In this document: one piece after another, positions 1-64,000 of the stretch
How positions within the stretch are numbered: position 1 is the stretch's first letter
How the letters are laid out: every line of letters begins with the position of its first letter
DNA from: Bradyrhizobium oropedii
GTDB lineage: Bacteria; Pseudomonadota; Alphaproteobacteria; Rhizobiales; Xanthobacteraceae
Direction of reading: 5' to 3'
Length of the DNA: 64,000 nucleotides
Assembly: GCF_020889685.1 (NCBI RefSeq)
Contig: NZ_JACMYO010000002.1
Location: 62,001 to 126,000, forward strand
The notes under the pieces: generated by a model
The model's input: the letters and a program-made list of their open reading frames with translations, nothing else
Told to the model about the DNA's origin: nothing
The model's database searches: none
Position numbers and translations under genes: made by a program

Positions 1-29
1 GACCTATTTCCCCTTGAGAAACCTGCAGA

Positions 30-205
30 AAGCCCCATCTGTCGCTGTGCCTGAGAGTATTATCCCGTCGGCGGACGCAATCGGGGAGAACCCCAGCGCC
101 TCTTTCCAGATGTCAGACGTCACGCGGTCCTTTTGCCTGAGAGTTTCCGGGGCGGTTGCTCCTTCGGCGCCGGCCCAGGACAGGGCCAGTCTCTCCCGAC
201 GTGAC
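30..205 (-). promoter_or_regulatory. Tandem glycine riboswitch
   Basis: Read on the minus strand this stretch carries two consecutive glycine-aptamer cores. The first has CGGGAGAGACTG (about 188-199), CGCCGAAGGAGCAA (about 157-170) and CTCTCAGGCAAAAGGACCG (about 125-143). The second repeats the pattern with GGAAAGAGGCG, CGCCGACGGGATAATA and CTCTCAGGCACAG (about 45-115). These are the hallmark conserved blocks of the family. Two aptamers in tandem is the common arrangement and usually switches on glycine cleavage genes (gcvTHP) when glycine is high. The controlled gene lies beyond the left edge, so gcvT is an inference. The element is divergent from alaS. Confidence 0.92.
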
Positions 206-409
206 TACTTACAGGTAGGACCAAAACACGGCCCCGCCAAGGCTGTCAACGCAGCAGGGGCGACTATCAACGGGCTTTGTGCTGTTGCGGCAAGCCCATG
301 ATCCGCCTGCACAGTTTCTGGACACCGCAGCTGGCAATGTCTAAAAGCGTTCGGCCGGAAAATGACGCCTTTTTGCGGCTGGCCGGCCCCTTTTTCCGAT
401 TGGATGAAC

Positions 410-3085
410 ATGAGCAGCGTCAACGACATCAGGTCGACATTTCTGAACTTCTTCAAGGAGAACGGCCACGAGATCGTGGCCTCGTCGCCGCTGGTCCCGC
501 GCAACGACCCGACCCTGATGTTCACCAATGCCGGCATGGTGCAGTTCAAGAACGTCTTCACCGGCGTCGAGAAGCGCAGCTATCAGCGCGCCACGACGTC
601 GCAGAAGTGCGTCCGCGCCGGCGGCAAGCATAACGACCTCGACAATGTCGGCTACACCGCGCGCCATCTCACCTTCTTCGAGATGCTCGGCAACTTCTCG
701 TTCGGCGACTACTTCAAGGAGCGCGCGATCGAGCTCGCCTGGAATCTGATCACCAAGGATTTCGGGCTGAAGAAGGACAAGCTGCTCGTCACCGTCTATC
801 ACACCGACGACGAGGCGGCGGGCTACTGGAAGAAGATCGCGGGCTTCTCGGATGACCGCATCATCCGCATCCCGACCTCGGACAACTTCTGGGCGATGGG
901 CGACACCGGCCCGTGCGGTCCGTGCTCCGAGATCTTCATCGATCGCGGCGAGCACATCTGGGGCGGACCTCCTGGTAGCCCCGAGGAGGACGGCGACCGC
1001 TTCCTCGAGTTCTGGAACCTGGTGTTCATGCAGTACGAGCAGGTGACGAAGGAGGAGCGCGTGGCGCTGCCGCGTCCCTCGATCGACACCGGCATGGGGC
1101 TGGAGCGCATGGCCTGCATCCTGCAAGGCGTCGAGAGCGTGTTCGAGACCGATCTGTTCCGTCATCTGATCGATGCGGCCGCATCAGCGCTCGGCCACGG
1201 GCCGAACGCGCAGAACGTCGCGTCGTACCGGGTGATCGCCGACCACCTGCGCTCGTCGGCGTTCCTGATCGCCGACGGCGTGCTGCCGTCGAACGAGGGC
1301 CGCGGCTATGTGCTGCGCCGGATCATGCGCCGCGCGATGCGCCATGCGCAGCTCTTGGGCGCGAGCGAGCCGCTGATGCATCGCCTGGTCTGGGCGCTGG
1401 TCCGCGAGATGGGCCAGGCCTATCCGGACCTGGTGCGTGCGGAGAAGCTGATCGAGGAGACGCTGCAGCTGGAAGAGACCCGCTTCCGCAAGACGCTGGT
1501 GCGGGGACTATCGATTCTCGACGAGAAGAGCGCCGGCCTCAAGAAGGGCGACATGTTCGACGGCGATACCGCATTCACGCTGTACGACACCTATGGTTTC
1601 CCGCTGGATCTGACGCAGGACGCGCTGAAGTCGCGCGGCATCAGCGTCGACCAGGCCTCGTTCACCGACGCGATGAACCGTCAGCGCGAGAAGGCGCGCG
1701 CCTCCTGGGCCGGATCGGGCGAGGCGGCGACCGAGACCATCTGGTTTCCGCTGCGCGAGAAGCTCGGTGCAACCGAATTCCTCGGCTATGAGACCGAGAG
1801 CGCGGAAGGCGTGGTCACGGCATTGCTCAAGGATGGCGCCGAGGTCGAGGGCCTCAAGGCCGGCGAGAGCGGCGCGATCGTGCTGAACCAGACTCCCTTC
1901 TATGCGGAGTCCGGTGGCCAGGTCGGCGACATCGGCATCCTCACCGGCGAGGGCGTCAAATTCCGCGTCACCGACATGCAGAAGAAGGCGGGCGATCTGT
2001 TCGTGCATGTCGGCACGGTGGAGCAGGGTACGCTGAATGTCGGCACCGCCTTGCAGCTCGAAGTCGACCACGCCAGGCGTTCGTCGATCCGCGCCAACCA
2101 CTCGGCGACGCATCTGTTGCATGAGGCGCTGCGCCAGGTGCTCGGCGATCATATCGCGCAACGCGGCTCGCTGGTCGCGCCCGATCGCCTGCGCTTCGAT
2201 TTCGTGCATCCGAAGCCGATCACGCCGGAAGAGCTCGCCCGGGTCGAGGACATCGCCAATGATGTTGTGCTCGAGAATGACGAAGTGACGACCCGGGTGA
2301 TGGGCGTCGACGATGCCCGCGAGGCCGGCGCGCGCGCGCTGTTCGGCGAGAAATACGGCGACGAGGTCCGCGTCGTCTCGATGGGCAAGAGCGCCCGCGA
2401 GCACGGCCAGAACGCGCTCGGCTGGTCGGTCGAGCTCTGCGGCGGCACCCATGTTCGTCGCACCGGTGACATCGGCCTGATTTCGGTGACCAGCGAAAGC
2501 GCTGTGGCTTCCGGCGTCCGTCGCATCGAGGCGCTGACCGGACGTCACGCGCGCAAGCATGCCAATGATACGATGGCACTGGCGAAGACCGCTGCGGCCG
2601 AGCTGCGCACCACGATCGAGGACGTCCCGGCGCGCATCACAGCCCTGATGGAAGAGCGCAAGAAGCTCGAGCGCGACCTGTCGGATGCCAGGAAGAAGCT
2701 CGCGATGGGCGGCGGCGGAGCGTCGTCGAACGGCGCCGCCTCCGGCGTTCGCGAGGTCGGCAACGTCAAGCTGCTCGCCCGCGCGGTCGAGGGCGTCGAG
2801 ACCAAGGACCTTAAGAGCCTGGTCGACGACGGCAAGAAGCAGATCGGCTCGGGCGTGGTCGCGATCGTCGGCGTCACCGAGGACGGCAAGGCCGGCATCG
2901 TGGTCGGCGTCACTGCCGACCTGACCTCGCGCTTCAACGCGGTCGAGCTCGTCCGCAAGGGCTCCGAGGTGCTTGGCGGCAAGGGCGGCGGCGGCCGGCC
3001 CGACATGGCGCAGGCCGGTGGACCCGACGGCGCCAAGGCCGACGCAGCGCTGTCGGCGATCGAACAAGCGATGGCCGGCGCCTGA
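410..3085 (+). CDS. alaS: Alanine--tRNA ligase
   Basis: Charges tRNA-Ala with alanine in the cytoplasm and edits mischarged Ser/Gly. The 891-residue product has the class II catalytic domain at the N terminus (entry motif RSTFLNFF, then [20 protein letters not shown]), the editing domain with HSATH at about residues 564-568 and CGGTH at about 677-681 (zinc ligands), and the C-Ala domain rich in Gly near the end ([16 protein letters not shown]). An upstream in-frame ATG at 362 exists, but family members begin MSxVNxIRSTF, so ATG 410 is preferred. A GTG-started channel gene follows after 14 bases and may be co-transcribed. Length is normal for the family. Confidence 0.97.
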
Positions 3086-3099
3086 CGGAGAGGCTGATC

Positions 3100-4347
3100 G
3101 TGGCGACGGCTCCGTTCAAGCCCACGATCAGCGATCCCGGGCTGCGGGGGCGTCTCTACGAGCTGCTCGAACGCGATGACCTGCCGCAGTCGGGCGGCTC
3201 GCGGTTTGCCCGGATCATCATCGCTATCATCGCCGTTGACGTGCTGGCGGCGATCCTGGCCTCCGTGCCCGAGATCGACGCGCAGTTCGGCTGGCTGCTG
3301 ACGGCGATCGAGATCGCGGCGGTGGCCGCTTTCGCACTGGAATATGCCGCGCGGCTCTGGAGCGTGGTCGGCCACTCCCTGCGCGACATGACGCCGCTGC
3401 AGGCGCGGCTGGAATACGCCTTCTCGGCGCTCGGCGTGATCGACCTGCTCGCCTTCCTGCCGTCGGCGATTGCGCTTGCGATCGGTGACAAGACCGCGCT
3501 GGTGCTGTTCGGCATGCTGCCGTTCCTCAAGCTGGTGCGCTATTCGACCGCGATGCGCTCGCTGCTGGCGGCGCTGCATGCCGAGCGGCGGACGCTGTTC
3601 GGCTGCGTGGTGATCCTGACCGGCGCGGTGCTGCTGTTCGCCTCGCTGCTCTATGCCATCGAGCACAAGGTGCAGCCGGACAAGTTCGGCACCATGCCGC
3701 AGGCGATGTGGTGGGCGATCGTGACGCTGGGCACCGTCGGTTACGGCGACGTCGTTCCGGTGACGCCGCTCGGGCGGATCGTCACGGTGGTCGCGATCGT
3801 AGTCGGCTTTGCGATGATCGCGCTGCCGGTCGCGATCATCTCGACCGCATTCGCCGACGAGGTCCGGCGCCGCGACTTCGTCGTGACCTGGGGCATGCTG
3901 GCGCGGGTGCCGCTGTTCTCGCATCTCAACGCCGCCGATATCGCCGACATCATGCGGTTGTTGCGCTCGCAGACCATCGAGGCCGGCGAGGTGCTGGTGC
4001 GGCGCGGCGATGCGGCATCGTCGATGTATTTCATCACCGCCGGCGAGGTCGAGATCGACCTGCCGAACCAGCGGGTGCGGTTGTCGGACGGCGCATTCTT
4101 CGGCGAGATCGCACTGCTCCGGCGGACCAGCCGCTCCGGCACGGTGACGGCAATGCGCAAGACCAAGCTGCTGCTGCTCGACGCGCAGGACTTCCATGCT
4201 CTGGTCGAGCGCATGCCGGCGCTCGCCGCGCATGTCAGGGAGACCGCCGAGGCGCGGCTCGCCGACCCGCTCACGGCCGGTGGCGACCTGGCTGTCGCCG
4301 AAATCGCCCAGGCGCCGCACGAGACCGACGGCGGCATCCGCGATTAG
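3100..4347 (+). CDS. Cyclic-nucleotide-gated potassium channel (MlotiK1 type)
   Basis: Inner-membrane six-helix K+ channel with a cytoplasmic cyclic-nucleotide-binding domain. Hydrophobic segments run from about residue 35 to 255. The selectivity filter TVGYGD lies at about 211-217, preceded by a pore helix QAMWWAIVTLG that is nearly identical to the Mesorhizobium channel MlotiK1. The C-terminal domain (about 265-385) has the phosphate-binding cassette FGEIALL followed by SRSGTV with the arginine that contacts the cyclic phosphate. At 415 residues it is somewhat longer than MlotiK1. The start is GTG 3100, 14 bases after alaS. Activation by cAMP is inferred from the family; a class III cyclase lies about 6 kb away. 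Confidence 0.93.
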   Translation: MATAPFKPTISDPGLRGRLYELLERDDLPQSGGSRFARIIIAIIAVDVLAAILASVPEIDAQFGWLLTAIEIAAVAAFALEYAARLWSVVGHSLRDMTPLQARLEYAFSALGVIDLLAFLPSAIALAIGDKTALVLFGMLPFLKLVRYSTAMRSLLAALHAERRTLFGCVVILTGAVLLFASLLYAIEHKVQPDKFGTMPQAMWWAIVTLGTVGYGDVVPVTPLGRIVTVVAIVVGFAMIALPVAIISTAFADEVRRRDFVVTWGMLARVPLFSHLNAADIADIMRLLRSQTIEAGEVLVRRGDAASSMYFITAGEVEIDLPNQRVRLSDGAFFGEIALLRRTSRSGTVTAMRKTKLLLLDAQDFHALVERMPALAAHVRETAEARLADPLTAGGDLAVAEIAQAPHETDGGIRD

Positions 4348-4401
4348 TTTTGACGCGTTTTCTTCACGCGAACCCACTTCGCTCGAAAACGCTTTGGTCT
4401 A
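4348..4401. repeat. Dispersed palindromic repeat, family A copy 1
   Basis: The element has complementary ends GCGTTTTC and GAAAACGC around an inner TTCACGCGAA..ACTTCGCTCGAA. It fills the gap between two convergent genes: the channel stop TAG is at 4345-4347 and the stop of the minus-strand DUF3455 gene (4399-4401) is the outer edge of the repeat. It can fold into a stem and may terminate both transcripts. Related copies are at 6322-6374 and 54969-55052. Confidence 0.75.
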
Positions 4402-4908
4402 GTCGCGGCGCACGAACACGTAGTCCGCCGAATACGCCGCGCCCTTTAGCGCGCCGACCTTGTCGCAAGCGCCATTGAGCTCGCCGCCTGAGGTATTGAT
4501 CCGCTGCACGGTGGCGACGCTCGACAGCAGGCCGTTGCCGCGGTGGGAGATCACCTCGAGCTTCAGCCAGGGAATATCCGCAGGGGTCGCGCCGGGCGCG
4601 GTGCCGGCGGTACGGGCAGTCACGGCGCTGCCGTCGACATGCTCCCAGTTCGGACCGGCATAGTGGCGGCCGACCGTGCGGCCGTCGGCGATCAGGGTGG
4701 CGACCGGTTCACGGAACGACCAGGCGAGCTTGCCGTCGGTGACCGGCTTGCACTCATAGACCTGCACGCCCTCGGCATGGACTGACAGGACCGGGATCTC
4801 GCCGGGCGCCGCGACGGCGTCGGGCAAGGGAGGCATGGGATCGGCGGCGAGGGCCGCCGATCCGGTGAGCAGGAAGGATGCGAGCGCTACGGCTCTGACA
4901 AGGGCCAT
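4399..4908 (-). CDS. Exported DUF3455 protein
   Basis: A 169-residue secreted protein of unknown function. It has a clear Sec signal peptide (VALASFLLTGSAALAAD, cleavage after about residue 22). The body has the DUF3455 pattern: GVQVYECKP near residue 48, WSFREPVATLIADG, GRHYAGPNWEHVDGS, then IPWLKLEV and RINTSGG. The two cysteines in VYEC and NGACD could form a disulfide. It is transcribed on the strand opposite to its left neighbour and the same strand as icd, 31 bases downstream of the icd stop, so it may be read through from icd. Its stop codon sits at the edge of a dispersed repeat. Confidence 0.8.
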   Translation of the reverse strand: MALVRAVALASFLLTGSAALAADPMPPLPDAVAAPGEIPVLSVHAEGVQVYECKPVTDGKLAWSFREPVATLIADGRTVGRHYAGPNWEHVDGSAVTARTAGTAPGATPADIPWLKLEVISHRGNGLLSSVATVQRINTSGGELNGACDKVGALKGAAYSADYVFVRRD

Positions 4909-4939
4909 GATGAACGCTCGCTATTGCCGTTCGGCGGCC

Positions 4940-6154
4940 TCAGGCCGCCATCGCCTTGCCGAGATTCTCGGCAACCTTGTCGAGGAAGCCGGTGGTCGAG
5001 AGCCAGCGCTGATCGGCGCCGACCAGGAGCGCGAGGTCCTTGGTCATGTAGCCGTCCTCGACGGTCGCGACGCAGACCTTCTCCAGTGTGGTGGCGAACT
5101 TCGCCAGCTCCTGATTGTTGTCGAGCTTGGCGCGATGGGCGAGGCCACGGGTCCAGGCGAAGATCGACGCGATCGAGTTGGTCGAGGTCTCCTTGCCCTT
5201 CTGGTGCTCGCGGTAGTGACGGGTCACGGTGCCGTGGGCGGCTTCGGCTTCAACGGTCTTGCCGTCCGGGGTGAGCAACACCGAGGTCATCAGGCCGAGC
5301 GAGCCGTAGCCCTGGGCCACGGTGTCGGACTGCACGTCGCCGTCGTAGTTCTTGCAGGCCCAGACATAGCCGCCGGACCACTTCAGCGCCGAGGCCACCA
5401 TGTCGTCGATCAGGCGGTGCTCGTAGGTCAGGCCCTTGGCCTCGAATTCCTTCTTGAACTCGCGGTCGTAGATGTCCTGGAAGATGTCCTTGAAGCGGCC
5501 GTCATAGACCTTGAGGATGGTGTTCTTGGTCGAGAGATAGACCGGGTAGTTGCGCAGCAGGCCGTAGTTGAGCGAGGCGCGGGCGAAATCGATGATGGAG
5601 TCGTCGAGATTGTACATCTCCATCGCGACGCCGGCGCCGGGCGCCTTGAACACTTCGCGCTCGATCACGGTGCCGTCCTCGCCGACGAACTTCAGCGACA
5701 GCGTGCCCTTGCCGGGGAACTTGATGTCGGTGGCGCGGTACTGGTCGCCATAGGCGTGGCGGCCGATGATGATCGGCTTGGTCCAGCCGGGAACCAGGCG
5801 CGGCACGTTCTTGCAGATGATCGGCTCGCGGAAGATCACGCCGCCGAGGATGTTGCGGATGGTGCCGTTCGGCGACTTCCACATCTGCTTGAGGCCGAAT
5901 TCCTTCACCCGGGCCTCGTCGGGGGTGATGGTGGCGCATTTGACGCCGACGCCGACCTTCTTGATGGCTTCGGCGGCGTCGATGGTCACCTGGTCGTTGG
6001 TTTCATCGCGGTATTCCATGCCCAGATCGAAATAGAGCAGCTCGACATCCAGGAACGGGTTGATCAGCTTGTCCTTGATGTGCTGCCAGATGATCCGGGT
6101 CATCTCGTCGCCATCGAGCTCGACGACGGGGTTGGATACCTTGATTTTTGCCAT
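4940..6154 (-). CDS. icd: NADP-dependent isocitrate dehydrogenase
   Basis: Converts isocitrate to 2-oxoglutarate and CO2 in the TCA cycle, producing NADPH. The 404-residue protein is of the homodimeric, eukaryote-like subfamily common in Hyphomicrobiales: it starts [21 protein letters not shown], contains ANLxxx-type substrate segments ([28 protein letters not shown] with the substrate-binding Ser and Arg residues), [18 protein letters not shown], the metal-binding DDMVA and YDGDVQSD aspartates, and [12 protein letters not shown] in the cofactor site. Length fits the family. The start ATG is followed by a long upstream gap (6155-6321) without genes that should hold the promoter. Confidence 0.97.
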
Positions 6155-6321
6155 GACGGGGAGGCCCTCTTGGGAACGGCGCGCTTTTGACGGCGGGGGT
6201 GGAAATACGCCTGCGCTATAGCACCGCCCGGGGACGGGCGAAAGCGCACCGGTTATGCACTTTCAGCCCATCATTTCATCGAGAACCGCCATTCTGATGG
6301 CGGCTCTCGGTCCACTTTCTG

Positions 6322-6374
6322 TGACGGGTTTTCTTCACGCGAACCGGTGCCCACTTCGGCTTGAAAACCCTCTA
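6322..6374. repeat. Dispersed palindromic repeat, family A copy 2
   Basis: Same family as 4348-4401: GGGTTTTC and GAAAACCC ends around TTCACGCGAACCGGTGCCCACTT. The compensating change from GCG to GGG on one side and CGC to CCC on the other keeps the stem paired. The stop codon of the minus-strand hydrolase (6372-6374) is the edge of the element. It probably acts as that gene's terminator. Confidence 0.75.
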
Positions 6375-8099
6375 AAACGGGACCTGCGTCGCGGTCCCGG
6401 CCACGATGTACCAGGTCACGAACAGGCCCGCGATCAGTGCGCCGGGCAGGCTCGATCCGGTCCGCCGCCAGGTGAAGGTCGCGATCACGGCGACGATTGC
6501 GAGCAGCGGCACGAACTGGATCGCGACGATGGTCGAGAGCGGCACGAAGCCGGGGTCCGGCAGCGGGTTGAAGAGCTTTCCGGTCAGCCACAGCGTGCCG
6601 TATTGCAGCACCAGCAACACGATGAAACCGAACGTCAGCGCCAGGATGTTGGTGAGGTAGAGCGTCCCTCGCGGGGCACCCATGGTCGAGAAATTCCGGT
6701 GCAGCACGTGCAGCGCCACGACGAAAAACGCCGTGAACGGAATCAGATAGATCAGGAAGATGAGGAACTGCTTCGCGCTCATCAACTTGAGTGCAACGAT
6801 CCAGAACCTGAAGTCGATCTTGAATGCGAGGTCGGCGAGCCACAGCGCGGCGTAGCCCACCGCAACCGAGGCCACCGCGATCACGATGGATTGACCGACC
6901 AGCCTGGCCCGGGTGGTGCGCTTCGGGGCGAACGGCATCAGGGCCAGCGTGATCAGGCCGTTGACGATGGCCCAGATCAGGATCTGGTTGGTGATGCCCT
7001 GCGGCAGGAATGCACTCGGGGCCACAAAGGTGCCGCCCAGCGCGAAGGCCGGATAATAGGTCAGCGCCGGGATGAAGGCGGCCAGGATGAACGCCGTGGT
7101 CCAGCGCCGGCCCTTGGCCGCCTCATGCGGCGGCATGGTGCCGTCGGCCACCGCCGGCAGCCGCAGGCGGGAGAACATCGGCGCTTCCAGCAACCCGTCG
7201 AACGTCCCGATCACCAGCGCAACGAAACCGATGAGGGCGATGAGCGTGGCGATCTCCTTGCGGAACCAGATCTGGTCGTCGACCGGACGCGGCGTGCCGC
7301 CCTTCAACGTCTTGGCGAACCAGTCGAGGCTGTAGCCGATCGCCTCATGCGAGATGTGCTCGGCCGGATGGGTCATCGCCGGCGTGTACAGCACCCGCGC
7401 CGTGCCGGCGGCCGGATCGCCATAGACCTTGCCCGGCTCGACCGCGCCTTGCGTGCCGAACAGCGCCCAGAGTTTCGGGCTCGTGGTGACGTCGCGGGCG
7501 AGGTCGACGCCCCACATCAACTCGGGGAATTCCTCGTATTGGGCGAACACCAGCGCAGTGTTGCGCGGCCAGCTCGTGGTGCCCTCGGCGGCGAATGGTT
7601 TGCCGGTGGAGGAGCCCTCGAGGACCATCGACTTGTAGTCGTTGGGCATGGCTGCTGCGGCGGCCAGCACGGTCCAGCCGCCCATCGAATGGCCCTCGAG
7701 CCCGATGTTGTCCTTGTCGACGAATGGCAGGCCGCGGAGATAGGCGAGGCCGTCAGGCCCGCCGAAGCCGTTGGCGAAGGAGGGCGGGTCGCTGTAGCCG
7801 TGGCCGGTCTGGTCGAGCGCCAGCACCACATAGCCGCGGCGGGCGAACTCGATGGCGAAGCCGTCCTGGGTCTCGCGCGAATTGATATAGCCGTGGACGG
7901 CGAGGATGCCGGGCGCCGGGATTTGCGCCGTCGCATTCGCCGGGACATAGAGCAGGGCGCTCATGGTGTTGCCCTTGGCGCCCTTGAACCTGACATCCTC
8001 GATCCGGATGCCACCTGCAGTCTGGGTAAAGTGGGCGAGCAGGCCCCCCGCCACAATCAAGATCAGGCCCACAATCGCCAGCGTCCATCTGCCCCGCAT
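6372..8099 (-). CDS. Alpha/beta hydrolase with C-terminal membrane domain
   Basis: A 575-residue membrane-anchored hydrolase of unknown substrate. One N-terminal transmembrane segment (about 5-25) is followed by an alpha/beta-hydrolase fold: strand VHGYINSR with oxyanion region, ALDQTGHGYSDPP, and the nucleophile elbow GHSMGG at about residue 140. From about residue 300 on, the protein is mostly hydrophobic, with some seven or eight predicted helices. ATG 8099 is preferred over an upstream in-frame ATG at 8156 because it has a strong GGGGGGA ribosome site. The catalytic domain is probably outside the cytoplasm, given the single preceding anchor, but this is inference. It stands alone on its strand after icd. 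Confidence 0.8.
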   Translation of the reverse strand: MRGRWTLAIVGLILIVAGGLLAHFTQTAGGIRIEDVRFKGAKGNTMSALLYVPANATAQIPAPGILAVHGYINSRETQDGFAIEFARRGYVVLALDQTGHGYSDPPSFANGFGGPDGLAYLRGLPFVDKDNIGLEGHSMGGWTVLAAAAAMPNDYKSMVLEGSSTGKPFAAEGTTSWPRNTALVFAQYEEFPELMWGVDLARDVTTSPKLWALFGTQGAVEPGKVYGDPAAGTARVLYTPAMTHPAEHISHEAIGYSLDWFAKTLKGGTPRPVDDQIWFRKEIATLIALIGFVALVIGTFDGLLEAPMFSRLRLPAVADGTMPPHEAAKGRRWTTAFILAAFIPALTYYPAFALGGTFVAPSAFLPQGITNQILIWAIVNGLITLALMPFAPKRTTRARLVGQSIVIAVASVAVGYAALWLADLAFKIDFRFWIVALKLMSAKQFLIFLIYLIPFTAFFVVALHVLHRNFSTMGAPRGTLYLTNILALTFGFIVLLVLQYGTLWLTGKLFNPLPDPGFVPLSTIVAIQFVPLLAIVAVIATFTWRRTGSSLPGALIAGLFVTWYIVAGTATQVPF

Positions 8100-8439
8100 T
8101 ATCGTCCCCCCAAGTGCTTCGACCCCAACTGCCTCGCCGTTCAACCGGCGTCTCAAGCGTGCCTTTACAGCTTCGCTTTGGTTGTGGTTGATAGCCTATC
8201 CGAAGGCGAAGCGCGCGCAAGCGGCAGCCTTGGTTCTGCGCGATCGGGATTCCGATTGAGGATTCGCAATCGCCGCTAACCCTGTTATCTCCTTGGAGAA
8301 ATTGGTCCCGCGCAAAACCGGTGCAAAGCTGGTGGATGCTGCTCGATGCAGCCCTTGGGACCTCCGCATGAGATTTTGAATCAGCCGCTTCGGAAGCTGA
8401 TTCAAAACCTTCAGATGTTGAATCAGAAAGTGAAGTGAG
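8100..8439. other. Intergenic region between divergent hydrolase and trmJ, with hairpin
   Basis: No gene is supported in this 340-base gap. It must hold both promoters. Its clearest structure is a perfect 12-base-pair inverted repeat, TTTTGAATCAGC (8374-8385) and GCTGATTCAAAA (8396-8407), with a 10-base loop. A third copy of TTGAATCAG follows at about 8418-8426, just ahead of the trmJ start. The hairpin lies in what should be the trmJ leader. Confidence 0.6.
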
Positions 8440-9639
8440 ATGTCCGGCACCGACAAGACCAAGGCAGGGCACGACCTTGCCGGTCCCGTCGTCATCCTGG
8501 TCGAGCCGCAGCTTGGCGAGAACATCGGCATGGCCGCACGCGCGATGGGCAACTTCGCGCTGGCCCGGATGCGCATCGTCAACCCGCGCGACGGCTGGCC
8601 GAACATCGCCGCCGAGCGTGCCGCCGCCGGTGCCGACCACATCATCGGTTCGGTCGAGCTGTTCGACACCGTCGAGCGGGCGATCGCCGATCTCACGCTG
8701 GTGTTTGCAACCACCGCCCGCGCCCACGACCAGGCCAAGCCGGTGGTCGGACCGGAAGGCGCAGCGGGCGAGATCGTCCGCCATGTCGCATCCGGCGGCG
8801 GGGCCGGCATCCTGTTCGGGCGGGAGCGCTCCGGCCTGACCAACGACGAGGTTGCGCTCGCCAACCGGATCATCACGTTCCCGGTCAACCCGGGCTTCGC
8901 TTCGCTCAATCTGGCACAGGCAGTGCTTTTGATGGGCTACGAATGGTTCAAGCTTTCGACCGCGGGCGCGCTGCCGTTCGCGATGCCCGAACGGTCCGAG
9001 CCGGCCTCCCAGCACCAGATGCAGGCCTTCTTCGACAACCTCGTCGCCGAGCTCGACAAGGTCGAGTTCCTGCGGCCGGCCGAGAAGCGCGACACCATGC
9101 TGGTCAACCTGCGCAACATCTTCACCCGGATGGACCCGACCAAGCAGGACATGCACACGCTGCACGGCGTGGTGATGGCGATCGCCGAGGGCCGCAAGGG
9201 TCCCGCCAAGGGCGGCGTGCTCGACGGCGCCCAGGCCACGCGGCTGCGGGCGCTGCTCGCCGAGCAGGGAGGGGGTGGCGCGGTCGCCGACAATTCCAGC
9301 ACGGTGCGCGGGCTCGCCCGGCTGCTCCGCCGCAACCCGACCGACGCCGAGCGGATCCTGTGGCAGGCGCTGACCCGCGACCGCCGCTTCGCCGGCCAGT
9401 TCAAGCGCCAGACCCCGGTCGGCCGCCACATCCCGGACTTCGTCTCCTTCGTGCACCGGACCGCGATCGAGCTGGTCAATCCCGGCGAGAGCGAGGCCAT
9501 CGCCGCCGACCGCGCCAAGCGCCGCGCCTGGCTCGAGGCCCGCGACTACCGGGTGATCGACATGCAGGTGGCCGATGTCGAGCGCGACCTCGATGCCGAA
9601 CTGGCGCGGCTGGAGGCGGGACTTCAGCAAGGGCGGTGA
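8440..9639 (+). CDS. TrmJ-type tRNA/rRNA methyltransferase fused to DUF559 domain
   Basis: The N-terminal 250 residues are a SpoU/TrmJ methyltransferase: VILVEPQLGENIGMAARAMGNF, LVFATTAR, GILFGRERSGLTNDEV (AdoMet knot) and INPGFASLNLAQAVLLMGYE. TrmJ makes 2'-O-methylcytidine/uridine at position 32 of tRNAs. From about residue 288 to 398 there is an added DUF559 domain (restriction-endonuclease-like): LLRRNPTDAERILWQAL, RFKRQ-like QFKRQTPVG, IPDFVSF, AIELV. The usual DGGQH after the catalytic Glu is replaced by NPGESE, so nuclease activity is doubtful. The start ATG 8440 fits the conserved start of the methyltransferase. The C-terminal extension makes it much longer than the standalone 240-residue enzyme. 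Confidence 0.88.
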   Translation: MSGTDKTKAGHDLAGPVVILVEPQLGENIGMAARAMGNFALARMRIVNPRDGWPNIAAERAAAGADHIIGSVELFDTVERAIADLTLVFATTARAHDQAKPVVGPEGAAGEIVRHVASGGGAGILFGRERSGLTNDEVALANRIITFPVNPGFASLNLAQAVLLMGYEWFKLSTAGALPFAMPERSEPASQHQMQAFFDNLVAELDKVEFLRPAEKRDTMLVNLRNIFTRMDPTKQDMHTLHGVVMAIAEGRKGPAKGGVLDGAQATRLRALLAEQGGGGAVADNSSTVRGLARLLRRNPTDAERILWQALTRDRRFAGQFKRQTPVGRHIPDFVSFVHRTAIELVNPGESEAIAADRAKRRAWLEARDYRVIDMQVADVERDLDAELARLEAGLQQGR

Positions 9640-10104
9640 GCTTTCGCAGCTTACTGGTCTGCGGTGCAAGAAAGTGATTGAGGGCACGACTCCTTCCACG
9701 TGTCGTCCCTGCGAAAGCAGGGACCCATACTCCGCGGCCCACGTTGTGAACGGGACTCGTCGTCCCGCCATCGCACAACGATGCTCATTCGTGGTTATGG
9801 GTCCCTGCTTTCGCAGGGACGGCATCGAATTTGTGGCACGGTCGGTCAGCCAAACGTTAGCATTCTCGCGACATGATCTGTCCGAGCTTTGCTCTTTGCA
9901 TTTCTGATAAAGCGAAATATTTTTGCGCGCGGGGCTTGCGCCGTCGGGCAACTCAGTGATCGGCGCGTGAGGAAAGCCAACTTAAACCTTGAGTCGGCCT
10001 CCGTCGGTCGATCTAATGCCGTTGGACCGCGTGGTGACGCGGTGGTTGGACCTGAAAGCGATTGACCGCTCGTCTCGCTGCGAGTTGCGGGGGCAATAGC
10101 GTCC
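9640..10104. other. Gene-free region with repeat and cyclase promoter
   Basis: No convincing gene in 465 bases. The first half holds the inverted repeat at 9705-9820. The second half (about 9830-10104) is less GC-rich, with runs such as AAGCGAAATATTTTTG at about 9911, and probably contains the promoter of the downstream cyclase gene. Confidence 0.5.
9705..9820. repeat. 116-base inverted-repeat element
   Basis: The element has perfect 25-base inverted ends: the left end 9705-9729 and the right end 9796-9820 are exact reverse complements. Each end is also a hairpin by itself (GTCCCTGC GAAA GCAGGGAC). The 66-base centre shows no reading frame. It looks like a miniature mobile or REP-type element and could terminate trmJ transcription. 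Confidence 0.75.
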
Positions 10105-11808
10105 ATGACCATTCGAAAGAAATTCTTTCTGCTTGCCGGTATCCTGTTGGCGTTGTTTGGGGCCGTCGTCGGCGCGCTGGCATACACTCAAAAGCTCGAT
10201 CGCGATCAGCTCGCGAACATCTACCAATATGAGCTGCCGTTATCCAATCTGATCGCTGAATTCGACGTCGATACCGACAGATATGAGCTTCGAATCCTGC
10301 GCGTGCTGCGCTCGGACTTCACTCCCGACGAACATAAGGCCGCAGCAGCGGAGATAAAGGCGCTGGCGGACGAAATGCGGAGCACTGTGACAACGAGCGA
10401 CGCCTTGGTAGCGAAAGCCATTCGGGACACGAGCTACGATGCCGATGATCGCATCGCGCTGGCGCGGATCGGCGGAGTCCTCAAATATCTCGAGCGAAGC
10501 CTGGAAGAATTCATTACGGTCGGGGAGACGACGCTGGCTGCGGCCCAGGCAGGCAAGCGCGAGGAAGCTCGACAGACTTCTCTCGGGTTCGCCCGGTTTG
10601 CCCAGGCTTTTGGTCCCGACCTCTCGCAAATCCGTCACGATCTAAGCGATCTGACGAGCCGATCGACAAACACGGTGCTTGGGCGACAGCGGCTCAACGC
10701 GTATCTGAGCTTCGCGTTGTTCGTCGCGGCTTGCGCTCTCGGCCTCGGCATCAGCGCAGTCGGGTCGACGCGCGTCGTTGCCGGCTTGCGGCAACTCGTT
10801 GCGAGTACCAGGGCTGTTGAGGTTGGGGGCGATGTCCAACCGGTCTCGATCCGTACCCGAGACGAGGTCGGCGAATTGGCACAAGCCTTCAATCGCATGC
10901 TCGAGGAGCTGCGCGAACGCGACCGGCTGAAGGATACGTTCGGGAAATTCCTCGACCCCAGGCTTGTCAGCCGGTTGATCGCCAGCGGGGCCGATCAGGC
11001 CGAGCGACGTAACCTCTCGATCTTCTTCTCGGACATCAAGCATTTTACAGGCATCAGCGAGCAGCTCACGGCCGGAACCATCGTCAATCTTCTCAATGAG
11101 TATTTCGGCACAATCGCAAATGTCATTCACGCCAACCGCGGGATCATCGACAAATATATCGGGGATGCCGTGATGGCGTTCTGGGTCGCCCCATTCTCGG
11201 CAGGAGACGATCATGCCCGCGATGCGTGCTGCGCCGCCCTTGCACAGCAGCAAGCCGTTGCGGTCCTCCGGTCGCGATTGCCTGAAATAACCGGCATGCG
11301 GCGGAATGCGCCCGAACTCGTGATCCGGATGGGTATCGCCACGGGCGATGCCGTCGTCGGGACGATCGGATCAGAGGCGGCGCGCTCTTATACGGTCATC
11401 GGCGACAGCGTCAATCTGGCGTCGCGGCTGGAGGGGCTCAACAAGGTGTACGGCACCCTGATCCTGATCAGCGAGGAAACCTATCGGCTTGCCCAAGCCG
11501 ACATTGAGGCGCGAGAGCTCGACTTCATCACGGTGGCCGGCAAGACAGAGCCGGTCCGCATCTACGAGCTCATGGCGCCAGCCGGACAGCTCGAGCCCGC
11601 TCAGAGCGAATTGCGCGAAAAGTTTGCAGCTGTCCTTGTCGCCTATCGCAAGCAGGATTGGGACGGCGCGCTGGCTGCGATCGAAGAGTGCTTGCAGATC
11701 GCGCCCGACGACGGACCGGCGCAAGCCCTTTTGCAACGGATCGGACTGTTGCGATCCGACCCGCCGGGACCCGCCTGGGACGGGATTTGGCACCATCTGA
11801 AAAAGTAG
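10105..11808 (+). CDS. Membrane class III adenylate/guanylate cyclase with HAMP domain
   Basis: Makes cAMP or cGMP. The 567-residue protein has a transmembrane helix at about 8-28, a periplasmic sensor region (about 30-195), a second helix (about 200-220), a HAMP domain (DEVGELAQAFNRMLEEL, about 250-270) and the catalytic domain from about 300. Metal aspartates are visible in FFSDI (Asp310) and DKYIGDAVMAFW (Asp354); the transition-state Asn and Arg are in YTVIGDSVNLASRLE. The base-specifying position carries Thr (YTVIGD), as in many bacterial adenylate cyclases. A short TPR-like tail follows (about 505-550). It stands alone. Codon use is a little less GC-rich than its neighbours. Confidence 0.93.
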   Translation: MTIRKKFFLLAGILLALFGAVVGALAYTQKLDRDQLANIYQYELPLSNLIAEFDVDTDRYELRILRVLRSDFTPDEHKAAAAEIKALADEMRSTVTTSDALVAKAIRDTSYDADDRIALARIGGVLKYLERSLEEFITVGETTLAAAQAGKREEARQTSLGFARFAQAFGPDLSQIRHDLSDLTSRSTNTVLGRQRLNAYLSFALFVAACALGLGISAVGSTRVVAGLRQLVASTRAVEVGGDVQPVSIRTRDEVGELAQAFNRMLEELRERDRLKDTFGKFLDPRLVSRLIASGADQAERRNLSIFFSDIKHFTGISEQLTAGTIVNLLNEYFGTIANVIHANRGIIDKYIGDAVMAFWVAPFSAGDDHARDACCAALAQQQAVAVLRSRLPEITGMRRNAPELVIRMGIATGDAVVGTIGSEAARSYTVIGDSVNLASRLEGLNKVYGTLILISEETYRLAQADIEARELDFITVAGKTEPVRIYELMAPAGQLEPAQSELREKFAAVLVAYRKQDWDGALAAIEECLQIAPDDGPAQALLQRIGLLRSDPPGPAWDGIWHHLKK

Positions 11809-11903
11809 CGGGGATGTTGGCTTGCGCGTTCGGCAGAAATTCCTTCGCGTAACAGTCCTGATCCCTGACTTCGATTTCCTTCGCCTAAGGGTTCTGCAGA
11901 AGA

Positions 11904-12674
11904 TCAGGCGGCGCTGTAGCCGCCGTCGACCACCTGCGATGCGCCCGTCATGAAGGACGCCTTGTCCGAGCACATCCAAACCACGGCTTCGGCGATCTCC
12001 TCGGGTACGCCCAGGCGACGTACGGGCACCTTGGCGATGATTTCGTCGTAACGTTCGTCCATCGTCTCCTTCGTCATGGGCGTTTTGATGTAGCCGGGAT
12101 TGACGCAATTCACGCGGATGCCGTCCTGGGCGTATTCGATCGCGGCCGACTTGGTCAGCCCGACGACACCATGCTTGGTCGCCACGTAGTGGCCCGACGT
12201 GGCGAGACCGACCAGCCCGGCGATCGAGGCGGTGTTGACGATCGCGCCGCCGCCACCCTGTTTCAGCATCTGCGCGACCTCGTATTTCAGGCACAGGAAC
12301 ACGCCCATCAGATTCACCGAGAACATCTTCGCCACCGAGGCTTGCGTGAGTTCATGGATGCGCTGGCCGGGCGGGCCGACGGATCGCCCGGCCACGCCGG
12401 CGTTGTTGAACGCGCAATCGATGCGCCCAAACGCCGATACCGTGCGCGCTACCATGTTGGCGACCTCAGCCTCGTCGGTGACGTCGCCTCGGATCGCGAT
12501 CGATTGGCCGCCCGCGGCGTTGATGAGCGCGACCGTCTCATCGATGCCGTCCTTTGACAGGTCGGACACCGCGACGCGCGCGCCTTCGCGCGCCATGGCA
12601 ATCGCCGTTGCCCGACCGATGCCGGAGCCGCCGCCCGTCACCAATGCAGCCCTGCCGTCCAGAATGCCTGCCAT
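11904..12674 (-). CDS. SDR-family NAD(P)-dependent oxidoreductase
   Basis: A classical short-chain dehydrogenase of 256 residues; the substrate is not predictable. It has the cofactor motif TGGGSGIG near residue 13, NNAG (about 92), a Ser in NTASIAG, and the catalytic YVATK (about 158-162). The end DGGYSAA is typical of the glucose-1-dehydrogenase-like group. It is 34 bases downstream of the binding-protein gene on the same strand, so the two probably form an operon in which the transporter's ligand or a product of it is oxidised or reduced. Confidence 0.9.
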   Translation of the reverse strand: MAGILDGRAALVTGGGSGIGRATAIAMAREGARVAVSDLSKDGIDETVALINAAGGQSIAIRGDVTDEAEVANMVARTVSAFGRIDCAFNNAGVAGRSVGPPGQRIHELTQASVAKMFSVNLMGVFLCLKYEVAQMLKQGGGGAIVNTASIAGLVGLATSGHYVATKHGVVGLTKSAAIEYAQDGIRVNCVNPGYIKTPMTKETMDERYDEIIAKVPVRRLGVPEEIAEAVVWMCSDKASFMTGASQVVDGGYSAA

Positions 12675-12708
12675 GACAAACTCCTCTCGCGCTTTCTCTC
12701 GATTGCGA

Positions 12709-13935
12709 TCACGCCTTCGAGATGCCGCCGTCGATCACCGGCCCCAGGATTTCGTAGCGTTCGCCGTTGAAACGGACCAGCTGCAATTGCTCTAGCGGGT
12801 AGTAGTCGGTCGGCGAGGTGTTGACCTTGATGCCTGACAGCAAGAGGTCGGATTCGAAATCCTTCAGGTTCGCCGCCTGCTTGATGATGCTTTCGGACGA
12901 GACATCGTCGCCGCACTGCTTGAGCACCTGAACCATGACCTGGCTGACGACATAGGCGGTCGCGGCGTAGATGTCGTTCTTGGCGGCCGCCGGATCGTAT
13001 TTGTCGAGGAAGGCGCGCCATTTCACAACCGCGGGATCGCCGTCCCAGGTGGCATCGACGGGGTCCTTCATGTAGGCGCTCGAGATGATGCCCTTGGAGA
13101 TGTCGAAGCCCGCAGCCTTCAGGGTCGAGCCCGCGGACGACGCGTTGTTACCGATATAGTGCGTCGGTTGCCAGTTCAGCTCGGCGATCTTCTTGATGCC
13201 TTGCGCTGCGAATTTCGGCGTCGTCATGCTCATGAACACGGTGGCGCCGGCGGATTTGCATCGCACCACCTGGCTGTCGATGGTCGGATCCGAAGTCTCA
13301 TAGGACAGCTCGGCTACGATCGAGGATGTCTTGGCGCCGAGCCCGTCCTTGAAACCCTTCAACACGTCGCGGCCGAAGTCGTCGTTCTGGTAGATGATGC
13401 CGATCTTGGCATCCGGCTGCGTCGCCAGCACGTGCTGCGCGAAGGTGCGCCCCTCGATCTGGTAGCAGGGCATGAATCCCATCGTGTACGGGAAATTCTT
13501 GTAGTCGCCGAACTTGGTGGCGCCCGAGGCGATGAAGAGGTGCGGGACCTTCTTCTGGTTCATGTATTTCATGATCGCCGCATTGGTGGGCGCACCGAGC
13601 GGCGAGAACAGGACATCGATCTCGTCGCCTTCGACCAGCTTGCGCGCCTGCTCCACGGTCTTGGCCGGGCTGTAGGCGTCGTCATAGGTGATGTACTTGA
13701 TCATGCGGCCGTTGATGCCGCCTTGCTCGTTGATCATCTTGAAATAGCCGCCGGGCGTGCGGCCGATCGACGAATAGACCGCAGCCGGTCCCGAATAGGC
13801 ATCGATGTTGCCGATGACGATCTCGGTCTTGCCTTTGGCAATCGCAGGCCTGCCGAGCAGCAGCGTGGCTGACGTGGCAGCAGTACCCTTGATGAGATCG
13901 CGGCGGGTTGGCCGGGGTGAACGGTTGCTTGTCAT
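12709..13935 (-). CDS. ABC transporter substrate-binding protein (Leu/Ile/Val-type family)
   Basis: Periplasmic binding protein of the branched-chain-amino-acid (Peripla_BP_6) family, 408 residues. The N terminus has a twin-arginine-like signal, TRRDLIKGTAATSATLLLG, then cleavage near AIAKG. The family core is visible: IGNIDAYSGPAAVYSSIGR, GGINGRMIKYITYDDAYSPAKTVEQARKLVE, and IGIIYQNDDFGRDVLKGFK. No permease or ATPase genes are in this window, so it must work with components elsewhere or is an orphan receptor. It leads an operon with the SDR gene. The ligand is unknown; in this family aromatic acids and amides are as common as amino acids. Confidence 0.9.
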   Translation of the reverse strand: MTSNRSPRPTRRDLIKGTAATSATLLLGRPAIAKGKTEIVIGNIDAYSGPAAVYSSIGRTPGGYFKMINEQGGINGRMIKYITYDDAYSPAKTVEQARKLVEGDEIDVLFSPLGAPTNAAIMKYMNQKKVPHLFIASGATKFGDYKNFPYTMGFMPCYQIEGRTFAQHVLATQPDAKIGIIYQNDDFGRDVLKGFKDGLGAKTSSIVAELSYETSDPTIDSQVVRCKSAGATVFMSMTTPKFAAQGIKKIAELNWQPTHYIGNNASSAGSTLKAAGFDISKGIISSAYMKDPVDATWDGDPAVVKWRAFLDKYDPAAAKNDIYAATAYVVSQVMVQVLKQCGDDVSSESIIKQAANLKDFESDLLLSGIKVNTSPTDYYPLEQLQLVRFNGERYEILGPVIDGGISKA

Positions 13936-14169
13936 TGCATCCTCCGCTTCTTCTTGTTGGCCGTTTTGGCATTGTTGGCCGTTTGACAGCCTCTGACGGG
14001 CATCTCCGCGTCAAGCATTCCATGATGCTTGATCCGGATCAGATCAGTTTAAGAGTGCGGCACGGCGGAACTTGTGTGCAGGCGCTACCTTCAGGAATAT
14101 TGGCGCGGTGTCAGGGTGCGGAACGGCGCGGCGGATCGAGTGATCCACCGCGCCGAATGCAGAGGCCGA

Positions 14170-14631
14170 TCAGGCCGCCAGGGCCCGGCTCGCCGTGCGA
14201 CCGTGCGCGCTGAGCTCGCGCACCGGGAAGACGCGGTCATAGGCGATGTTGAACACGAACGCGTAGACCAGATAGAACGCGACGATGGAGATATCCATCA
14301 TCAGCGCGGCCCACAGCGAGACGCCGAGATACCAGGCGACGAACGGGATCAGCAGCACGATCAGGCCGGCCTCGAACAGCATCGCGTGTGCGACGCGGAT
14401 CGGCATGGTCTTGGCGACACGGCCGGTGAAGCGGACCAGCGCATGGTCGAAGCCGAGGTTGAACAGCAAGTTCCAGATCGTCGCCACCGTCGCCGAGACG
14501 ACGCCGATGACGCCCATATGGGCGACCGGCTGATTGAACAGCCAGGCGGCCGCCGGCGTGAAGATGGCGATACCGATCAGTTCGAACAGGACTGCGTGCC
14601 TGACCCGGTCGGAGAAGGAACGCATAGACAT
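14170..14631 (-). CDS. PACE-family efflux transporter
   Basis: A 153-residue inner-membrane exporter of the proteobacterial antimicrobial compound efflux family (AceI type). It consists of two tandem two-helix units, each with the family motif: RVRHAVLFELIGI with FTPAAAW near the start and RVAHAMLFEAGLI with IPFVAWYLG in the second half; WNLLFNLGFD and VFNIAYDRVFP are also characteristic. The Glu in LFELIGI matches the conserved acidic residue in the first helix that couples proton flow. AceI exports chlorhexidine and short diamines, which may be the natural substrates. It is divergent from a LysR regulator, the same layout as aceI/aceR. Confidence 0.93.
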   Translation of the reverse strand: MSMRSFSDRVRHAVLFELIGIAIFTPAAAWLFNQPVAHMGVIGVVSATVATIWNLLFNLGFDHALVRFTGRVAKTMPIRVAHAMLFEAGLIVLLIPFVAWYLGVSLWAALMMDISIVAFYLVYAFVFNIAYDRVFPVRELSAHGRTASRALAA

Positions 14632-14717
14632 TTTGAAACCCTTTCTTGTCGTTGTGACCGGATTTCTATCTGATATTGTGGGATCATGAAGTTAGATGAT
14701 ATCTGGAAAAGAGATAG
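14632..14717. promoter_or_regulatory. Shared promoter/operator between PACE pump and LysR
   Basis: The 86-base gap is the most AT-rich stretch nearby. It contains a dyad, CTATCT at 14666-14671 and AGATAG at 14712-14717, plus an inner GATAT (14672-14676) and ATGATATC (14697-14704). LysR proteins bind such interrupted dyads, so this is the probable operator for both genes. The exact site is inferred. Confidence 0.55.
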
Positions 14718-15608
14718 ATGACCGTTTCCATGGACCAGCTCGAATCCTTCGTGGCGGCGGCCGAGCAGGGCTCGTTCTCGGGTGCGGCACGGCTCCTGAA
14801 GAAGGCGCAGTCGGCGGTCAGCACGCATGTCGCCAACCTGGAAACCGACCTCGGCGTTGCGCTGTTCGACCGGGCCGGTCGCAACCCGGTGCTGACCGAA
14901 GCAGGCGCGCGGCTCTTGCCCGAAGCAAAGCTGATCCTCGATCGCCGCGAGCACCTGATCGGTGTCGCCAGCAGTTTCGAGGCGCATGTCGAGAAGCGCC
15001 TGGTGGTGGCGATCGACGAGCTCTATCCGGAGAGCGCGGTGGGGGAGTTGTTTGCGGAATTCGCGGAGCGATTTCCCCATGTCGAGCTGGAGCTGCTGTT
15101 TCCGATCATGGAGGACGTCAGTCGCCTCGTGCTCGACGGCAAGGCCGATGTCGGCGTGATGTGGCGGCAGGAGCATCTGCCGCCCGAGCTCGGCTTCAAG
15201 ACCATCGGCTGGGTGCCGTTGCAGCTCGTATGCGGCAAGAACCACCCTCTGGCACATGAGCGGGTCGATTGGGAGGAGCTGAAGCGGCATCGCCAGATCA
15301 TGGTCACGGTGCGCAACGAAGGCACCGAGCGGCACAGGCTTCGGGTCGCAGCCGAGGTGTGGTGGGTCGAGAGCCATTGGGTGATCCTGCAGATCCTCAA
15401 GCAGGGCGTCGGCTGGGCGCTGATCCCGGCCCACATCATGGCGAGTTCGCAGGTCGCCGAGGACCTGGCCATTCCCGAACTGGAGTTCGACGAGGGCGCG
15501 CATCCCGTCGCGCTCGAAGTGGTCTGGCACAAGCAGCGGCCGGTGGGACCGGCGGCAAAGTGGCTGCGTCGCCGTTTCGCCACGCGACCGCCGATGCTTC
15601 GCATGTGA
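14718..15608 (+). CDS. LysR-family transcriptional regulator (AceR-like position)
   Basis: A 296-residue LysR regulator. Residues 1-60 form the winged helix-turn-helix (MDQLESFVAAAEQGSFSGAA, then AQSAVSTHVANLE), and the remainder is the ligand-binding domain. It is divergent from the PACE efflux gene with an 86-base shared gap, so it very likely activates that pump in response to its substrate, as AceR does for AceI. The second ATG (codon 5, 14730) is also a possible start because LysR proteins usually begin with MDxLxxF. An SDR gene follows 93 bases downstream and may or may not be linked. Confidence 0.9.
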   Translation: MTVSMDQLESFVAAAEQGSFSGAARLLKKAQSAVSTHVANLETDLGVALFDRAGRNPVLTEAGARLLPEAKLILDRREHLIGVASSFEAHVEKRLVVAIDELYPESAVGELFAEFAERFPHVELELLFPIMEDVSRLVLDGKADVGVMWRQEHLPPELGFKTIGWVPLQLVCGKNHPLAHERVDWEELKRHRQIMVTVRNEGTERHRLRVAAEVWWVESHWVILQILKQGVGWALIPAHIMASSQVAEDLAIPELEFDEGAHPVALEVVWHKQRPVGPAAKWLRRRFATRPPMLRM

Positions 15609-15701
15609 CGGGACAGGCGCGCCGCTCATCGCATGGTGAGCTGACATCGCGGCCGCGATGTGTTGCCATGCCCGCCGCAGTGACCTGACGGGGTGGAGAC
15701 G

Positions 15702-16430
15702 ATGGCGAAGCAATTGGAAGGCAAGGTCGCGGCCGTGACCGGAGCGGCGTCAGGCATCGGACTTGCGAGCAGCGAGGCGATGCTCGCGGCAGGCGCGCGC
15801 GTGGTGATGGTCGATCGCGATGCTGCCGCGCTCGAGGCGCTTTCCGGCAAGCACGGCAATGCGGCGATCCCGCTGGTGCTCGACCTGCTCGACCCGAAGG
15901 CCTGCGCGACGCTGCTGCCGCGGGTGCTCGAGAAGGCCGGCCAGCTCGATATCCTGCACGCCAATGCCGGCATCTATGTCGGCGGCGACCTCGTCGATGC
16001 CGACACCGCCGCGATCGACCGGATGCTGAACCTCAACGTCAACGTGGTGATGAAGAACGTCCACGACGTGCTGCCGCACATGATCGCGCGGGCGACCGGC
16101 GACATCATCGTCACCAGCTCGCTCGCCGCGCATTTCCCGACGCCGTGGGAGCCGGTCTATGCCTCGTCGAAATGGGCGATCAACTGCTTCGTGCAGACGG
16201 TGCGGCGCCAGGTCTTCAAGCACGGCATCCGCGTCGGCTCGATCTCGCCCGGGCCCGTGATCAGCGCGCTGCTGGCGGACTGGCCGGCGGAGAAGCTTGA
16301 GGAGGCGAAAGCGGCAGGCAGCCTGCTGGAAGCCAGCGAGGTCGCCGAGGTCGTGATGTTCATGCTGACCCGGCCGCGCGGCATGACCATCCGCGACGTC
16401 GTGATGCTGCCGACGAATTTCGATCTGTAG
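15702..16430 (+). CDS. SDR-family oxidoreductase
   Basis: A 242-residue short-chain dehydrogenase. It has TGAASGIG near residue 15, NAGIYVGGD (about 85-93), SSLAAH with the catalytic Ser, and YASSK (about 155-159). It resembles the ribitol/sugar-alcohol dehydrogenase branch, though the substrate is not certain. ATG 15702 with the preceding GGGGTGGAG ribosome site is a better start than the in-frame GTG at 15693. It lies downstream of the LysR gene on the same strand, with no visible terminator between them. Confidence 0.88.
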   Translation: MAKQLEGKVAAVTGAASGIGLASSEAMLAAGARVVMVDRDAAALEALSGKHGNAAIPLVLDLLDPKACATLLPRVLEKAGQLDILHANAGIYVGGDLVDADTAAIDRMLNLNVNVVMKNVHDVLPHMIARATGDIIVTSSLAAHFPTPWEPVYASSKWAINCFVQTVRRQVFKHGIRVGSISPGPVISALLADWPAEKLEEAKAAGSLLEASEVAEVVMFMLTRPRGMTIRDVVMLPTNFDL

Positions 16431-16541
16431 GCAACATCGCGCCAATACCGTCGCCGGCGCGCCGTTGTGGCGCAGGCAACGAAAGGTTGTGTTGCGGGCA
16501 GGGGCTTTGCTACTAGTCTCCCGGTGGGCGTGGGGGACAAA

Positions 16542-17816
16542 GTGACAGAACGGATAAAACGTGCATTCGCCGCAAAGGCGATGATGATTGCGCTTGGCGT
16601 GTTGTTGGCGCCGATTCCGGCTGCTCGTGCACAACTTCTCCTGCCGGCCAAGTGCGCCGTAGCCGGAAATATCAGCCTGGATGATCGCATTGCAGGTTGC
16701 ACTGCCTTGATCGACGCGATGTCGACCAATTTGCAAGGGGCGATCTCCGCGCATTTTCGACGCGCCACGCTCTATCTTGATAAGGGCGACGTTGATCGGG
16801 CAATCGAGGACTACAATTTCGTCGTCGAGCGCGATCCGAACAATCAGATCGCCCTTCTCCGCAGGGCGTGGGCGTATAAACGGAAGGGCGAGATCGATAG
16901 AGCGCTTGCCGACTACGGTCGAGCCATCGAACTCGCTCCAAAAGACACCTACGCATACCTGGGACGGGCTGGCGCCCACTTGATCAAGAAGGATGTTGAC
17001 AGCGCGATCGACGACTACGGCCGAGCCCTTCTAACCCATCCCGACAATGTGGCTGCGTATGTCGGCCGCGGGCGCGCCTACAATCTCAAGGACGAGCCAG
17101 ATCGGGCCATAGCTGACTGCAATCGTGCGATCGAGATCAGCCCAGAACGCGGGACGGGGGTGGGCCTCATTTGCCGCGGACACGCTCACATCATCAAGGG
17201 CGACATCGAGCTGGCATTGGACGACTTCAATCAAGCTATCCGTTTCAATCCAAAAAATCCCCTGCCTTATGTTGGTCGCGCCAGCATCCTTCGCGCTCGC
17301 GGCGACCTCGAACTGGGACTATCCAACATCAAGCAGGCGATCGAGCTGACCCCGAACGATCCTCAACTTCATCGCTGGGTGGGGAGCGCTTACTTTCAAG
17401 GCGGGCTCCTGTCGGAAGCGCACGACGAGTTCGTCCGCGCCAGCGAGCTCGATCGGAAGGATGTTTACACACTGCTATGGCTCGACCTCGTGCGCCAGAA
17501 GACGGGCCAACCAAGCGGACTTGATGAGGCCTCCGGGCGGCTCGACCAGTCGCAATGGCCGGCGCCGATCGTTCGCTTGTTCCTCGGCGCCACAACGCTG
17601 GAGGCGGTTATTAAAGCCGCCGACGATGCCAATCCGGTCAAGGTGAAGGGGCAGCTTTGCGAAGCGCATTTCTATGCCGGCGAGCTGGCGCTGGCGAAAG
17701 ATGCAACGGACGAAGCCGTGCGGCTGCTTCGCCTCGCCGCGGACGGATGCCCGAGGATCTACTTTGAATGGGCGCCAGCCAATGCCGAGCTTCACAAGCT
17801 CGACACAAAGCACTGA
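16542..17816 (+). CDS. Exported tetratricopeptide-repeat protein
   Basis: A 424-residue secreted TPR protein of unknown role. The start GTG 16542 gives a proper Sec signal (AKAMMIALGVLLAPIPAARAQ) preceded by basic residues and a GTGGGGGAC ribosome site; a further in-frame GTG lies at 16467. The body from about residue 70 contains about eight TPR units, each with the A..YN.AI/AL..Y..AI..P pattern (for example ADYGRAIELAPKD, DDYGRALLTHPDN, DDFNQAIRFNPKN). Such proteins act as protein-binding scaffolds in the periplasm or outer membrane. Base use is slightly less GC-biased than its neighbours. Confidence 0.85.
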   Translation: MTERIKRAFAAKAMMIALGVLLAPIPAARAQLLLPAKCAVAGNISLDDRIAGCTALIDAMSTNLQGAISAHFRRATLYLDKGDVDRAIEDYNFVVERDPNNQIALLRRAWAYKRKGEIDRALADYGRAIELAPKDTYAYLGRAGAHLIKKDVDSAIDDYGRALLTHPDNVAAYVGRGRAYNLKDEPDRAIADCNRAIEISPERGTGVGLICRGHAHIIKGDIELALDDFNQAIRFNPKNPLPYVGRASILRARGDLELGLSNIKQAIELTPNDPQLHRWVGSAYFQGGLLSEAHDEFVRASELDRKDVYTLLWLDLVRQKTGQPSGLDEASGRLDQSQWPAPIVRLFLGATTLEAVIKAADDANPVKVKGQLCEAHFYAGELALAKDATDEAVRLLRLAADGCPRIYFEWAPANAELHKLDTKH

Positions 17817-17861
17817 CGACGTTTTGCCGATCGCTGCGCCGCGTTCCTGCCGGATTTCGCC

Positions 17862-19079
17862 TCAGGCGGCGCCGCGATCGAGCGCCGGCGTTGGGTCCTT
17901 CTTCGTCAGCCGGCGCAGCGCCGCCACATTGGTGGCGACGGAGGCCATGCGGCACTGGGCCTTGCCTTCGGACTTGGCTTCATAGAGCGCGGCATCGGCA
18001 ACCGCCAGCAGCTCCTCGGCCTCGGTGCCGTGTTCGGGCGACACCGCGACACCGACGCTGACGCCGACCTTTGCGAAGATGCCGTCGGCGAGCCGGTAGG
18101 GCATCGTGACGGCCTGGATGATGCGATGGCCGACCGCGAGCGCCTGCTCGGCGGTGACGCCGTTCGCCAGCACCACGAATTCATCGCCGCCGAGCCGCGC
18201 GATCACAGCGGTCTCCGGCAAAGCGCGCCGCAGCCGCTCGGCCGCCAGCATCAGCACCTGGTCGCCGGCCGCGTGCCCATAGGTGTCGTTGACCGGCTTG
18301 AAATTGTCGAGGTCGAAGAACAGCAGCGCAAACGGTCCGCCATTTCCACGAGAGGCCGCCAGCTTCGCGTTCAGCGCGGCGACGAAGCCGGCGCGATTGC
18401 GCAAGCCGGTCAGGGTGTCGTGATGGGCAAGATGGCCGTTCTCGCGCTCGGCGCGCATGGTGGCGATCAGCATTTTGTTGAGGCGGAAGGCCGCGACCGT
18501 CATCGCCGTGAGATACAGCGGTACCTGCATGACGACGATCAGGAGCAGCGGTTCGCCGGCAAGGGCCGCTCCCGGTACGATCGGGCCGAGGCTGAGCAGG
18601 ATCATGGTTCCGGCGAGGCGTGGCGCGCTGAAATTGCGGAAGCAGATGCCGCCGACCATTGCGGCCGCCGACAACGAAGCCAGCAGCGCAACCACCCAGT
18701 CGCCGCTTGCGAGGCTGATCAGGATGCCGAAGCCGACGCTGGCGCTCCAGGCGACCGCAAGGACGAGGTGCAGATCGGTCGGGGTCGGCCGCTGCTCGCG
18801 CGCCGCGCGATGCGCAACCACGAGCACCGCCAGTCGCGAGAGGCAGATGACGAGTTCGAGGACGACCCAGGTGATGAACAGCGCGGTCGACTCGCGAATC
18901 GCAATCACGGCCGCGACTGCGACCGTATTGACCGCGCCGGCCGCGAACACCGGCAGCGAGCCGTAGAGATCCCCGATCAGCGCCGCGCGGATGTCATCCG
19001 GCACGCCCGGTCCGGCGTCGGCGAGCCAGCGCGTCACGCCCCAGCGCGGCTGGCTGTATCGTCCTTTTTCGGACTGCAT
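17862..19079 (-). CDS. Membrane diguanylate cyclase (GGDEF)
   Basis: Makes cyclic di-GMP. A 405-residue protein with six or so membrane helices (about 35-200) as a sensor domain, then a GGDEF domain from about 225 to 385. The active site GGDEF is intact in ARLGGDEFVVLA, and FFDLDNFKPVNDTYGH carries the metal-binding Asp and the guanine-binding Asn. No RxxD inhibitory site is seen at the usual position five residues before GGDEF, so product feedback may be missing. ATG 19079 is chosen as the start; an upstream in-frame ATG at 19202 would add an unconvincing Arg-rich leader. It is divergent from the DUF21 gene. Confidence 0.92.
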   Translation of the reverse strand: MQSEKGRYSQPRWGVTRWLADAGPGVPDDIRAALIGDLYGSLPVFAAGAVNTVAVAAVIAIRESTALFITWVVLELVICLSRLAVLVVAHRAAREQRPTPTDLHLVLAVAWSASVGFGILISLASGDWVVALLASLSAAAMVGGICFRNFSAPRLAGTMILLSLGPIVPGAALAGEPLLLIVVMQVPLYLTAMTVAAFRLNKMLIATMRAERENGHLAHHDTLTGLRNRAGFVAALNAKLAASRGNGGPFALLFFDLDNFKPVNDTYGHAAGDQVLMLAAERLRRALPETAVIARLGGDEFVVLANGVTAEQALAVGHRIIQAVTMPYRLADGIFAKVGVSVGVAVSPEHGTEAEELLAVADAALYEAKSEGKAQCRMASVATNVAALRRLTKKDPTPALDRGAA

Positions 19080-19295
19080 TGTTCTTGCCCCGTACTTTCG
19101 GTTGGCAAGAAACCTGACCGGCCCTAACAGGTCTCTAAGGTCGGCCCCCGATCGCGCAACGTGCTTGACGAGCCGTAAAGCCTGGCGGCGCCGCCGCGCC
19201 ATCCCGAAAGCCGCCCGATCATGGCGTGGTCATTCGGCTGTCACCTCGCTCGACTGTGATGCGCCGAGAAGCCGCAACAGCGAGGCGTGGCATCC

Positions 19296-20330
19296 ATGAC
19301 GTATCTTGGCATTATCTCGACCTGGATCGGCATCGCCGCCTGCATCCTGCAATCAGCGCTGTTCGCCGGTCTCAATCTTGCAGTGTTCAGCCTCAGCCTG
19401 CTGCGGTTGCAGATCGAGGCGGACAGCGGCAACAGGAACGCGGCGCGGGTGCTGGAGCTACGCAAAAACTCCAACCAGATCCTGGCCACCGTCATCTGGG
19501 GCAATGTCACCACCAACGTGCTGCTGACGCTGCTGTCGGACTCGGTGCTGGCCGGCGTCGGCGCGTTCCTCTTCTCGGCCTTCGCCATCACGCTGCTTGG
19601 CGAGATCTTCCCTCAGGCTTATTTCTCGCGCAACGCGCTGGCGATGACCGCGCGGTTTCTGCCGTTCCTGAATTTCTACCGCGTCGTGCTGTTTCCGCTG
19701 GCGAAGCCGACCGCCATGGTGCTCGACTGGTGGCTCGGCTCGGAAGGCATCACCTATCTGCGCGAGCAGGATATCCGGCAGATGATCGCCCGCCACGTCA
19801 TCGCCGGTGGCGACATCAGCAAGGTCGAGACGACCGGCGCCCAGAACTTCCTCGACTTTGACGACATTTCCGTCTGCGACGAAGGCGAGGTGATCGATCC
19901 AGCCAGCATCCTCAGCCTGCCGCTCGCCAATCAGCGCTGCGTGCTGCCGAAATTCGACCGTGTCCCCGACGATCCGTTCCTGCGCCGGATCGATGCGTCG
20001 GGGATGAAATGGGTGATCGTGACCGATCCCGCGGGCGAGCCGGTGTTCGTGCTCGACGCCCATCACTTCCTGCGCGATGCGCTGTTCAACCAGCTCGAGA
20101 GCGATCCGACCGCCTATTGGCACCGTCCGATCATCGTGCGCGACGCCAGGGCGCGGCTTGGCGATGTGATCGGGCTGATGAAGGTGATGCCCGAGACGCC
20201 GGGCGACGACGTGATCCAGCACGATTTGATCCTGGTGTGGAGCGCCCAGAAGCGCATCATCACCGGCTCCGACCTGCTCGGACGGCTGTTGCGCGGGATC
20301 GCGACCGTGGAAAAGCGATCGGCGGCCTAG
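19296..20330 (+). CDS. DUF21/CNNM transmembrane-domain protein
   Basis: A 344-residue membrane protein with the CNNM (DUF21) transmembrane module at its N terminus: about three to four helices in residues 1-130 with SALFAGLNLAVFSLS, NQILATVIWGNVTTNVLLTLLSDS and LGEIFPQAYFSRN. This module binds Mg2+/Na+ in CorC/CNNM transporters. The cytoplasmic tail (about 190-340) resembles a diverged CBS pair rather than a canonical one, and no CorC_HlyC domain is evident. ATG 19296 is preferred to the GTG at 19287. Its stop overlaps the stop of the convergent TetR gene by four bases (CTAG). Ion transport is inferred from the family. Confidence 0.87.
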   Translation: MTYLGIISTWIGIAACILQSALFAGLNLAVFSLSLLRLQIEADSGNRNAARVLELRKNSNQILATVIWGNVTTNVLLTLLSDSVLAGVGAFLFSAFAITLLGEIFPQAYFSRNALAMTARFLPFLNFYRVVLFPLAKPTAMVLDWWLGSEGITYLREQDIRQMIARHVIAGGDISKVETTGAQNFLDFDDISVCDEGEVIDPASILSLPLANQRCVLPKFDRVPDDPFLRRIDASGMKWVIVTDPAGEPVFVLDAHHFLRDALFNQLESDPTAYWHRPIIVRDARARLGDVIGLMKVMPETPGDDVIQHDLILVWSAQKRIITGSDLLGRLLRGIATVEKRSAA

Positions 20331-20989
20331 ACCGCGACCAGCTGCTCCGCCGCGCCGCCCGCGCGCTTCGCCTTCTTCAGCTTCGCCGGCGCGAACAGAT
20401 TGCCCGCGGCAAGGCCCGCGGTATCGGCAACGGTCGGATCACACGACACCATGGCGGCGACGATGGCGCCGTCGATCAACAGCGCCAGCTGATGCGCAAG
20501 CACGGTGGGCTCGGCCGCGCCCATCTCGCCGGCGAGCTTCTCGATATGCGCCAGCACCACCTTCTTGTGCTTCAGCGCGATGTTGCGGAATTGCTTGGCA
20601 TCCTTGTCGTGCTCGGCGACTGCGTTGATGAAGGGACAGCCGTAAAAGCGTTCCTCGGCGAACCATGTCTTCAGGGCAGGGAAGATCCGCGAAAGCTTGG
20701 TCTGCGGATCGCCGCCGCCGGCCTCGATCGCGCCGATGAACCATTCGCGCCACTGCCGGCCTTCGCTCTCCAGCACCGCATGCACCAGATTGGTCTTCGA
20801 GCCGAACAATTTGTAGAGCGTGGTCTTGGCGGTTCCGGCCTCGTCGATGATCGCATCGATGCCGGTGGCGTTGATGCCGTTCTTGCAGAACAGATGCGTC
20901 GCCGCATTGAGCAGGCGCCCGCGCGCCGATTCATCGTCGCCGGCGGCGAACGCCGCGGCAGGTTTTTTCTTCGAAAGCGATTTGGCCAT
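20327..20989 (-). CDS. TetR-family regulator
   Basis: A 220-residue TetR-type repressor. After a basic leader (SLSKKKPAAAFA) the DNA-binding helix-turn-helix runs from about residue 20 to 70: RLLNAATHLFCKNGINATGI, then AKTTLYKLFGSK. The rest is the ligand-binding domain. It is divergent from the osmC gene, which heads a likely operon with the flavoprotein, rhodanese and cyanase genes, so those are its probable targets; an AGACCG-CGGTAT dyad sits in the gap. ATG 20989 is chosen over the upstream ATG at 21025. The ligand is unknown; electrophiles or thiol reactants would fit the regulated genes. Confidence 0.9.
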   Translation of the reverse strand: MAKSLSKKKPAAAFAAGDDESARGRLLNAATHLFCKNGINATGIDAIIDEAGTAKTTLYKLFGSKTNLVHAVLESEGRQWREWFIGAIEAGGGDPQTKLSRIFPALKTWFAEERFYGCPFINAVAEHDKDAKQFRNIALKHKKVVLAHIEKLAGEMGAAEPTVLAHQLALLIDGAIVAAMVSCDPTVADTAGLAAGNLFAPAKLKKAKRAGGAAEQLVAV

Positions 20990-21195
20990 GCGCGGCAGTA
21001 AATCGGAGCGCGGCAAAATCATCAAGTCGCATCTTCAAGCGCGCATCCATGCGCTGAAAATAATCGCCGCCGCGCGGCATTTGCCGGGCGATTGAGCAGA
21101 CCGGCGCTGATCAATCCGCAGGCAGCCTCGCTTAAGCGCCTGCGCGATTTCACCTTTTGATTTGGTGGCGGACTGGCACGCTTCGTGCAGGAAAC

Positions 21196-21209
21196 AGACC
21201 GTTCGGTAT
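21196..21209. promoter_or_regulatory. Probable TetR operator
   Basis: AGACCG TT CGGTAT is a near-perfect dyad centred on TT; only one pair of bases breaks the symmetry (ideal right half CGGTCT). The AGACC...GGTCT half-sites resemble operators reported for LmrA/YxaF-type TetR repressors. It is 36 bases before the osmC start, where repressor binding would block transcription, and in the gap between the regulator and its target. Confidence 0.6.
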
Positions 21210-21244
21210 CCTGACCATTTCCATCGCTCCCAGGGAGAAAACTG

Positions 21245-21787
21245 ATGACCGCTGTCGCTCAAAAAACCGCTCTGACCGGCTGCCTCGCGCCGATCGACAA
21301 AGGCGGGCTCGAGCAGCTCATTGCCAACGGCAAGGCCAATCCGAAAGTGATCAAGACCTTGAAGTGCAGGACGGTCGCCGAGGGCAAGTTCCGTCACGCC
21401 AACTACATCCGCAACCTCGCGCCCTATATCGTCGATGAGCCGCCGGGCCTGCTCGGTGATGATACCGCGCCCAATCCCTCCGAAGCCTCGCTCGCCGCGC
21501 TCGGCTCCTGCCTTGCGGTCGGCCTGCATGCCAACGCCGTGCATCGCGGCTGGATCGTCAACAAGCTCGAGCTGGAGCTCGAGGGCGACCTCAACATAAC
21601 AGCAGTGTGGGGCACCGGCGACGTCAGCGAGAAGCCGGTCGGCTTCACCGATGTCCGCGTCAAGGTCGACATGGAATGCGAGGGTGTCTCCAGGGGCGAG
21701 ATCGATGCGCTGGTGGCCCATGTGAAGAAATGGTCGCCGGTCGCCAACACCTTCACCCGTCCCGTCAATCTCGAGGTCAGCGCTTAA
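21245..21787 (+). CDS. OsmC-family protein
   Basis: A 180-residue OsmC/Ohr-type protein. The first conserved Cys is present in ALGSCLAVGLHANAV (Cys89). The second, usually in a CPV/CPI motif, is replaced: the equivalent segment reads WSPVANTFTRPV, so the thiol pair needed for peroxidase cycling is incomplete. OsmC proteins reduce hydroperoxides, but one-Cys members in this family may have other roles. It is the first gene after the TetR operator and is followed 36 bases later by the flavoprotein gene. Confidence 0.88.
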   Translation: MTAVAQKTALTGCLAPIDKGGLEQLIANGKANPKVIKTLKCRTVAEGKFRHANYIRNLAPYIVDEPPGLLGDDTAPNPSEASLAALGSCLAVGLHANAVHRGWIVNKLELELEGDLNITAVWGTGDVSEKPVGFTDVRVKVDMECEGVSRGEIDALVAHVKKWSPVANTFTRPVNLEVSA

Positions 21788-21823
21788 GCGCCCGACCGGC
21801 AATTCAAGGTGCGGAGACCGTCC

Positions 21824-22948
21824 ATGAGTTCACTGGCTTTATCGCGGGTCGCAGCTCGAGATCCCGCACCGACGATTACGGGCGAGGTTGCGCGCCTCGC
21901 CCGCCAGGAGCTGGCGCCGCTCGCATCCGCGATCGATGCCGGCTCGGTCTATCCGGGTGAATTCCTGCGCCGGCTCGGCGAGGTCGGGGCGTGGAGCAGC
22001 CACGTGCCGCAGGAAGGCCCGGCCGACCTGCGCTGGGCCATCCAGTCGATGGCTGCGATCGGCGAGGTCTGCGGCGCCACCGCCTTCATGGCCTGGTGCC
22101 AGAACACGCTGGTCTGGTACGTCGCCAATTCCACCAATGTGAAGCTCGCCGCGCGCTTCGGCAATTGCTTCTCCAGCGGACGTGCGCTTGGCGGCACCGG
22201 GCTCTCCAACCCGATGAAGAGCTTCTTCGGCATCGAGCGGCTGAAGTTGAAGGGCCGCAAGGTTGACGGCGGCTACATCGTCCGCGGCGCGCTGCCATGG
22301 GTGTCGAATCTCGGGCCCGACCATTATTTCGGCACGATCTTCGAGCGCGAAGACGAGGGCAAGGGCGAGTCCAGTGGGACGGTGATGTTCCTCGCCGACT
22401 GCTCGGATCCCGCGATCACACTGACCCCTTGCAAGCCGTTCCTGGCGATGGACGGCACCGGCACCTACGGCGTCCAGTTCCGTGACGCGTTCGTGCCGGA
22501 CGATCTGATCCTCGCCGAGCCGGCTGCGCCCTTCGTCAAGAAAATCCGCGCCGGCTTCATCCTGCTCCAGGTCGGCATCGGCCTCGGGCTGATGCAGGAC
22601 TGCATCAACATCATGGACGAGGTCCACGCGCCGCTCGGTCACGTCAACCGCTATCTGCCGCAACAGCCGCTGCAATTCCGCGAGCTCCATGCCGAGTTCG
22701 AGAAGGAGGCGATGGCGCTGGCACACGATCCCTACAATGCCGACGACAGTTACTGGCGCCGTGTCGTCGCGCTCAGACTGCGCATCGGCGATGCCAGCGT
22801 CGCGGTCGCACATGCCGCGATGCTCCATTGCGGCGCGCGCGGCTACCTGATGAGCCACCGCGCCCAGCGCCGGCTGCGCGAGGCCTATTTCGTCGCCATC
22901 GTCACGCCCGCCACCAAGCAGCTGCGCAAGATGCTGGCGGACGGCTGA
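21824..22948 (+). CDS. Acyl-CoA-dehydrogenase-like flavoprotein
   Basis: A 374-residue member of the acyl-CoA dehydrogenase superfamily: N-terminal helical domain (LARQELAPLASAIDAG), FAD-contact region (GGTGLSNPMKSF, then LPWVSNLGPDHYFG) and a C-terminal helical domain ending LREAYFVAIVTPATKQLRKML. The usual HGGxGY near the end reads HCGARGY. It is shorter and more diverged than beta-oxidation enzymes and could instead be a flavin monooxygenase of the DszC/SfnB type that uses reduced flavin on sulfur compounds. The setting beside rhodanese and cyanase favours a non-fatty-acid substrate. ATG 21824 is preferred to GTG 21809. Confidence 0.8.
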   Translation: MSSLALSRVAARDPAPTITGEVARLARQELAPLASAIDAGSVYPGEFLRRLGEVGAWSSHVPQEGPADLRWAIQSMAAIGEVCGATAFMAWCQNTLVWYVANSTNVKLAARFGNCFSSGRALGGTGLSNPMKSFFGIERLKLKGRKVDGGYIVRGALPWVSNLGPDHYFGTIFEREDEGKGESSGTVMFLADCSDPAITLTPCKPFLAMDGTGTYGVQFRDAFVPDDLILAEPAAPFVKKIRAGFILLQVGIGLGLMQDCINIMDEVHAPLGHVNRYLPQQPLQFRELHAEFEKEAMALAHDPYNADDSYWRRVVALRLRIGDASVAVAHAAMLHCGARGYLMSHRAQRRLREAYFVAIVTPATKQLRKMLADG

Positions 22949-22996
22949 CGAGGAGTTCCGGACCACCACAACTGCAACCACAAACAGGAGAGAGCC

Positions 22997-23875
22997 ATGA
23001 CGGACGTTCTGATCACCGCCGGCGAACTTGCCGAGCTCGTCACAAAAGAGGCGTGTGTCATCATCGACACGCGGAATCCGGATGCCTATGCGGCGGGCCA
23101 TCTGCCCGGCGCCGTCAATGTGCATGACATCTTCACGTTCCTTGCGACCTCGACGCCGGAAGGCATCCACGAGCTGAAGACCAAGTTCGCCGATGCGTTC
23201 GGTGCCGCCGGTCTCTCCGGCAAGGAGACCGCCGTGATCTACGAGCAGTCGATGAACTCCGGCTTCGGTCAGTCCTGCCGCGGCTACTATTTGCTGACCA
23301 TGCTCGGCTATCCCAAGATCAAGGTGCTGCATGGCGGTTTCGATGCCTGGAAGGCGGCGGACCTGCCGGTCACCACAGACGTTGCCGTGCCGCTCAAGGC
23401 CGGCTTTGCGATCGTGCCGGAGGCCGGCGACATCATGATCGATGCCAAGGCGATGCTGGCGGCGGTCGGCAAGCCCGGCGTCGCGATCCTCGACGTGCGC
23501 GATGTCGACGAGTGGATAGGTGAGAGCTCGTCTCCGTATGGCAAGGATTTCTGCCCGCGCAAGGGCCGCATTCCCGGCGCGGTCTGGCTCGAATGGTACC
23601 GGATGATGAAGCCGACCGGCGAGGGCCCGCGCTTCAAGTCGAAGGACGAGATCCTTGCCGAATGCGCGACCGTCGGCATCTCGCAGACCACGCCGGTCTA
23701 TCTCTACTGCTTCAAGGGTGCGCGCGCCTCGAATACGTTCCTGGCGTTGAAGAACGCCGGCGTGAAGGACGTGCGCATGTATTTCGGCTCCTGGAACGAG
23801 TGGTCGCGCGACGCCTCGCTGCCGATCGACGAGGGCTTGCCGACCGCTGCCGTCGTAACGGGCAAAGCGGCATAG
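22997..23875 (+). CDS. Two-domain rhodanese-like sulfurtransferase
   Basis: A 292-residue protein with two rhodanese folds. The N-terminal domain (about 1-130) keeps IIDTRNPDAYAAGHLPGAVN but has no Cys in the active loop (IYEQSMNSG). The C-terminal domain (about 145-285) has LDVRDVDEW and the active loop YCFKGARAS with Cys238. This is the standard layout of thiosulfate/mercaptopyruvate sulfurtransferases, which move a sulfane sulfur to cyanide or a thiol. A good AGGAGAG ribosome site precedes ATG 22997. It sits between the flavoprotein gene and cyanase, which suggests sulfur/nitrogen one-carbon detoxification. Confidence 0.9.
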   Translation: MTDVLITAGELAELVTKEACVIIDTRNPDAYAAGHLPGAVNVHDIFTFLATSTPEGIHELKTKFADAFGAAGLSGKETAVIYEQSMNSGFGQSCRGYYLLTMLGYPKIKVLHGGFDAWKAADLPVTTDVAVPLKAGFAIVPEAGDIMIDAKAMLAAVGKPGVAILDVRDVDEWIGESSSPYGKDFCPRKGRIPGAVWLEWYRMMKPTGEGPRFKSKDEILAECATVGISQTTPVYLYCFKGARASNTFLALKNAGVKDVRMYFGSWNEWSRDASLPIDEGLPTAAVVTGKAA

Positions 23876-23974
23876 AATCTGCATGTTTGGCGGCGTCCGA
23901 CGGCGTAAAATGCCGCCGGACGCCGATCAATGCCGGCGTCGGCACTGCGCGCCGATCCCCAAGGAGGAAGCCTC

Positions 23975-24463
23975 ATGAAACGCGAAGACCTCACCGAAAA
24001 GCTGCTCGACATCAAGCGCGAGAAGGGCTGGAGCTGGAAACACATCTGCGAGAAGATCGGCGGCTATTCCGAGGTCCTCATCGTCGGCGCGATCCTCGGC
24101 CAGATGAAGCTGACGAAGCCGCAGGCGGCGAATGCCGGCGAGCTGTTCGGGTTGTCGAAGGCCGAGATCGCGATGCTCAACGAGGTGCCGATGCGCGGCA
24201 CCGGCACGCCGATGCCGCCGACCGATCCCCTGATCTACCGCTTCTACGAGATGGTGATGGTCAACGGCCCAGCCTGGAAGGCGCTGATCGAGGAAGAGTT
24301 CGGCGACGGCATCATGTCGGCGATCGACTTCGACATGGCGATGGAGCGCGTCGCCAATCAGAAGGGCGACCGCGTCAAGATCACCATGAGCGGCAAGTTC
24401 CTGCCCTACAAATATTACGGCGCCAGCGGCAACGTGCCGGAATACGGGTTCAAGGAGGAGTGA
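23975..24463 (+). CDS. cynS: Cyanate hydratase (cyanase)
   Basis: Turns cyanate plus bicarbonate into ammonia and CO2. The 162-residue product starts at MKREDLTEKLLD (ATG 23975, with AAGGAGG before it); an upstream ATG at 23930 adds an unlikely leader. The catalytic residues are Arg89, Glu92 and Ser115, and their spacing (3 and 23) is the same as in the E. coli enzyme. The helical N-terminal domain (GWSWKHICEKIG) and C-terminal GKFLPYKYYG fit the family. Position behind the rhodanese gene suggests cyanate arising from a sulfur-nitrogen compound such as thiocyanate. Confidence 0.96.
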   Translation: MKREDLTEKLLDIKREKGWSWKHICEKIGGYSEVLIVGAILGQMKLTKPQAANAGELFGLSKAEIAMLNEVPMRGTGTPMPPTDPLIYRFYEMVMVNGPAWKALIEEEFGDGIMSAIDFDMAMERVANQKGDRVKITMSGKFLPYKYYGASGNVPEYGFKEE

Positions 24464-24501
24464 GAGCAGGGCGCGATTGCTTCACGCCGTGCCGCTTAGC
24501 C

Positions 24502-25932
24502 TCACAGAATCGTGCCCGGCGCGTAGCTCGCAGCTTCCGGCTTGGCCTTCGCCAGGGCATCGACCTGCTCGGCGAAGTAGTCGACCTGGGCGGCGGCGTC
24601 GCCGGAGTTGGCGCGGCCCTGGTCGAGCACGGCCTGCAGCTCGGCTGCGCTCAAGCCGAGACGCTGGTCGGCGGCGAGGCGCTGCAGCAGATCGTTCTGC
24701 ACGATCTTGCCGGTGCGGAGGTCGCCGATGGCGGCGACGGCGTGCTCCTTGATCGCCTCGTGCGCGCCTTCGCGGCCGGCGCCCTTCTTCACCGCTTCCA
24801 TCATCACCGTGGTGGTCAGCAGGAAGGGCAGATAGCGGTTCAGCTCGGTCGCGACGACGGCTTCGAACACCTCCATCTGATCGAGCACGGTGAGGAGGGT
24901 TTCGAGCAGGCCGTCCATGGCAAGGAAGGCGTCGGGCAGCATGACGCGGCGGACCACGGAGCAGGAGACGTCGCCTTCGTTCCACTGGTCGCCGGCGAGG
25001 CCTGCGGCCATCGCGAGATAGCCCTTCAGGATCACATGCAGGCCGTTGATGCGCTCGCAGGAGCGGCTGTTCATCTTGTGCGGCATCGCCGAGGAGCCGA
25101 CCTGGCCCTTGGCAAAACCTTCGCTGGCAAGTTCGTGGCCCGCCATCAGGCGGATGGTCTTGGCGAAGTTGCCGGGCCCGCTGGCGAGCTCGGTGAGCAC
25201 GCTGACCGCACGGAAGTCGAGACTGCGCGGATAGACCTGGCCGACGGCATCGAGCGCCTTCGGCAGGCCGAGGTGAACCAGGATGCGCTGCTCGAGGTCC
25301 CGTGCCTTGCCGGCATCGCCATTGAACAGGGTGATCTGGTCGAGGCGGGTACCCACCGCGCCCTTCAGGCCACGCGCGGGGTAGGTCTGCAGCACGTCGA
25401 CCAGGCTCTGATGCCCCAGCAGCATCTCCTCGCCGGACATGGCGACGCGCTTGCCGAGCGTCGTGACCTGCGCGGCCACGTTGTGGGTGCGCGCGGTGAA
25501 CGGGATGTCGCGCAATTGCTTCGCGCGCTTCGCAAACCGAATGAGCGCGGCGATGCTCTTGGTCTCGACCAGCTGCAGGGCGCGGTAGACCTGCAGCTGC
25601 TCGACGTTCTCCGTGAGGTCGCGGCTGGTCATGCCCTTGTGCAGGTGCTCATGACCGGCCAGATCGCAGAACTCTTCGATCCGCGCCTTGACGTCGTGGC
25701 GGGTAATGCGCTCCCGCTGCATGATGGACTTGAGGTTGATCTGGTCCTTGACGCGTTCGTAGCTCTCGATCACGCCATCCGGAACCGGAATGCCGAGATC
25801 GCGCTGGCCCTTCAGCACGGCGATCCAGTAGTCGCGTTCGAGGCGCACCTTGCCTTCGCCACTCCAGATCGCGCGCATGGCAGGGGAGGCGTAACGTTCG
25901 GCTAGGACGTTGGAAATGTGATCTTGGGACAT
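24502..25932 (-). CDS. purB: Adenylosuccinate lyase, ADSL-like type
   Basis: Cleaves SAICAR and adenylosuccinate in purine synthesis. The 476-residue sequence resembles the animal ADSL branch (RYASPAMRAIWS at the start, HLHKGMTSRDLTENVEQLQ) rather than the 435-residue bacterial PurB that starts MIPRYSRPEM. The lyase signature GSSAMPHKMN is at about residue 280-290, and TSRD and ARTHN motifs supply catalytic residues. It is a single gene on the minus strand, about 4 kb from the purC gene, not in the usual purB-zeta-purC order. A second, typical purB elsewhere cannot be excluded. Confidence 0.88.
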   Translation of the reverse strand: MSQDHISNVLAERYASPAMRAIWSGEGKVRLERDYWIAVLKGQRDLGIPVPDGVIESYERVKDQINLKSIMQRERITRHDVKARIEEFCDLAGHEHLHKGMTSRDLTENVEQLQVYRALQLVETKSIAALIRFAKRAKQLRDIPFTARTHNVAAQVTTLGKRVAMSGEEMLLGHQSLVDVLQTYPARGLKGAVGTRLDQITLFNGDAGKARDLEQRILVHLGLPKALDAVGQVYPRSLDFRAVSVLTELASGPGNFAKTIRLMAGHELASEGFAKGQVGSSAMPHKMNSRSCERINGLHVILKGYLAMAAGLAGDQWNEGDVSCSVVRRVMLPDAFLAMDGLLETLLTVLDQMEVFEAVVATELNRYLPFLLTTTVMMEAVKKGAGREGAHEAIKEHAVAAIGDLRTGKIVQNDLLQRLAADQRLGLSAAELQAVLDQGRANSGDAAAQVDYFAEQVDALAKAKPEAASYAPGTIL

Positions 25933-26136
25933 GATTCCGCTCTCTTGGCATTGCCTGAGGCCGGCCGCAAGTCGCGAGCTGTCATGAATCGTCAGGTCTG
26001 ATAGCGCCTTGGCCGGACTTGCGGTGTTGGCCCCACCATACCAGATCCTCGAAAGCGCCGCCTCAGCCGATCCGGGGCGGCGCTCGTCGCAATGATCATC
26101 GGGATCGGGTAGTTCAGGGCCGCCCGGCGTGCAGCC

Positions 26137-27027
26137 TCAGAGCGAGAGCGCCACGGCGGCCGGTGCGCAGCTGATGCCCGCGCTGTTCGGCACGGCCAGG
26201 TCGCTGGTCCAGTTGTCCTCGCCGTCCGTGGTCTTGTACAGGAACTGGCCGTTGGGTCCCTGGTGCAGGATGTACAGCGTATCGTTGAAAACCACCGGCG
26301 CAGCATTGCCGATGTTGCCCGGCGTATCGGGGACCTGGCGGTCAGCTCCCCAGCCTTCGTTGCCGTCGAACCTCTTGAAAAGGAACAGACCGCTGGGGTC
26401 GTTGAAGAACAGGTAGATCAGATTCTTGTACAGAGCTGCGCCCGGACCGTTGCTGAGGCCTTCCGTGCCGGCAACCGGATTGCTTCGCCAGGTGCTGCGG
26501 TCGAAGGTCGCGTACCAGAAGCGGTTCAAATTGCCGGGTTCGCTGGAGCCAGGCCCACGGCCGAACACGTAGAGCGTGTCGCCAAGCACGACCGCGGCCG
26601 GCGTGTCCACATTCTGGTAGGCCACCGAGTTGAGGTGGTTGGTACCGGAGGCGTTGACCTCGGACGCGAAGTCGGTGCCGTCATACGTCTTGTACATCAG
26701 GTCCGTGCTGCCGGGATTTGAATAGATCAGATAGATCAGGCCGCCATACACAGCGGCGGCAACTCCAGCGTTCACGCCGGCGGTGCCGGGCACCTGGGCT
26801 GCCGCCGTCCACACCTCGCCGTCATAGACCTTGTAATAGAGGGACTGGTTGAGCGGGTAGAACACGTACAGGTTGGCGTTGAATACGACGGCCGCCGGCG
26901 TGTTGCTGATCCAGATGTTGCCCGGTACCGGGACGTCGCCGCCCCAAGCCTGACCGTTGAAGACGTTCGAATAGAACAGCGGACTATTTCCGACGCCCTT
27001 GTGGAAGGAAAACAGCCAGGTCGGCAT
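26137..27027 (-). CDS. Six-bladed beta-propeller protein, lectin-like
   Basis: A 296-residue protein made almost entirely of six repeats of about 46-52 residues. Each repeat contains a Y/F-K/S-x-x-D/N-G motif, a W or F about five residues on, a P/A-G loop, a PAAVVF/GAALY-like strand and an aromatic strand such as LYVFY, IYLIY, LYVFG, IYLFF, LYILH. The N-terminal strand (WLFSFHKG) should close the ring by completing the last blade. The layout recalls fucose-binding and PVL-type propeller lectins, though family membership is not certain. No signal peptide is seen. A GGAGG ribosome site precedes ATG 27027. It stands alone, is less GC-rich than neighbours, and may be acquired. Confidence 0.7.
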   Translation of the reverse strand: MPTWLFSFHKGVGNSPLFYSNVFNGQAWGGDVPVPGNIWISNTPAAVVFNANLYVFYPLNQSLYYKVYDGEVWTAAAQVPGTAGVNAGVAAAVYGGLIYLIYSNPGSTDLMYKTYDGTDFASEVNASGTNHLNSVAYQNVDTPAAVVLGDTLYVFGRGPGSSEPGNLNRFWYATFDRSTWRSNPVAGTEGLSNGPGAALYKNLIYLFFNDPSGLFLFKRFDGNEGWGADRQVPDTPGNIGNAAPVVFNDTLYILHQGPNGQFLYKTTDGEDNWTSDLAVPNSAGISCAPAAVALSL

Positions 27028-27395
27028 TCTGAAAATCCTCCATGGCGACGAAACGCCGCCTCTGATGATCGGTGCGGGGATCGACGTGCGCGGAACGGAA
27101 TCGAATGGATTTGAACGTGCGCGCGCGAGCGTAGTCTTCTACGCCCGATTCACACAATGGTTGTGTGAAGCTGTTCACTCGCCCCTAAGGGAGAATTCGA
27201 ATTTCTTTGCGCGGATTGAGAATTTCGGGTGCGAATTGGGGAGGGGTCGTTAGGTCCCACGTCGAGGATTGATCCCGAAACGATGCAGTCTCTTCCCGTC
27301 ATTGCGCGGAGCGATAGCGACGAAGCAATCCATCTGACCGGTGTGCGGTGACAATGGATTGCTTCGCTTCGCTCGCAATGACGCTGATCGTTGAA
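27028..27395. other. Regulatory gap upstream of the propeller gene, with palindrome and repeat
   Basis: A gene-free region of 368 bases. A perfect 9-base-pair palindrome, TTCACACAA TGG TTGTGTGAA, lies at 27149-27169, about 120 bases upstream of the propeller gene start, and is a candidate operator. AT-rich sequence (27190-27240) follows. A family B repeat occupies 27297-27383. Confidence 0.6.
27297..27383. repeat. Dispersed palindromic repeat, family B copy 1
   Basis: CGTCATTGCG...GAAGCAATCCA, a 24-base centre, then TGGATTGCTTCGCTTCGCTCGCAATGACG: an 87-base imperfect inverted repeat. The same design is at 34245-34329 and 56338-56423. It resembles REP/BIME-type elements seen across related genomes and could end transcription of the PEP-mutase family gene on the minus strand. 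Confidence 0.8.
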
Positions 27396-28220
27396 TTATC
27401 CCCGGCTGGCCGTGAACATCTCACGCACCTCCTTCACCGGCGCCATGTCGCGCACGAAGCTGAACGCGCCCTGATCCTTCATCTCGCGGGCGCAGCGCAG
27501 GAAGGCGCTGAGCGCGTGGCGCTCCATCGCGCCACCGACGCTGATGCGCTTGACGCCGGCGGCCGCGATCTGCTCGACCGTCAGGGTCGGATCGGCAAAG
27601 CCCATCACGAGGTTGAACGGCCGCTTCAATGCCGAGACCACTGTCTTGATCGTGCCGATGTCGTAAAGGCCCGGCGAATACAGCACGTCGGCGCCGGCGG
27701 CTTCGAAGGCCTGAAGCCGCTTGATGGTGTCGTCGAGATCCTTGCGCCCCCAGAGGAAGTTTTCTGCCCGCGCCGTCAGCGTAAACGGGAAGGGCAGGGT
27801 GCGCGCGGCCTCGACGGCAGCCTGCACCCGCTCGACCGCGAGCGAGAAATCGTAGATCGGATGCTGTGGGTTGCCGGTGGAGTCCTCGATCGAGCCGCCG
27901 ACCACGCCGGCCTCGGCGGCGCGCGCGATCGCCTTTGCCGCAGTCTTCGGATCGTCGGCGCCGCAATTCTCCAGGTCGGCGTTGACGGGCAGGTCGGTGG
28001 CCTCCGATATCACCCGGCAATTCTCGATGATCGCATCGAGGCTGACGGTCGCGCGGCCGAGCGTGTTGGCGAGCCCGAGGCTGGTGGTCGCCAGCGCCTC
28101 GAAGCCCATCGCCGCAAGCAGCTTCGCCGTGCCGGCGTCCCAGGGATTCGGGATGATGAAGGCGCCGGGCCGCTGATGCAGCTCGCGAAACCGTGCTGCC
28201 TTGTCTGCCTGGGTGCGCAT
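27396..28220 (-). CDS. Isocitrate lyase/PEP mutase family protein
   Basis: A 274-residue TIM-barrel enzyme of the PEP-mutase/isocitrate-lyase superfamily. The start is ATG 28220 with a clear AGGAG; an earlier ATG at 28304 lies in the regulator's promoter. It has FIIPNPWDAGTAKLL at the start, PVNADLENC for the metal aspartate, GSIEDSTG, TARAEN and the final SVGGAM. The diagnostic KKCGH of isocitrate lyase is absent, so it is more like the oxaloacetate/2-methylisocitrate or carboxyphosphonoenolpyruvate branch; the substrate is not known. It is divergent from a LysR gene that probably controls it. Confidence 0.85.
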   Translation of the reverse strand: MRTQADKAARFRELHQRPGAFIIPNPWDAGTAKLLAAMGFEALATTSLGLANTLGRATVSLDAIIENCRVISEATDLPVNADLENCGADDPKTAAKAIARAAEAGVVGGSIEDSTGNPQHPIYDFSLAVERVQAAVEAARTLPFPFTLTARAENFLWGRKDLDDTIKRLQAFEAAGADVLYSPGLYDIGTIKTVVSALKRPFNLVMGFADPTLTVEQIAAAGVKRISVGGAMERHALSAFLRCAREMKDQGAFSFVRDMAPVKEVREMFTASRG

Positions 28221-28330
28221 GTGAACTCCTGATGGTTGAGGAAAGCGACTGGCGACAGCGATAGGGCGGTTTCGATCATCAGACAAATTTGTTATTCCTC
28301 TCAATGCTATCAGCTTTTTGCATGGGGCGA
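28221..28330. promoter_or_regulatory. Divergent promoter region of LysR and PEP-mutase family gene
   Basis: The 110-base gap is AT-rich between 28275 and 28320. It holds the small dyad CAAATTTG at 28284-28291, followed by TTATTCCTCTCAA. This is the probable LysR operator region; the exact binding site is not resolvable. Confidence 0.45.
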
Positions 28331-29278
28331 ATGATGGACAGCGACGCGCTCAATACGTTCCTGGTGGTGCATCGGCGCGGCGGCATCTCGAATGCCGCCA
28401 AGGCGCTGCATCGCTCGCAGCCGGCGATTTCAAGGCGCATCGCGCTGCTGGAGCAGGAGCTCGGCGTGCCCTTGTTCGAGCGGATCGCGGGCAAGATGCA
28501 GCTCAGCGATGCCGGGCGGGTGATGGTGCCCTATGCCGAGCGCGCGGTGGCGGCGGCGCAGGATGCCGAGAACGCGGTGCGCGCGCTCTCGCGCGATAAT
28601 TCCGGCCCCGTCGCGCTGGCGGTGACCGGCACGCTTGCGGGCGAACGGCTCTCGAAAGTGCTGAAGCGTTTTGCCGCCCGGCATCCTGATGTCGCGCTGA
28701 CGCTGCGCACTGCGACCAGCGCCGAGGTCAGCGATCTGATCCGGCGCGGCGAGGCGACGATCGGGCTGCGCTACGACCGCGACCGCTCGCGCGATCTCGA
28801 TTGCGAGGTGCTGTTCGCCGAACCGCTCGGGGTGGTCTGCGCGCCGGACCATCCGCTGGCCGGACGTCGCGTCGGCAAGCTCGCCGATCTCAGGGACGAG
28901 CGATGGATCGCCTTTCCCGAAGTGCCGGGACGCCGCGAGATCACCGCCTCGCACGTGTTCGCGTTGTTCCTGACGCACGGGCTCGGCGAGGTCGCCTGGA
29001 CGCCGGTCGACAGCCTCACGGCGCAGAAGCGGCTGGTCGAGGCCGGGTTCGGGATCGCGCTGCTATCACAGAGCAATGCAGCGGAGGAGCTGCGCGCCGC
29101 GACGCTCGCGACGATCCGCGTCGGCAATCTTACTGCAAGTCACGAAGTGGTCGCGGTGACGCGGCATGGCGGCTTCCTCAGCGCCGCGTCGCGACGCCTG
29201 CTCGATATCATCCGCGCTGACTTCACCAGGGCGAGGGGCACAAATACGTCGCGCCGGAACGGGGTCCGGCGCGCGTAA
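28331..29278 (+). CDS. LysR-family transcriptional regulator
   Basis: A 315-residue LysR regulator with winged helix-turn-helix at residues 1-60 (SDALNTFLVVHRRGGISNAA, then SQPAISRRIALLEQELG) and the usual effector-binding domain. ATG 28331, directly followed by a second ATG, is chosen because the product then starts MMDSDALNTFL as in its family; the reading frame extends upstream to 28289. It is divergent from the PEP-mutase family gene, the probable target. A two- or three-carbon acid is a reasonable guess for the effector, but that is inference. Confidence 0.88.
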   Translation: MMDSDALNTFLVVHRRGGISNAAKALHRSQPAISRRIALLEQELGVPLFERIAGKMQLSDAGRVMVPYAERAVAAAQDAENAVRALSRDNSGPVALAVTGTLAGERLSKVLKRFAARHPDVALTLRTATSAEVSDLIRRGEATIGLRYDRDRSRDLDCEVLFAEPLGVVCAPDHPLAGRRVGKLADLRDERWIAFPEVPGRREITASHVFALFLTHGLGEVAWTPVDSLTAQKRLVEAGFGIALLSQSNAAEELRAATLATIRVGNLTASHEVVAVTRHGGFLSAASRRLLDIIRADFTRARGTNTSRRNGVRRA

Positions 29279-29308
29279 AAGTCGAGTTGGAACAGGCGTC
29301 GCCGGAAC

Positions 29309-29632
29309 TCAGGTCCCCGCCTTCACCTGTGCCGCAGCCACGGCCAGTAGCTCGTCCATCTTGGCGCGGATGTCGCGCTCGGTGATAGCCTGGCCCTTGG
29401 CCGTGAGGTCCTTCAGGACCTTGTGCAGCACGTCCTTGTCGCCGGGTTCCTCGAAGTCGGCGGCCACCACGTCCTTGGCATAGGCAGCGGCGGCGTCGCC
29501 TGCGATGCCGAGCTTCTCGGCGGCCCAGAGACCGAGCAGCTTGTTCCGGCGCGCCTCAGCCTTGAACTTCTGCTCCTCGTCGAGGGCGAACTTCTTCTCG
29601 AAACCTTCCTCGCGCTTGTCGAATTCGTTCAT
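29309..29632 (-). CDS. F1-ATPase inhibitor zeta subunit (DUF1476)
   Basis: A 107-residue cytoplasmic protein of the DUF1476 family, the zeta subunit that blocks ATP hydrolysis by alphaproteobacterial F1-ATPases. Its N terminus, FDKREEGFEKKFALDEEQKFKAEARRNKLLGLWAAE, carries the inhibitory helix. The remainder is a helical bundle. In many relatives it sits between purB and purC, as here beside purC on the opposite strand. A length of about 105 residues is normal. Confidence 0.93.
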   Translation of the reverse strand: MNEFDKREEGFEKKFALDEEQKFKAEARRNKLLGLWAAEKLGIAGDAAAAYAKDVVAADFEEPGDKDVLHKVLKDLTAKGQAITERDIRAKMDELLAVAAAQVKAGT

Positions 29633-29980
29633 GGCTGAAGTTCCAATTCCCTGCTGAGTGGCGGGCCTTCCGCGCGTTGCGACAGCCCCGATGCGTGCCT
29701 AGATAGGAGGGAGGAATCGGCAAGACAACGAGCCGTTAAGCCGCAGGCAAAACAGGCGGAATCGGTCCTTTTTGATAGGGCGGTATAAGTGCCCCGAAAC
29801 GGGCACTATCGATTGTACTGGATGGCCCAATCGGATAGGTTGCCAACAGGCATGGTTCTTGTTCTGTTTCCAGTGGATTGTTCGGGTTCCAGGCCTCCGC
29901 GGCAGCTCCGTCGTGGGTCGTAACCCAAGTCATCCGGAGCACCCAAATCCATGGATTTCAACAAAACACGGTACATCCCA
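29633..29980. other. Long leader region of purC
   Basis: A gap of 348 bases without a supported gene. A 7-base-pair hairpin AGTGCCC (29788-29794) CGAAAC GGGCACT (29801-29807) lies midway, and the sequence before it (29761-29787) has T-rich and TATAA-like bits. The ORF upstream of ATG 29981 continues to 29951, but the conserved start of PurC is later. It should hold the purC promoter and a long untranslated leader. Confidence 0.45.
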
Positions 29981-30748
29981 ATGAGCCGTCGACGCCGTAT
30001 TTATGAAGGCAAGGCCAAGGTGCTTTATGAAGGCCCCGAGCCGGGAACCCTGATCCAGCACTTCAAGGATGACGCGACCGCGTTCAATGCCAAGAAACAC
30101 CAGGTGATCGAGGGCAAGGGCGTCCTCAACAACCGGATTTCGGAGTACCTGTTTCAGCACCTCAACGACATCGGGGTGCCGACCCACTTCATCCGCCGCC
30201 TCAACATGCGCGAGCAGCTGATTCGCGAGGTCGAGATCGTGCCGCTCGAGGTGGTGGTGCGGAACGTCGCCGCCGGCTCGCTGTCGCAGCGGCTCGGGAT
30301 CGAGGAGGGCACCCAGCTGCCGCGCTCGATCATCGAGTTCTATTACAAGAACGACCAGCTCAACGACCCGATGGTGTCGGAAGAGCACATCACCGCCTTC
30401 GGCTGGGCCACGCCGCAGGAGATCGACGACATCATGGCGCTCGCCATCCGTGTCAACGACTTCCTCACCGGCCTCTTCCTCGGCATCGGCATCCGTCTCG
30501 TCGACTTCAAGATGGAGTGCGGGCGGCTGTTCGAGAACGAGATGATGCGGATCATCGTCGCCGACGAGATCTCCCCGGACTCCTGCCGTCTCTGGGACAT
30601 CAAGTCGAACGAGAAGCTCGACAAGGACCGTTTCCGCAGGGATCTGGGCGGCTTGCTCGAAGCCTACACCGAAGTGGCAAAGCGCCTCGGCATCCTGATC
30701 GAAAATGAACGGCCGGCCGGAAGCGGCCCTGTGCTGGTGAAGAGCTAA
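29981..30748 (+). CDS. purC: SAICAR synthetase
   Basis: Phosphoribosylaminoimidazole-succinocarboxamide synthase, step 8 of purine synthesis. The 255-residue product starts [20 protein letters not shown], with the ATP-binding loop YEGKAK; further signatures are [26 protein letters not shown] with AAGS and DFKMECGR, and [12 protein letters not shown]. The start at ATG 29981 agrees with the family; ATG 29951 would add ten unlikely residues. It is followed after nine bases by purS, so purC-purS are in one transcript. Confidence 0.96.
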
Positions 30749-30757
30749 GAGGCAATC

Positions 30758-31000
30758 GTGAAGGCACGTGTGACTGTTACGTTGAAGTCGGGCATCCTCG
30801 ATCCGCAGGGCAAGGCGATCGAGGGGGCGCTGAAATCACTCGGCGTCGACGGCGTCGCCAGCGTTCGCCAGGGCAAGGTGTTCGACATCGAGCTCGCCGC
30901 GACCGACAAGGCCAAGGCGGAGGCGGCGCTCAAGGCCGCCGCCGACAAGCTGCTGGCGAACACCGTGATCGAGAATTATCGGGTCGAGGTCCTGAGCTAG
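30758..31000 (+). CDS. purS: FGAM synthase subunit PurS
   Basis: An 80-residue subunit of formylglycinamidine ribonucleotide synthase, needed with PurQ and the short PurL to couple glutaminase to the synthase. It has the family patterns KARVTVTLKSGILDPQGKAIEGALKSLG and VRQGKVFDIEL, and ends NTVIENYRVEVL. The start is GTG 30758, nine bases after purC. Its presence matches the short PurL at 39915. Confidence 0.95.
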   Translation: MKARVTVTLKSGILDPQGKAIEGALKSLGVDGVASVRQGKVFDIELAATDKAKAEAALKAAADKLLANTVIENYRVEVLS

Positions 31001-31013
31001 CCGGGCGAGCCAA

Positions 31014-31595
31014 ATGATAACAGCCGCTCCCGTCTCTGCTGGCAGTGACCGTATCTTCGTCCGATCGCTGTTGGTTGCGCTGCTGACGGTTGCCGGGATC
31101 GGCGGTGTCTCGGCGCAATCGGCGCCGCCACCACCCTCGGCTACGACCCAGCAGCCGCCGTTCACGGTCAGCGGGTGGAGCTACGAGCGCCGTGGCTCCG
31201 ACGTGCACATGTTCCGCTGCGCGCAATCGTCCTGCGGTGCGGGTTCCAAGGTGAGCTACCGGTTTTATACCGGCGGAAAGCAGATGACTCTCGACCAGTT
31301 CCGTGAGGGGCAGGAGCAGATCATCAAGGCGCTGGAGCAGCGGACGCCCGGACAGCGCATCACGCTCCTCGGCGTCGATGGCGACAAGGGCACAGCGCCG
31401 CGCATGTTCAAGGCGCGGCGCCTGACCGTGACGCCCAACGGCGCAAACGAGTATCAGGTCAGCGGCTTGCTGTTCGGCGGACAAGGCGGCTCCGCCAGCC
31501 TGATCAGCTCGGCGCGCGACGAAAAGGCCAGCAACGATAATTACGCAAGATTTGTCGCCGCCGTTAAGCTCGTGCTGGCGCCCAAAACCAGGTGA
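31014..31595 (+). CDS. Exported protein of unknown function within the pur operon
   Basis: A 193-residue secreted protein without a recognised domain. A signal peptide is visible ([22 protein letters not shown], cleavage near residue 35), then a Pro-rich segment. Two cysteines in [12 protein letters not shown] could form a disulfide. Faint similarity to the IalB-like invasion proteins is possible but not clear. It starts 13 bases after purS and ends 4 bases before purQ, so it shares the purine operon although it acts outside the cytoplasm. No function is proposed. Confidence 0.7.
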
Positions 31596-31599
31596 TGCA

Positions 31600-32301
31600 A
31601 TGAAATCATCCGTTCTCGTCTTCCCCGGCATCAACCGCGAGCGCGACATGGCGCGCGCGCTCAAGCTTGCATCCGGCAATGAGACTTCGATGGTCTGGCA
31701 TGCCGAGACCGCGCTGCCCAAAGGCACCGACCTCGTGGTGGTGCCCGGCGGCTTCTCCTATGGCGATTACCTGCGCTGTGGCGCGATCGCGGCCCGCGCG
31801 CCCGTGATGGACGCGGTGCGCGACTTCGCAGCCTCGGGCGGGCTCGTGCTCGGCGTCTGCAACGGTTTCCAGATCCTCTGCGAGTCCGGGCTGCTGCCCG
31901 GCGTGCTGATGCGCAACGCCGGACTGAAATTCGTCTGCCGCGACGTGCATATGAAGGTCGAGCGTTCCGACACCCCATTCACTCGCGGCTACAATGCCGG
32001 CCAGGTGATCCGCGTGCCGGTGGCGCATGGCGAAGGCAATTACGAGGCGGACGAGGAGACGCTGAAGCGGCTCGAGGGCGACGGGCGGGTGCTCTATCGC
32101 TACTGCTCACCCGAGGGCGTGGTCGACGAGGCTTCCAACTTCAACGGCGCCGCGCATTCGATCGCCGGCATCGTCAACGAGCGCGGCAACGTGCTCGGCA
32201 TGATGCCGCATCCGGAGAACCACGTCGAAGAGATCATGGGCTGCACCGACGGTCGCGGCCTGTTCGCAGGACTGGTCCAGCAGTTCGAAAAGGCGGCGTA
32301 A
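31600..32301 (+). CDS. purQ: FGAM synthase glutaminase subunit PurQ
   Basis: A class I glutamine amidotransferase of 233 residues feeding ammonia to PurL. The nucleophile Cys is in [13 protein letters not shown] (about residue 85), and the partner His-Glu are in MPHPENH. The start [17 protein letters not shown] at ATG 31600 fits the family; the open frame goes back to 31552. A tctC-like gene follows after only five bases, so it may be co-transcribed. Confidence 0.96.
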
Positions 32302-32306
32302 CGGAA

Positions 32307-33284
32307 ATGCTGGGGCGGTGGTGCCTTGCCGCGGCTGCGGCACTCGTCTTCACGACGGCAGCCAGCGCCCAGGATCTCCCGAAGCAGGACTTCCCGAAGC
32401 GCCCGATCACGATGATCGTGCCGTTCACGGCGGGCGGCACCTCCGACGTGATCGCCCGCGCGGTGGCCGACCAGATGAGCGCGGCGCTCGGCCAGAGCAT
32501 CATCATCGAGAATGTCGGCGGCGCCGGCGGCTCGACCGCGCTGACCCGCGCGGCGCGCGCAGAGCCCGACGGCTACACCATCGCGATCGGCAATGCCGGC
32601 ACCAACGCCGCGACCTACACCATCTATCCGAAACTGTCGTTCACACCCGACTCCTTCGCGCCGATCGCCGTCGTGGCGAAGACCTTCGGCATCGTGGCGC
32701 TGCGCAAGGATTTCCCGGCCAAGGACCTCAAGGAATTCATCGACTACGCGAAGAAGAACCCGGGCAAGGTCAATCTCGGCCATGCCGGCGTCGGTTCCTC
32801 GAATTACCTGATCTGCAAGAGCTTCGTGCACGCCGCCGGGATCGACGTGCAGCTGGTCGGCTATCGCGGCGCGGCGCTCGCGCTGACGGATGCGATCGGC
32901 AGCCAGATCGATGGCGTCTGCGATGCGGCCGCCTCGGTGTCGCAGGCGATCGACGACAAATTGGTGAAGGCGGTCGTGGTCGGCTCGACCGTGCGGCTCG
33001 CCTCGCTGCCGGACCTGCCGACCTCGACCGAGGCAGGCTTGCCGGAGTTCGAGGCGCAGGGCTGGAACGGCCTGTTCGCACCGAAGGGCACGCCGCCGGA
33101 GATCATCGCCAAGCTCAACGCCGCCGCACGCACCGCGGTCGCGAGCGAGGCGGTGAAGAAGCGCTTCGTCGATCTGTCGACGGTCGCGCCCGATGCCGAC
33201 GAACTCGCGCCCGAGGTGTTGCAGCAACTCGTGACTCGCGACGTCGCGAAATACCGCGCGCTGTTGGCGGACGACAAGAAGTAG
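32307..33284 (+). CDS. Bug/TctC-family tricarboxylate-type binding protein
   Basis: A 325-residue periplasmic solute-binding protein of the Bug family. Signal peptide: LAAAAALVFTTAASAQD, cleaved near residue 22. Signatures include RPITMIVPFTAGGTSDVIAR at the start, ENVGGAGGSTAL, EPDGYTI and GLFAPKGTPPEIIAKLN. These proteins serve TctABC transporters or act as orphan sensors; no tctA or tctB is nearby. The gene is five bases after purQ, an unusual neighbour for a purine operon. Confidence 0.9.
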   Translation: MLGRWCLAAAAALVFTTAASAQDLPKQDFPKRPITMIVPFTAGGTSDVIARAVADQMSAALGQSIIIENVGGAGGSTALTRAARAEPDGYTIAIGNAGTNAATYTIYPKLSFTPDSFAPIAVVAKTFGIVALRKDFPAKDLKEFIDYAKKNPGKVNLGHAGVGSSNYLICKSFVHAAGIDVQLVGYRGAALALTDAIGSQIDGVCDAAASVSQAIDDKLVKAVVVGSTVRLASLPDLPTSTEAGLPEFEAQGWNGLFAPKGTPPEIIAKLNAAARTAVASEAVKKRFVDLSTVAPDADELAPEVLQQLVTRDVAKYRALLADDKK

Positions 33285-33484
33285 TGCTCGTGCCGCGTAC
33301 CAGCGGCGACACGGACCATGAACCTGGTCCGTTCCTTCAGCGACCAATGCAGGGATAGTCGCCTCAAGTTTCACAATCTCTTCACGCTAGCGCAGCCGGC
33401 ACGGCAACCGGGGATTGTCGCAGCGTGCCGGGCACGGTATGACGGAGGCGATTTGGATGGTCTGTCCGGCTCGCTGGGATTCGC

Positions 33485-34222
33485 ATGCCCGTTGCATTGG
33501 CCGTATTGCTGCTCGACATCACGCTGATCTACCACGCCTCGCGGACCGGGCGCCTGCAGCCATGGGCCTTCATCATCCTGATGGTGCCGCTGATCGGCGC
33601 GCTCGCCTACATCGTCGTCGAACTCGTTCCGGAATGGTGGGGTGGACCGGGTGCCGCACAGGCGCGCAAGCGCGTCGCCAACCGGCTCGATCCGGAGAAG
33701 CGATACCGCGAACTATCCGACCGGCTCGCGACGTCGGATACGATCGCCAACCGCGCGGCGCTCGCCGCGGAGTGCCAGAACGTCGGTCGCTTCGAGGAGG
33801 CGGAAAGCCACTACGACCACGTGTTGGGACTGCCGCAGGGCGACGATCCGACCTACGCGCTGGCCAAGGCGCAGGCCCAGTTCGCCCGCAAGCAACCGGC
33901 CGAGGCGCTGGCGACGCTCGACGCATTGCGCGAGCGCTGGCCCGATTTTGAATCCGCCGACGGACATCTGCTCTATGCCCGCGCGCTCGCCGAGCTTGGC
34001 CGGCTCGACGAGGCCCTCGAGGAATATCAGGCGGTGTCGCAGTATTTTCCCGGCGCCGAGGCGCGGGTCCGCTATGGCCTGTTGTTGCAGCTGGTCGGCC
34101 GCACCGCCGAGGCGCGCATCGTGTTCAACGAGCTGTTGATCCAGATGCGGCGCGCGCCGAAATATCTGCGCGACGCGCAGGCCGAATGGCTCTCGATCGC
34201 CGAGAAGCAATTGTCGGCCTGA
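33485..34222 (+). CDS. Membrane protein with TPR-like repeats
   Basis: A 245-residue protein with two N-terminal membrane helices (residues 3-17 and 27-48, PLDc_N-like) and a cytoplasmic or periplasmic helical repeat domain of about four TPR units (EEAESHYDHVLGLP, AEALATLDALRERWP, DEALEEYQAVSQYFP, AEARIVFNELLIQM). The function is unknown; it probably organises protein partners at the membrane. The start at ATG 33485 is preferred because the helix begins directly after it. It is followed by a family B repeat. Confidence 0.75.
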   Translation: MPVALAVLLLDITLIYHASRTGRLQPWAFIILMVPLIGALAYIVVELVPEWWGGPGAAQARKRVANRLDPEKRYRELSDRLATSDTIANRAALAAECQNVGRFEEAESHYDHVLGLPQGDDPTYALAKAQAQFARKQPAEALATLDALRERWPDFESADGHLLYARALAELGRLDEALEEYQAVSQYFPGAEARVRYGLLLQLVGRTAEARIVFNELLIQMRRAPKYLRDAQAEWLSIAEKQLSA

Positions 34223-34244
34223 GCCGGGTTAGATGTATGTGACG

Positions 34245-34329
34245 CGTCATTGCGAGCGCAGCGAAGCAATCCATCGTGCCGCAAGTGGAGATATGGATTG
34301 CTTCGTCGCTGTCGCTCCTCGCAATGACG
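34245..34329. repeat. Dispersed palindromic repeat, family B copy 2
   Basis: CGTCATTGCGAG ... GAAGCAATCCAT, a short middle, then ATGGATTGCTTCG ... CTCGCAATGACG: an 85-base inverted repeat between the convergent TPR gene and EamA gene, where it can act as a two-way terminator. It is the same family as 27297-27383 and 56338-56423. Confidence 0.82.
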
Positions 34330-34358
34330 TTGATAGGCTGTGTACAAATTATCCGCTT

Positions 34359-35336
34359 CTACAGTCTTCGGAACCAGCGCTTAATCGCCTCGGCCGGCAC
34401 CGTCATGGCCGCGACGCCGGCCATGACCAGCACAAGGCCGAGCGCGAGGTTCGACGGCACGGATTCGCCGAGCAGGATCACCGACAGCGCGACGCCGATC
34501 GGGATGCGCAGATAGCCCTGCGCGTTCGTGGTGAGGGTGCCGAGCCGCGTCAGGCACATGTAGAACAGCATCAGGCCGAAGGCGCTGGAGAAGATGCCCA
34601 TCACGACGGTGGCGACCAGCGCCTGCGGCGTCGGGTGCAGTGTCCAGGGATGGTCGACGATCAGGGCGACCGGCAGCAGCACGGTGCCGCCGAACAGCAG
34701 CGAGCCGGCCGCCACCACCATCGGATCGTAATCCGACAGCCGAAGCCCGAAGATCGTCGCGCAGGCGAACGAGATGGTGGCCAGCAGGATCGCGATCTCG
34801 GCGACAATCTCCTTGCCGAAGCCCGAGAGCGCGTCGAGGCCGATGATCGCGATCGTGCCGGCGAGACCGAGGATCGCGCCGGCGAGTTTAAGCATCGAGG
34901 CCGGCTCGTGCCGCGTAATCGCCCAGGTGATCAGGAAGGCGAAGATCGGTGTCGTCGAGGCCAGCACCACGGTGTTGGACGCCGGCACGTAAAGCTGCGC
35001 CCAGGTGATTACCAGGAACGGGATCGTCGAGTTGATGGTCTGCTGGAAGGCGAACAGCTTCCAGGCCTTGATGTCGGTCGGGATGCGGATGCCGCGGATG
35101 CGTAAGACAACGAGCAGGAACAAGGCCGCCACCAGTGAGCGCGCCGAGATGAAGGTGACCGGCGGGATCGAGCCGAGTCCGATCTTGGTTAGCGGATAGG
35201 TCGAACTCCAGCAGCAGGCGAGCGCCAGCAGCAGCGCATAGTCGCGCCAGCCGCGCGCGCCCGGCGCTGACGTGGACGGAGTGGGCGTGATCGCGGGCGC
35301 CGTTACGCCGCCCGTGTTCGCTGTGCTCTTCGGCAC
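34359..35336 (-). CDS. EamA/DMT-family transporter
   Basis: A 325-residue inner-membrane exporter of the drug/metabolite family with ten predicted helices and the usual duplication (two EamA units, about 35-165 and 180-310). A GTG start at 35336 with GGAG before it is preferred; the open frame runs up to 35516 but adds a basic non-membrane leader. Typical members export amino acids or other small metabolites; the substrate is unknown. It is downstream of the divergent HxlR/GST pair on the same strand as HxlR. Confidence 0.85.
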   Translation of the reverse strand: MPKSTANTGGVTAPAITPTPSTSAPGARGWRDYALLLALACCWSSTYPLTKIGLGSIPPVTFISARSLVAALFLLVVLRIRGIRIPTDIKAWKLFAFQQTINSTIPFLVITWAQLYVPASNTVVLASTTPIFAFLITWAITRHEPASMLKLAGAILGLAGTIAIIGLDALSGFGKEIVAEIAILLATISFACATIFGLRLSDYDPMVVAAGSLLFGGTVLLPVALIVDHPWTLHPTPQALVATVVMGIFSSAFGLMLFYMCLTRLGTLTTNAQGYLRIPIGVALSVILLGESVPSNLALGLVLVMAGVAAMTVPAEAIKRWFRRL

Positions 35337-35431
35337 CTTGATGTGGCTCCCCGCGCGTTGGCGCGCAAGGAAACTGATACTTCGGGACCTCGGTGGAGGC
35401 CAGAGCCAAGTTTTGCGGCGCGTTGCGCGGT

Positions 35432-35806
35432 TCAATCCCGTAATACGGTATTTGACACGACCGGTTCGGCACCTGCGGAGCTCGAATGTCCGCCGCCATC
35501 CGACGTCGTTTCCCACCAGTAGCCGAGCGCGTCGATCAGCGGCACCAGCCGGTGGCCGCCCGGCGTGAGCTGGTATTCGACGCGCAGGGGATAACCTCCG
35601 AATTCGGTGCGCTCGACGATACCGGCGTCCTCCAGCTTGCGAAGCTCGAGGCTGAGCATCTTGTGCGAGATGGTCGGGTTGTCCCGGCGCAGGTCGCTGA
35701 AGCGCTTGGTGCCCTGCTTCAGATAGTAGATCAGAAGCGTCGGCCAGCGGCCGCTCAGGAGCTGCATGACCTCTTCGATCGGGCAGCGGGAGACGAGAGA
35801 TTTCAT
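35432..35806 (-). CDS. HxlR-family regulator
   Basis: A 124-residue winged helix-turn-helix regulator. It starts MKSLVSRCPIEEVMQLLSGRW with the conserved Cys8 at the start of the DNA-binding fold, then RFSDLRRD, ISHKMLSLELRKLEDAGIVER and YQLTPGG. Members sense electrophiles or oxidants through this Cys. It is divergent from a glutathione S-transferase gene, which fits such a signal. The short gap holds GTTAC(10)GTAA at 35818-35836, the probable operator. Confidence 0.92.
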   Translation of the reverse strand: MKSLVSRCPIEEVMQLLSGRWPTLLIYYLKQGTKRFSDLRRDNPTISHKMLSLELRKLEDAGIVERTEFGGYPLRVEYQLTPGGHRLVPLIDALGYWWETTSDGGGHSSSAGAEPVVSNTVLRD

Positions 35807-35817
35807 GGCGCCTCGTG

Positions 35818-35836
35818 GTTACAAAAAGGTGCGTAA
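35818..35836. promoter_or_regulatory. Probable HxlR operator
   Basis: GTTAC and GTAA form an inverted pair ten bases apart, the type of dyad HxlR proteins bind, lying just before the regulator start and in the gap shared with the GST gene. Binding is inferred from position and shape. Confidence 0.45.
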
Positions 35837-35913
35837 TTTACTTCACCGATGTGGCGAATAGGGTCCGGCTCCGCTGCGCAGCGTGATCGTCTGACATCAC
35901 CGGAGACCACATC

Positions 35914-36627
35914 ATGGAACCTATCCTTATCTATGGCTTCCCGTTGGGAAGCTCCATGGGGCTCGTCGCAGCCCTCGAATGGCTGCGCAAGCCCTATCGC
36001 CTTTGCCGCGTCGACATGCTCGGCGAAATGCGAGATCCGTCCTATGCGCGGATCAACCCGCGGCACGAGACGCCGGCCTTCGTCACGGACCAGGGCAGGG
36101 TGCTGACGGAGAACATGGCGATCGCAGCTTGGCTCGAGGCCCGCGACACCGAGCGCCGCATCAGCTTCGACCTGTTGTCGCCGCAGGCCGACCGCATGCA
36201 TCAACTGATGGCCTTCGTGAACACCGGCTTCACCGCCGCGTTCAGTCCGCTGTGGGCGGCGCTGGAGATGCAGACGCCGAATCCCGCGATGCAGTCTGCG
36301 CTGCGGGAGTGGGGAAAGGGCAGCGTTCTGCAACGGCACGACAGGCTCGAGGAACTGATCGGCGATGCGCCGTTCCTGCTCGGCGACCACCCGACATTGG
36401 CGGATGGGCTGCTGATCGGTGTCGCGCGCTGGCTCGATTTTCACGCTGTCGCCGACCGCAATCGCTGGCCGAAACTGGCCGGACTTCGCGCACGATTGGA
36501 GGCCGATCCGGCCGTGATCTACGCGACGGCGCTGGAGTCGGGCGAGAGTAGCCCCGGGACAGGCGCCTGTGTCGGTCATGTTCGGCTTGCTGAGGTGATC
36601 GATCGCTTCGGCGCGCCGACTGCGTGA
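35914..36627 (+). CDS. Glutathione S-transferase family protein
   Basis: A 237-residue protein with a thioredoxin-like N-terminal domain (ILIYGFPLGSSMGLVAALEW, then ETPAFVTDQGRVLTENMAIAAWLE with the cis-Pro and Glu-Asn that hold glutathione) and an all-helical C-terminal domain (LLGDHPTLADGLLIG). It conjugates or reduces electrophilic compounds with glutathione. The exact class is unclear. It is divergent from HxlR, the probable regulator. The last 25 residues or so extend past the usual end of the fold. Confidence 0.85.
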   Translation: MEPILIYGFPLGSSMGLVAALEWLRKPYRLCRVDMLGEMRDPSYARINPRHETPAFVTDQGRVLTENMAIAAWLEARDTERRISFDLLSPQADRMHQLMAFVNTGFTAAFSPLWAALEMQTPNPAMQSALREWGKGSVLQRHDRLEELIGDAPFLLGDHPTLADGLLIGVARWLDFHAVADRNRWPKLAGLRARLEADPAVIYATALESGESSPGTGACVGHVRLAEVIDRFGAPTA

Positions 36628-36754
36628 GGATTGCCGGCCGTGACCGGGCTGAGCACCGGATCACGGCAGCGGATGGGTGATGGCAGACGGCGCCCAGGCG
36701 TGAGCCTGAGCGCCGTCTCGGCCTGAAATCCTGGCGCAAGTTGTGGCGCAGGAC

Positions 36755-38989
36755 CTAGCGCAGCACCTCGCTCAGCACCTCGCCATCGACCTGGTGCGGT
36801 GTCGCGCCCAGCATCCGGATGACGGTCGGCGCCACGTCGATATTGCGCATGTGCCGCACTACGGCGTCCTTCCGGATCTGCGGCCCCGCGGCGATGAAGG
36901 TCGCGCTCATCACCGGGAGCTCGGGGTCGTGACCGTGGGCGCCGTAGAAGTTCGGCATCGACAGCGCGGTGGTTGCCGAGTTGAACGGTGCGTCGCCCTG
37001 GCGCGCGACGCCCGGATTTTGCAAGCCGTCGAAATTGTAGCCGGGCGCCATCAGCGCGAACACGTCGCCATAGTCCTGGCCGACGCTCTTGCTGGTGCAT
37101 TGTCCGGTTCCGGCGTCGCATTGCAGCGGCCGGGTCTCGACGACGGTGAAGATGCGCTGATCCCTGAGCGAGTAGTTGAAGCGCGCATTGGGGTCGATCG
37201 CGTTCTTCACCGCATCGGTGATCTGCGCCACCAAAGCCCGGTAGGTCGCCAGATCGACGGTGCCGCCGAGCTCGCGGTTCTGCAGGTTGACGTAGATGTC
37301 GGCGGCAGGACCCGAGGTGCGGACCCCGACCTTGCTGGTGTCGATGCCGGCGTTGCGCAGGATGTTGGTGAGATTGACCGAGCTGTGGAACGGCGCGAAG
37401 CCGTGATCCGACACCACGACGACGTTGCTGTCGCGGCCGGCCGCATCGGCAATCTGCTTCACCGCCTTGTCGGCGGTCTGGTAGGCGAAGCGGATGTAGG
37501 ATGCGTAGCGCTTGACCTTGGCCGGATCCTGGTTGGCGCCGATCGAGTTCGGATCGGTCGGGTTGGTGCCCTGTCGCGGATCGGTCAGCAGGAACTGGTG
37601 CTCGGAGCCGTCGGGCTGCTCGATATAGACCATCACGAGGTCGGCGTCGGGATGGGTCTTGATCGCGCGCTCGCCGATATTGGCCTGGTAGCGCACGAAG
37701 GTCTTCACCATGTCCTCGTACATCGTCTCGATCTCGACGTCGGGGAAATTGGTGAAGCCCGGGCTCAGGCGCTCCGGAATGCGGAAATCGGCCTGCGGAC
37801 GCCAAAAGCCGATGTTGTTGTTGATGTCGTCGACATCGGCGAGCACCGGCGCGTTGCGCGGGATGTAGTTGGCGCCGTAGCGGGCGAAGCGCACCACCGA
37901 GAGATCGGGCGACAGCGCCGAGACGAAGTAGGCGGCACCGACCTTGGCGCCGCTGCCTTCGAAGAAGAACGGGGCGTTCTCGCCGCCGAACTTGACGTAG
38001 GCCGGCCCGGTCGAGGGCGCGTGGAACGGTCCCGCGGTGATGCCGCGGTTTTCGTCGAAGAACACCAGCGTGTCGTAGTTCACCTTGCGGTCATTGGTGG
38101 TATCGATTGCGGCGACGCGGATCGAATATTTGACGTCGAGCGTCGAGGCGCTGGTGCAGGTCGCGGTCGCCGCTGCGGAGCACGAGAATGTCTCGATCGG
38201 CGCCGAGGTCACCAGCACCGGGCTGAACGAGAAATGGCCGGCAGCCTGCAGCGCCGCGACGATGCCGGGATCGGCCGTGAAGTCGCTGCGCGACAGCGTG
38301 AAGCCCTGGGCTCCGATGCCGCCGAACGCGCCGAACGGCACCGTGAAGTCGGTCACGCGGGTGGGCTGCGCCGGCTGCACCACGGTCTTGTTGATGGAGA
38401 TGTCGGCGCCGTCGCCGCCGGGCCAGGTCGCGGTGACGACCTTCTTGCCCTGCTGCCGTAACTGCACCCACAAGGGCTGTGCCGTCGGGTGCGACGACGG
38501 CCCGAGCGGGCTTTCGCTGTAGCCGCCGATCGGCGCGGCAAAGCCGCTGATGCTGCTGGAGATCGGCCCGACGATCGGCTGGAACGTGTTCGATGGGATG
38601 TCGTTGTGAACCGCCGTCGAACCGGTCGCGATCGCAATATGCGAGACCGCGGTGAGCGAGGGTGACGCCGTCACGTTCTGCAACGCCACAGCGCCGCGGC
38701 GGCTGAGCCGGGCGAGGCCGCCGTCGCGCGGCAGCACGCCTTCCTCGATGAATTTCTGGATGAAATCGGGCTTGGCGCCGTCGAGCGAGATCATCACCAC
38801 GCGCGGCTTGCGACCATGATGGTCGCCGTCATGGTCTTGATCCTGATCTTGATCGTGACCGCGGGAATCGCCAGCGCCGCGATCACCATTGTCGCCGTCC
38901 TGGCCGGCGCGCGCAGGAATTGCAGTCCACGCCAGTGATGCGACAAGCGTCATCGCCGACGTGATGGAAACAAACGTCTTCAATTTCAT
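36755..38989 (-). CDS. Exported alkaline-phosphatase-superfamily phosphodiesterase
   Basis: A 744-residue secreted enzyme of the type I phosphodiesterase/nucleotide pyrophosphatase group. A signal peptide (residues 1-28) is followed by an Asp/His/Gly-rich linker (about 30-60) and then the catalytic core: VVMISLDGAKPDF with a metal-binding Asp, SLTAVSHIAIATGS with the nucleophile Thr, ADLVMVYIEQPDGSEHQF and VVVSDHGF with the second-metal residues, and GAHGHDPELPVMSATFIAAGP near the end. Substrates may be nucleotides or phosphodiesters outside the cytoplasm. It is a single gene, and no partner is evident. Confidence 0.88.
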   Translation of the reverse strand: MKLKTFVSITSAMTLVASLAWTAIPARAGQDGDNGDRGAGDSRGHDQDQDQDHDGDHHGRKPRVVMISLDGAKPDFIQKFIEEGVLPRDGGLARLSRRGAVALQNVTASPSLTAVSHIAIATGSTAVHNDIPSNTFQPIVGPISSSISGFAAPIGGYSESPLGPSSHPTAQPLWVQLRQQGKKVVTATWPGGDGADISINKTVVQPAQPTRVTDFTVPFGAFGGIGAQGFTLSRSDFTADPGIVAALQAAGHFSFSPVLVTSAPIETFSCSAAATATCTSASTLDVKYSIRVAAIDTTNDRKVNYDTLVFFDENRGITAGPFHAPSTGPAYVKFGGENAPFFFEGSGAKVGAAYFVSALSPDLSVVRFARYGANYIPRNAPVLADVDDINNNIGFWRPQADFRIPERLSPGFTNFPDVEIETMYEDMVKTFVRYQANIGERAIKTHPDADLVMVYIEQPDGSEHQFLLTDPRQGTNPTDPNSIGANQDPAKVKRYASYIRFAYQTADKAVKQIADAAGRDSNVVVVSDHGFAPFHSSVNLTNILRNAGIDTSKVGVRTSGPAADIYVNLQNRELGGTVDLATYRALVAQITDAVKNAIDPNARFNYSLRDQRIFTVVETRPLQCDAGTGQCTSKSVGQDYGDVFALMAPGYNFDGLQNPGVARQGDAPFNSATTALSMPNFYGAHGHDPELPVMSATFIAAGPQIRKDAVVRHMRNIDVAPTVIRMLGATPHQVDGEVLSEVLR

Positions 38990-39260
38990 GAGAATGCCCC
39001 AACATCGCTGCGCGAATGCACAAACGGAAACCGTTCAGCAATATTCAGGGGCTTGGCTGACGGGCATGTGACGCGTCCGCGACGCCGCGGCGACAGTGCG
39101 GCGTTGCGTCACAACTCGCGTTTGCGTTGCTTCACGCCAAGAACGCGCGTGAACACAATGAACTAACGCTCTGCTTTCGATGCAACCGGTGTCGATGTAA
39201 CGGCTGGATGACGACGCGTGTCCACAGAGCTCGCGTTTTCGAGCGAAGCGGCCGTGAACT

Positions 39261-39752
39261 TTACGCCGGCGTCTCCGTTGGCGCCTTCCGCTTCACCCGC
39301 TTGATGGTGCCGGAGAAGGTGAACAGCGGCCGCCCGGCCGATGTCAGCATGCCCCGCACGAAGATCAGCGACATGCCGGCACGGGTGACTTCCCCGGTGC
39401 ATTCGATCAGGTCGCCCTCGCGGGCCGCGTCGAGGAATTCCGAGGCGAACGACACCGTGACGCCGGGGCCCTGGAGCACCGAGCCGGCGAGCGCGAACAG
39501 GCAGTAATCCGCGAAGGTCATGAAGCAGCCGCCGTGGACGTTGCCACCGCCGTTGAGGTGCTTCTTGGCGACCCGGAACGCGCACGCGATGCGGCCGTTC
39601 TCGTCCATGCGATGGTAAAAGGGACCGGAATGGCTCTCGAAATTGTCCCGCGTCCAGGTCCGCCAGCCGGCGAATTCGCCCTCGGTTTCGACGTGCAGGT
39701 CGGGTCGGCGGTTGAATGCGGTCTCTAATGCGGTTTTGGCGCGCTCGTTCAC
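39261..39752 (-). CDS. PaaI-like hotdog thioesterase
   Basis: A 163-residue cytoplasmic acyl-CoA thioesterase of the hotdog fold. A GTG start is used. Key features are the central motif NGGGNVHGGCFMTFADY (His-Gly-Gly with Asp and Glu candidates around it), TVSFASEFLDAAREGDLIECTGEVTRAG, and FTFSGTIKRV. PaaI-type enzymes cleave aromatic or short-chain acyl-CoAs. A partial family A repeat (GCGTTTTCGAGCGAAG, 39233-39248) follows its stop, and purL starts beyond its promoter on the other strand. Confidence 0.85.
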   Translation of the reverse strand: MNERAKTALETAFNRRPDLHVETEGEFAGWRTWTRDNFESHSGPFYHRMDENGRIACAFRVAKKHLNGGGNVHGGCFMTFADYCLFALAGSVLQGPGVTVSFASEFLDAAREGDLIECTGEVTRAGMSLIFVRGMLTSAGRPLFTFSGTIKRVKRKAPTETPA

Positions 39753-39914
39753 GAAATTTGGCCTTCAATTGTCGGGTTCGGGTCCTTAAATCCGATCCAT
39801 CCCCATTGTGCAAATCCCGCACCCCGCGGCCAGCTGCCGCAAAGCTCTGGACAGGCCGAAAATGCCCCGTAAAAGGCCTTTTCGCCCCCGTTCGATCTAC
39901 CTATTAAGGGTCCT

Positions 39915-42134
<2,220 letters not shown>

Positions 42135-42178
42135 TCCGGGAGGATCAGGCGCTGCAACGTCAAGCGAACAGGAGCTCA

Positions 42179-42216
42179 ATAGCGCGATGACCCTGTCATC
42201 GCGCTATCGCTTTTTG
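42179..42216 (+). terminator. Intrinsic terminator of purL
   Basis: A perfect 12-base-pair stem, ATAGCGCGATGA (42179-42190) and TCATCGCGCTAT (42196-42207), with a 5-base loop and then a T run at 42210-42215. It is about 45 bases after the purL stop. Confidence 0.9.
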
Positions 42217-42232
42217 TTCAAGCACGATCGCT

Positions 42233-42493
42233 TCAGGTCGCGCCGCGGACCGCGCGCCAGGCAAAGATGATCACGCAGGCGCCGATGAAGCCGGCGACGA
42301 GATAGCTGATCCATCCTCCGCCGAGCGATACGCCGAGCAGACCCAACAGCCAGTTCGCCAGCGCGGCGCCGACGATGCCGAGGATGATATTCATGAAGAT
42401 GCCGGTTCCGGTCTTCATGAACATCTCGGCGAGCCAGCCGGCCAATCCGCCGACGATGATTGCGGCGATCCATCCAACTTGAGGGTCGTTCAT
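42233..42493 (-). CDS. GlsB/YeaQ-type stress membrane protein
   Basis: An 86-residue small membrane protein with three predicted helices and glycine-rich motifs typical of the transglycosylase-associated (YeaQ/YmgE) family: IIVGGLAGWLAEMFMKTGTGIFMNIILGI and GIVGAALANWLLGLLG. ATG 42493 is preferred to the upstream ATG at 42514. Such proteins are common stress-induced genes; the role is unclear. It faces purL across the terminator. Confidence 0.88.
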   Translation of the reverse strand: MNDPQVGWIAAIIVGGLAGWLAEMFMKTGTGIFMNIILGIVGAALANWLLGLLGVSLGGGWISYLVAGFIGACVIIFAWRAVRGAT

Positions 42494-42722
42494 CTCGGGA
42501 CTCCCTAGGGTCAAGCAGTCCGGCCAGCATATCTGAGAATCACGTCACTACATGTGACCAATGGCAGGTTGTGCGCAACTTGTCGCCGCGACCGGGCCGG
42601 CGGAATGCGCGCGTGAAGGCCCTGTCGGCCTTGACGGTCCGGAGTGCCATGTGATCTTGCTTGGCACGCTGGGGTTGTTTCGTTCGGGCTATCCCGTTCG
42701 TACCCGCCACTGGAGATGCAAG

Positions 42723-43295
42723 ATGCGGCGGGAAGGACTGGGGTCGTGGCGACGGAGGACGATCGCCGCTGCACCGATCATGCTGACGCTGATTGTCCTG
42801 ACAATGGGATTGTCGGCGCGGGCACAAGACGCCGTCCCGAGTGGAGCAGGAAAAGCAATTCCGGGCTCGCCTGCGTCCCGGGCCCCGAAGGCCGACCTTC
42901 CCCCACCACTCAACCTCGGAGGCGCTGCCGATCGACGCGGCGAGCCGAAATCGTCCCAATCCGACGGCAAATGGTCCGACAGGCGGCGCTGGTCTGGTTA
43001 CGCGTCAGCTCTCAACAAAACGGTGATGGACGCAGTAAACGCGAACAGCGCGGTCAAAACCGCACTCAGCTCCGACTACGTCGAATATGAACTGTGGATC
43101 GATCGGACCGGACGCGTCACGCGCGTCCGACCCATCAAGTCGCTCGGCGACAACGAGCTGGACGCCGCGCTGCGTGACGAAGTCCTCCTCAAGCTGAACC
43201 TCTCGGCGCCGGAGAGCGATATGCCCATGCCGGTCAAAGGGAAAACCGGGAAGATCAATGGCGGGTTTTGGTCGGGGATATCATTGAAGGACTGA
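42723..43295 (+). CDS. Exported protein with TonB-C-like domain
   Basis: A 190-residue secreted or membrane-anchored protein. The start ATG 42723 gives a basic N-terminal stretch followed by the hydrophobic signal IAAAPIMLTLIVLTMGLSARAQ; the open frame runs back to 42561. After a Pro-rich linker, residues 105-180 resemble the TonB C-terminal fold: VEYELWIDRTGRVTRVRPIKSLGDNELD. A real TonB would need an N-terminal membrane anchor with a proline-rich spacer, so this is TonB-like at best. Partners are not seen nearby. The function is uncertain. Confidence 0.65.
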   Translation: MRREGLGSWRRRTIAAAPIMLTLIVLTMGLSARAQDAVPSGAGKAIPGSPASRAPKADLPPPLNLGGAADRRGEPKSSQSDGKWSDRRRWSGYASALNKTVMDAVNANSAVKTALSSDYVEYELWIDRTGRVTRVRPIKSLGDNELDAALRDEVLLKLNLSAPESDMPMPVKGKTGKINGGFWSGISLKD

Positions 43296-43318
43296 GATCG
43301 GCGCCTGTCGAGGGGCGC

Positions 43319-43747
43319 TTACGGCGCTGTGCGCTTGCGCCTGCTTCGCCGTTCAGCGGCCGTGATCAGGATGCGCGGGCCCGGGCCCTGGGCACCGAGC
43401 CGGTCGTCGCCGTTGCGCAGCGGGCAATCGGTCACCGACAGGCAGCCGCAGCCGATGCAGTTGAACAGCTTGTCGCGGAGGTCAGTCAGATCGCTGATGC
43501 GCTGCTGCAGCGCTTCAGTCCAGGCGCGCATCGCGCGCTCCCATTCGCGCATGGTCGGGGCGCGATCGAGCGGGATCGCCGCGAAGGTCTGCCTGATCTC
43601 CTCCAAAGGAATCCCGGCGCGCTGCGCGATCCTGATGACAGCGATGCGTCGCAGCACGCCGCGCATGTAGCGCCGCTGATTGCCGCCGGTGCGCCGGCTC
43701 GCGATCAGCCCCTTGCTCTCGTAGAAGTGAAGGGTGGAAACGGCGAG
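43319..43747 (-). pseudogene. soxR: soxR remnant lacking the DNA-binding N terminus
   Basis: The sequence from about 43747 down to 43319 matches SoxR from the recognition helix region onward: VSTLHFYESKGLIASRRTGGNQRRY, the dimerisation helix, and an intact [2Fe-2S] cluster CIGCGCLSVTDC. The first 14 or so residues of SoxR, with the start and the first part of the helix-turn-helix (LTVGDVARRSG), are missing. The sequence ahead of VSTLHF is RND pump DNA read in reverse. The sensor domain is preserved, but a protein starting here could not bind DNA properly. No start codon with a ribosome site is found. Confidence 0.85.
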
Positions 43748-46084
43748 GACCGGCACCGGCGGCGGAGGCCTGGTGCGGCTCGGCGATGTCGCGACGCTCG
43801 AGATCGGCGGCGAGAATTACGATTCCAATGCGCGCGACAGCGGCAAGCCCACCGTCTATATCGCGGTGCAGCCGACCCCCGACGGCAACCCGCTGGAGAT
43901 CGTCGCCGCCACCGCGAAGGTGATCGAAGATCTCAATCGCGTGGCGCCGCCCGGATTGAAGGTCGCCGACGTCTTCAATATCGTGCACTTCGTCAAGGCC
44001 TCGATCTCAGAGGTTCAGCACGCGCTGGTCGAGGCAATCGCGATCGTCGTGGTGGTGATCCTGCTGTTCCTGGGATCGTTCCGTTCGGTGCTGATCCCGG
44101 TCGTCACCGTGCCGCTGTCGCTGGTCGGCACCGCCGCGATGATGCTGGCGCTCGGCTTCTCCATCAATTTGCTGACCCTGCTCGCGATGGTGCTGGCGAT
44201 CGGGCTCGTGGTCGACGACGCCATCGTCGTCGTGGAAAACATCCATCGCCACATCGAGGAAGGCCTGAAGCCGGGCGACGCGGCCCTGATCGGCGCGCGC
44301 GAGATCATTGGCCCCGTGATCGCGATGACGATCACGCTCGCCGCGGTCTATGCGCCGATCGGCCTGATGGGGGGACTGACCGGCAGCCTGTTCCGCGAGT
44401 TCGCCTTCACGCTTGCGGGCTCGGTGGTGGTCTCGGGCGTCATCGCGCTGACCTTGTCGCCGATGATGAGCGCGCAGCTTTTGGGCGAAGCGACCTCGCA
44501 CGGCCGGTTTGCCCGCTTCGTCGAGCACCAGTTCTCAAAGCTGTCGCGCGGCTACAGCAGACTCTTGGCTGCCACGCTCAAGATGCGTGCAGCGGTGCTG
44601 CTGGTGGCGTTCAGCGTGCTGGCGGCGATCGTGGTGCTGTTCCTCGGCAGCCAGCGCGAGCTCGCGCCGTCCGAGGACCAGGGCTATGTGTTCACCGTGC
44701 TCCGCAATATGCCAGCGTGGACTACACCACGCGCTCCTCCGACCAGATCGAGCAGCTGTTTCGCTCGTTTCCCGAATACCACGCGAGTTGGTTCATCAAC
44801 GGGACCGACGGGCAGAACCATGCCTTCGGCGGCATCACCCTGACCGATTGGGACAAGCGCAAGCGCTCCGCCAACGATATTCAGAACCAGCTCTACGGCA
44901 TGTCCTACGGCGTGCTCGGCGCCAGCGTGACGCCGTTCCAGCCGGCCGCGCTGCCGGCCGCGACCGGCGGCCTGCCGTTCCAGATGGTGGTGCGCTCGGC
45001 GGGCGATTTCTCGACCATCTATCAGGAGGTCGAGACGCTGAAGGGCGCCGCCTGGAAGAGCGGGCTGTTCGCCTTCGTCGACAGCGATCTGGCGTTCGAC
45101 AGTCCGACGGCGCGGATCACGATTGATCATGCCAAGGCCGCCGAGGCCGGCGTCAGCATGCAGACCATCGCCGACACGCTTGCCGTGCTGGTCGGCGAGA
45201 ACTACGTCAACCGCTTCAACTTCTTCGAACGCTCCTACGAGGTGATCCCGCAGGTGCGGCAGGCTGATCGGGTCACCCCCGAGGGGCTCGGAAACTTCAA
45301 CGTGCGCTTGAGCTCGGGGCAGATGTTCCCGCTGTCGACGGTGATCAAGGTCAACGTCAAGCCGGAGCCGAACCGGCTGCCGCAGTTCAATCAGATGAAC
45401 GCGGCGACGATCTCGGCCGTGCTCAAGCCCGGCGTCACCATGGGGCAGGCGGTGTCGTTCATGCAGGCGCAGCAGCTGTCGCCGGGCATGACCGTCGACT
45501 GGCTGTCGGACAGCCGGCAATATGTCCAGGAGGGCAACCGCCTGATCGTCACTTTCGGCATGGCGCTGATCGTGATCTTCCTGGTGCTGGCGGCGCAGTT
45601 CGAGAGCTTCCGCGATCCCCTGGTCATCATGGTGACGGTGCCGCTCGCGGTCTGCGGCGCGCTGCTGCCGTTGTATTTCGGCTTCACGACGCTGAACATC
45701 TACACCCAGATCGGCCTCGTCACCCTGATCGGGCTGATCTCCAAGCATGGCATCCTGATGGTGAGCTTTGCCAACGAGATCCAGCACCATGAAGGGCTCG
45801 ACCGGGTCGCCGCGATCCAGAAGGCCGCCGCGGTGCGCATGCGGCCGGTTCTGATGACGACGGCGGCGATGGTCGCGGGCCTTGCGCCGTTGCTTTATGC
45901 CGACGGCGCCGGTGCGGCGAGCCGCTTTGCCATCGGCATCGTCGTGGTGATGGGCATGCTGATCGGCACGCTGTTCACGCTGTTCGTGCTGCCGACCTTC
46001 TACATCCTGATCGCCCGCGACCACCGCGCAGCAAGCGCACCGCGGCTGGAAAGCGTGGCGGCCAGGGACGAGATCGCGGCGTGA
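43745..46084 (+). pseudogene. RND efflux pump gene, 5'-truncated and frameshifted
   Basis: This is the inner-membrane pump subunit of an HAE1-type RND exporter (AcrB/MexB/MexI family). The sequence begins inside the porter domain (VRLGDVATLEIGGENYDSNARD), so about 250 of about 1,035 residues are gone from the N terminus. The proton-relay VDDAIVVVENIHR is present. At about 44,710 the frame breaks: one frame carries ELAPSEDQGYVFTVL, while the continuation QYASVDYT lies in another frame, so a few bases (not a multiple of 3) were lost. The rest of the gene to the stop at 46084 is good. No adaptor or outer-membrane gene remains. Confidence 0.88.
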
Positions 46085-46087
46085 CCT

Positions 46088-47272
46088 CTACAGCACGTAG
46101 TTGGCGCCCGGCAGCTTGCGCAGCACGGCAGTCAGGGCCCAACTCAGCGCCACGGTGGCCAAGAAGGCGATCGCAGCCTTTGCGATCGCCGGCAGATCCA
46201 TGTCGAACAGCCAGTATTGCAGCCACAGCACGATCGGATAGTGCACCAGGAACATGCCGTAGGCATCGCTCTGCATGCGGTCGAGCAGCGTCGGCCCCGA
46301 TGCCTTCGATTGCAGGAAGTAAGCCAGGATCGCGAACAGGATCGAGGCGCTGAACAGCACGTAGAAGCTGCCGTAGATCGCGAGATACCAGCCCGGCAGC
46401 GGATCGGGGTTACCGATGATCTGGCGCTTGATGTAGATCATCATCCACATCAGCGCATAGGGGATCAGCGTGATGCCGGTCCAGAACCAGCGCCTCTCGG
46501 TCAGCCGTCCGTGCGCGCTAAGCACGCCGCCCTCGAGGTTTGCCGCGCCGATGCCTGCACCAATGAAGAAGTAGCACGCATACAGCAGCACGCGGCTCGC
46601 CTGCACCGAGAACGGTCCGAGCTCAAACCAGTAGTTCTGGCCGTAATGGACCAGCATCGGCAGGTAGGCGGCGGCACTGACGATCACGAGGAACAGCCAG
46701 AACTTCGAGGGCCGCTGGAATCCCTTGATCGACAGCCGGTTGATCGGCTCGAGCAGAGTAGACGACACGCGATACAGCACGCTGGCCGTCAAGTCGAAGA
46801 CCATCAAGACCCAGACGAACCAGATCGGGCCGCTCGGCCACGGCCCGAACATCATGGTCTTCTGCCAGAACTCAGAGAAGGTCAGATCCGGCGTCGCGCG
46901 CAGCGCGATCGCGTAATAGGCGATCGGGATCACGGTGACGGCGCAGACCACAAACGGCAGGCCGAGCCGCAGCAGCCGGTCGCGCAGGAAGATCAGCCAC
47001 GGCTTACGGCCGAGTCCCGGCCAGACGAACAGCCCCGACAGGAAGAAGAACATCGCCATGAAGAAGCTGTCGGTGGCGAGCACCACGCAGTCGAAGCCGA
47101 TCCACGACGTCGGGTCGGTGTGCCCGAAATGGGTGTAGGGGATCACGGCGTGGTGCAGCAGCACGACCAGCGTCAGGAAGGTGCGTGCACGGTCCAGGGC
47201 AAGGTTGCGCTTATGGAGCTTCGGTGCTGCCTGGACGTCGACGGCCGGAGCCGCGTGAGCAATCGATTTCAT
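46088..47272 (-). CDS. Membrane acyltransferase (acyltransferase-3/OpgC type)
   Basis: A 394-residue inner-membrane acyltransferase with about ten helices. The motif [20 protein letters not shown] with the catalytic His is near the start (about residues 25-40), followed by [39 protein letters not shown], which is the family's Arg-containing loop. These enzymes transfer acyl groups to sugars or glycans; the acceptor is unknown. ATG 47272 is preferred over an upstream in-frame ATG (47368). It is convergent with the RND remnant, with only three bases between the stops. Confidence 0.85.
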
Positions 47273-47460
47273 GGTGCCCCCAGCCGGGTCTGCAGCCTGA
47301 TGTTGCAGTCGGGAACCCGATTCAGCAAGGCCCAATTGTCCCGATTCCGGGGTATCGAGGTCGGTCATCTCAGCGCATCTGTTTCGTTTTGGAACCGGGG
47401 TTGGGGGGCGGACGTTATCGGCGGACGCGCAAAGCGCGCGGGGGCTTTGCGGAGCAAGCA

Positions 47461-47634
47461 ATGACACTGTTGAAATGGGCGCTGATCTTCCTGGCTGTAT
47501 CGATCGTCGCGGGCTTGCTCGGTTTCACCGGCATTTCAGCCGCCTCCGCCGACATCGCGCGCTTCCTGTTCTACGTGTTCGTGGTGATCTTCCTGGTGCT
47601 CTTGATCCTCGGGCTCACGATTTTCAGGGTCTAG
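47461..47634 (+). CDS. Small membrane protein DUF1328
   Basis: A 57-residue membrane protein with two hydrophobic helices: [22 protein letters not shown] and [20 protein letters not shown]. It matches the DUF1328 (UPF0391) family in length and pattern. ATG 47461 is the natural start; an upstream extension of the open frame to 47185 overlaps the acyltransferase antisense and is ignored. The function is unknown, often seen in stress-related settings. Confidence 0.9.
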
Positions 47635-47663
47635 CGGCGTTCAGGCCGAACACTTCCGTCGTC

Positions 47664-47697
47664 ATGCCCGGGCCTGGCCCCGGGCATTCACGTTTTT
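47664..47697 (+). terminator. Terminator-like hairpin after DUF1328
   Basis: ATGCCCGGG (47664-47672) and CCCGGGCAT (47679-47687) form a 9-base-pair stem, followed by a T run at 47692-47697. The sequence around it (CGTCATGCCCGGGC..) looks like a widespread short repeat, so this may be a repeat used as a terminator. Confidence 0.7.
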
Positions 47698-47761
47698 CAG
47701 GCTGGGTTGGCGCGCGGCGAAGGGCCGGGCTGGGCCCGGCGCTTACGGCAAGCGAGACGGC

Positions 47762-48121
47762 CTAGGCGACTTCCTCGATCTTCACCTTGTCCGGATAGAA
47801 AGCGAGGTGGCCGGTGATCTCGGTCATGGCCGGGAAAGGCTCATCATAGGTCCAGATCGCATTGTCCAGCGTCTTGCCGTTGGCCTTGATGCTGAAGTAG
47901 CTCGCATCCCCCTTGTAGGGGCAGTGGGTGGTCCGCTCGGTGCGGGTCAACAGCTCCATGTTGGCGTCCTGCCGGGGGACATATTGCACGGCCGGATAGC
48001 TCGCTTCCTTCAGGGTCAGCGCATGGGTGGTCTCGGCGATGACGACGCCGTCGGCGGTGACGCGGACGCGCTTGCCATTGGGCGTGATCGTGATCGGATG
48101 GTCGGGGCCGGGGAGCTTCAT
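47762..48121 (-). CDS. DUF427 protein
   Basis: A 119-residue cytoplasmic protein of the DUF427 family. Recognisable parts are the start MKLPGPDHPITITPNGKRVR, RTERTTHCPYKGDASYFSI and ITGHLAFYPDKVKI near the end. No enzyme activity has been established for the family that I know of; the structure is a small beta fold. It stands alone on the minus strand between DUF1328 and bolA. Confidence 0.9.
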   Translation of the reverse strand: MKLPGPDHPITITPNGKRVRVTADGVVIAETTHALTLKEASYPAVQYVPRQDANMELLTRTERTTHCPYKGDASYFSIKANGKTLDNAIWTYDEPFPAMTEITGHLAFYPDKVKIEEVA

Positions 48122-48305
48122 GATTCTGCGCCTCTTCTGGTCATTTCGGCGTGATGTCTTGTGACCGATTGATGCAGGTTTAAATCGCTGGGAATGGGAA
48201 TATAGTGTGCCCAGGGATGACCTAGAAGACCTCAGGCGCTAGGTTTTACCTGCATGGCTGCCGAGCCAGCCATGATTCGAACGACCCTGACGGAGGTGGA
48301 CTGGG

Positions 48306-48542
48306 ATGCCGATGGACGCCCGTGATATCGAATCGATGATCAAGGCAGCGATTCCTGATGCCGAGGTGACGATCCGTGATCTGGCCGGCGACGGCGACCA
48401 CTACGCGGCCACTGTCGTTTCCGAGTCTTTCCGTGGCAAGTCCCGGGTTCAGCAGCATCAGATCGTCTACCAGTCGCTGAAGGGCCAGATGGGCGGCGTG
48501 CTGCACGCGTTGGCCCTGCAAACCGGCGTGCCGGAAGGCTAG
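48306..48542 (+). CDS. BolA-family protein
   Basis: A 78-residue BolA protein. The family patterns VTIRDLAGDGDHYAATVVSESFRGKSRVQQHQIVYQSLKG and MGGVLHALALQT are all present; the His in QQHQ is the iron-sulfur ligand used with monothiol glutaredoxin. The nearby Grx4-type gene (52758) is its likely partner in delivering or holding [2Fe-2S] clusters. It is followed after 30 bases by ltrA-like DNA on the same strand. Confidence 0.93.
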   Translation: MPMDARDIESMIKAAIPDAEVTIRDLAGDGDHYAATVVSESFRGKSRVQQHQIVYQSLKGQMGGVLHALALQTGVPEG

Positions 48543-48572
48543 GCCCCGGCCAGCGGGCGGGGGCCTCAGGCG

Positions 48573-49754
48573 ATGGCAGACAATCCGCGCGGTGCGATGT
48601 TTCGCGTCATCGTGCCGAACCAGCACAGCCGTGTCACCAATGCCGAGCTGTTCTTCGACCTCGTCTTCGTCTTCGCAGTCACGCAGCTGTCGCACACGCT
48701 GCTGCACCAATTTACCCCGCTCGGCGCGGTGCAGGTCACGGTGCTGTTTCTCGCGGTGTGGTGGGTGTGGGTCTACACCACCTGGGTCACCAACTGGCTC
48801 AATCCCGACCTGACGCCGGTCCGCCTGCTGCTGTTCGTCCTGATGCTGGGCGGGCTGTTGCTGTCGACCTCGATTCCAAGCGCCTTCGAGGGCCGCGGGC
48901 TGTGGTTCGCCGGGACCTATGCGGCGATGCAGGTCGGCCGCACGGCGTTCTGGCTGCTGGCGACGCCGCGGCGCCGGACGGCGGTGCGCCACAACGCGAT
49001 CCGTATCCTGACCTGGTTGTCCGGCTCGGCCGTGCTGTGGATTCTCGGCGGCTTCGCCGAGCACGAGACGCGGATGTGGCTCTGGATTGCGGCGCTGGCC
49101 ATCGAGTATGTCGCGCCGGCCCTGCGGTTCTGGACTCCTGGCCTCGGTTTTTCCTCGATGGAGGCGTGGTCGGTCGAGGGCGGCCACATGGCCGAGCGCT
49201 GCGCCGGCTTCATCATCATCGCGCTCGGCGAGGCAATCGTGGTCGACGGCGCGACCTTCGCCGAGCTGACCTGGACGCCGGAGAATGTCGCCGCCTTCAT
49301 CTCGGCGCTGGTCGGCAGTATCGCGATGTGGTGGATCTATTTCCACAAGGGCGCCGAGGCCGGCTCGGAGATGATCTCCAAGTCCGAGGAATCCGGCCGC
49401 GTGGCGCGGATCGCCTACACCTATCTGCACATGCCGATCGTCGGCGGCATCATCCTCACGGCGGTTGCCGACGAGCTGGTGCTGAAGCACCCCGGCGGCC
49501 ATGCTGATCTCAACACGATCATAAGCTCGGTCGGCGGCCCCGCGCTGTTCCTGATCGGGACCATCCTGTTCAAATATGTGATCCGCAACTTCCTGCAGCT
49601 CTCGCACGGCGTCGGCATCGTCGCGCTGGCGATCACCGCCTATTTCGCCAGCGGGATGTCACCGCTGGTGCTGTCGCTCGTCACCACCGCGATCATGATC
49701 GTGGTCGCGGCGTGGGAATCGATTTCGCTGCGCTCGACAGAGGGTGAGGAGTAG
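48573..49754 (+). CDS. Low-temperature-requirement A (LtrA) family protein
   Basis: A 393-residue inner-membrane protein with about ten helices. The LtrA signature is at the start: VTNAELFFDLVFVFAVTQLSHTLL, with the next helix VWWVWVYTTWVTNWLNP. It also contains GHMAERCAGFIIIALGEAIV. The family was named after a cold-sensitive Listeria mutant; the transported or bound compound is unknown. It is on the same strand as bolA with a 30-base gap, so a shared transcript is possible. Confidence 0.88.
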   Translation: MADNPRGAMFRVIVPNQHSRVTNAELFFDLVFVFAVTQLSHTLLHQFTPLGAVQVTVLFLAVWWVWVYTTWVTNWLNPDLTPVRLLLFVLMLGGLLLSTSIPSAFEGRGLWFAGTYAAMQVGRTAFWLLATPRRRTAVRHNAIRILTWLSGSAVLWILGGFAEHETRMWLWIAALAIEYVAPALRFWTPGLGFSSMEAWSVEGGHMAERCAGFIIIALGEAIVVDGATFAELTWTPENVAAFISALVGSIAMWWIYFHKGAEAGSEMISKSEESGRVARIAYTYLHMPIVGGIILTAVADELVLKHPGGHADLNTIISSVGGPALFLIGTILFKYVIRNFLQLSHGVGIVALAITAYFASGMSPLVLSLVTTAIMIVVAAWESISLRSTEGEE

Positions 49755-49766
49755 GGGCGTCCGCGG

Positions 49767-50165
49767 CTACGTGCGACCGGCCATCGCCACGCGGTGCTGC
49801 CAATAGACGAACAGCGGCGCGCCGATCACTTCGAGCGCGGTGAAGCCCACGAAGGGCAGCGGCGGGGTGCCTACCATCGCCATCGACAGCAGCCGGCCGA
49901 TGCCGCCGAGGAAGATGCCGCCCCAGACCACGCGGAACAGCACGCTCTCGCTTTCGATGCGCGGCACCAGCCAGAGCAGAGCGAGGCCAAGCCCAAACCA
50001 GAGACCGCCGAAGAAGCGCAGATTGCTGTCGAGCACCGGCAGCGCCGGAACGCCTGACGAGGCGTAGAGCGGATCGCTGACGCCGAGCATGGTGATGATG
50101 CCGGTCAGGATCGGGACGAGGGCGAGCAGCACTGTGGCGATCTGCAGCGCACGCCGGCCCATCAT
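49767..50165 (-). CDS. DUF4345 membrane protein
   Basis: A 132-residue protein with four predicted helices. The pattern matches the DUF4345 family: LRFFGGLWFGLGLALLWLVPRIE, then WGGIFLGGIGRLLSMAMVGTPP. No function is known. It lies 23 bases after egtD on the same strand and could share its transcript. Confidence 0.82.
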   Translation of the reverse strand: MMGRRALQIATVLLALVPILTGIITMLGVSDPLYASSGVPALPVLDSNLRFFGGLWFGLGLALLWLVPRIESESVLFRVVWGGIFLGGIGRLLSMAMVGTPPLPFVGFTALEVIGAPLFVYWQHRVAMAGRT

Positions 50166-50188
50166 CGTGCCCCCGTCCTGGTTAGGCG

Positions 50189-51157
50189 CTAGTCCGCCAC
50201 GAGCGCATGCACCGAGAACATCGTGTTGGCGTCGGTCCAGCTTTCGCGCACCGTCCAGCCCGCGCTGCGGGCGAGGGCGGTGAAACGCGGGAGCGAATAT
50301 TTATAGCTGTTCTCGGTGTGAATGCTCTCGCCGGGGCGGAAGGCGAAGGTGTTGCCGAGGATGCGCACGGTCTGCGCCTTGCGGCTGATCAGATGCATCT
50401 CGATGCGATGGCGGTCGCGGTTGTAGATCGAGCGGTGGGTGAAGCCCGACAGGTCGAAATTGCCGCCGAGCTCGCGGTTGATGCGCACCAGCACATTGAG
50501 GTTGAAGCGCGCGGTGACGCCGGCCGCGTCGTTATAGGCGTCGTACAGCACCCGCTCGTCCTTCTCGAGGTCGACGCCGATAATCATCTGCGCGCCGTGG
50601 CCGAGGATCTGGCGCGCGCTACGCAGGAAGGCCAAGGCCTCGCTCGGCTCGAAATTGCCGAGCGTCGAGCCGGGGAAGAAGCCGACCTTCGGCATCGCGG
50701 CGACGGCCTCGGGCAGCGCGAACGGCGTGGTGAAGTCGGCCGCGACCGGATAGATGCCGAGGCCGGGGAAATCCTTGCGGAGGCCGTCGGCCTGGGCCTT
50801 GAGGAAATCGCCGGAAATATCGACCGGCACGTAGGCTGCGAATTCGCAATGTTCGAGCAGCAGGCGCACCTTGGTGGTGGCGCCGGCGCCGAACTCGACC
50901 AGGGCCGCACCATCGGGGATGATCGCGGCGATCTCGTCGCCGCGGTCGCGCAGGATGCCGAGCTCGGTGCGCGTCGGATAATATTCCGGCAGCACCGTGA
51001 TCTGCTCGAACAGCTCCGAGCCGGTGGCGTCGTAGAAATATTTCGGCGACAGCCGTTTCGGGTGACGGGCGAGATCGCCGATCACATCGCCGGCAAACGC
51101 CGAGGTCGCTTCGTCGAACGGATACGCTTTGGCCAAAGCGGCGGCATGCACATTCAT
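50189..51157 (-). CDS. egtD: L-histidine N-alpha-trimethyltransferase
   Basis: First step of ergothioneine synthesis: it adds three methyl groups to histidine to give hercynine. The 322-residue AdoMet enzyme has LPEYYPTRTELGIL near residue 55, LVEFGAGATTKVRLLL (AdoMet loop), YVPVDISGDFL and GIYPVAADFT. GSTLGNFEPSEALAFL and GVDLEKDERVLYDAYND are the substrate-side motifs. It is 53 bases after egtB on the same strand, a two-gene ergothioneine operon. Confidence 0.95.
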   Translation of the reverse strand: MNVHAAALAKAYPFDEATSAFAGDVIGDLARHPKRLSPKYFYDATGSELFEQITVLPEYYPTRTELGILRDRGDEIAAIIPDGAALVEFGAGATTKVRLLLEHCEFAAYVPVDISGDFLKAQADGLRKDFPGLGIYPVAADFTTPFALPEAVAAMPKVGFFPGSTLGNFEPSEALAFLRSARQILGHGAQMIIGVDLEKDERVLYDAYNDAAGVTARFNLNVLVRINRELGGNFDLSGFTHRSIYNRDRHRIEMHLISRKAQTVRILGNTFAFRPGESIHTENSYKYSLPRFTALARSAGWTVRESWTDANTMFSVHALVAD

Positions 51158-51210
51158 GATACTCTCCCGAACGCGCTTACCGACGCGTCATCGATTTCGA
51201 CAGGACTCAA

Positions 51211-52464
51211 TCAGGCATAGTCGGCGAGGCGTAACCCCGTGAATTGCCAGCGATGGTGCGGATAGAAGAAGTTGCGGTAGGTGACACGGCTGTGACCGGC
51301 CGGCGTCGCCAGCGACGAGCCGCGCAGCACGAGCTGGTTGACCATGAACTTGCCGTTGTACTCGCCGAGCGCGCCTTCGATCGCGCGATAGCCCGGGTAG
51401 GGCGAATAGGCGCTGCGGGTCCATTGCCAGACGATGCCGTAGGCGTCGTTGAGCAGGCCGGCGCGCGCCGCGACCTCCCATTCCATCTCGGTCGGCAGAT
51501 GCTTGCCGGCCCAGCGGGCGAAAGCGTCGGCTTCGTAGTAGCTGACATGGCAAACCGGAGCCTGCGGATCGATCGGCTGCAGACCGCCGAGCGTCATGAT
51601 CTTCCACTCGCCGTCGATCTCGCGCCAGTGGCCCGGCGCCTGCCAGCCCTCGTTGGTCACCGTGCCGAAGCCATCCATCAGCCACAGCGTGGCGGTGGAA
51701 TAGCCGCCGTCCTTGATGAAGGCGAGCCAATCGGCATTGGTGACGAGGTTTTTCGCGAGCTTGACCGGGCCGACCAGCGCACGATGCGCGGGCTTCTCAT
51801 TGTCGAAATGGAAGCTGTCGTCGCCGTGGCCGACGGTGTGGATGCCTTCGTTGAGTGTCACCCATTCCTCAGGCCCGCGCTGCGATGCCGGGAAGCGCCA
51901 CGCCGGATCGTAGGCCGGCGGGATCGGGTTTTGTGCGAAGGCGTGCAGGATGTCGGTGTACATCAGCTCCTGATGCTGCTGCTCGTGATTAAGGCCGACC
52001 TCGACCAGCGGCACCAGCGCCGCGAGCTGTTCTGTCGGGGCGGTCTGGAAGAATTTCATCACCTCGGCGTCGACATGGCGGCGGTAGGCGGTGACCTCGT
52101 CGGCCGTCGGGCGAGTCAGATGGCCGCGCTGGTGGCGGGCGTGCCGCGGGCCGGCGCTGACGTAATAGGAATTGAACAGATAGGCGTAGTCCGGGTGGAA
52201 CGGCGTGTAGCCCTTGACGTGCTCGCCGAGCAGAAACTGCTCGAAGAACCAGGTGGTATGGGCACGATGCCACTTGGCGGGGCTCGCATCCGGCATCGAC
52301 TGGATCAGCTGGTCTTCCGCCGACAGCGGCGCGGCCCGGCGCTCGGTCTCGTCGCGGACCGCGCGATAGGCATCCACCAGCCGCTGCGCGAGCGATCCGG
52401 ATTCGGAGGACAATGACGGCGGGGTGCCGGGAATGGCGGCCGCGGCAGAGGCTGGTTTCGTCAA
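51211..52464 (-). CDS. egtB: Ergothioneine sulfoxide synthase EgtB
   Basis: Iron enzyme joining hercynine to a thiol (gamma-glutamylcysteine or cysteine) with O2. The 417-residue protein has an N-terminal DinB-like domain with the three iron His residues in AHTTWFFEQFLL and NHEQQHQELMYTDIL, and a C-terminal FGE-sulfatase-like domain (PVCHVSYYEADAFARWAGKHLPTEMEWE). The start is TTG 52464, which has GGAGA six bases before it; the open frame also goes to TTG 52482. egtC and egtE are not in the window, so later steps must be elsewhere. Confidence 0.93.
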   Translation of the reverse strand: MTKPASAAAAIPGTPPSLSSESGSLAQRLVDAYRAVRDETERRAAPLSAEDQLIQSMPDASPAKWHRAHTTWFFEQFLLGEHVKGYTPFHPDYAYLFNSYYVSAGPRHARHQRGHLTRPTADEVTAYRRHVDAEVMKFFQTAPTEQLAALVPLVEVGLNHEQQHQELMYTDILHAFAQNPIPPAYDPAWRFPASQRGPEEWVTLNEGIHTVGHGDDSFHFDNEKPAHRALVGPVKLAKNLVTNADWLAFIKDGGYSTATLWLMDGFGTVTNEGWQAPGHWREIDGEWKIMTLGGLQPIDPQAPVCHVSYYEADAFARWAGKHLPTEMEWEVAARAGLLNDAYGIVWQWTRSAYSPYPGYRAIEGALGEYNGKFMVNQLVLRGSSLATPAGHSRVTYRNFFYPHHRWQFTGLRLADYA

Positions 52465-52757
52465 CGATAATCTCCGATTCAAGGGGAGAACGTTGCTTCG
52501 GTAATCTGGTTCCAGACGGACAGTTCGTCCTAGATAGGGGCTCCGTTACGGGAAAAAAGCCTCCCCCATGATGATATTGGGCCCGTCAGATAATCCCGGC
52601 TCCTTTTGCGGTGCCGTCCGGCCCCCGCCGCATGCCAGATTTCCGCCATTTTGCTTTGGATGCACAATGGTTTGAGCTACATATATAGCCAGTCACGGGT
52701 TAGAAGGGCGGGCCGGCCCGTTAAGGCCTGAGAGCGCCGCCCCCGAAGGAAGCGAAA

Positions 52758-53090
52758 ATGAGCATCGAGCAATTCATCGACAACGAAGTGAAGTCGAACG
52801 ACGTCGTGCTGTTCATGAAGGGCACGCCGCAATTCCCGCAGTGCGGGTTTTCCGGTCAGGTCGTGCAGATACTCGACCACATCGGTGTCGGTTACAAAGG
52901 CCTCAACGTTCTCGAATCCGCCGAGCTGCGCAACGGCATCAAGGTCTATTCGAACTGGCCGACGATTCCGCAGCTCTATGTGAAGGGCGAGTTCGTCGGC
53001 GGTTGCGACATCATCCGCGAGATGTTCCAGGCCGGTGAATTGCAGCAGCTGTTTGCCGACAAGGGCATCCCGGTCGACGTGGCTGCCTGA
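52758..53090 (+). CDS. grxD: Monothiol glutaredoxin, Grx4 family
   Basis: A 110-residue iron-sulfur carrier. The active motif CGFS follows [27 protein letters not shown] supplies the glutathione-binding Thr-Ile-Pro and Gly-Gly-Cys-Asp. It holds a [2Fe-2S] cluster between two monomers, or with BolA (gene at 48306). The macrodomain gene begins just two bases after its stop, so the two are probably translated together. Confidence 0.96.
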
Positions 53091-53092
53091 CC

Positions 53093-53638
53093 TTGACGGC
53101 GCGCCGGATCGGCAAGGCGCGGCTCGAAGTCATCGTTACCGACATCACGACACTCCGCGTTGACGCCGTCGTCAACGCGGCCAACTCATCGCTGCTCGGT
53201 GGCGGTGGCGTCGACGGCGCGATCCATCGCGCCGCGGGCCCCGAGCTGCTCGCCGAGTGTCGCACGCTCCATGGGTGCAAGACCGGCGATGCCAAGATCA
53301 CGAAAGGCTACCGGCTCCCCGCCGGACACGTGATCCATGCGGTCGGCCCGATCTGGCACGGCGGCACCCAGAACGAGGATGCGCTGCTCGCATCCTGCTA
53401 TCGCCGCGGCATCGAGCTCTGCCAAGCCGACCAGCTCGCGTCCGTCGCATTTCCGGCCATCTCGACCGGCGTCTATCACTTCCCACCCGACCGCGCTGCC
53501 GGCATTGCGGTCAAGGCTGTGGTCGATGCCCTGCCGGCCGCGCCCGGCGTCACGCAGGTGATCTTCTGCTGCTTCTCGGCCCCAAGCGGCGAACTCCATC
53601 AGGAGGTCCTGGACGCCTTTGGGAGCCCTTGTGCCTGA
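53093..53638 (+). CDS. Macrodomain O-acetyl-ADP-ribose deacetylase
   Basis: A 181-residue macrodomain protein of the MacroD/YmdB type that removes acetyl from O-acetyl-ADP-ribose and ADP-ribose from acidic residues. Motifs are [28 protein letters not shown] with the catalytic Asp and Asn, and [11 protein letters not shown] in the ribose loop. The start TTG 53093 lies two bases after grxD with no distinct ribosome site, which suggests translational coupling. The pairing with glutaredoxin is not standard. Confidence 0.92.
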
Positions 53639-53687
53639 TGATACCGCCGCTACACTTCCCCGTGATATCCGGGGAGGGATCAATAGA

Positions 53688-54971
53688 ATGCATTCATTTC
53701 GTTTGACGTCCGCGGCCGCAGCTGCCGCGGTGGTGCTTGCGGCGCCGGCGTTCTCGCACACCGAAGGCACCTATGAGATTCCGGCGGGTGCCCATTTCAA
53801 TCCCGACAAGCTCGCCAAGATCAGCGAGTTCTTCAAGAATGAGGTCGCGACCGGAAAGATTCCGGGCGCCATCGTCCTGATTCAGCAGCACGGCAAGCCC
53901 GTCTATCACGAGGCGTTCGGCGTGCAGGACGTGGTCAGCAAGGTGCCGATCACGGACAAGACCATCTTCCGCCTGGCTTCGATGTCCAAGTCGATCACCG
54001 CCGTGGCCTCGATGCAGCTGCTGGAGGAGGGCAAGTACAAGCTCGACGATCCCGTCTCGAAATACATTCCTTCCTTCGCCGACATGAAGGTCGGGGTCGA
54101 GAAGAAGGCCGAGGACGGCACCAAGACGCTCGAGCTGGTACCGCTGAAGCGGCCGATCACGATCCTCGATCTGATGACGCATACGTCGGGCATCACTTAC
54201 GGCTTCTACGGCGACAGCCTGGTCCGCAAGGCCTACAAGGAAGCCAACATCTATGGCGGTGATTTCGACCTCGCCGAATTCGCCGAGCGGATCGCCAAGC
54301 TGCCGCTGCACAACCAGCCCGGCGCGCTCTGGCAATACGGCCATTCCACCGACATTCTGGCGCGCGTGATGGAGGTGACCACCGGCGAGAAGCTCTCGAC
54401 GATCGAGCAGGAAAGGCTGCTCGGCCCGCTCGGCATGAAAGACACCGGCTTCTTCGTCACCGATCCCGAGAAGCAGAAGCTGATGGCCGAGCCGATGCCG
54501 AACGACAGCGATTTCCGGGTCGGCCGGGTCAACGATCCGACCAAGGTCAAGAAATGGGAATCCGCCAGCGGCGGCATGGTCTCGACCATGGCGGATTATT
54601 CGCGCTTCGCCCAGATGCTGCTCAATGGCGGCACCCTCGACGGCAAGACCATCATGAAGCCGGAGACGTTCAAGGAACTGACGACCGACCGCGTCGGTCC
54701 GGGCTCCGGCGTCGAGCGCGACTTCTTCTACTTTCCCGGCGACGGCTTCGGCTTCGGCCTTGGCATCGCGGTGCGCACCGATCCGGGCACCGCGAAGCCG
54801 CCGCCGCCCGGCGATCTCGGCGAGCTGAAATGGGATGGCGCCAGCGGCTGCTATTACATCATCGACCGCAAGCAGGACTTCTTCTTCGTCCTGCTGGAGC
54901 AGACGCCGAGCGAGCGCCAGCGTATCCAGCGGACGTTGAAGCAGCTCGTCTATGAAGCGTTGCAAAATTAG
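53688..54971 (+). CDS. Exported serine hydrolase (beta-lactamase class C family), copy 1
   Basis: A 427-residue periplasmic hydrolase with a penicillin-binding fold. Signal peptide: RLTSAAAAAAVVLAAPAFSH, cleaved near residue 24. The nucleophile Ser is in SMSKS (SxxK) and the second motif is the YGHS of WQYGHSTDI; RLASMSKSITAVASMQLLEEGK and DLMTHTSGITYGF are typical. Family members include esterases and peptidases; antibiotic hydrolysis is not implied. ATG 53688 with GGGGAGGGA before it is chosen; the frame extends back to 53619. Its stop abuts a family A repeat, and a paralogue follows. Confidence 0.9.
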   Translation: MHSFRLTSAAAAAAVVLAAPAFSHTEGTYEIPAGAHFNPDKLAKISEFFKNEVATGKIPGAIVLIQQHGKPVYHEAFGVQDVVSKVPITDKTIFRLASMSKSITAVASMQLLEEGKYKLDDPVSKYIPSFADMKVGVEKKAEDGTKTLELVPLKRPITILDLMTHTSGITYGFYGDSLVRKAYKEANIYGGDFDLAEFAERIAKLPLHNQPGALWQYGHSTDILARVMEVTTGEKLSTIEQERLLGPLGMKDTGFFVTDPEKQKLMAEPMPNDSDFRVGRVNDPTKVKKWESASGGMVSTMADYSRFAQMLLNGGTLDGKTIMKPETFKELTTDRVGPGSGVERDFFYFPGDGFGFGLGIAVRTDPGTAKPPPPGDLGELKWDGASGCYYIIDRKQDFFFVLLEQTPSERQRIQRTLKQLVYEALQN

Positions 54972-55052
54972 AGCGTTTTCGAGTGAAGAAAACGCGTCAA
55001 AACAAAAGAACACGAGCATGATCCGATTCAATCGGAGCGGATCATGCGCTCG
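54969..55052. repeat. Dispersed palindromic repeat, family A copy 3 with extension
   Basis: The stop TAG of the first hydrolase is directly followed by AGCGTTTTCGAGTGAAGAAAACGCGTC (54972-54998). The inner part is shorter than in copies 1 and 2. After an AAAACAAAAG spacer there is a second hairpin, GATCCGATTCAATCGGAGCGGATC (55022-55045), inside GAGCATGATCC..GGATCATGCGC. It separates the two tandem serine hydrolases and overlaps the possible start of the second. Confidence 0.75.
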
Positions 55053-55053
55053 G

Positions 55054-56316
55054 ATGCGTGGCTACCGCGCGTTCGTCGCGGCACTCGCGCTCGCGTCCAT
55101 CACGACGGTTGCAAAGGCCGGCTCGCCGGGGCCGGCCGCGCACCGCTTTTCGGCGGAAGGCCTCGCCAAGGTCTCCGCCTATGTCGGGAACGAGGTCGCG
55201 ACCGGGAAGCTACCCGGTGCGATCCTGTTGCTGCAACAGCATGGCAAGCCGGTCTACTACCAGAATTTCGGAGTCCGTGACGTCGCCACCGAATTCTCGA
55301 TGAGCGCGGATACCATCTTCCGTCTCTATTCGATGTCGAAGCCGATCACGACGGTCATCGCGATGATGCTGGTGGAGGAGGGCAAGCTTGCCCTCAACGA
55401 TCCGGTGTCGAAATACATCCCGGCCTTTGCCGACATGAAGGTCGGCGTGGAGAAGCGTGGCGACGAGGGCAAGCCGTCGATGACGCTGGAGCCGCTCAAG
55501 CGGCCGGTCACCATCGAAGACCTGATGCGCCACACGGCAGGCTTGCCCTACGGCTATTATGGCGGCGGTGTCGTGAACAAGACCTACGCCGATGCCGGCC
55601 TGTTCGACAATGATCCCGACAATGCCGAATTCGTGGCGCGGCTCACGGCGATGCCGCTCGCCGAGCAACCCGGCACGCAATGGGACTACGGCCATTCCAC
55701 CGATGTGCTCGGCCGCATCATCGAGGTGATAACAGGCAAATCCCTGTTTCAGGTCGAGAAGGAGCGGCTGCTCGATCCGCTCGGCATGAACGAGACCGCG
55801 TTCTATGTCGCCGACCGCGCGAAATGGCCGCTGATCGCCGAGCCGATGCCGAAGGATCGCAACCTCAGCCCGATCGCTGACATCAGCGACCCGCGCCAGC
55901 CGCTGCGGCGCGAATCCGGCGGCGGCGGCCTGGTCGGCACCATCGGCGACTATGCGCGCTTCTCGCAGATGCTTCTGAACGGCGGCAGCTATCAGGGCCG
56001 GCGCTATCTGAAGCCGGAAACCATCGCGCTGATGGCGTCGGATCATATCGGTCCGGAAACCGGGGTCGTGCGCGACAAGAACTATTATCCCGGTCCGAAC
56101 TCCGGCTTCGGCCTCGGCTTCGCGGTCCGCACCTCGGTGCCGGCGAATACATCCTGGCCGTTGGGCGAGTATCGCTGGGACGGTGTCGGCGGCACGTTCT
56201 TCTTCATCGATCCCGCGGACGATCTGTTCGGGATATTCATGGTGCAGACGCCGTCACAGCGCGGCCGGATCCAGCAGGAGCTGAAGACGCTGATCTACCA
56301 GGCGATGGGAAGGTAG
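55054..56316 (+). CDS. Exported serine hydrolase (beta-lactamase class C family), copy 2
   Basis: A paralogue of the gene just upstream, 420 residues. Signal peptide: YRAFVAALALASITTVAKAG. The SxxK motif is SMSKP (FRLYSMSKPITTVIAMML) and the second is the YGHS of WDYGHSTDV. Long stretches match copy 1 (SKYIP.FADMKVGVEK, LKRPVTI.DLM.HT), so it arose by tandem duplication. ATG 55054 is preferred because the earlier in-frame ATG 55018 is inside the dispersed repeat. Both products probably act in the periplasm on esters or peptides; whether they differ in substrate is unknown. Confidence 0.88.
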   Translation: MRGYRAFVAALALASITTVAKAGSPGPAAHRFSAEGLAKVSAYVGNEVATGKLPGAILLLQQHGKPVYYQNFGVRDVATEFSMSADTIFRLYSMSKPITTVIAMMLVEEGKLALNDPVSKYIPAFADMKVGVEKRGDEGKPSMTLEPLKRPVTIEDLMRHTAGLPYGYYGGGVVNKTYADAGLFDNDPDNAEFVARLTAMPLAEQPGTQWDYGHSTDVLGRIIEVITGKSLFQVEKERLLDPLGMNETAFYVADRAKWPLIAEPMPKDRNLSPIADISDPRQPLRRESGGGGLVGTIGDYARFSQMLLNGGSYQGRRYLKPETIALMASDHIGPETGVVRDKNYYPGPNSGFGLGFAVRTSVPANTSWPLGEYRWDGVGGTFFFIDPADDLFGIFMVQTPSQRGRIQQELKTLIYQAMGR

Positions 56317-56337
56317 ATCCGGGCAAGACCATCTTCT

Positions 56338-56423
56338 CGTCATTGCGAGCGAGAGCGAAGCAATCCATCCCGCCACTTGCTGAGACATGGATTGCTTCGT
56401 CGCTTCCGCTCCTCGCAATGACA
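56338..56423. repeat. Dispersed palindromic repeat, family B copy 3
   Basis: CGTCATTGCGAG..GAAGCAATCCAT and ATGGATTGCTTCG..CTCGCAATGACA pair over about 86 bases. It lies between the convergent hydrolase and threonine aldolase genes, a suitable place for a two-way terminator. Confidence 0.82.
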
Positions 56424-56432
56424 GTGTGGGAG

Positions 56433-57500
56433 CTACGCCGCGCGAACGATATCCCTGACGTGGCCGATCATTTCCTCGATCTGGGCCGCGGTGACATCGA
56501 GATGCGTGCAGGCCCTGATCCGGCCGTCCATCATTGCCAGCGTTACGCCGCGCTTGCGCAGCTCGGTGACCATCTTGTCGCCGGATACGCCGGCGCCGTC
56601 GGGCTTGAAGAAGACGAGGTTGGTCTCGGGCGCCTGCACTGCAATGCCGTTGATCTGCGACAGCCCGCGCGCCAGCGCCCGCGCATTGGCATGATCGTCG
56701 GCGAGGCGGTCGACGTGGTGATCGAGTGCGTAGATGCAGGCGGCGGCACAGACGCCGGACTGCCGCATCGAGCCGCCGAGCCGCTGCTTCCAGCGCCAGA
56801 CGTCGTCGATGAAGGCGCGTGTGCCGGCGATCACGCCGCCGATCGGCGCGCCCAGGCCCTTGGAGAAATCGATCCAGGCCGAATCCCAACCGGCCGTCAT
56901 GTCGCGCGGCGAGATGCCGGATGCGACGGTAGCATTCAGGAGCCGCGCGCCGTCCATATGGGTCACGAGCCCATGGGTCTTGGCGATGCGCGCGACCTCG
57001 TCGAGTGCGGCCTTCTTCCAGATCGTACCGCCGCCGATATTGGCGGTCTGCTCGACGCTGACGAGCACCTGCGGCGGCTGGTAGCGGGTGCGTGGATGCA
57101 GCGCCGCGCGGAAGGTCTCCGGCGTGAACTGGCCGTCATCGCCCGGCAGCTGCGTGATCTGGAAACCGCCGAGCGCGGCATGCGCGCCGCCCTCGCGGGC
57201 GATGATATGCGCGGTCGCGTGCGCCAGGATCTCGTCGCCGGGGCGGCAATAGGCCAGCGTCGCCGCGACGTTGCACATCGTGCCCGATGGCATGAAAACG
57301 GCAGCCTCCTTGCCGAGCAGATCGGCGACGCGGGCGCAGAGTTCGTTGGTCGTGGGATCGTCACCGACCTGCTCGTCACCGACCTCTGCCTTGGCCATCG
57401 CCTCGCGCATCGCCGGCGTCGGCTTCGTCTGGGTGTCCGACAGCAGGTTGATGCGGACGGCGGGCGCCTTCGGATCGGGCGGGGCAGGGGTGTAGTGCAT
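56433..57500 (-). CDS. Low-specificity L-threonine aldolase
   Basis: PLP enzyme that splits threonine or allo-threonine into glycine and acetaldehyde. The 355-residue protein has INLLSDTQTKPTPAMREAMA at the start, MPSGTMCNV for the phosphate, HMDGARLLNA, and the lysine motif DFSKGLGAPIGG. Adjacent helices match fold type I. It makes glycine and so could be linked with the glycine riboswitch at the other end of the window only in a loose metabolic sense. Start ATG 57500 has GAGAGA in front of it. Confidence 0.92.
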   Translation of the reverse strand: MHYTPAPPDPKAPAVRINLLSDTQTKPTPAMREAMAKAEVGDEQVGDDPTTNELCARVADLLGKEAAVFMPSGTMCNVAATLAYCRPGDEILAHATAHIIAREGGAHAALGGFQITQLPGDDGQFTPETFRAALHPRTRYQPPQVLVSVEQTANIGGGTIWKKAALDEVARIAKTHGLVTHMDGARLLNATVASGISPRDMTAGWDSAWIDFSKGLGAPIGGVIAGTRAFIDDVWRWKQRLGGSMRQSGVCAAACIYALDHHVDRLADDHANARALARGLSQINGIAVQAPETNLVFFKPDGAGVSGDKMVTELRKRGVTLAMMDGRIRACTHLDVTAAQIEEMIGHVRDIVRAA

Positions 57501-57542
57501 GATGTTTCTCTCGGTCGATGTGCCGCGACTTTAGCCAAACAA

Positions 57543-57569
57543 AAAGGCCCCGGCAAAACCGGGGCCTTT
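57543..57569 (-). terminator. Intrinsic terminator of rpsD
   Basis: An 11-base-pair stem, AAAGGCCCCGG (57543-57553) with CCGGGGCCTTT (57559-57569) and a 5-base loop. On the minus strand it is followed by TTTTTGTTT, so it ends the rpsD transcript, whose stop is at 57593. Confidence 0.92.
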
Positions 57570-57592
57570 CCAAACTCGCAATGCTGAACTGA

Positions 57593-58210
57593 TCAGCGCG
57601 AATAGAATTCGACGATCAGATGCGGCTCCATCTGTACCGGGAACGGCACGTCGGTGAGGGCCGGGGTGCGGACGAACTTCGCGGTCATCTTGCCGTGATC
57701 GACCTCGAGGAAGTCAGGCACGTCGCGCTCGGGCAGCTGGGCGGCTTCCAGCACCGGCGTCAGCTGCTTGGAGGCTTCCTTGACCTCGATGGTGTCGCCG
57801 ATCTTCAGCTTGTAGCTGCCGATGTTGACCTTGCGGCCGTTCACCTTGACGTGGCCGTGGTTGATGAACTGGCGCGCGGCGAACATCGTGGCGACGAACT
57901 TGGCACGATAGACCACGGTGTCGAGACGGCGCTCGAGGAGGCCGATCAGGTTCTCGCCGGTGTCGCCCTTCAGGCGGCTGGCTTCGACATAGATGCCGTG
58001 GAACTGGCGCTCGGAAATGTTGGCGTAGTAGCCCTTGAGCTTCTGCTTGGCGCGGAGCTGCACGCCGAAGTCGGAGAGCTTGCCCTTGCGGCGCTGGCCG
58101 TGCTGGCCGGGGCCGTATTCGCGGCGGTTCACGGGGCTCTTCGGGCGGCCCCAGATATTCTGGCCCATGCGGCGATCGATCTTGTACTTCGCCTCACTGC
58201 GCTTTGTCAT
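57593..58210 (-). CDS. rpsD: 30S ribosomal protein S4
   Basis: Primary 16S rRNA-binding protein of the small subunit, 205 residues. Start [21 protein letters not shown] at ATG 58210 (an upstream GTG-like extension to 58237 is not needed). The S4 RNA-binding domain is at about 95-155: [36 protein letters not shown]. It stands alone, as usual for this group, with a good terminator. The region upstream (58211-58529) should hold its promoter. Confidence 0.97.
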
Positions 58211-58529
58211 CGCGTCCTCTTTGGATAGCCGTCGCACGAAGCGCCCGGCGTTTTGTCAGTCTAGGGTTTGAGGAGACGCGCCCTCCTGTGTACCGGCCAA
58301 AAGGCCTGTACCGACAGGTTCGCCTCGAAAGCTCGGGGAGAACCACGGGTCGCGAAACGCATCGCGGGCCGAAACCGGCCCGCGAGCAAGGGTGGTCTTA
58401 AGGAGAAAGTCCGGTTCTGTCAAACAAAACGCGGGGCGTTTTGGGCCGAATCGGCGTCAAAATCGACTATTTCGGCCCTCAAAGGCGATTTCTGGCCGCG
58501 CGGACGCCAAAGGCCAAATTTGGTTCGGT
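58211..58529. other. Gene-free region between cupin remnant and rpsD
   Basis: No gene is supported in 319 bases. The part just upstream of rpsD probably carries its promoter and leader. A plus-strand open frame across it (58268-58567) has unlikely composition and no ribosome site. I see no conserved structure. Confidence 0.5.
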
Positions 58530-58920
58530 TCACGGCGCCGGTTTCGCCAAGGGCTCGCCGGCCTTGACGATGTAGACTCCGAGCACCTTGAGCGGCTTTT
58601 CGCCGGAAGTCTTGGCGTCGTGCACCGCACCTTCCGGGAATCTGGTAGGAATCTCCAGCCTTCAGCTTCAACGGCGGCTTGCCGTCGATCAGGAGCTCGA
58701 GCTCGCCGTCGAGCACATAGCCGGTTTCAACACCGGGATTGCTGTGACGCCCCGACGCACCCCCGGCCGGAACCTCGGCAATCGCCGTGACCGTGTTGTA
58801 GCCCGCGGGGAAATCGACCTTCTGCAGCGGGGTTCGCTTGATGCCGCTCTGTTGCGCAACAGCAGCGCCGGCACCGGCAAACGCGATCACAGTGAGACCA
58901 AGCAGCAATTTTCTGAACAT
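58530..58920 (-). pseudogene. Exported cupin-domain protein, frameshifted
   Basis: A small secreted cupin protein. The first 93 residues or so are good: signal peptide MFRKLLLGLTVIAFAGAGAAVAQ, then PAGYNTVTAIAEVPAGGAS, GRHSNPGVETGYVLDGELEL and LKLKAGDSYQIP. At about 58632-58644 the frame breaks: after GDSYQIP the right continuation, PEGAVHDAKTSGEKPLKVLG.. to AKPAP and a stop at 58530-58532, is in another frame. One or a few bases are missing around CCCGGAAGG. This is a recent mutation or a sequencing error, since both halves are well preserved. The unbroken frame otherwise runs on to 58420 through unrelated sequence. Confidence 0.85.
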
Positions 58921-59204
58921 GCATTTCCTCCCAACCGGCGGGAGTGTGGCAGCGCGGAATCGCGGCGAAAAGCAGGTGATGTGTGATGTGCGCTTTCGAC
59001 ATTGGGATTAGTCCGTTCATCTAACAGCGCAGGCTGTCGTGAAACTGGACGCGGCCGTGCTTACGCGAAGCCTACAGGCTGTTTAGGCAATTGCGGTGCT
59101 GCGCCGCAGGAAGATGCTGCGCGCCGGGCCGCGGTTCCTTCACGACGAAGCCGGAATATTCTTCGGCGGCAGGCGACTGCGCCAAGCGCGTGGTTGGCTT
59201 CGCT

Positions 59205-59987
59205 TCACGCCTGGCGCTTGATCCCGGCGAACGCAGCCGCGATGCCGCGCTGGAACAGCGACCAGTCGAAGCCGAGCGCGAGTGCGAGGTAGCCGCGGTC
59301 GATCATCGCGTTGGCCTGCTCGGCGGTGCGCGCGACGCCGCCGATCGGCACGCCGCTCTTCATGATGCCTTGCTCGGCGCGCTGCATCAGCGCGACCACT
59401 TCGGGATCGTCAGGCAGGCCGCGCTTGTTGATCGAGGTGGCGAGATCGCCGGGGCCGATCACCGCGAGGTCGATGCCGGGCGTCGCCATGATCTCATCGA
59501 TCCGGTTCACGGCATCGACATGCTCGATCGTGATCATGCAGATCATGTCGTCGTCGGCGGTCGCCATGTAATCGTTCATCGAGACCCCCCAGCGGAATGG
59601 CGCATGAAACGGGCCCCAGAGCCGGTCGCCCCGCGGCGGGTAGCGCACGCTGCGCACCGCTTTCTCGGCGTCGGCGCGATTGCAGATCATCGGAAAGTTG
59701 ATGCCGAGCGCACCGATGTCCATCGGCGCCTTGGCGAGATGCGGCTCGTTGGCGGCGATCCGCACCATCGGCACGCAGGACGTGCCTGAGGTCGCCACGA
59801 TCATCGCATGCGCGGTGCCGAGATCGATCGGGCCGTGCTCGAGATCGACGATGATCCAGTCCAGCGACTGCGCCATGATCTGCACGGTCTGGATGCTTGG
59901 AATGGTCGCAATTGCGCCGAAGCTCGGGCGCTTGTCGCGCCACTGTTGTCGCAGGCGGTTGAGCGGCGTCAGCGGGGCTGCGGTCAA
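59205..59987 (-). CDS. HpcH/HpaI-family aldolase
   Basis: A 260-residue TIM-barrel class II aldolase of the 2,4-dihydroxyhept-2-ene-dioate type, which splits 4-hydroxy-2-oxo acids with a divalent metal. Motifs are DWIIVDLEHGPIDLGTA (Glu and His near the active site), PMVRIAANEP, MICMITIEHVDAVNRIDEI and DLAVIGPGDLATSI. The natural substrate is not certain. It is a single gene, with no linked catabolic genes in the window. Confidence 0.88.
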   Translation of the reverse strand: MTAAPLTPLNRLRQQWRDKRPSFGAIATIPSIQTVQIMAQSLDWIIVDLEHGPIDLGTAHAMIVATSGTSCVPMVRIAANEPHLAKAPMDIGALGINFPMICNRADAEKAVRSVRYPPRGDRLWGPFHAPFRWGVSMNDYMATADDDMICMITIEHVDAVNRIDEIMATPGIDLAVIGPGDLATSINKRGLPDDPEVVALMQRAEQGIMKSGVPIGGVARTAEQANAMIDRGYLALALGFDWSLFQRGIAAAFAGIKRQA

Positions 59988-60045
59988 ATGCGATCCTCCT
60001 GCGAAGCAAGGACAAAACTAGCAGCACCGCGTGACAGCAAAAGGC

Positions 60046-60843
60046 TCAGGCCGGGACGCGGCCGCCGAAGAATGGCGTCAGCGCCTCGCTCAGCTTGTGC
60101 GGACGCTTCGAGGTGAAGATCATCTCGGCGCCGGCCTCGTCGCTCTCGGTGCCGGCCGGGCCGAGCAGGTCCGCGACGCGACGGGCGATTGCGGGGGCCG
60201 GATCGATCCAGTCGACCGGCCAGGGCGCGAGCCTCGACAGCCGTTCCAGCAACAGCGGATAATGCGTGCAGGCGAGCACGACGGTGTCGGTGCGGGCAGG
60301 GTCATTGACGCCGGCGCCGACGAAGCAGGGCTCAAGCTCGGCCGCGATGTCCTCATCGCGCACGGTTTGGCCGCTGAGGGCTGCTTCCGCCAGCGAGGCG
60401 AGCTCGCCGGAACCGACCAGCGTCACCTCGCAGCCCTGCGCAAAGTCCGAGATCAGCTTGCGGGTATATTCCCGTTTCACAGTGCCTCTGGTGCCGAGCA
60501 CCGAGACGCGTCGTGTCTTCGACGAGGCGCAGGCCGGCTTGATCGCAGGCACCGTGCCGACGAAGGGCAGGCGGTAAGCGTCGCGCAGATGCGACATCAC
60601 CAGCGTGGACGCCGTGTTGCAGGCGATCACGACGAGGTCAGGCGCGTGGGTCTCGATCAGCTCGCCGACCAGCGGCACCACGCGGGCGATGATCTCATCC
60701 TCGGTGTGGTGGCCATAGGGGAAGAATGCGTCGTCGGCGACGTAAACATAGTGTGCGTCGGGCCGGGCGCGGACAATCTCGCGCAGCACGGTGAGGCCGC
60801 CGAGGCCGGAATCGAACACCAGGATGGTTGGGGGAGTGGACAC
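60046..60843 (-). CDS. murI: Glutamate racemase
   Basis: Makes D-glutamate for cell wall peptide. The 265-residue protein has the two catalytic cysteines in VIACNTASTLV (Cys75) and VLACTHYPLLL (Cys192), and IGV-like FDSGLGGLTVLREI at the start. The start GTG 60843 is chosen; family length is normal. It is convergent with nothing close and lies 58 bases downstream of the aldolase start on the same strand. Confidence 0.95.
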   Translation of the reverse strand: MSTPPTILVFDSGLGGLTVLREIVRARPDAHYVYVADDAFFPYGHHTEDEIIARVVPLVGELIETHAPDLVVIACNTASTLVMSHLRDAYRLPFVGTVPAIKPACASSKTRRVSVLGTRGTVKREYTRKLISDFAQGCEVTLVGSGELASLAEAALSGQTVRDEDIAAELEPCFVGAGVNDPARTDTVVLACTHYPLLLERLSRLAPWPVDWIDPAPAIARRVADLLGPAGTESDEAGAEMIFTSKRPHKLSEALTPFFGGRVPA

Positions 60844-61024
60844 GCGGAAATTCTATCCGAAGCAGGGTTACCATTCAGTTGTCTTTGCCTGCCCGGCCTT
60901 TGGGGCCGACAAAAGGCGGTGAAGCCGGGAATTTCATATGGCCTTGGTCAATACCTGCAAGTATCACGGCAAACTATTGCTGCGACGTGTGAAATCCAAA
61001 CGGGTTGCCGGGGACCAATCGACC

Positions 61025-61588
61025 ATGATCCGCAATACCACCGTGAGCTGGGGCTCGCTCGCCCGCGCGTTCCACTGGGTGCTCGGCATCGCCATCATCG
61101 GCATGCTGGCCTACGGCTGGTGGATGAACCACATCCCGGCGCGGGCGGACAAGTTCTTCTACCGCTCGATCCACGCCGACATCGGCTATCTGGTGCTGCT
61201 GTTCACGGTGCTGCGGCTGCTCTGGCGCGGCGTCAATCCGACGCCGGCGCTGCCGGCCGACATGCCGGCCTGGCAGCGGATCGCCGCCCATGTCAGCCAT
61301 GGCGCACTCTATGCCGTCACCGTCCTGGTGGCGATGCTGGGCTGGGCCCATTCCGGCTCCCGCGCCCAGGACTATTCGAGCTTCTTCGGCCTGTTCCACG
61401 TGCCCCAGATCACCTCGCCCGACAAGGCGGCGGCGGATGCCTATGAGGGGCGCCACATCTTCTTCGCCTATGTGCTGCTGGCGCTGATCGTGCTGCACCT
61501 CGTCGCGGTCGCCTACCACCACTTCGTCAAGCGCGATCGCGTTGCTGCGCGGATGATGGGGGCGGGTGAGGTCGACCGCGCCCGCTAG
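61025..61588 (+). CDS. Cytochrome b561-type membrane protein
   Basis: A 187-residue inner-membrane b-type cytochrome with four helices. Haem-ligand histidines are in RAFHWVLGIAII (helix 1), RSIHADIGYLVLLFTVLR (helix 2), HVSHGALYAVTVLVAMLGW (helix 3) and LIVLHLVAVAYHHFVKRD (helix 4). The proteins pass electrons between quinone and periplasmic acceptors, often superoxide. ATG 61025 is preferred; the open frame goes back to 60938. A start with MIRNTT then NTTVSWGSLARAFHW fits the family. Confidence 0.9.
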   Translation: MIRNTTVSWGSLARAFHWVLGIAIIGMLAYGWWMNHIPARADKFFYRSIHADIGYLVLLFTVLRLLWRGVNPTPALPADMPAWQRIAAHVSHGALYAVTVLVAMLGWAHSGSRAQDYSSFFGLFHVPQITSPDKAAADAYEGRHIFFAYVLLALIVLHLVAVAYHHFVKRDRVAARMMGAGEVDRAR

Positions 61589-61674
61589 GCGGGGGCCGGT
61601 GTTCCAAAATGATCGCCGGCGCGGGGACAACCGCGCTACCCTGAACAGGGGCGGCCATCGCGGCCGGAACGCTC

Positions 61675-62700
61675 GTGGACAATCCCGCACTCGATCAAGC
61701 GAACTGGCGGATGCCGGACGAGGGCGCGCCGCATGCCGCCACCTGGATGGCGTTCGGCGCCAGCGCGGCGATCTGGGGCGGCAAGCTGCTGCCGGTTGCG
61801 CGGGACAATCTCGCCACTATCGCCAAGGCCATCGCGGCCTATGAGCGCGTCAACATGCTGGTGCGCGAGGAGGATCACGACATCGCCGAGCGGCTCTGCG
61901 GTCCCACGGTCAGCCTCGTCATTCGACCGGTCGATGACGTCTGGATGCGCGATACCGGGCCGGTCTTTGTGAAGGATCCGTCGGGGCAACTCGGTGCCGT
62001 CGGCTTCAATTTCAACGGCTGGGGCAACAAGCAGCGCCATGCGCTCGATGCCGAGGTCGCAGAACACGTGGCCCGGGCTGCGAAGGCGACATTCATCAAG
62101 GCCGGCCTGGTGCTGGAAGGCGGCGGCATCGAAGTCGACGGCGAGGGGACCGCCATCATCACCGAGAGCTGCGTCCTCAACCCAAATCGCAACCCGGGTG
62201 TGTCCAAGGACAAATGCGAGGCCGAATTGTCTCGCGTCCTCGGGCTGGAGAAGATCATCTGGCTGCCCGGCATTGCCGGCAAGGACATCACCGACGGGCA
62301 CACCGACTTCTATGCACGGTTTGCCAGTCCCGGCGTCGTCGTCACGGGCCTCGAACAGGACCCGTCGTCGTTCGACCACGCGGTCACGAAACGACACCTC
62401 GAGATCCTGCGCGGCGCTGTTGATGCCAAGGGCCGGCGCCTGGAGGTCGTGGTGTTGCACGGACCGTCAACCTGGCGCGCAAAATACGGCAACAAGGATT
62501 TCGCCGCCGGATACATCAATTTCTACGTCTGCAACGGCGCCGTGATCGCACCGGAATTCGGCGACGCGGCAGCCGACCGCAACGCGCGCGATATCCTGCG
62601 GGAGCTGTTTGCCGACCGCGAGGTCATCCAGCTCAACATCGACGGCATCGCCGCCGGCGGCGGTGGAATTCACTGCACCACGCAACAGCAGCCGCGTTGA
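61675..62700 (+). CDS. Agmatine deiminase family protein
   Basis: A 341-residue peptidyl-arginine-deiminase-fold enzyme that turns agmatine into N-carbamoylputrescine. The catalytic Cys is Cys334 in GGGGIHCTTQQQP; the partner residues are in VLEGGGIEVDGEG and DGHTDFYARF; WMRDTGPVFV is the substrate Asp motif. It starts with GTG 61675. No putrescine-pathway partner (N-carbamoylputrescine amidase) is adjacent, so its role in polyamine synthesis or arginine use is from the family only. Confidence 0.92.
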   Translation: MDNPALDQANWRMPDEGAPHAATWMAFGASAAIWGGKLLPVARDNLATIAKAIAAYERVNMLVREEDHDIAERLCGPTVSLVIRPVDDVWMRDTGPVFVKDPSGQLGAVGFNFNGWGNKQRHALDAEVAEHVARAAKATFIKAGLVLEGGGIEVDGEGTAIITESCVLNPNRNPGVSKDKCEAELSRVLGLEKIIWLPGIAGKDITDGHTDFYARFASPGVVVTGLEQDPSSFDHAVTKRHLEILRGAVDAKGRRLEVVVLHGPSTWRAKYGNKDFAAGYINFYVCNGAVIAPEFGDAAADRNARDILRELFADREVIQLNIDGIAAGGGGIHCTTQQQPR

Positions 62701-62762
62701 TGACGCAGGCCGCACCGGCCGCGAACCAATCGCGGCCGGGTTCATGAGCTGCGCGCGTGGCG

Positions 62763-63935
62763 CTAGCCGGCCGGCATCTGCTTCTCGACCAGGCGCACCC
62801 AGTAGGAGGCGCCGTGGCCGAGAATGTTGTCGTTGAACTTGTAGGCGGGGTGGTGGCACATCGGACCATCGCCCATGCCGAGGAAGACGAACGCGCCGGG
62901 GCGCGCCTCCAGCATGAACGCAAAATCCTCGGCGCCCATGACCGGCACCAGATTGTCGTTGACGCGGTCGGCGCCGACCACGTCGCGGGCGACCTCGGCG
63001 GCGACGCCGGCCTCGCGCGCGTGGTTCAGCGTCACCGGATACATGCGTCCATAATCCGTCTCGGCCGATCCGCCATAGGCCTTGGCGATACTGGAGGCGA
63101 CCTCGCCGATCCGGCGCTCGACCATATCGCGCACCCCGGGATCGAGCGTGCGCACGGTGCCGCCCAGCGTGACGGTCTCCGGGATCACGTTGAAGGCGCT
63201 GCCGGCCTCGAACATGGTGATCGAGATGACCGCCGATTTCAGCGGATCGAGATTGCGCGACACGATCGATTGCAGCGCGTTGATGATCTGGGCGCCGATC
63301 AGCACGCTGTCGATCGCCTCGTGCGGGGCGGCGCCGGCGTGGCCGCCCTTGCCGTGCACGACGATCTTCAAGGTGTCGGACGAGGCCAGCATCGGGCCGG
63401 GCGTGGTCGCGAAATAACCTTCGGGCAGGCCGGGCATGTTGTGCAGGCCGTAGACCTCCTGGATGCCCCAGCGGGTCATCAGCCCGTCGTCGACCATCGC
63501 CTTGCCGCCGGCGCCGCCTTCCTCGGCGGGCTGGAAGATCACGACCGCGGTGCCGTCGAAATTGCGCGTCTCGGTGAGGTATTTCGCGGCGCCCAGCAGC
63601 ATCGCGGTGTGGCCGTCATGGCCGCAGGCGTGCATCTTGCCCGGGATCTTCGAGGCGTAGTCGACGCCCGACGCCTCCACGATCGGCAGCGCGTCCATGT
63701 CGGCGCGCAGTCCGATGGTCTTGCCCGAATTGGACTTGCGGCCACGGATCACGCCGACCACGCCGGTGCGCCCGATCCCGGTCACCACCTCGTCGCAGCC
63801 GAACTCGCGCAGCTTCTCGGCAACAATGCCGGCGGTGCGGTGGACCTCGTAGAGCAGCTCGGGATTCTCGTGGAAGTCATGGCGCCAGGCGGCCATTTCA
63901 TCCGAGAGGGCGGCAACGCGATTGACGATGGGCAT
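62763..63935 (-). CDS. M20 amidohydrolase (hippurate hydrolase/aminoacylase type)
   Basis: A 390-residue zinc peptidase-family enzyme that removes acyl groups from N-acyl amino acids. Metal ligands are in KMHACGHDGHTAMLLGAA (HACGHDGH), IFQPAEEGGAGG (Glu) and PAYKFND with the final His in CHHPAYKFND. The start MPIVNRVAALSDEMAAWRHDFH is typical. It is convergent with the agmatine deiminase gene and ends 62 bases from its stop. The natural substrate is unknown. Confidence 0.93.
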   Translation of the reverse strand: MPIVNRVAALSDEMAAWRHDFHENPELLYEVHRTAGIVAEKLREFGCDEVVTGIGRTGVVGVIRGRKSNSGKTIGLRADMDALPIVEASGVDYASKIPGKMHACGHDGHTAMLLGAAKYLTETRNFDGTAVVIFQPAEEGGAGGKAMVDDGLMTRWGIQEVYGLHNMPGLPEGYFATTPGPMLASSDTLKIVVHGKGGHAGAAPHEAIDSVLIGAQIINALQSIVSRNLDPLKSAVISITMFEAGSAFNVIPETVTLGGTVRTLDPGVRDMVERRIGEVASSIAKAYGGSAETDYGRMYPVTLNHAREAGVAAEVARDVVGADRVNDNLVPVMGAEDFAFMLEARPGAFVFLGMGDGPMCHHPAYKFNDNILGHGASYWVRLVEKQMPAG

Positions 63936-64000
63936 GGGAAGCGTCCGTTTCTTGTGATTGCGTAGAGCGGGTTAGCGTAGCGTAACCTGCCGGCTTGTCA

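Follow-up and report, generated by a model that had tools for sequence, protein, structure and literature searches.

The window analysed here, a stretch of 64,000 nucleotides that corresponds to bases 62001-126000 of contig 2 in the draft assembly of Bradyrhizobium oropedii (9.04 Mb, 513 contigs), contains the remnants of a soxR gene and of an RND permease gene, and its present state is very probably explained by one deletion in an intact soxR/adaptor-RND locus together with a loss of 7 bases from the RND gene. It is an ordinary gene loss of the deletion type, affecting an efflux locus of patchy distribution. We infer that both remnants are non-functional.

Structure of the locus and the deletion junction

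The closest relatives of the genome belong to Bradyrhizobium, as do the top named loci of the RND gene. Eleven related loci were used for comparison, ten of them from the genus search set of 265 genomes (one per species) and one, that of B. tropiciagri (L065), from the named collection; among the others are the loci of B. pachyrhizi (L142), B. embrapense (L139), B. semiaridum (L031) and B. mercantei (L144), as well as those of Bradyrhizobium sp. C9 and of one uncultured bin. In all 11 of them soxR is divergent from an adaptor gene, which is followed by a full-length RND gene, and the whole set lies between the same two neighbours (Table 1). In the intact locus of G010, soxR and the acyltransferase gene directly flank the adaptor and RND genes; the adaptor passes TIGR01730 (253.3 bits vs the cut-off of 94.9), and the permease matches the PF00873 ACR_tran profile from position 2 to 1020 of 1021. 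Since this intact orthologue scores below the cut-off of NCBIfam RND_permease_2 (NF033617; 1175.4 vs 1250 bits), our claim is limited to the general RND family.

Table 1. Features of the soxR-RND locus in the window (+, forward strand; -, reverse strand; the relatives are the 11 related loci)
Feature	Position	Strand	Remarks
Left anchor: small transglycosylase-associated protein gene (PF04226)	42233..42514	-	same place in 11/11 relatives
soxR remnant	43319..43747	-	from leucine aligned with G010 residue 32 to stop; leader, start codon and upstream region gone
Deletion junction (one base ambiguity)	43747..43748		2036-2145 bp present here in 10/11 relatives, 3598 bp in one
RND permease remnant, part 1	43748..44705	+	from residue 246 of 1026 (G010 orthologue); within ORF 43734-44843
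Second lesion, frame shift	44702..44705	+	7 bases fewer than in 11/11 relatives, short repeated motif
RND permease remnant, part 2	44706..46084	+	other frame, through original stop
Right anchor: acyltransferase-3 family gene (PF01757)	46088..47467	-	same place in 11/11 relatives

The comparison with related strains proposed in the first-pass annotation, which had placed the head-to-head meeting of soxR and the RND gene at about 43,745, recovered the intact divergent order and mapped the ends of the deletion: each of the 11 pairwise comparisons puts the boundary between the halves at 43747/43748, give or take one base. The length of the DNA between these breakpoints in the relatives (the longest variant being that of G150) bears out the single deletion of about 2 kb that the same annotation had suggested to span the soxR start, the promoter, the adaptor gene and the RND start, and no match to the adaptor gene was obtained at the window locus. 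A query of 251 bases across the junction was searched against the 265 genus genomes, with the best two candidate places taken per genome and the counts made among the matches listed. Only the window's own genome gave a single match spanning the junction, and in ten genus genomes the query fell into two separate matches of 85-96% identity; with the 11 compared loci included, the window junction was seen in no other species. Nor is the deletion reported in the titles and abstract openings of the papers listed in literature searches.

Relative to the 1026-residue permease of G010, 245 residues are missing from the RND remnant, i.e., about a quarter of the protein and close to the initial estimate of about 250. 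What is left matches the ACR_tran profile in two pieces, 250-573 and 575-1020 of 1021, lying in different frames. The later frameshift, first noticed near 44,710, proved to be a shortfall of 7 bases at about 44702-44705, which none of the 11 relatives shares and which probably arose by slippage at a short repeat.

As for the regulator, the soxR ORF (43319-43756, minus strand) encodes 145 amino acids, and the product scores 178 bits against TIGR01950 (cut-off 116.9), the match starting at model position 14 of 142 with positions 1-13 missing. The match to PF00376, the MerR-type DNA-binding head, is incomplete as well and begins at position 12 of 38 vs position 1 for the G010 protein. Besides a poorly conserved leader, the missing segment is the part aligned with residues 12-22 of E. 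coli SoxR, which we take to be approximately one helix of the DNA-binding head; the truncation of the head noted in the first-pass annotation therefore stands, while its extent is about one helix plus the leader rather than the first helices. The four-cysteine motif, presumably the iron-sulfur motif of SoxR, is kept in the remnant, and the original remark on the intact cluster part holds. There is an annotation trap here: a TIGR01950 survey would count this headless protein as SoxR, since it still scores above the curated cut-off.

Taken together, these data very probably reflect the following course of events. An ancestral soxR would have faced the adaptor-RND operon across a SoxR-box promoter, and a single internal deletion of about 2.1 kb would have taken away the soxR start, the operator/promoter, the entire adaptor gene and the first 245 RND residues. 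The join of the deletion ends was presumably illegitimate, because the ends have almost no common sequence (one base), and end joining is possible, since the B. oropedii genome has three Ku genes. Either before or after the large deletion, the RND gene would have lost its 7 bases at the short repeat. The outcome would be two pseudogenes, namely a SoxR deprived of part of its DNA-binding head, of its promoter and of the neighbouring operator, and a permease deprived of its amino end and its adaptor. The opposite direction of change, with the window representing the ancestral state and the relatives having gained the adaptor and the gene starts, is so improbable that it can hardly be entertained: the genes are full-length in all 11 relatives, many other genera likewise have full-length homologues, and in an unrooted tree the window branches among the relatives, grouping with G106, G149 and G150 with a support of 0.963. 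The DNA identity between the window and the 11 relatives over the retained part of the RND gene and the acyltransferase gene is 87.9-92.8%.

Some other features of the window are worth recording. About 755 bp of it (42592-43346), located between the gene for the small membrane protein and the end of soxR, occupy the place of about 33 bp in G010; an ORF at 42561-43295 is weakly TonB-C-terminal-like, below the cut-off, and has protein relatives of 41-45% identity in G058 and G002. This extra 0.75 kb was considered as a part of the deletion event and rejected; we treat it as separate, because it is located about 0.4 kb away, past the soxR end. A glycine riboswitch (61.2 bits) was identified at window positions 116-208 on the minus strand.

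Age and completeness of the loss

Substitutions were counted as changes unique to one sequence. On the window branch the remnants bear 5 nonsynonymous and 22 synonymous changes vs a total of 59 and 172 for the 11 relatives, so the proposal that the remnants evolve faster was discarded (no excess of amino acid changes on the window branch, Fisher one-sided P 0.85). In the neighbouring intact genes the numbers are 4 nonsynonymous and 18 synonymous changes for the window vs 70 and 176 for the relatives. The unconstrained expectation is about 72% nonsynonymous changes, and the remnants are far from it (binomial P 1e-8). As they show no amino-acid-change excess, the loss is probably recent, and the genes were probably still working over the greater part of the window branch, whose length in the tree is about 5%. 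Remnants without decay would fit a recent loss, and also an artefact or a retained function.

An assembly error in a strain that carries the intact locus would give the same substitution result, remnants without relaxed constraint, and would agree with the draft state of the assembly (513 contigs); we nevertheless regard it as unlikely. The join is interior to a contig of 138,997 bases, its ends have one base in common, which leaves no repeat to collapse, and the same RND gene bears a second lesion. The flanking genes are syntenic on both sides, and therefore the window is not a chimera of distant regions. Moreover, nothing closely resembling the missing 2.1 kb turned up on another contig or anywhere else in the genome (best 40 of 432 candidate places); within the same limit, the removed DNA had matches of 68% identity, 564 and 276 bases long, and otherwise pieces under 110 bases. 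The best long match, that of 564 bases, lies beside a pump encoded on contig 12, which was rejected as the relocated lost DNA, being just paralogous (68-70% DNA identity; 54% protein identity for the open RND frame and 40% for the open adaptor frame). The SoxR query detected no SoxR in the 10 kb surrounding this paralogous pump.

In the B. oropedii genome the remnant alone exceeds the cut-off of the SoxR model; six other genes match this model, the best of them with 63.7 vs 116.9 bits. Seven places besides the remnant were found with the MerR model (best 150 of 228 candidates), and among nine stretches (L001-L008, L147) the SoxR cysteine motif was present only at the remnant. Since neither a close copy of the lost DNA nor another SoxR over the cut-off was found, the strain looks, judging by its genome sequence, like a natural null for the regulator, the operator, the adaptor and the pump. 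If sequencing reads confirm the deletion junction, Bradyrhizobium would offer a natural null for a SoxR-linked pump that can be compared with close relatives in which the locus is intact. Throughout the genus, SoxR over the cut-off is encoded in 12 of the 265 genomes, the match starting at model position 14 in the window and at position 1 or 2 in the other 11. One of these genomes, G192 (L187), encodes a more divergent SoxR at 54% protein identity, and the 3.4 kb examined there contain neither a pump gene nor an exact box.

SoxR-box-like motifs and a possible residual role of SoxR

A palindrome of 18 bases, CCTCAA-N6-TTGAGG, which we take to resemble the known SoxR box, is located between soxR and the adaptor gene in all 11 relatives. 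It is absent from the window, where no variant with up to 2 mismatches was found in 43001-46100. SoxR homologues are described as binding a similar soxbox (PMC4146615). There are two copies of the palindrome in G150 (L145), where about 1.5 kb extra separates soxR from the adaptor gene and a SoxR-box-like palindrome lies near either end of the extra stretch.

Genome-wide, exact palindromes are rare: besides the copy at the locus, G004 and G003 have none and G010 has one, and a reversed control pattern was found in none of the four genomes searched. The B. oropedii genome contains two exact palindromes, both on contig 44, about 30 bases past the ends of RTX-repeat ORFs. They are situated inside longer stems and have T-rich stretches after them, due to which we read them as terminators and rejected them as SoxR sites. 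The second exact box of G010 lies upstream of a flavodoxin-fold gene (PF02525). On contig 24 of B. oropedii (51659-52661, L189) a flavodoxin-fold reductase gene has a one-mismatch SoxR-box-like motif upstream; this gene with its one-mismatch box is present in B. oropedii itself, G004 and G106 (89-92% and 87% DNA identity), and a full match to the gene and box was not found in G003, G070 and G115. The 19-base core of the contig 24 motif occurs in 12 of the 265 genomes, 6 of them belonging to the 12 that have SoxR over the cut-off and 6 lacking it. As a near-identical motif occurs in species without SoxR, a box-like motif alone is no proof of SoxR binding, and that on contig 24 may be either a second SoxR target orphaned here or the site of something else.

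The production of the truncated SoxR, whether as an iron-sulfur redox protein or as a regulator still acting on other genes, would agree with its intact reading frame and cysteine motif, with the window-specific changes of the soxR remnant (0 nonsynonymous, 6 synonymous), and with the contig 24 box as a possible surviving target. However, six changes are too few for a claim of selection, the remnant has lost its start codon and upstream sequence as well as the part corresponding to residues 12-22 of the E. coli protein, the contig 24 motif may be no SoxR site in view of the 6 genomes that have it without SoxR, and both exact palindromes of the genome are terminator-like; we consider such production very improbable. 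Little more than a speculation, and held by us with great reserve, is a scenario in which the loss of the sensor and pump was favoured in this lineage, for instance, by altered contact with redox-active compounds from plants or microbes, the headless SoxR persisting as an expressed iron-sulfur protein that does not bind DNA, and the flavodoxin-fold reductase gene, as a possible second target, being left without its regulator.

The SoxR-linked pump subfamily and known systems

The neighbours of the RND gene were surveyed in 74 of the 79 named loci with an RND relative (L060-L064 were omitted as copies of loci already used; L065 and L089, also from Bradyrhizobium, are included in the count), and a protein was regarded as a SoxR relative at 50% identity or more. 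Where the RND identity was at least 60%, a SoxR relative was present in the available stretch, in some cases cut by a contig end, in 32 of 48 loci and not detected in the available stretch of 16; where it was below 60%, there was none in 26 loci. The difference between 32/48 and 0/26 supports a link of this RND subfamily to SoxR. In the 32 linked loci the SoxR gene is upstream and divergent (19), upstream on the same strand (2) or downstream on the same strand (11), and one of the downstream loci, L068, has a SoxR relative upstream too. In L067, L069-L074, L076, L077 and L103, which come from Rhodopseudomonas and Magnetospirillum among others, the adaptor-RND genes are followed by a soxR relative in parallel orientation. 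From the box and the gene order we infer that SoxR controlled the pump, whose presumed substrates were redox-active compounds.

As to the closest known systems, the SoxR-linked adaptor-RND loci of Bradyrhizobium have the flanking genes, the gene order and the orientation in common with the window; unlike them, the window lacks the soxR start, the SoxR-box palindrome, the adaptor gene and the first 245 permease residues, and its permease gene is frameshifted. The E. coli SoxR (PDB 2zhg) is homologous to the intact SoxR of G010 through the cysteine motif (E 1.6e-48), and the part aligned with its residues 12-22 is absent from the window copy. A further likeness is that to MexGHI-OpmD of Pseudomonas aeruginosa, a pump of the RND class. 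In non-enteric bacteria SoxR is predicted to target transporters and modifying enzymes (PMC4146615), and the MexGHI-OpmD efflux pump of P. aeruginosa is under activation by its SoxR (PMC8859910). The window-type locus is likened to this SoxR-activated efflux system by description, and whereas activation by SoxR is reported for the P. aeruginosa pump, SoxR control of the Bradyrhizobium one is suggested by the box and the gene order.
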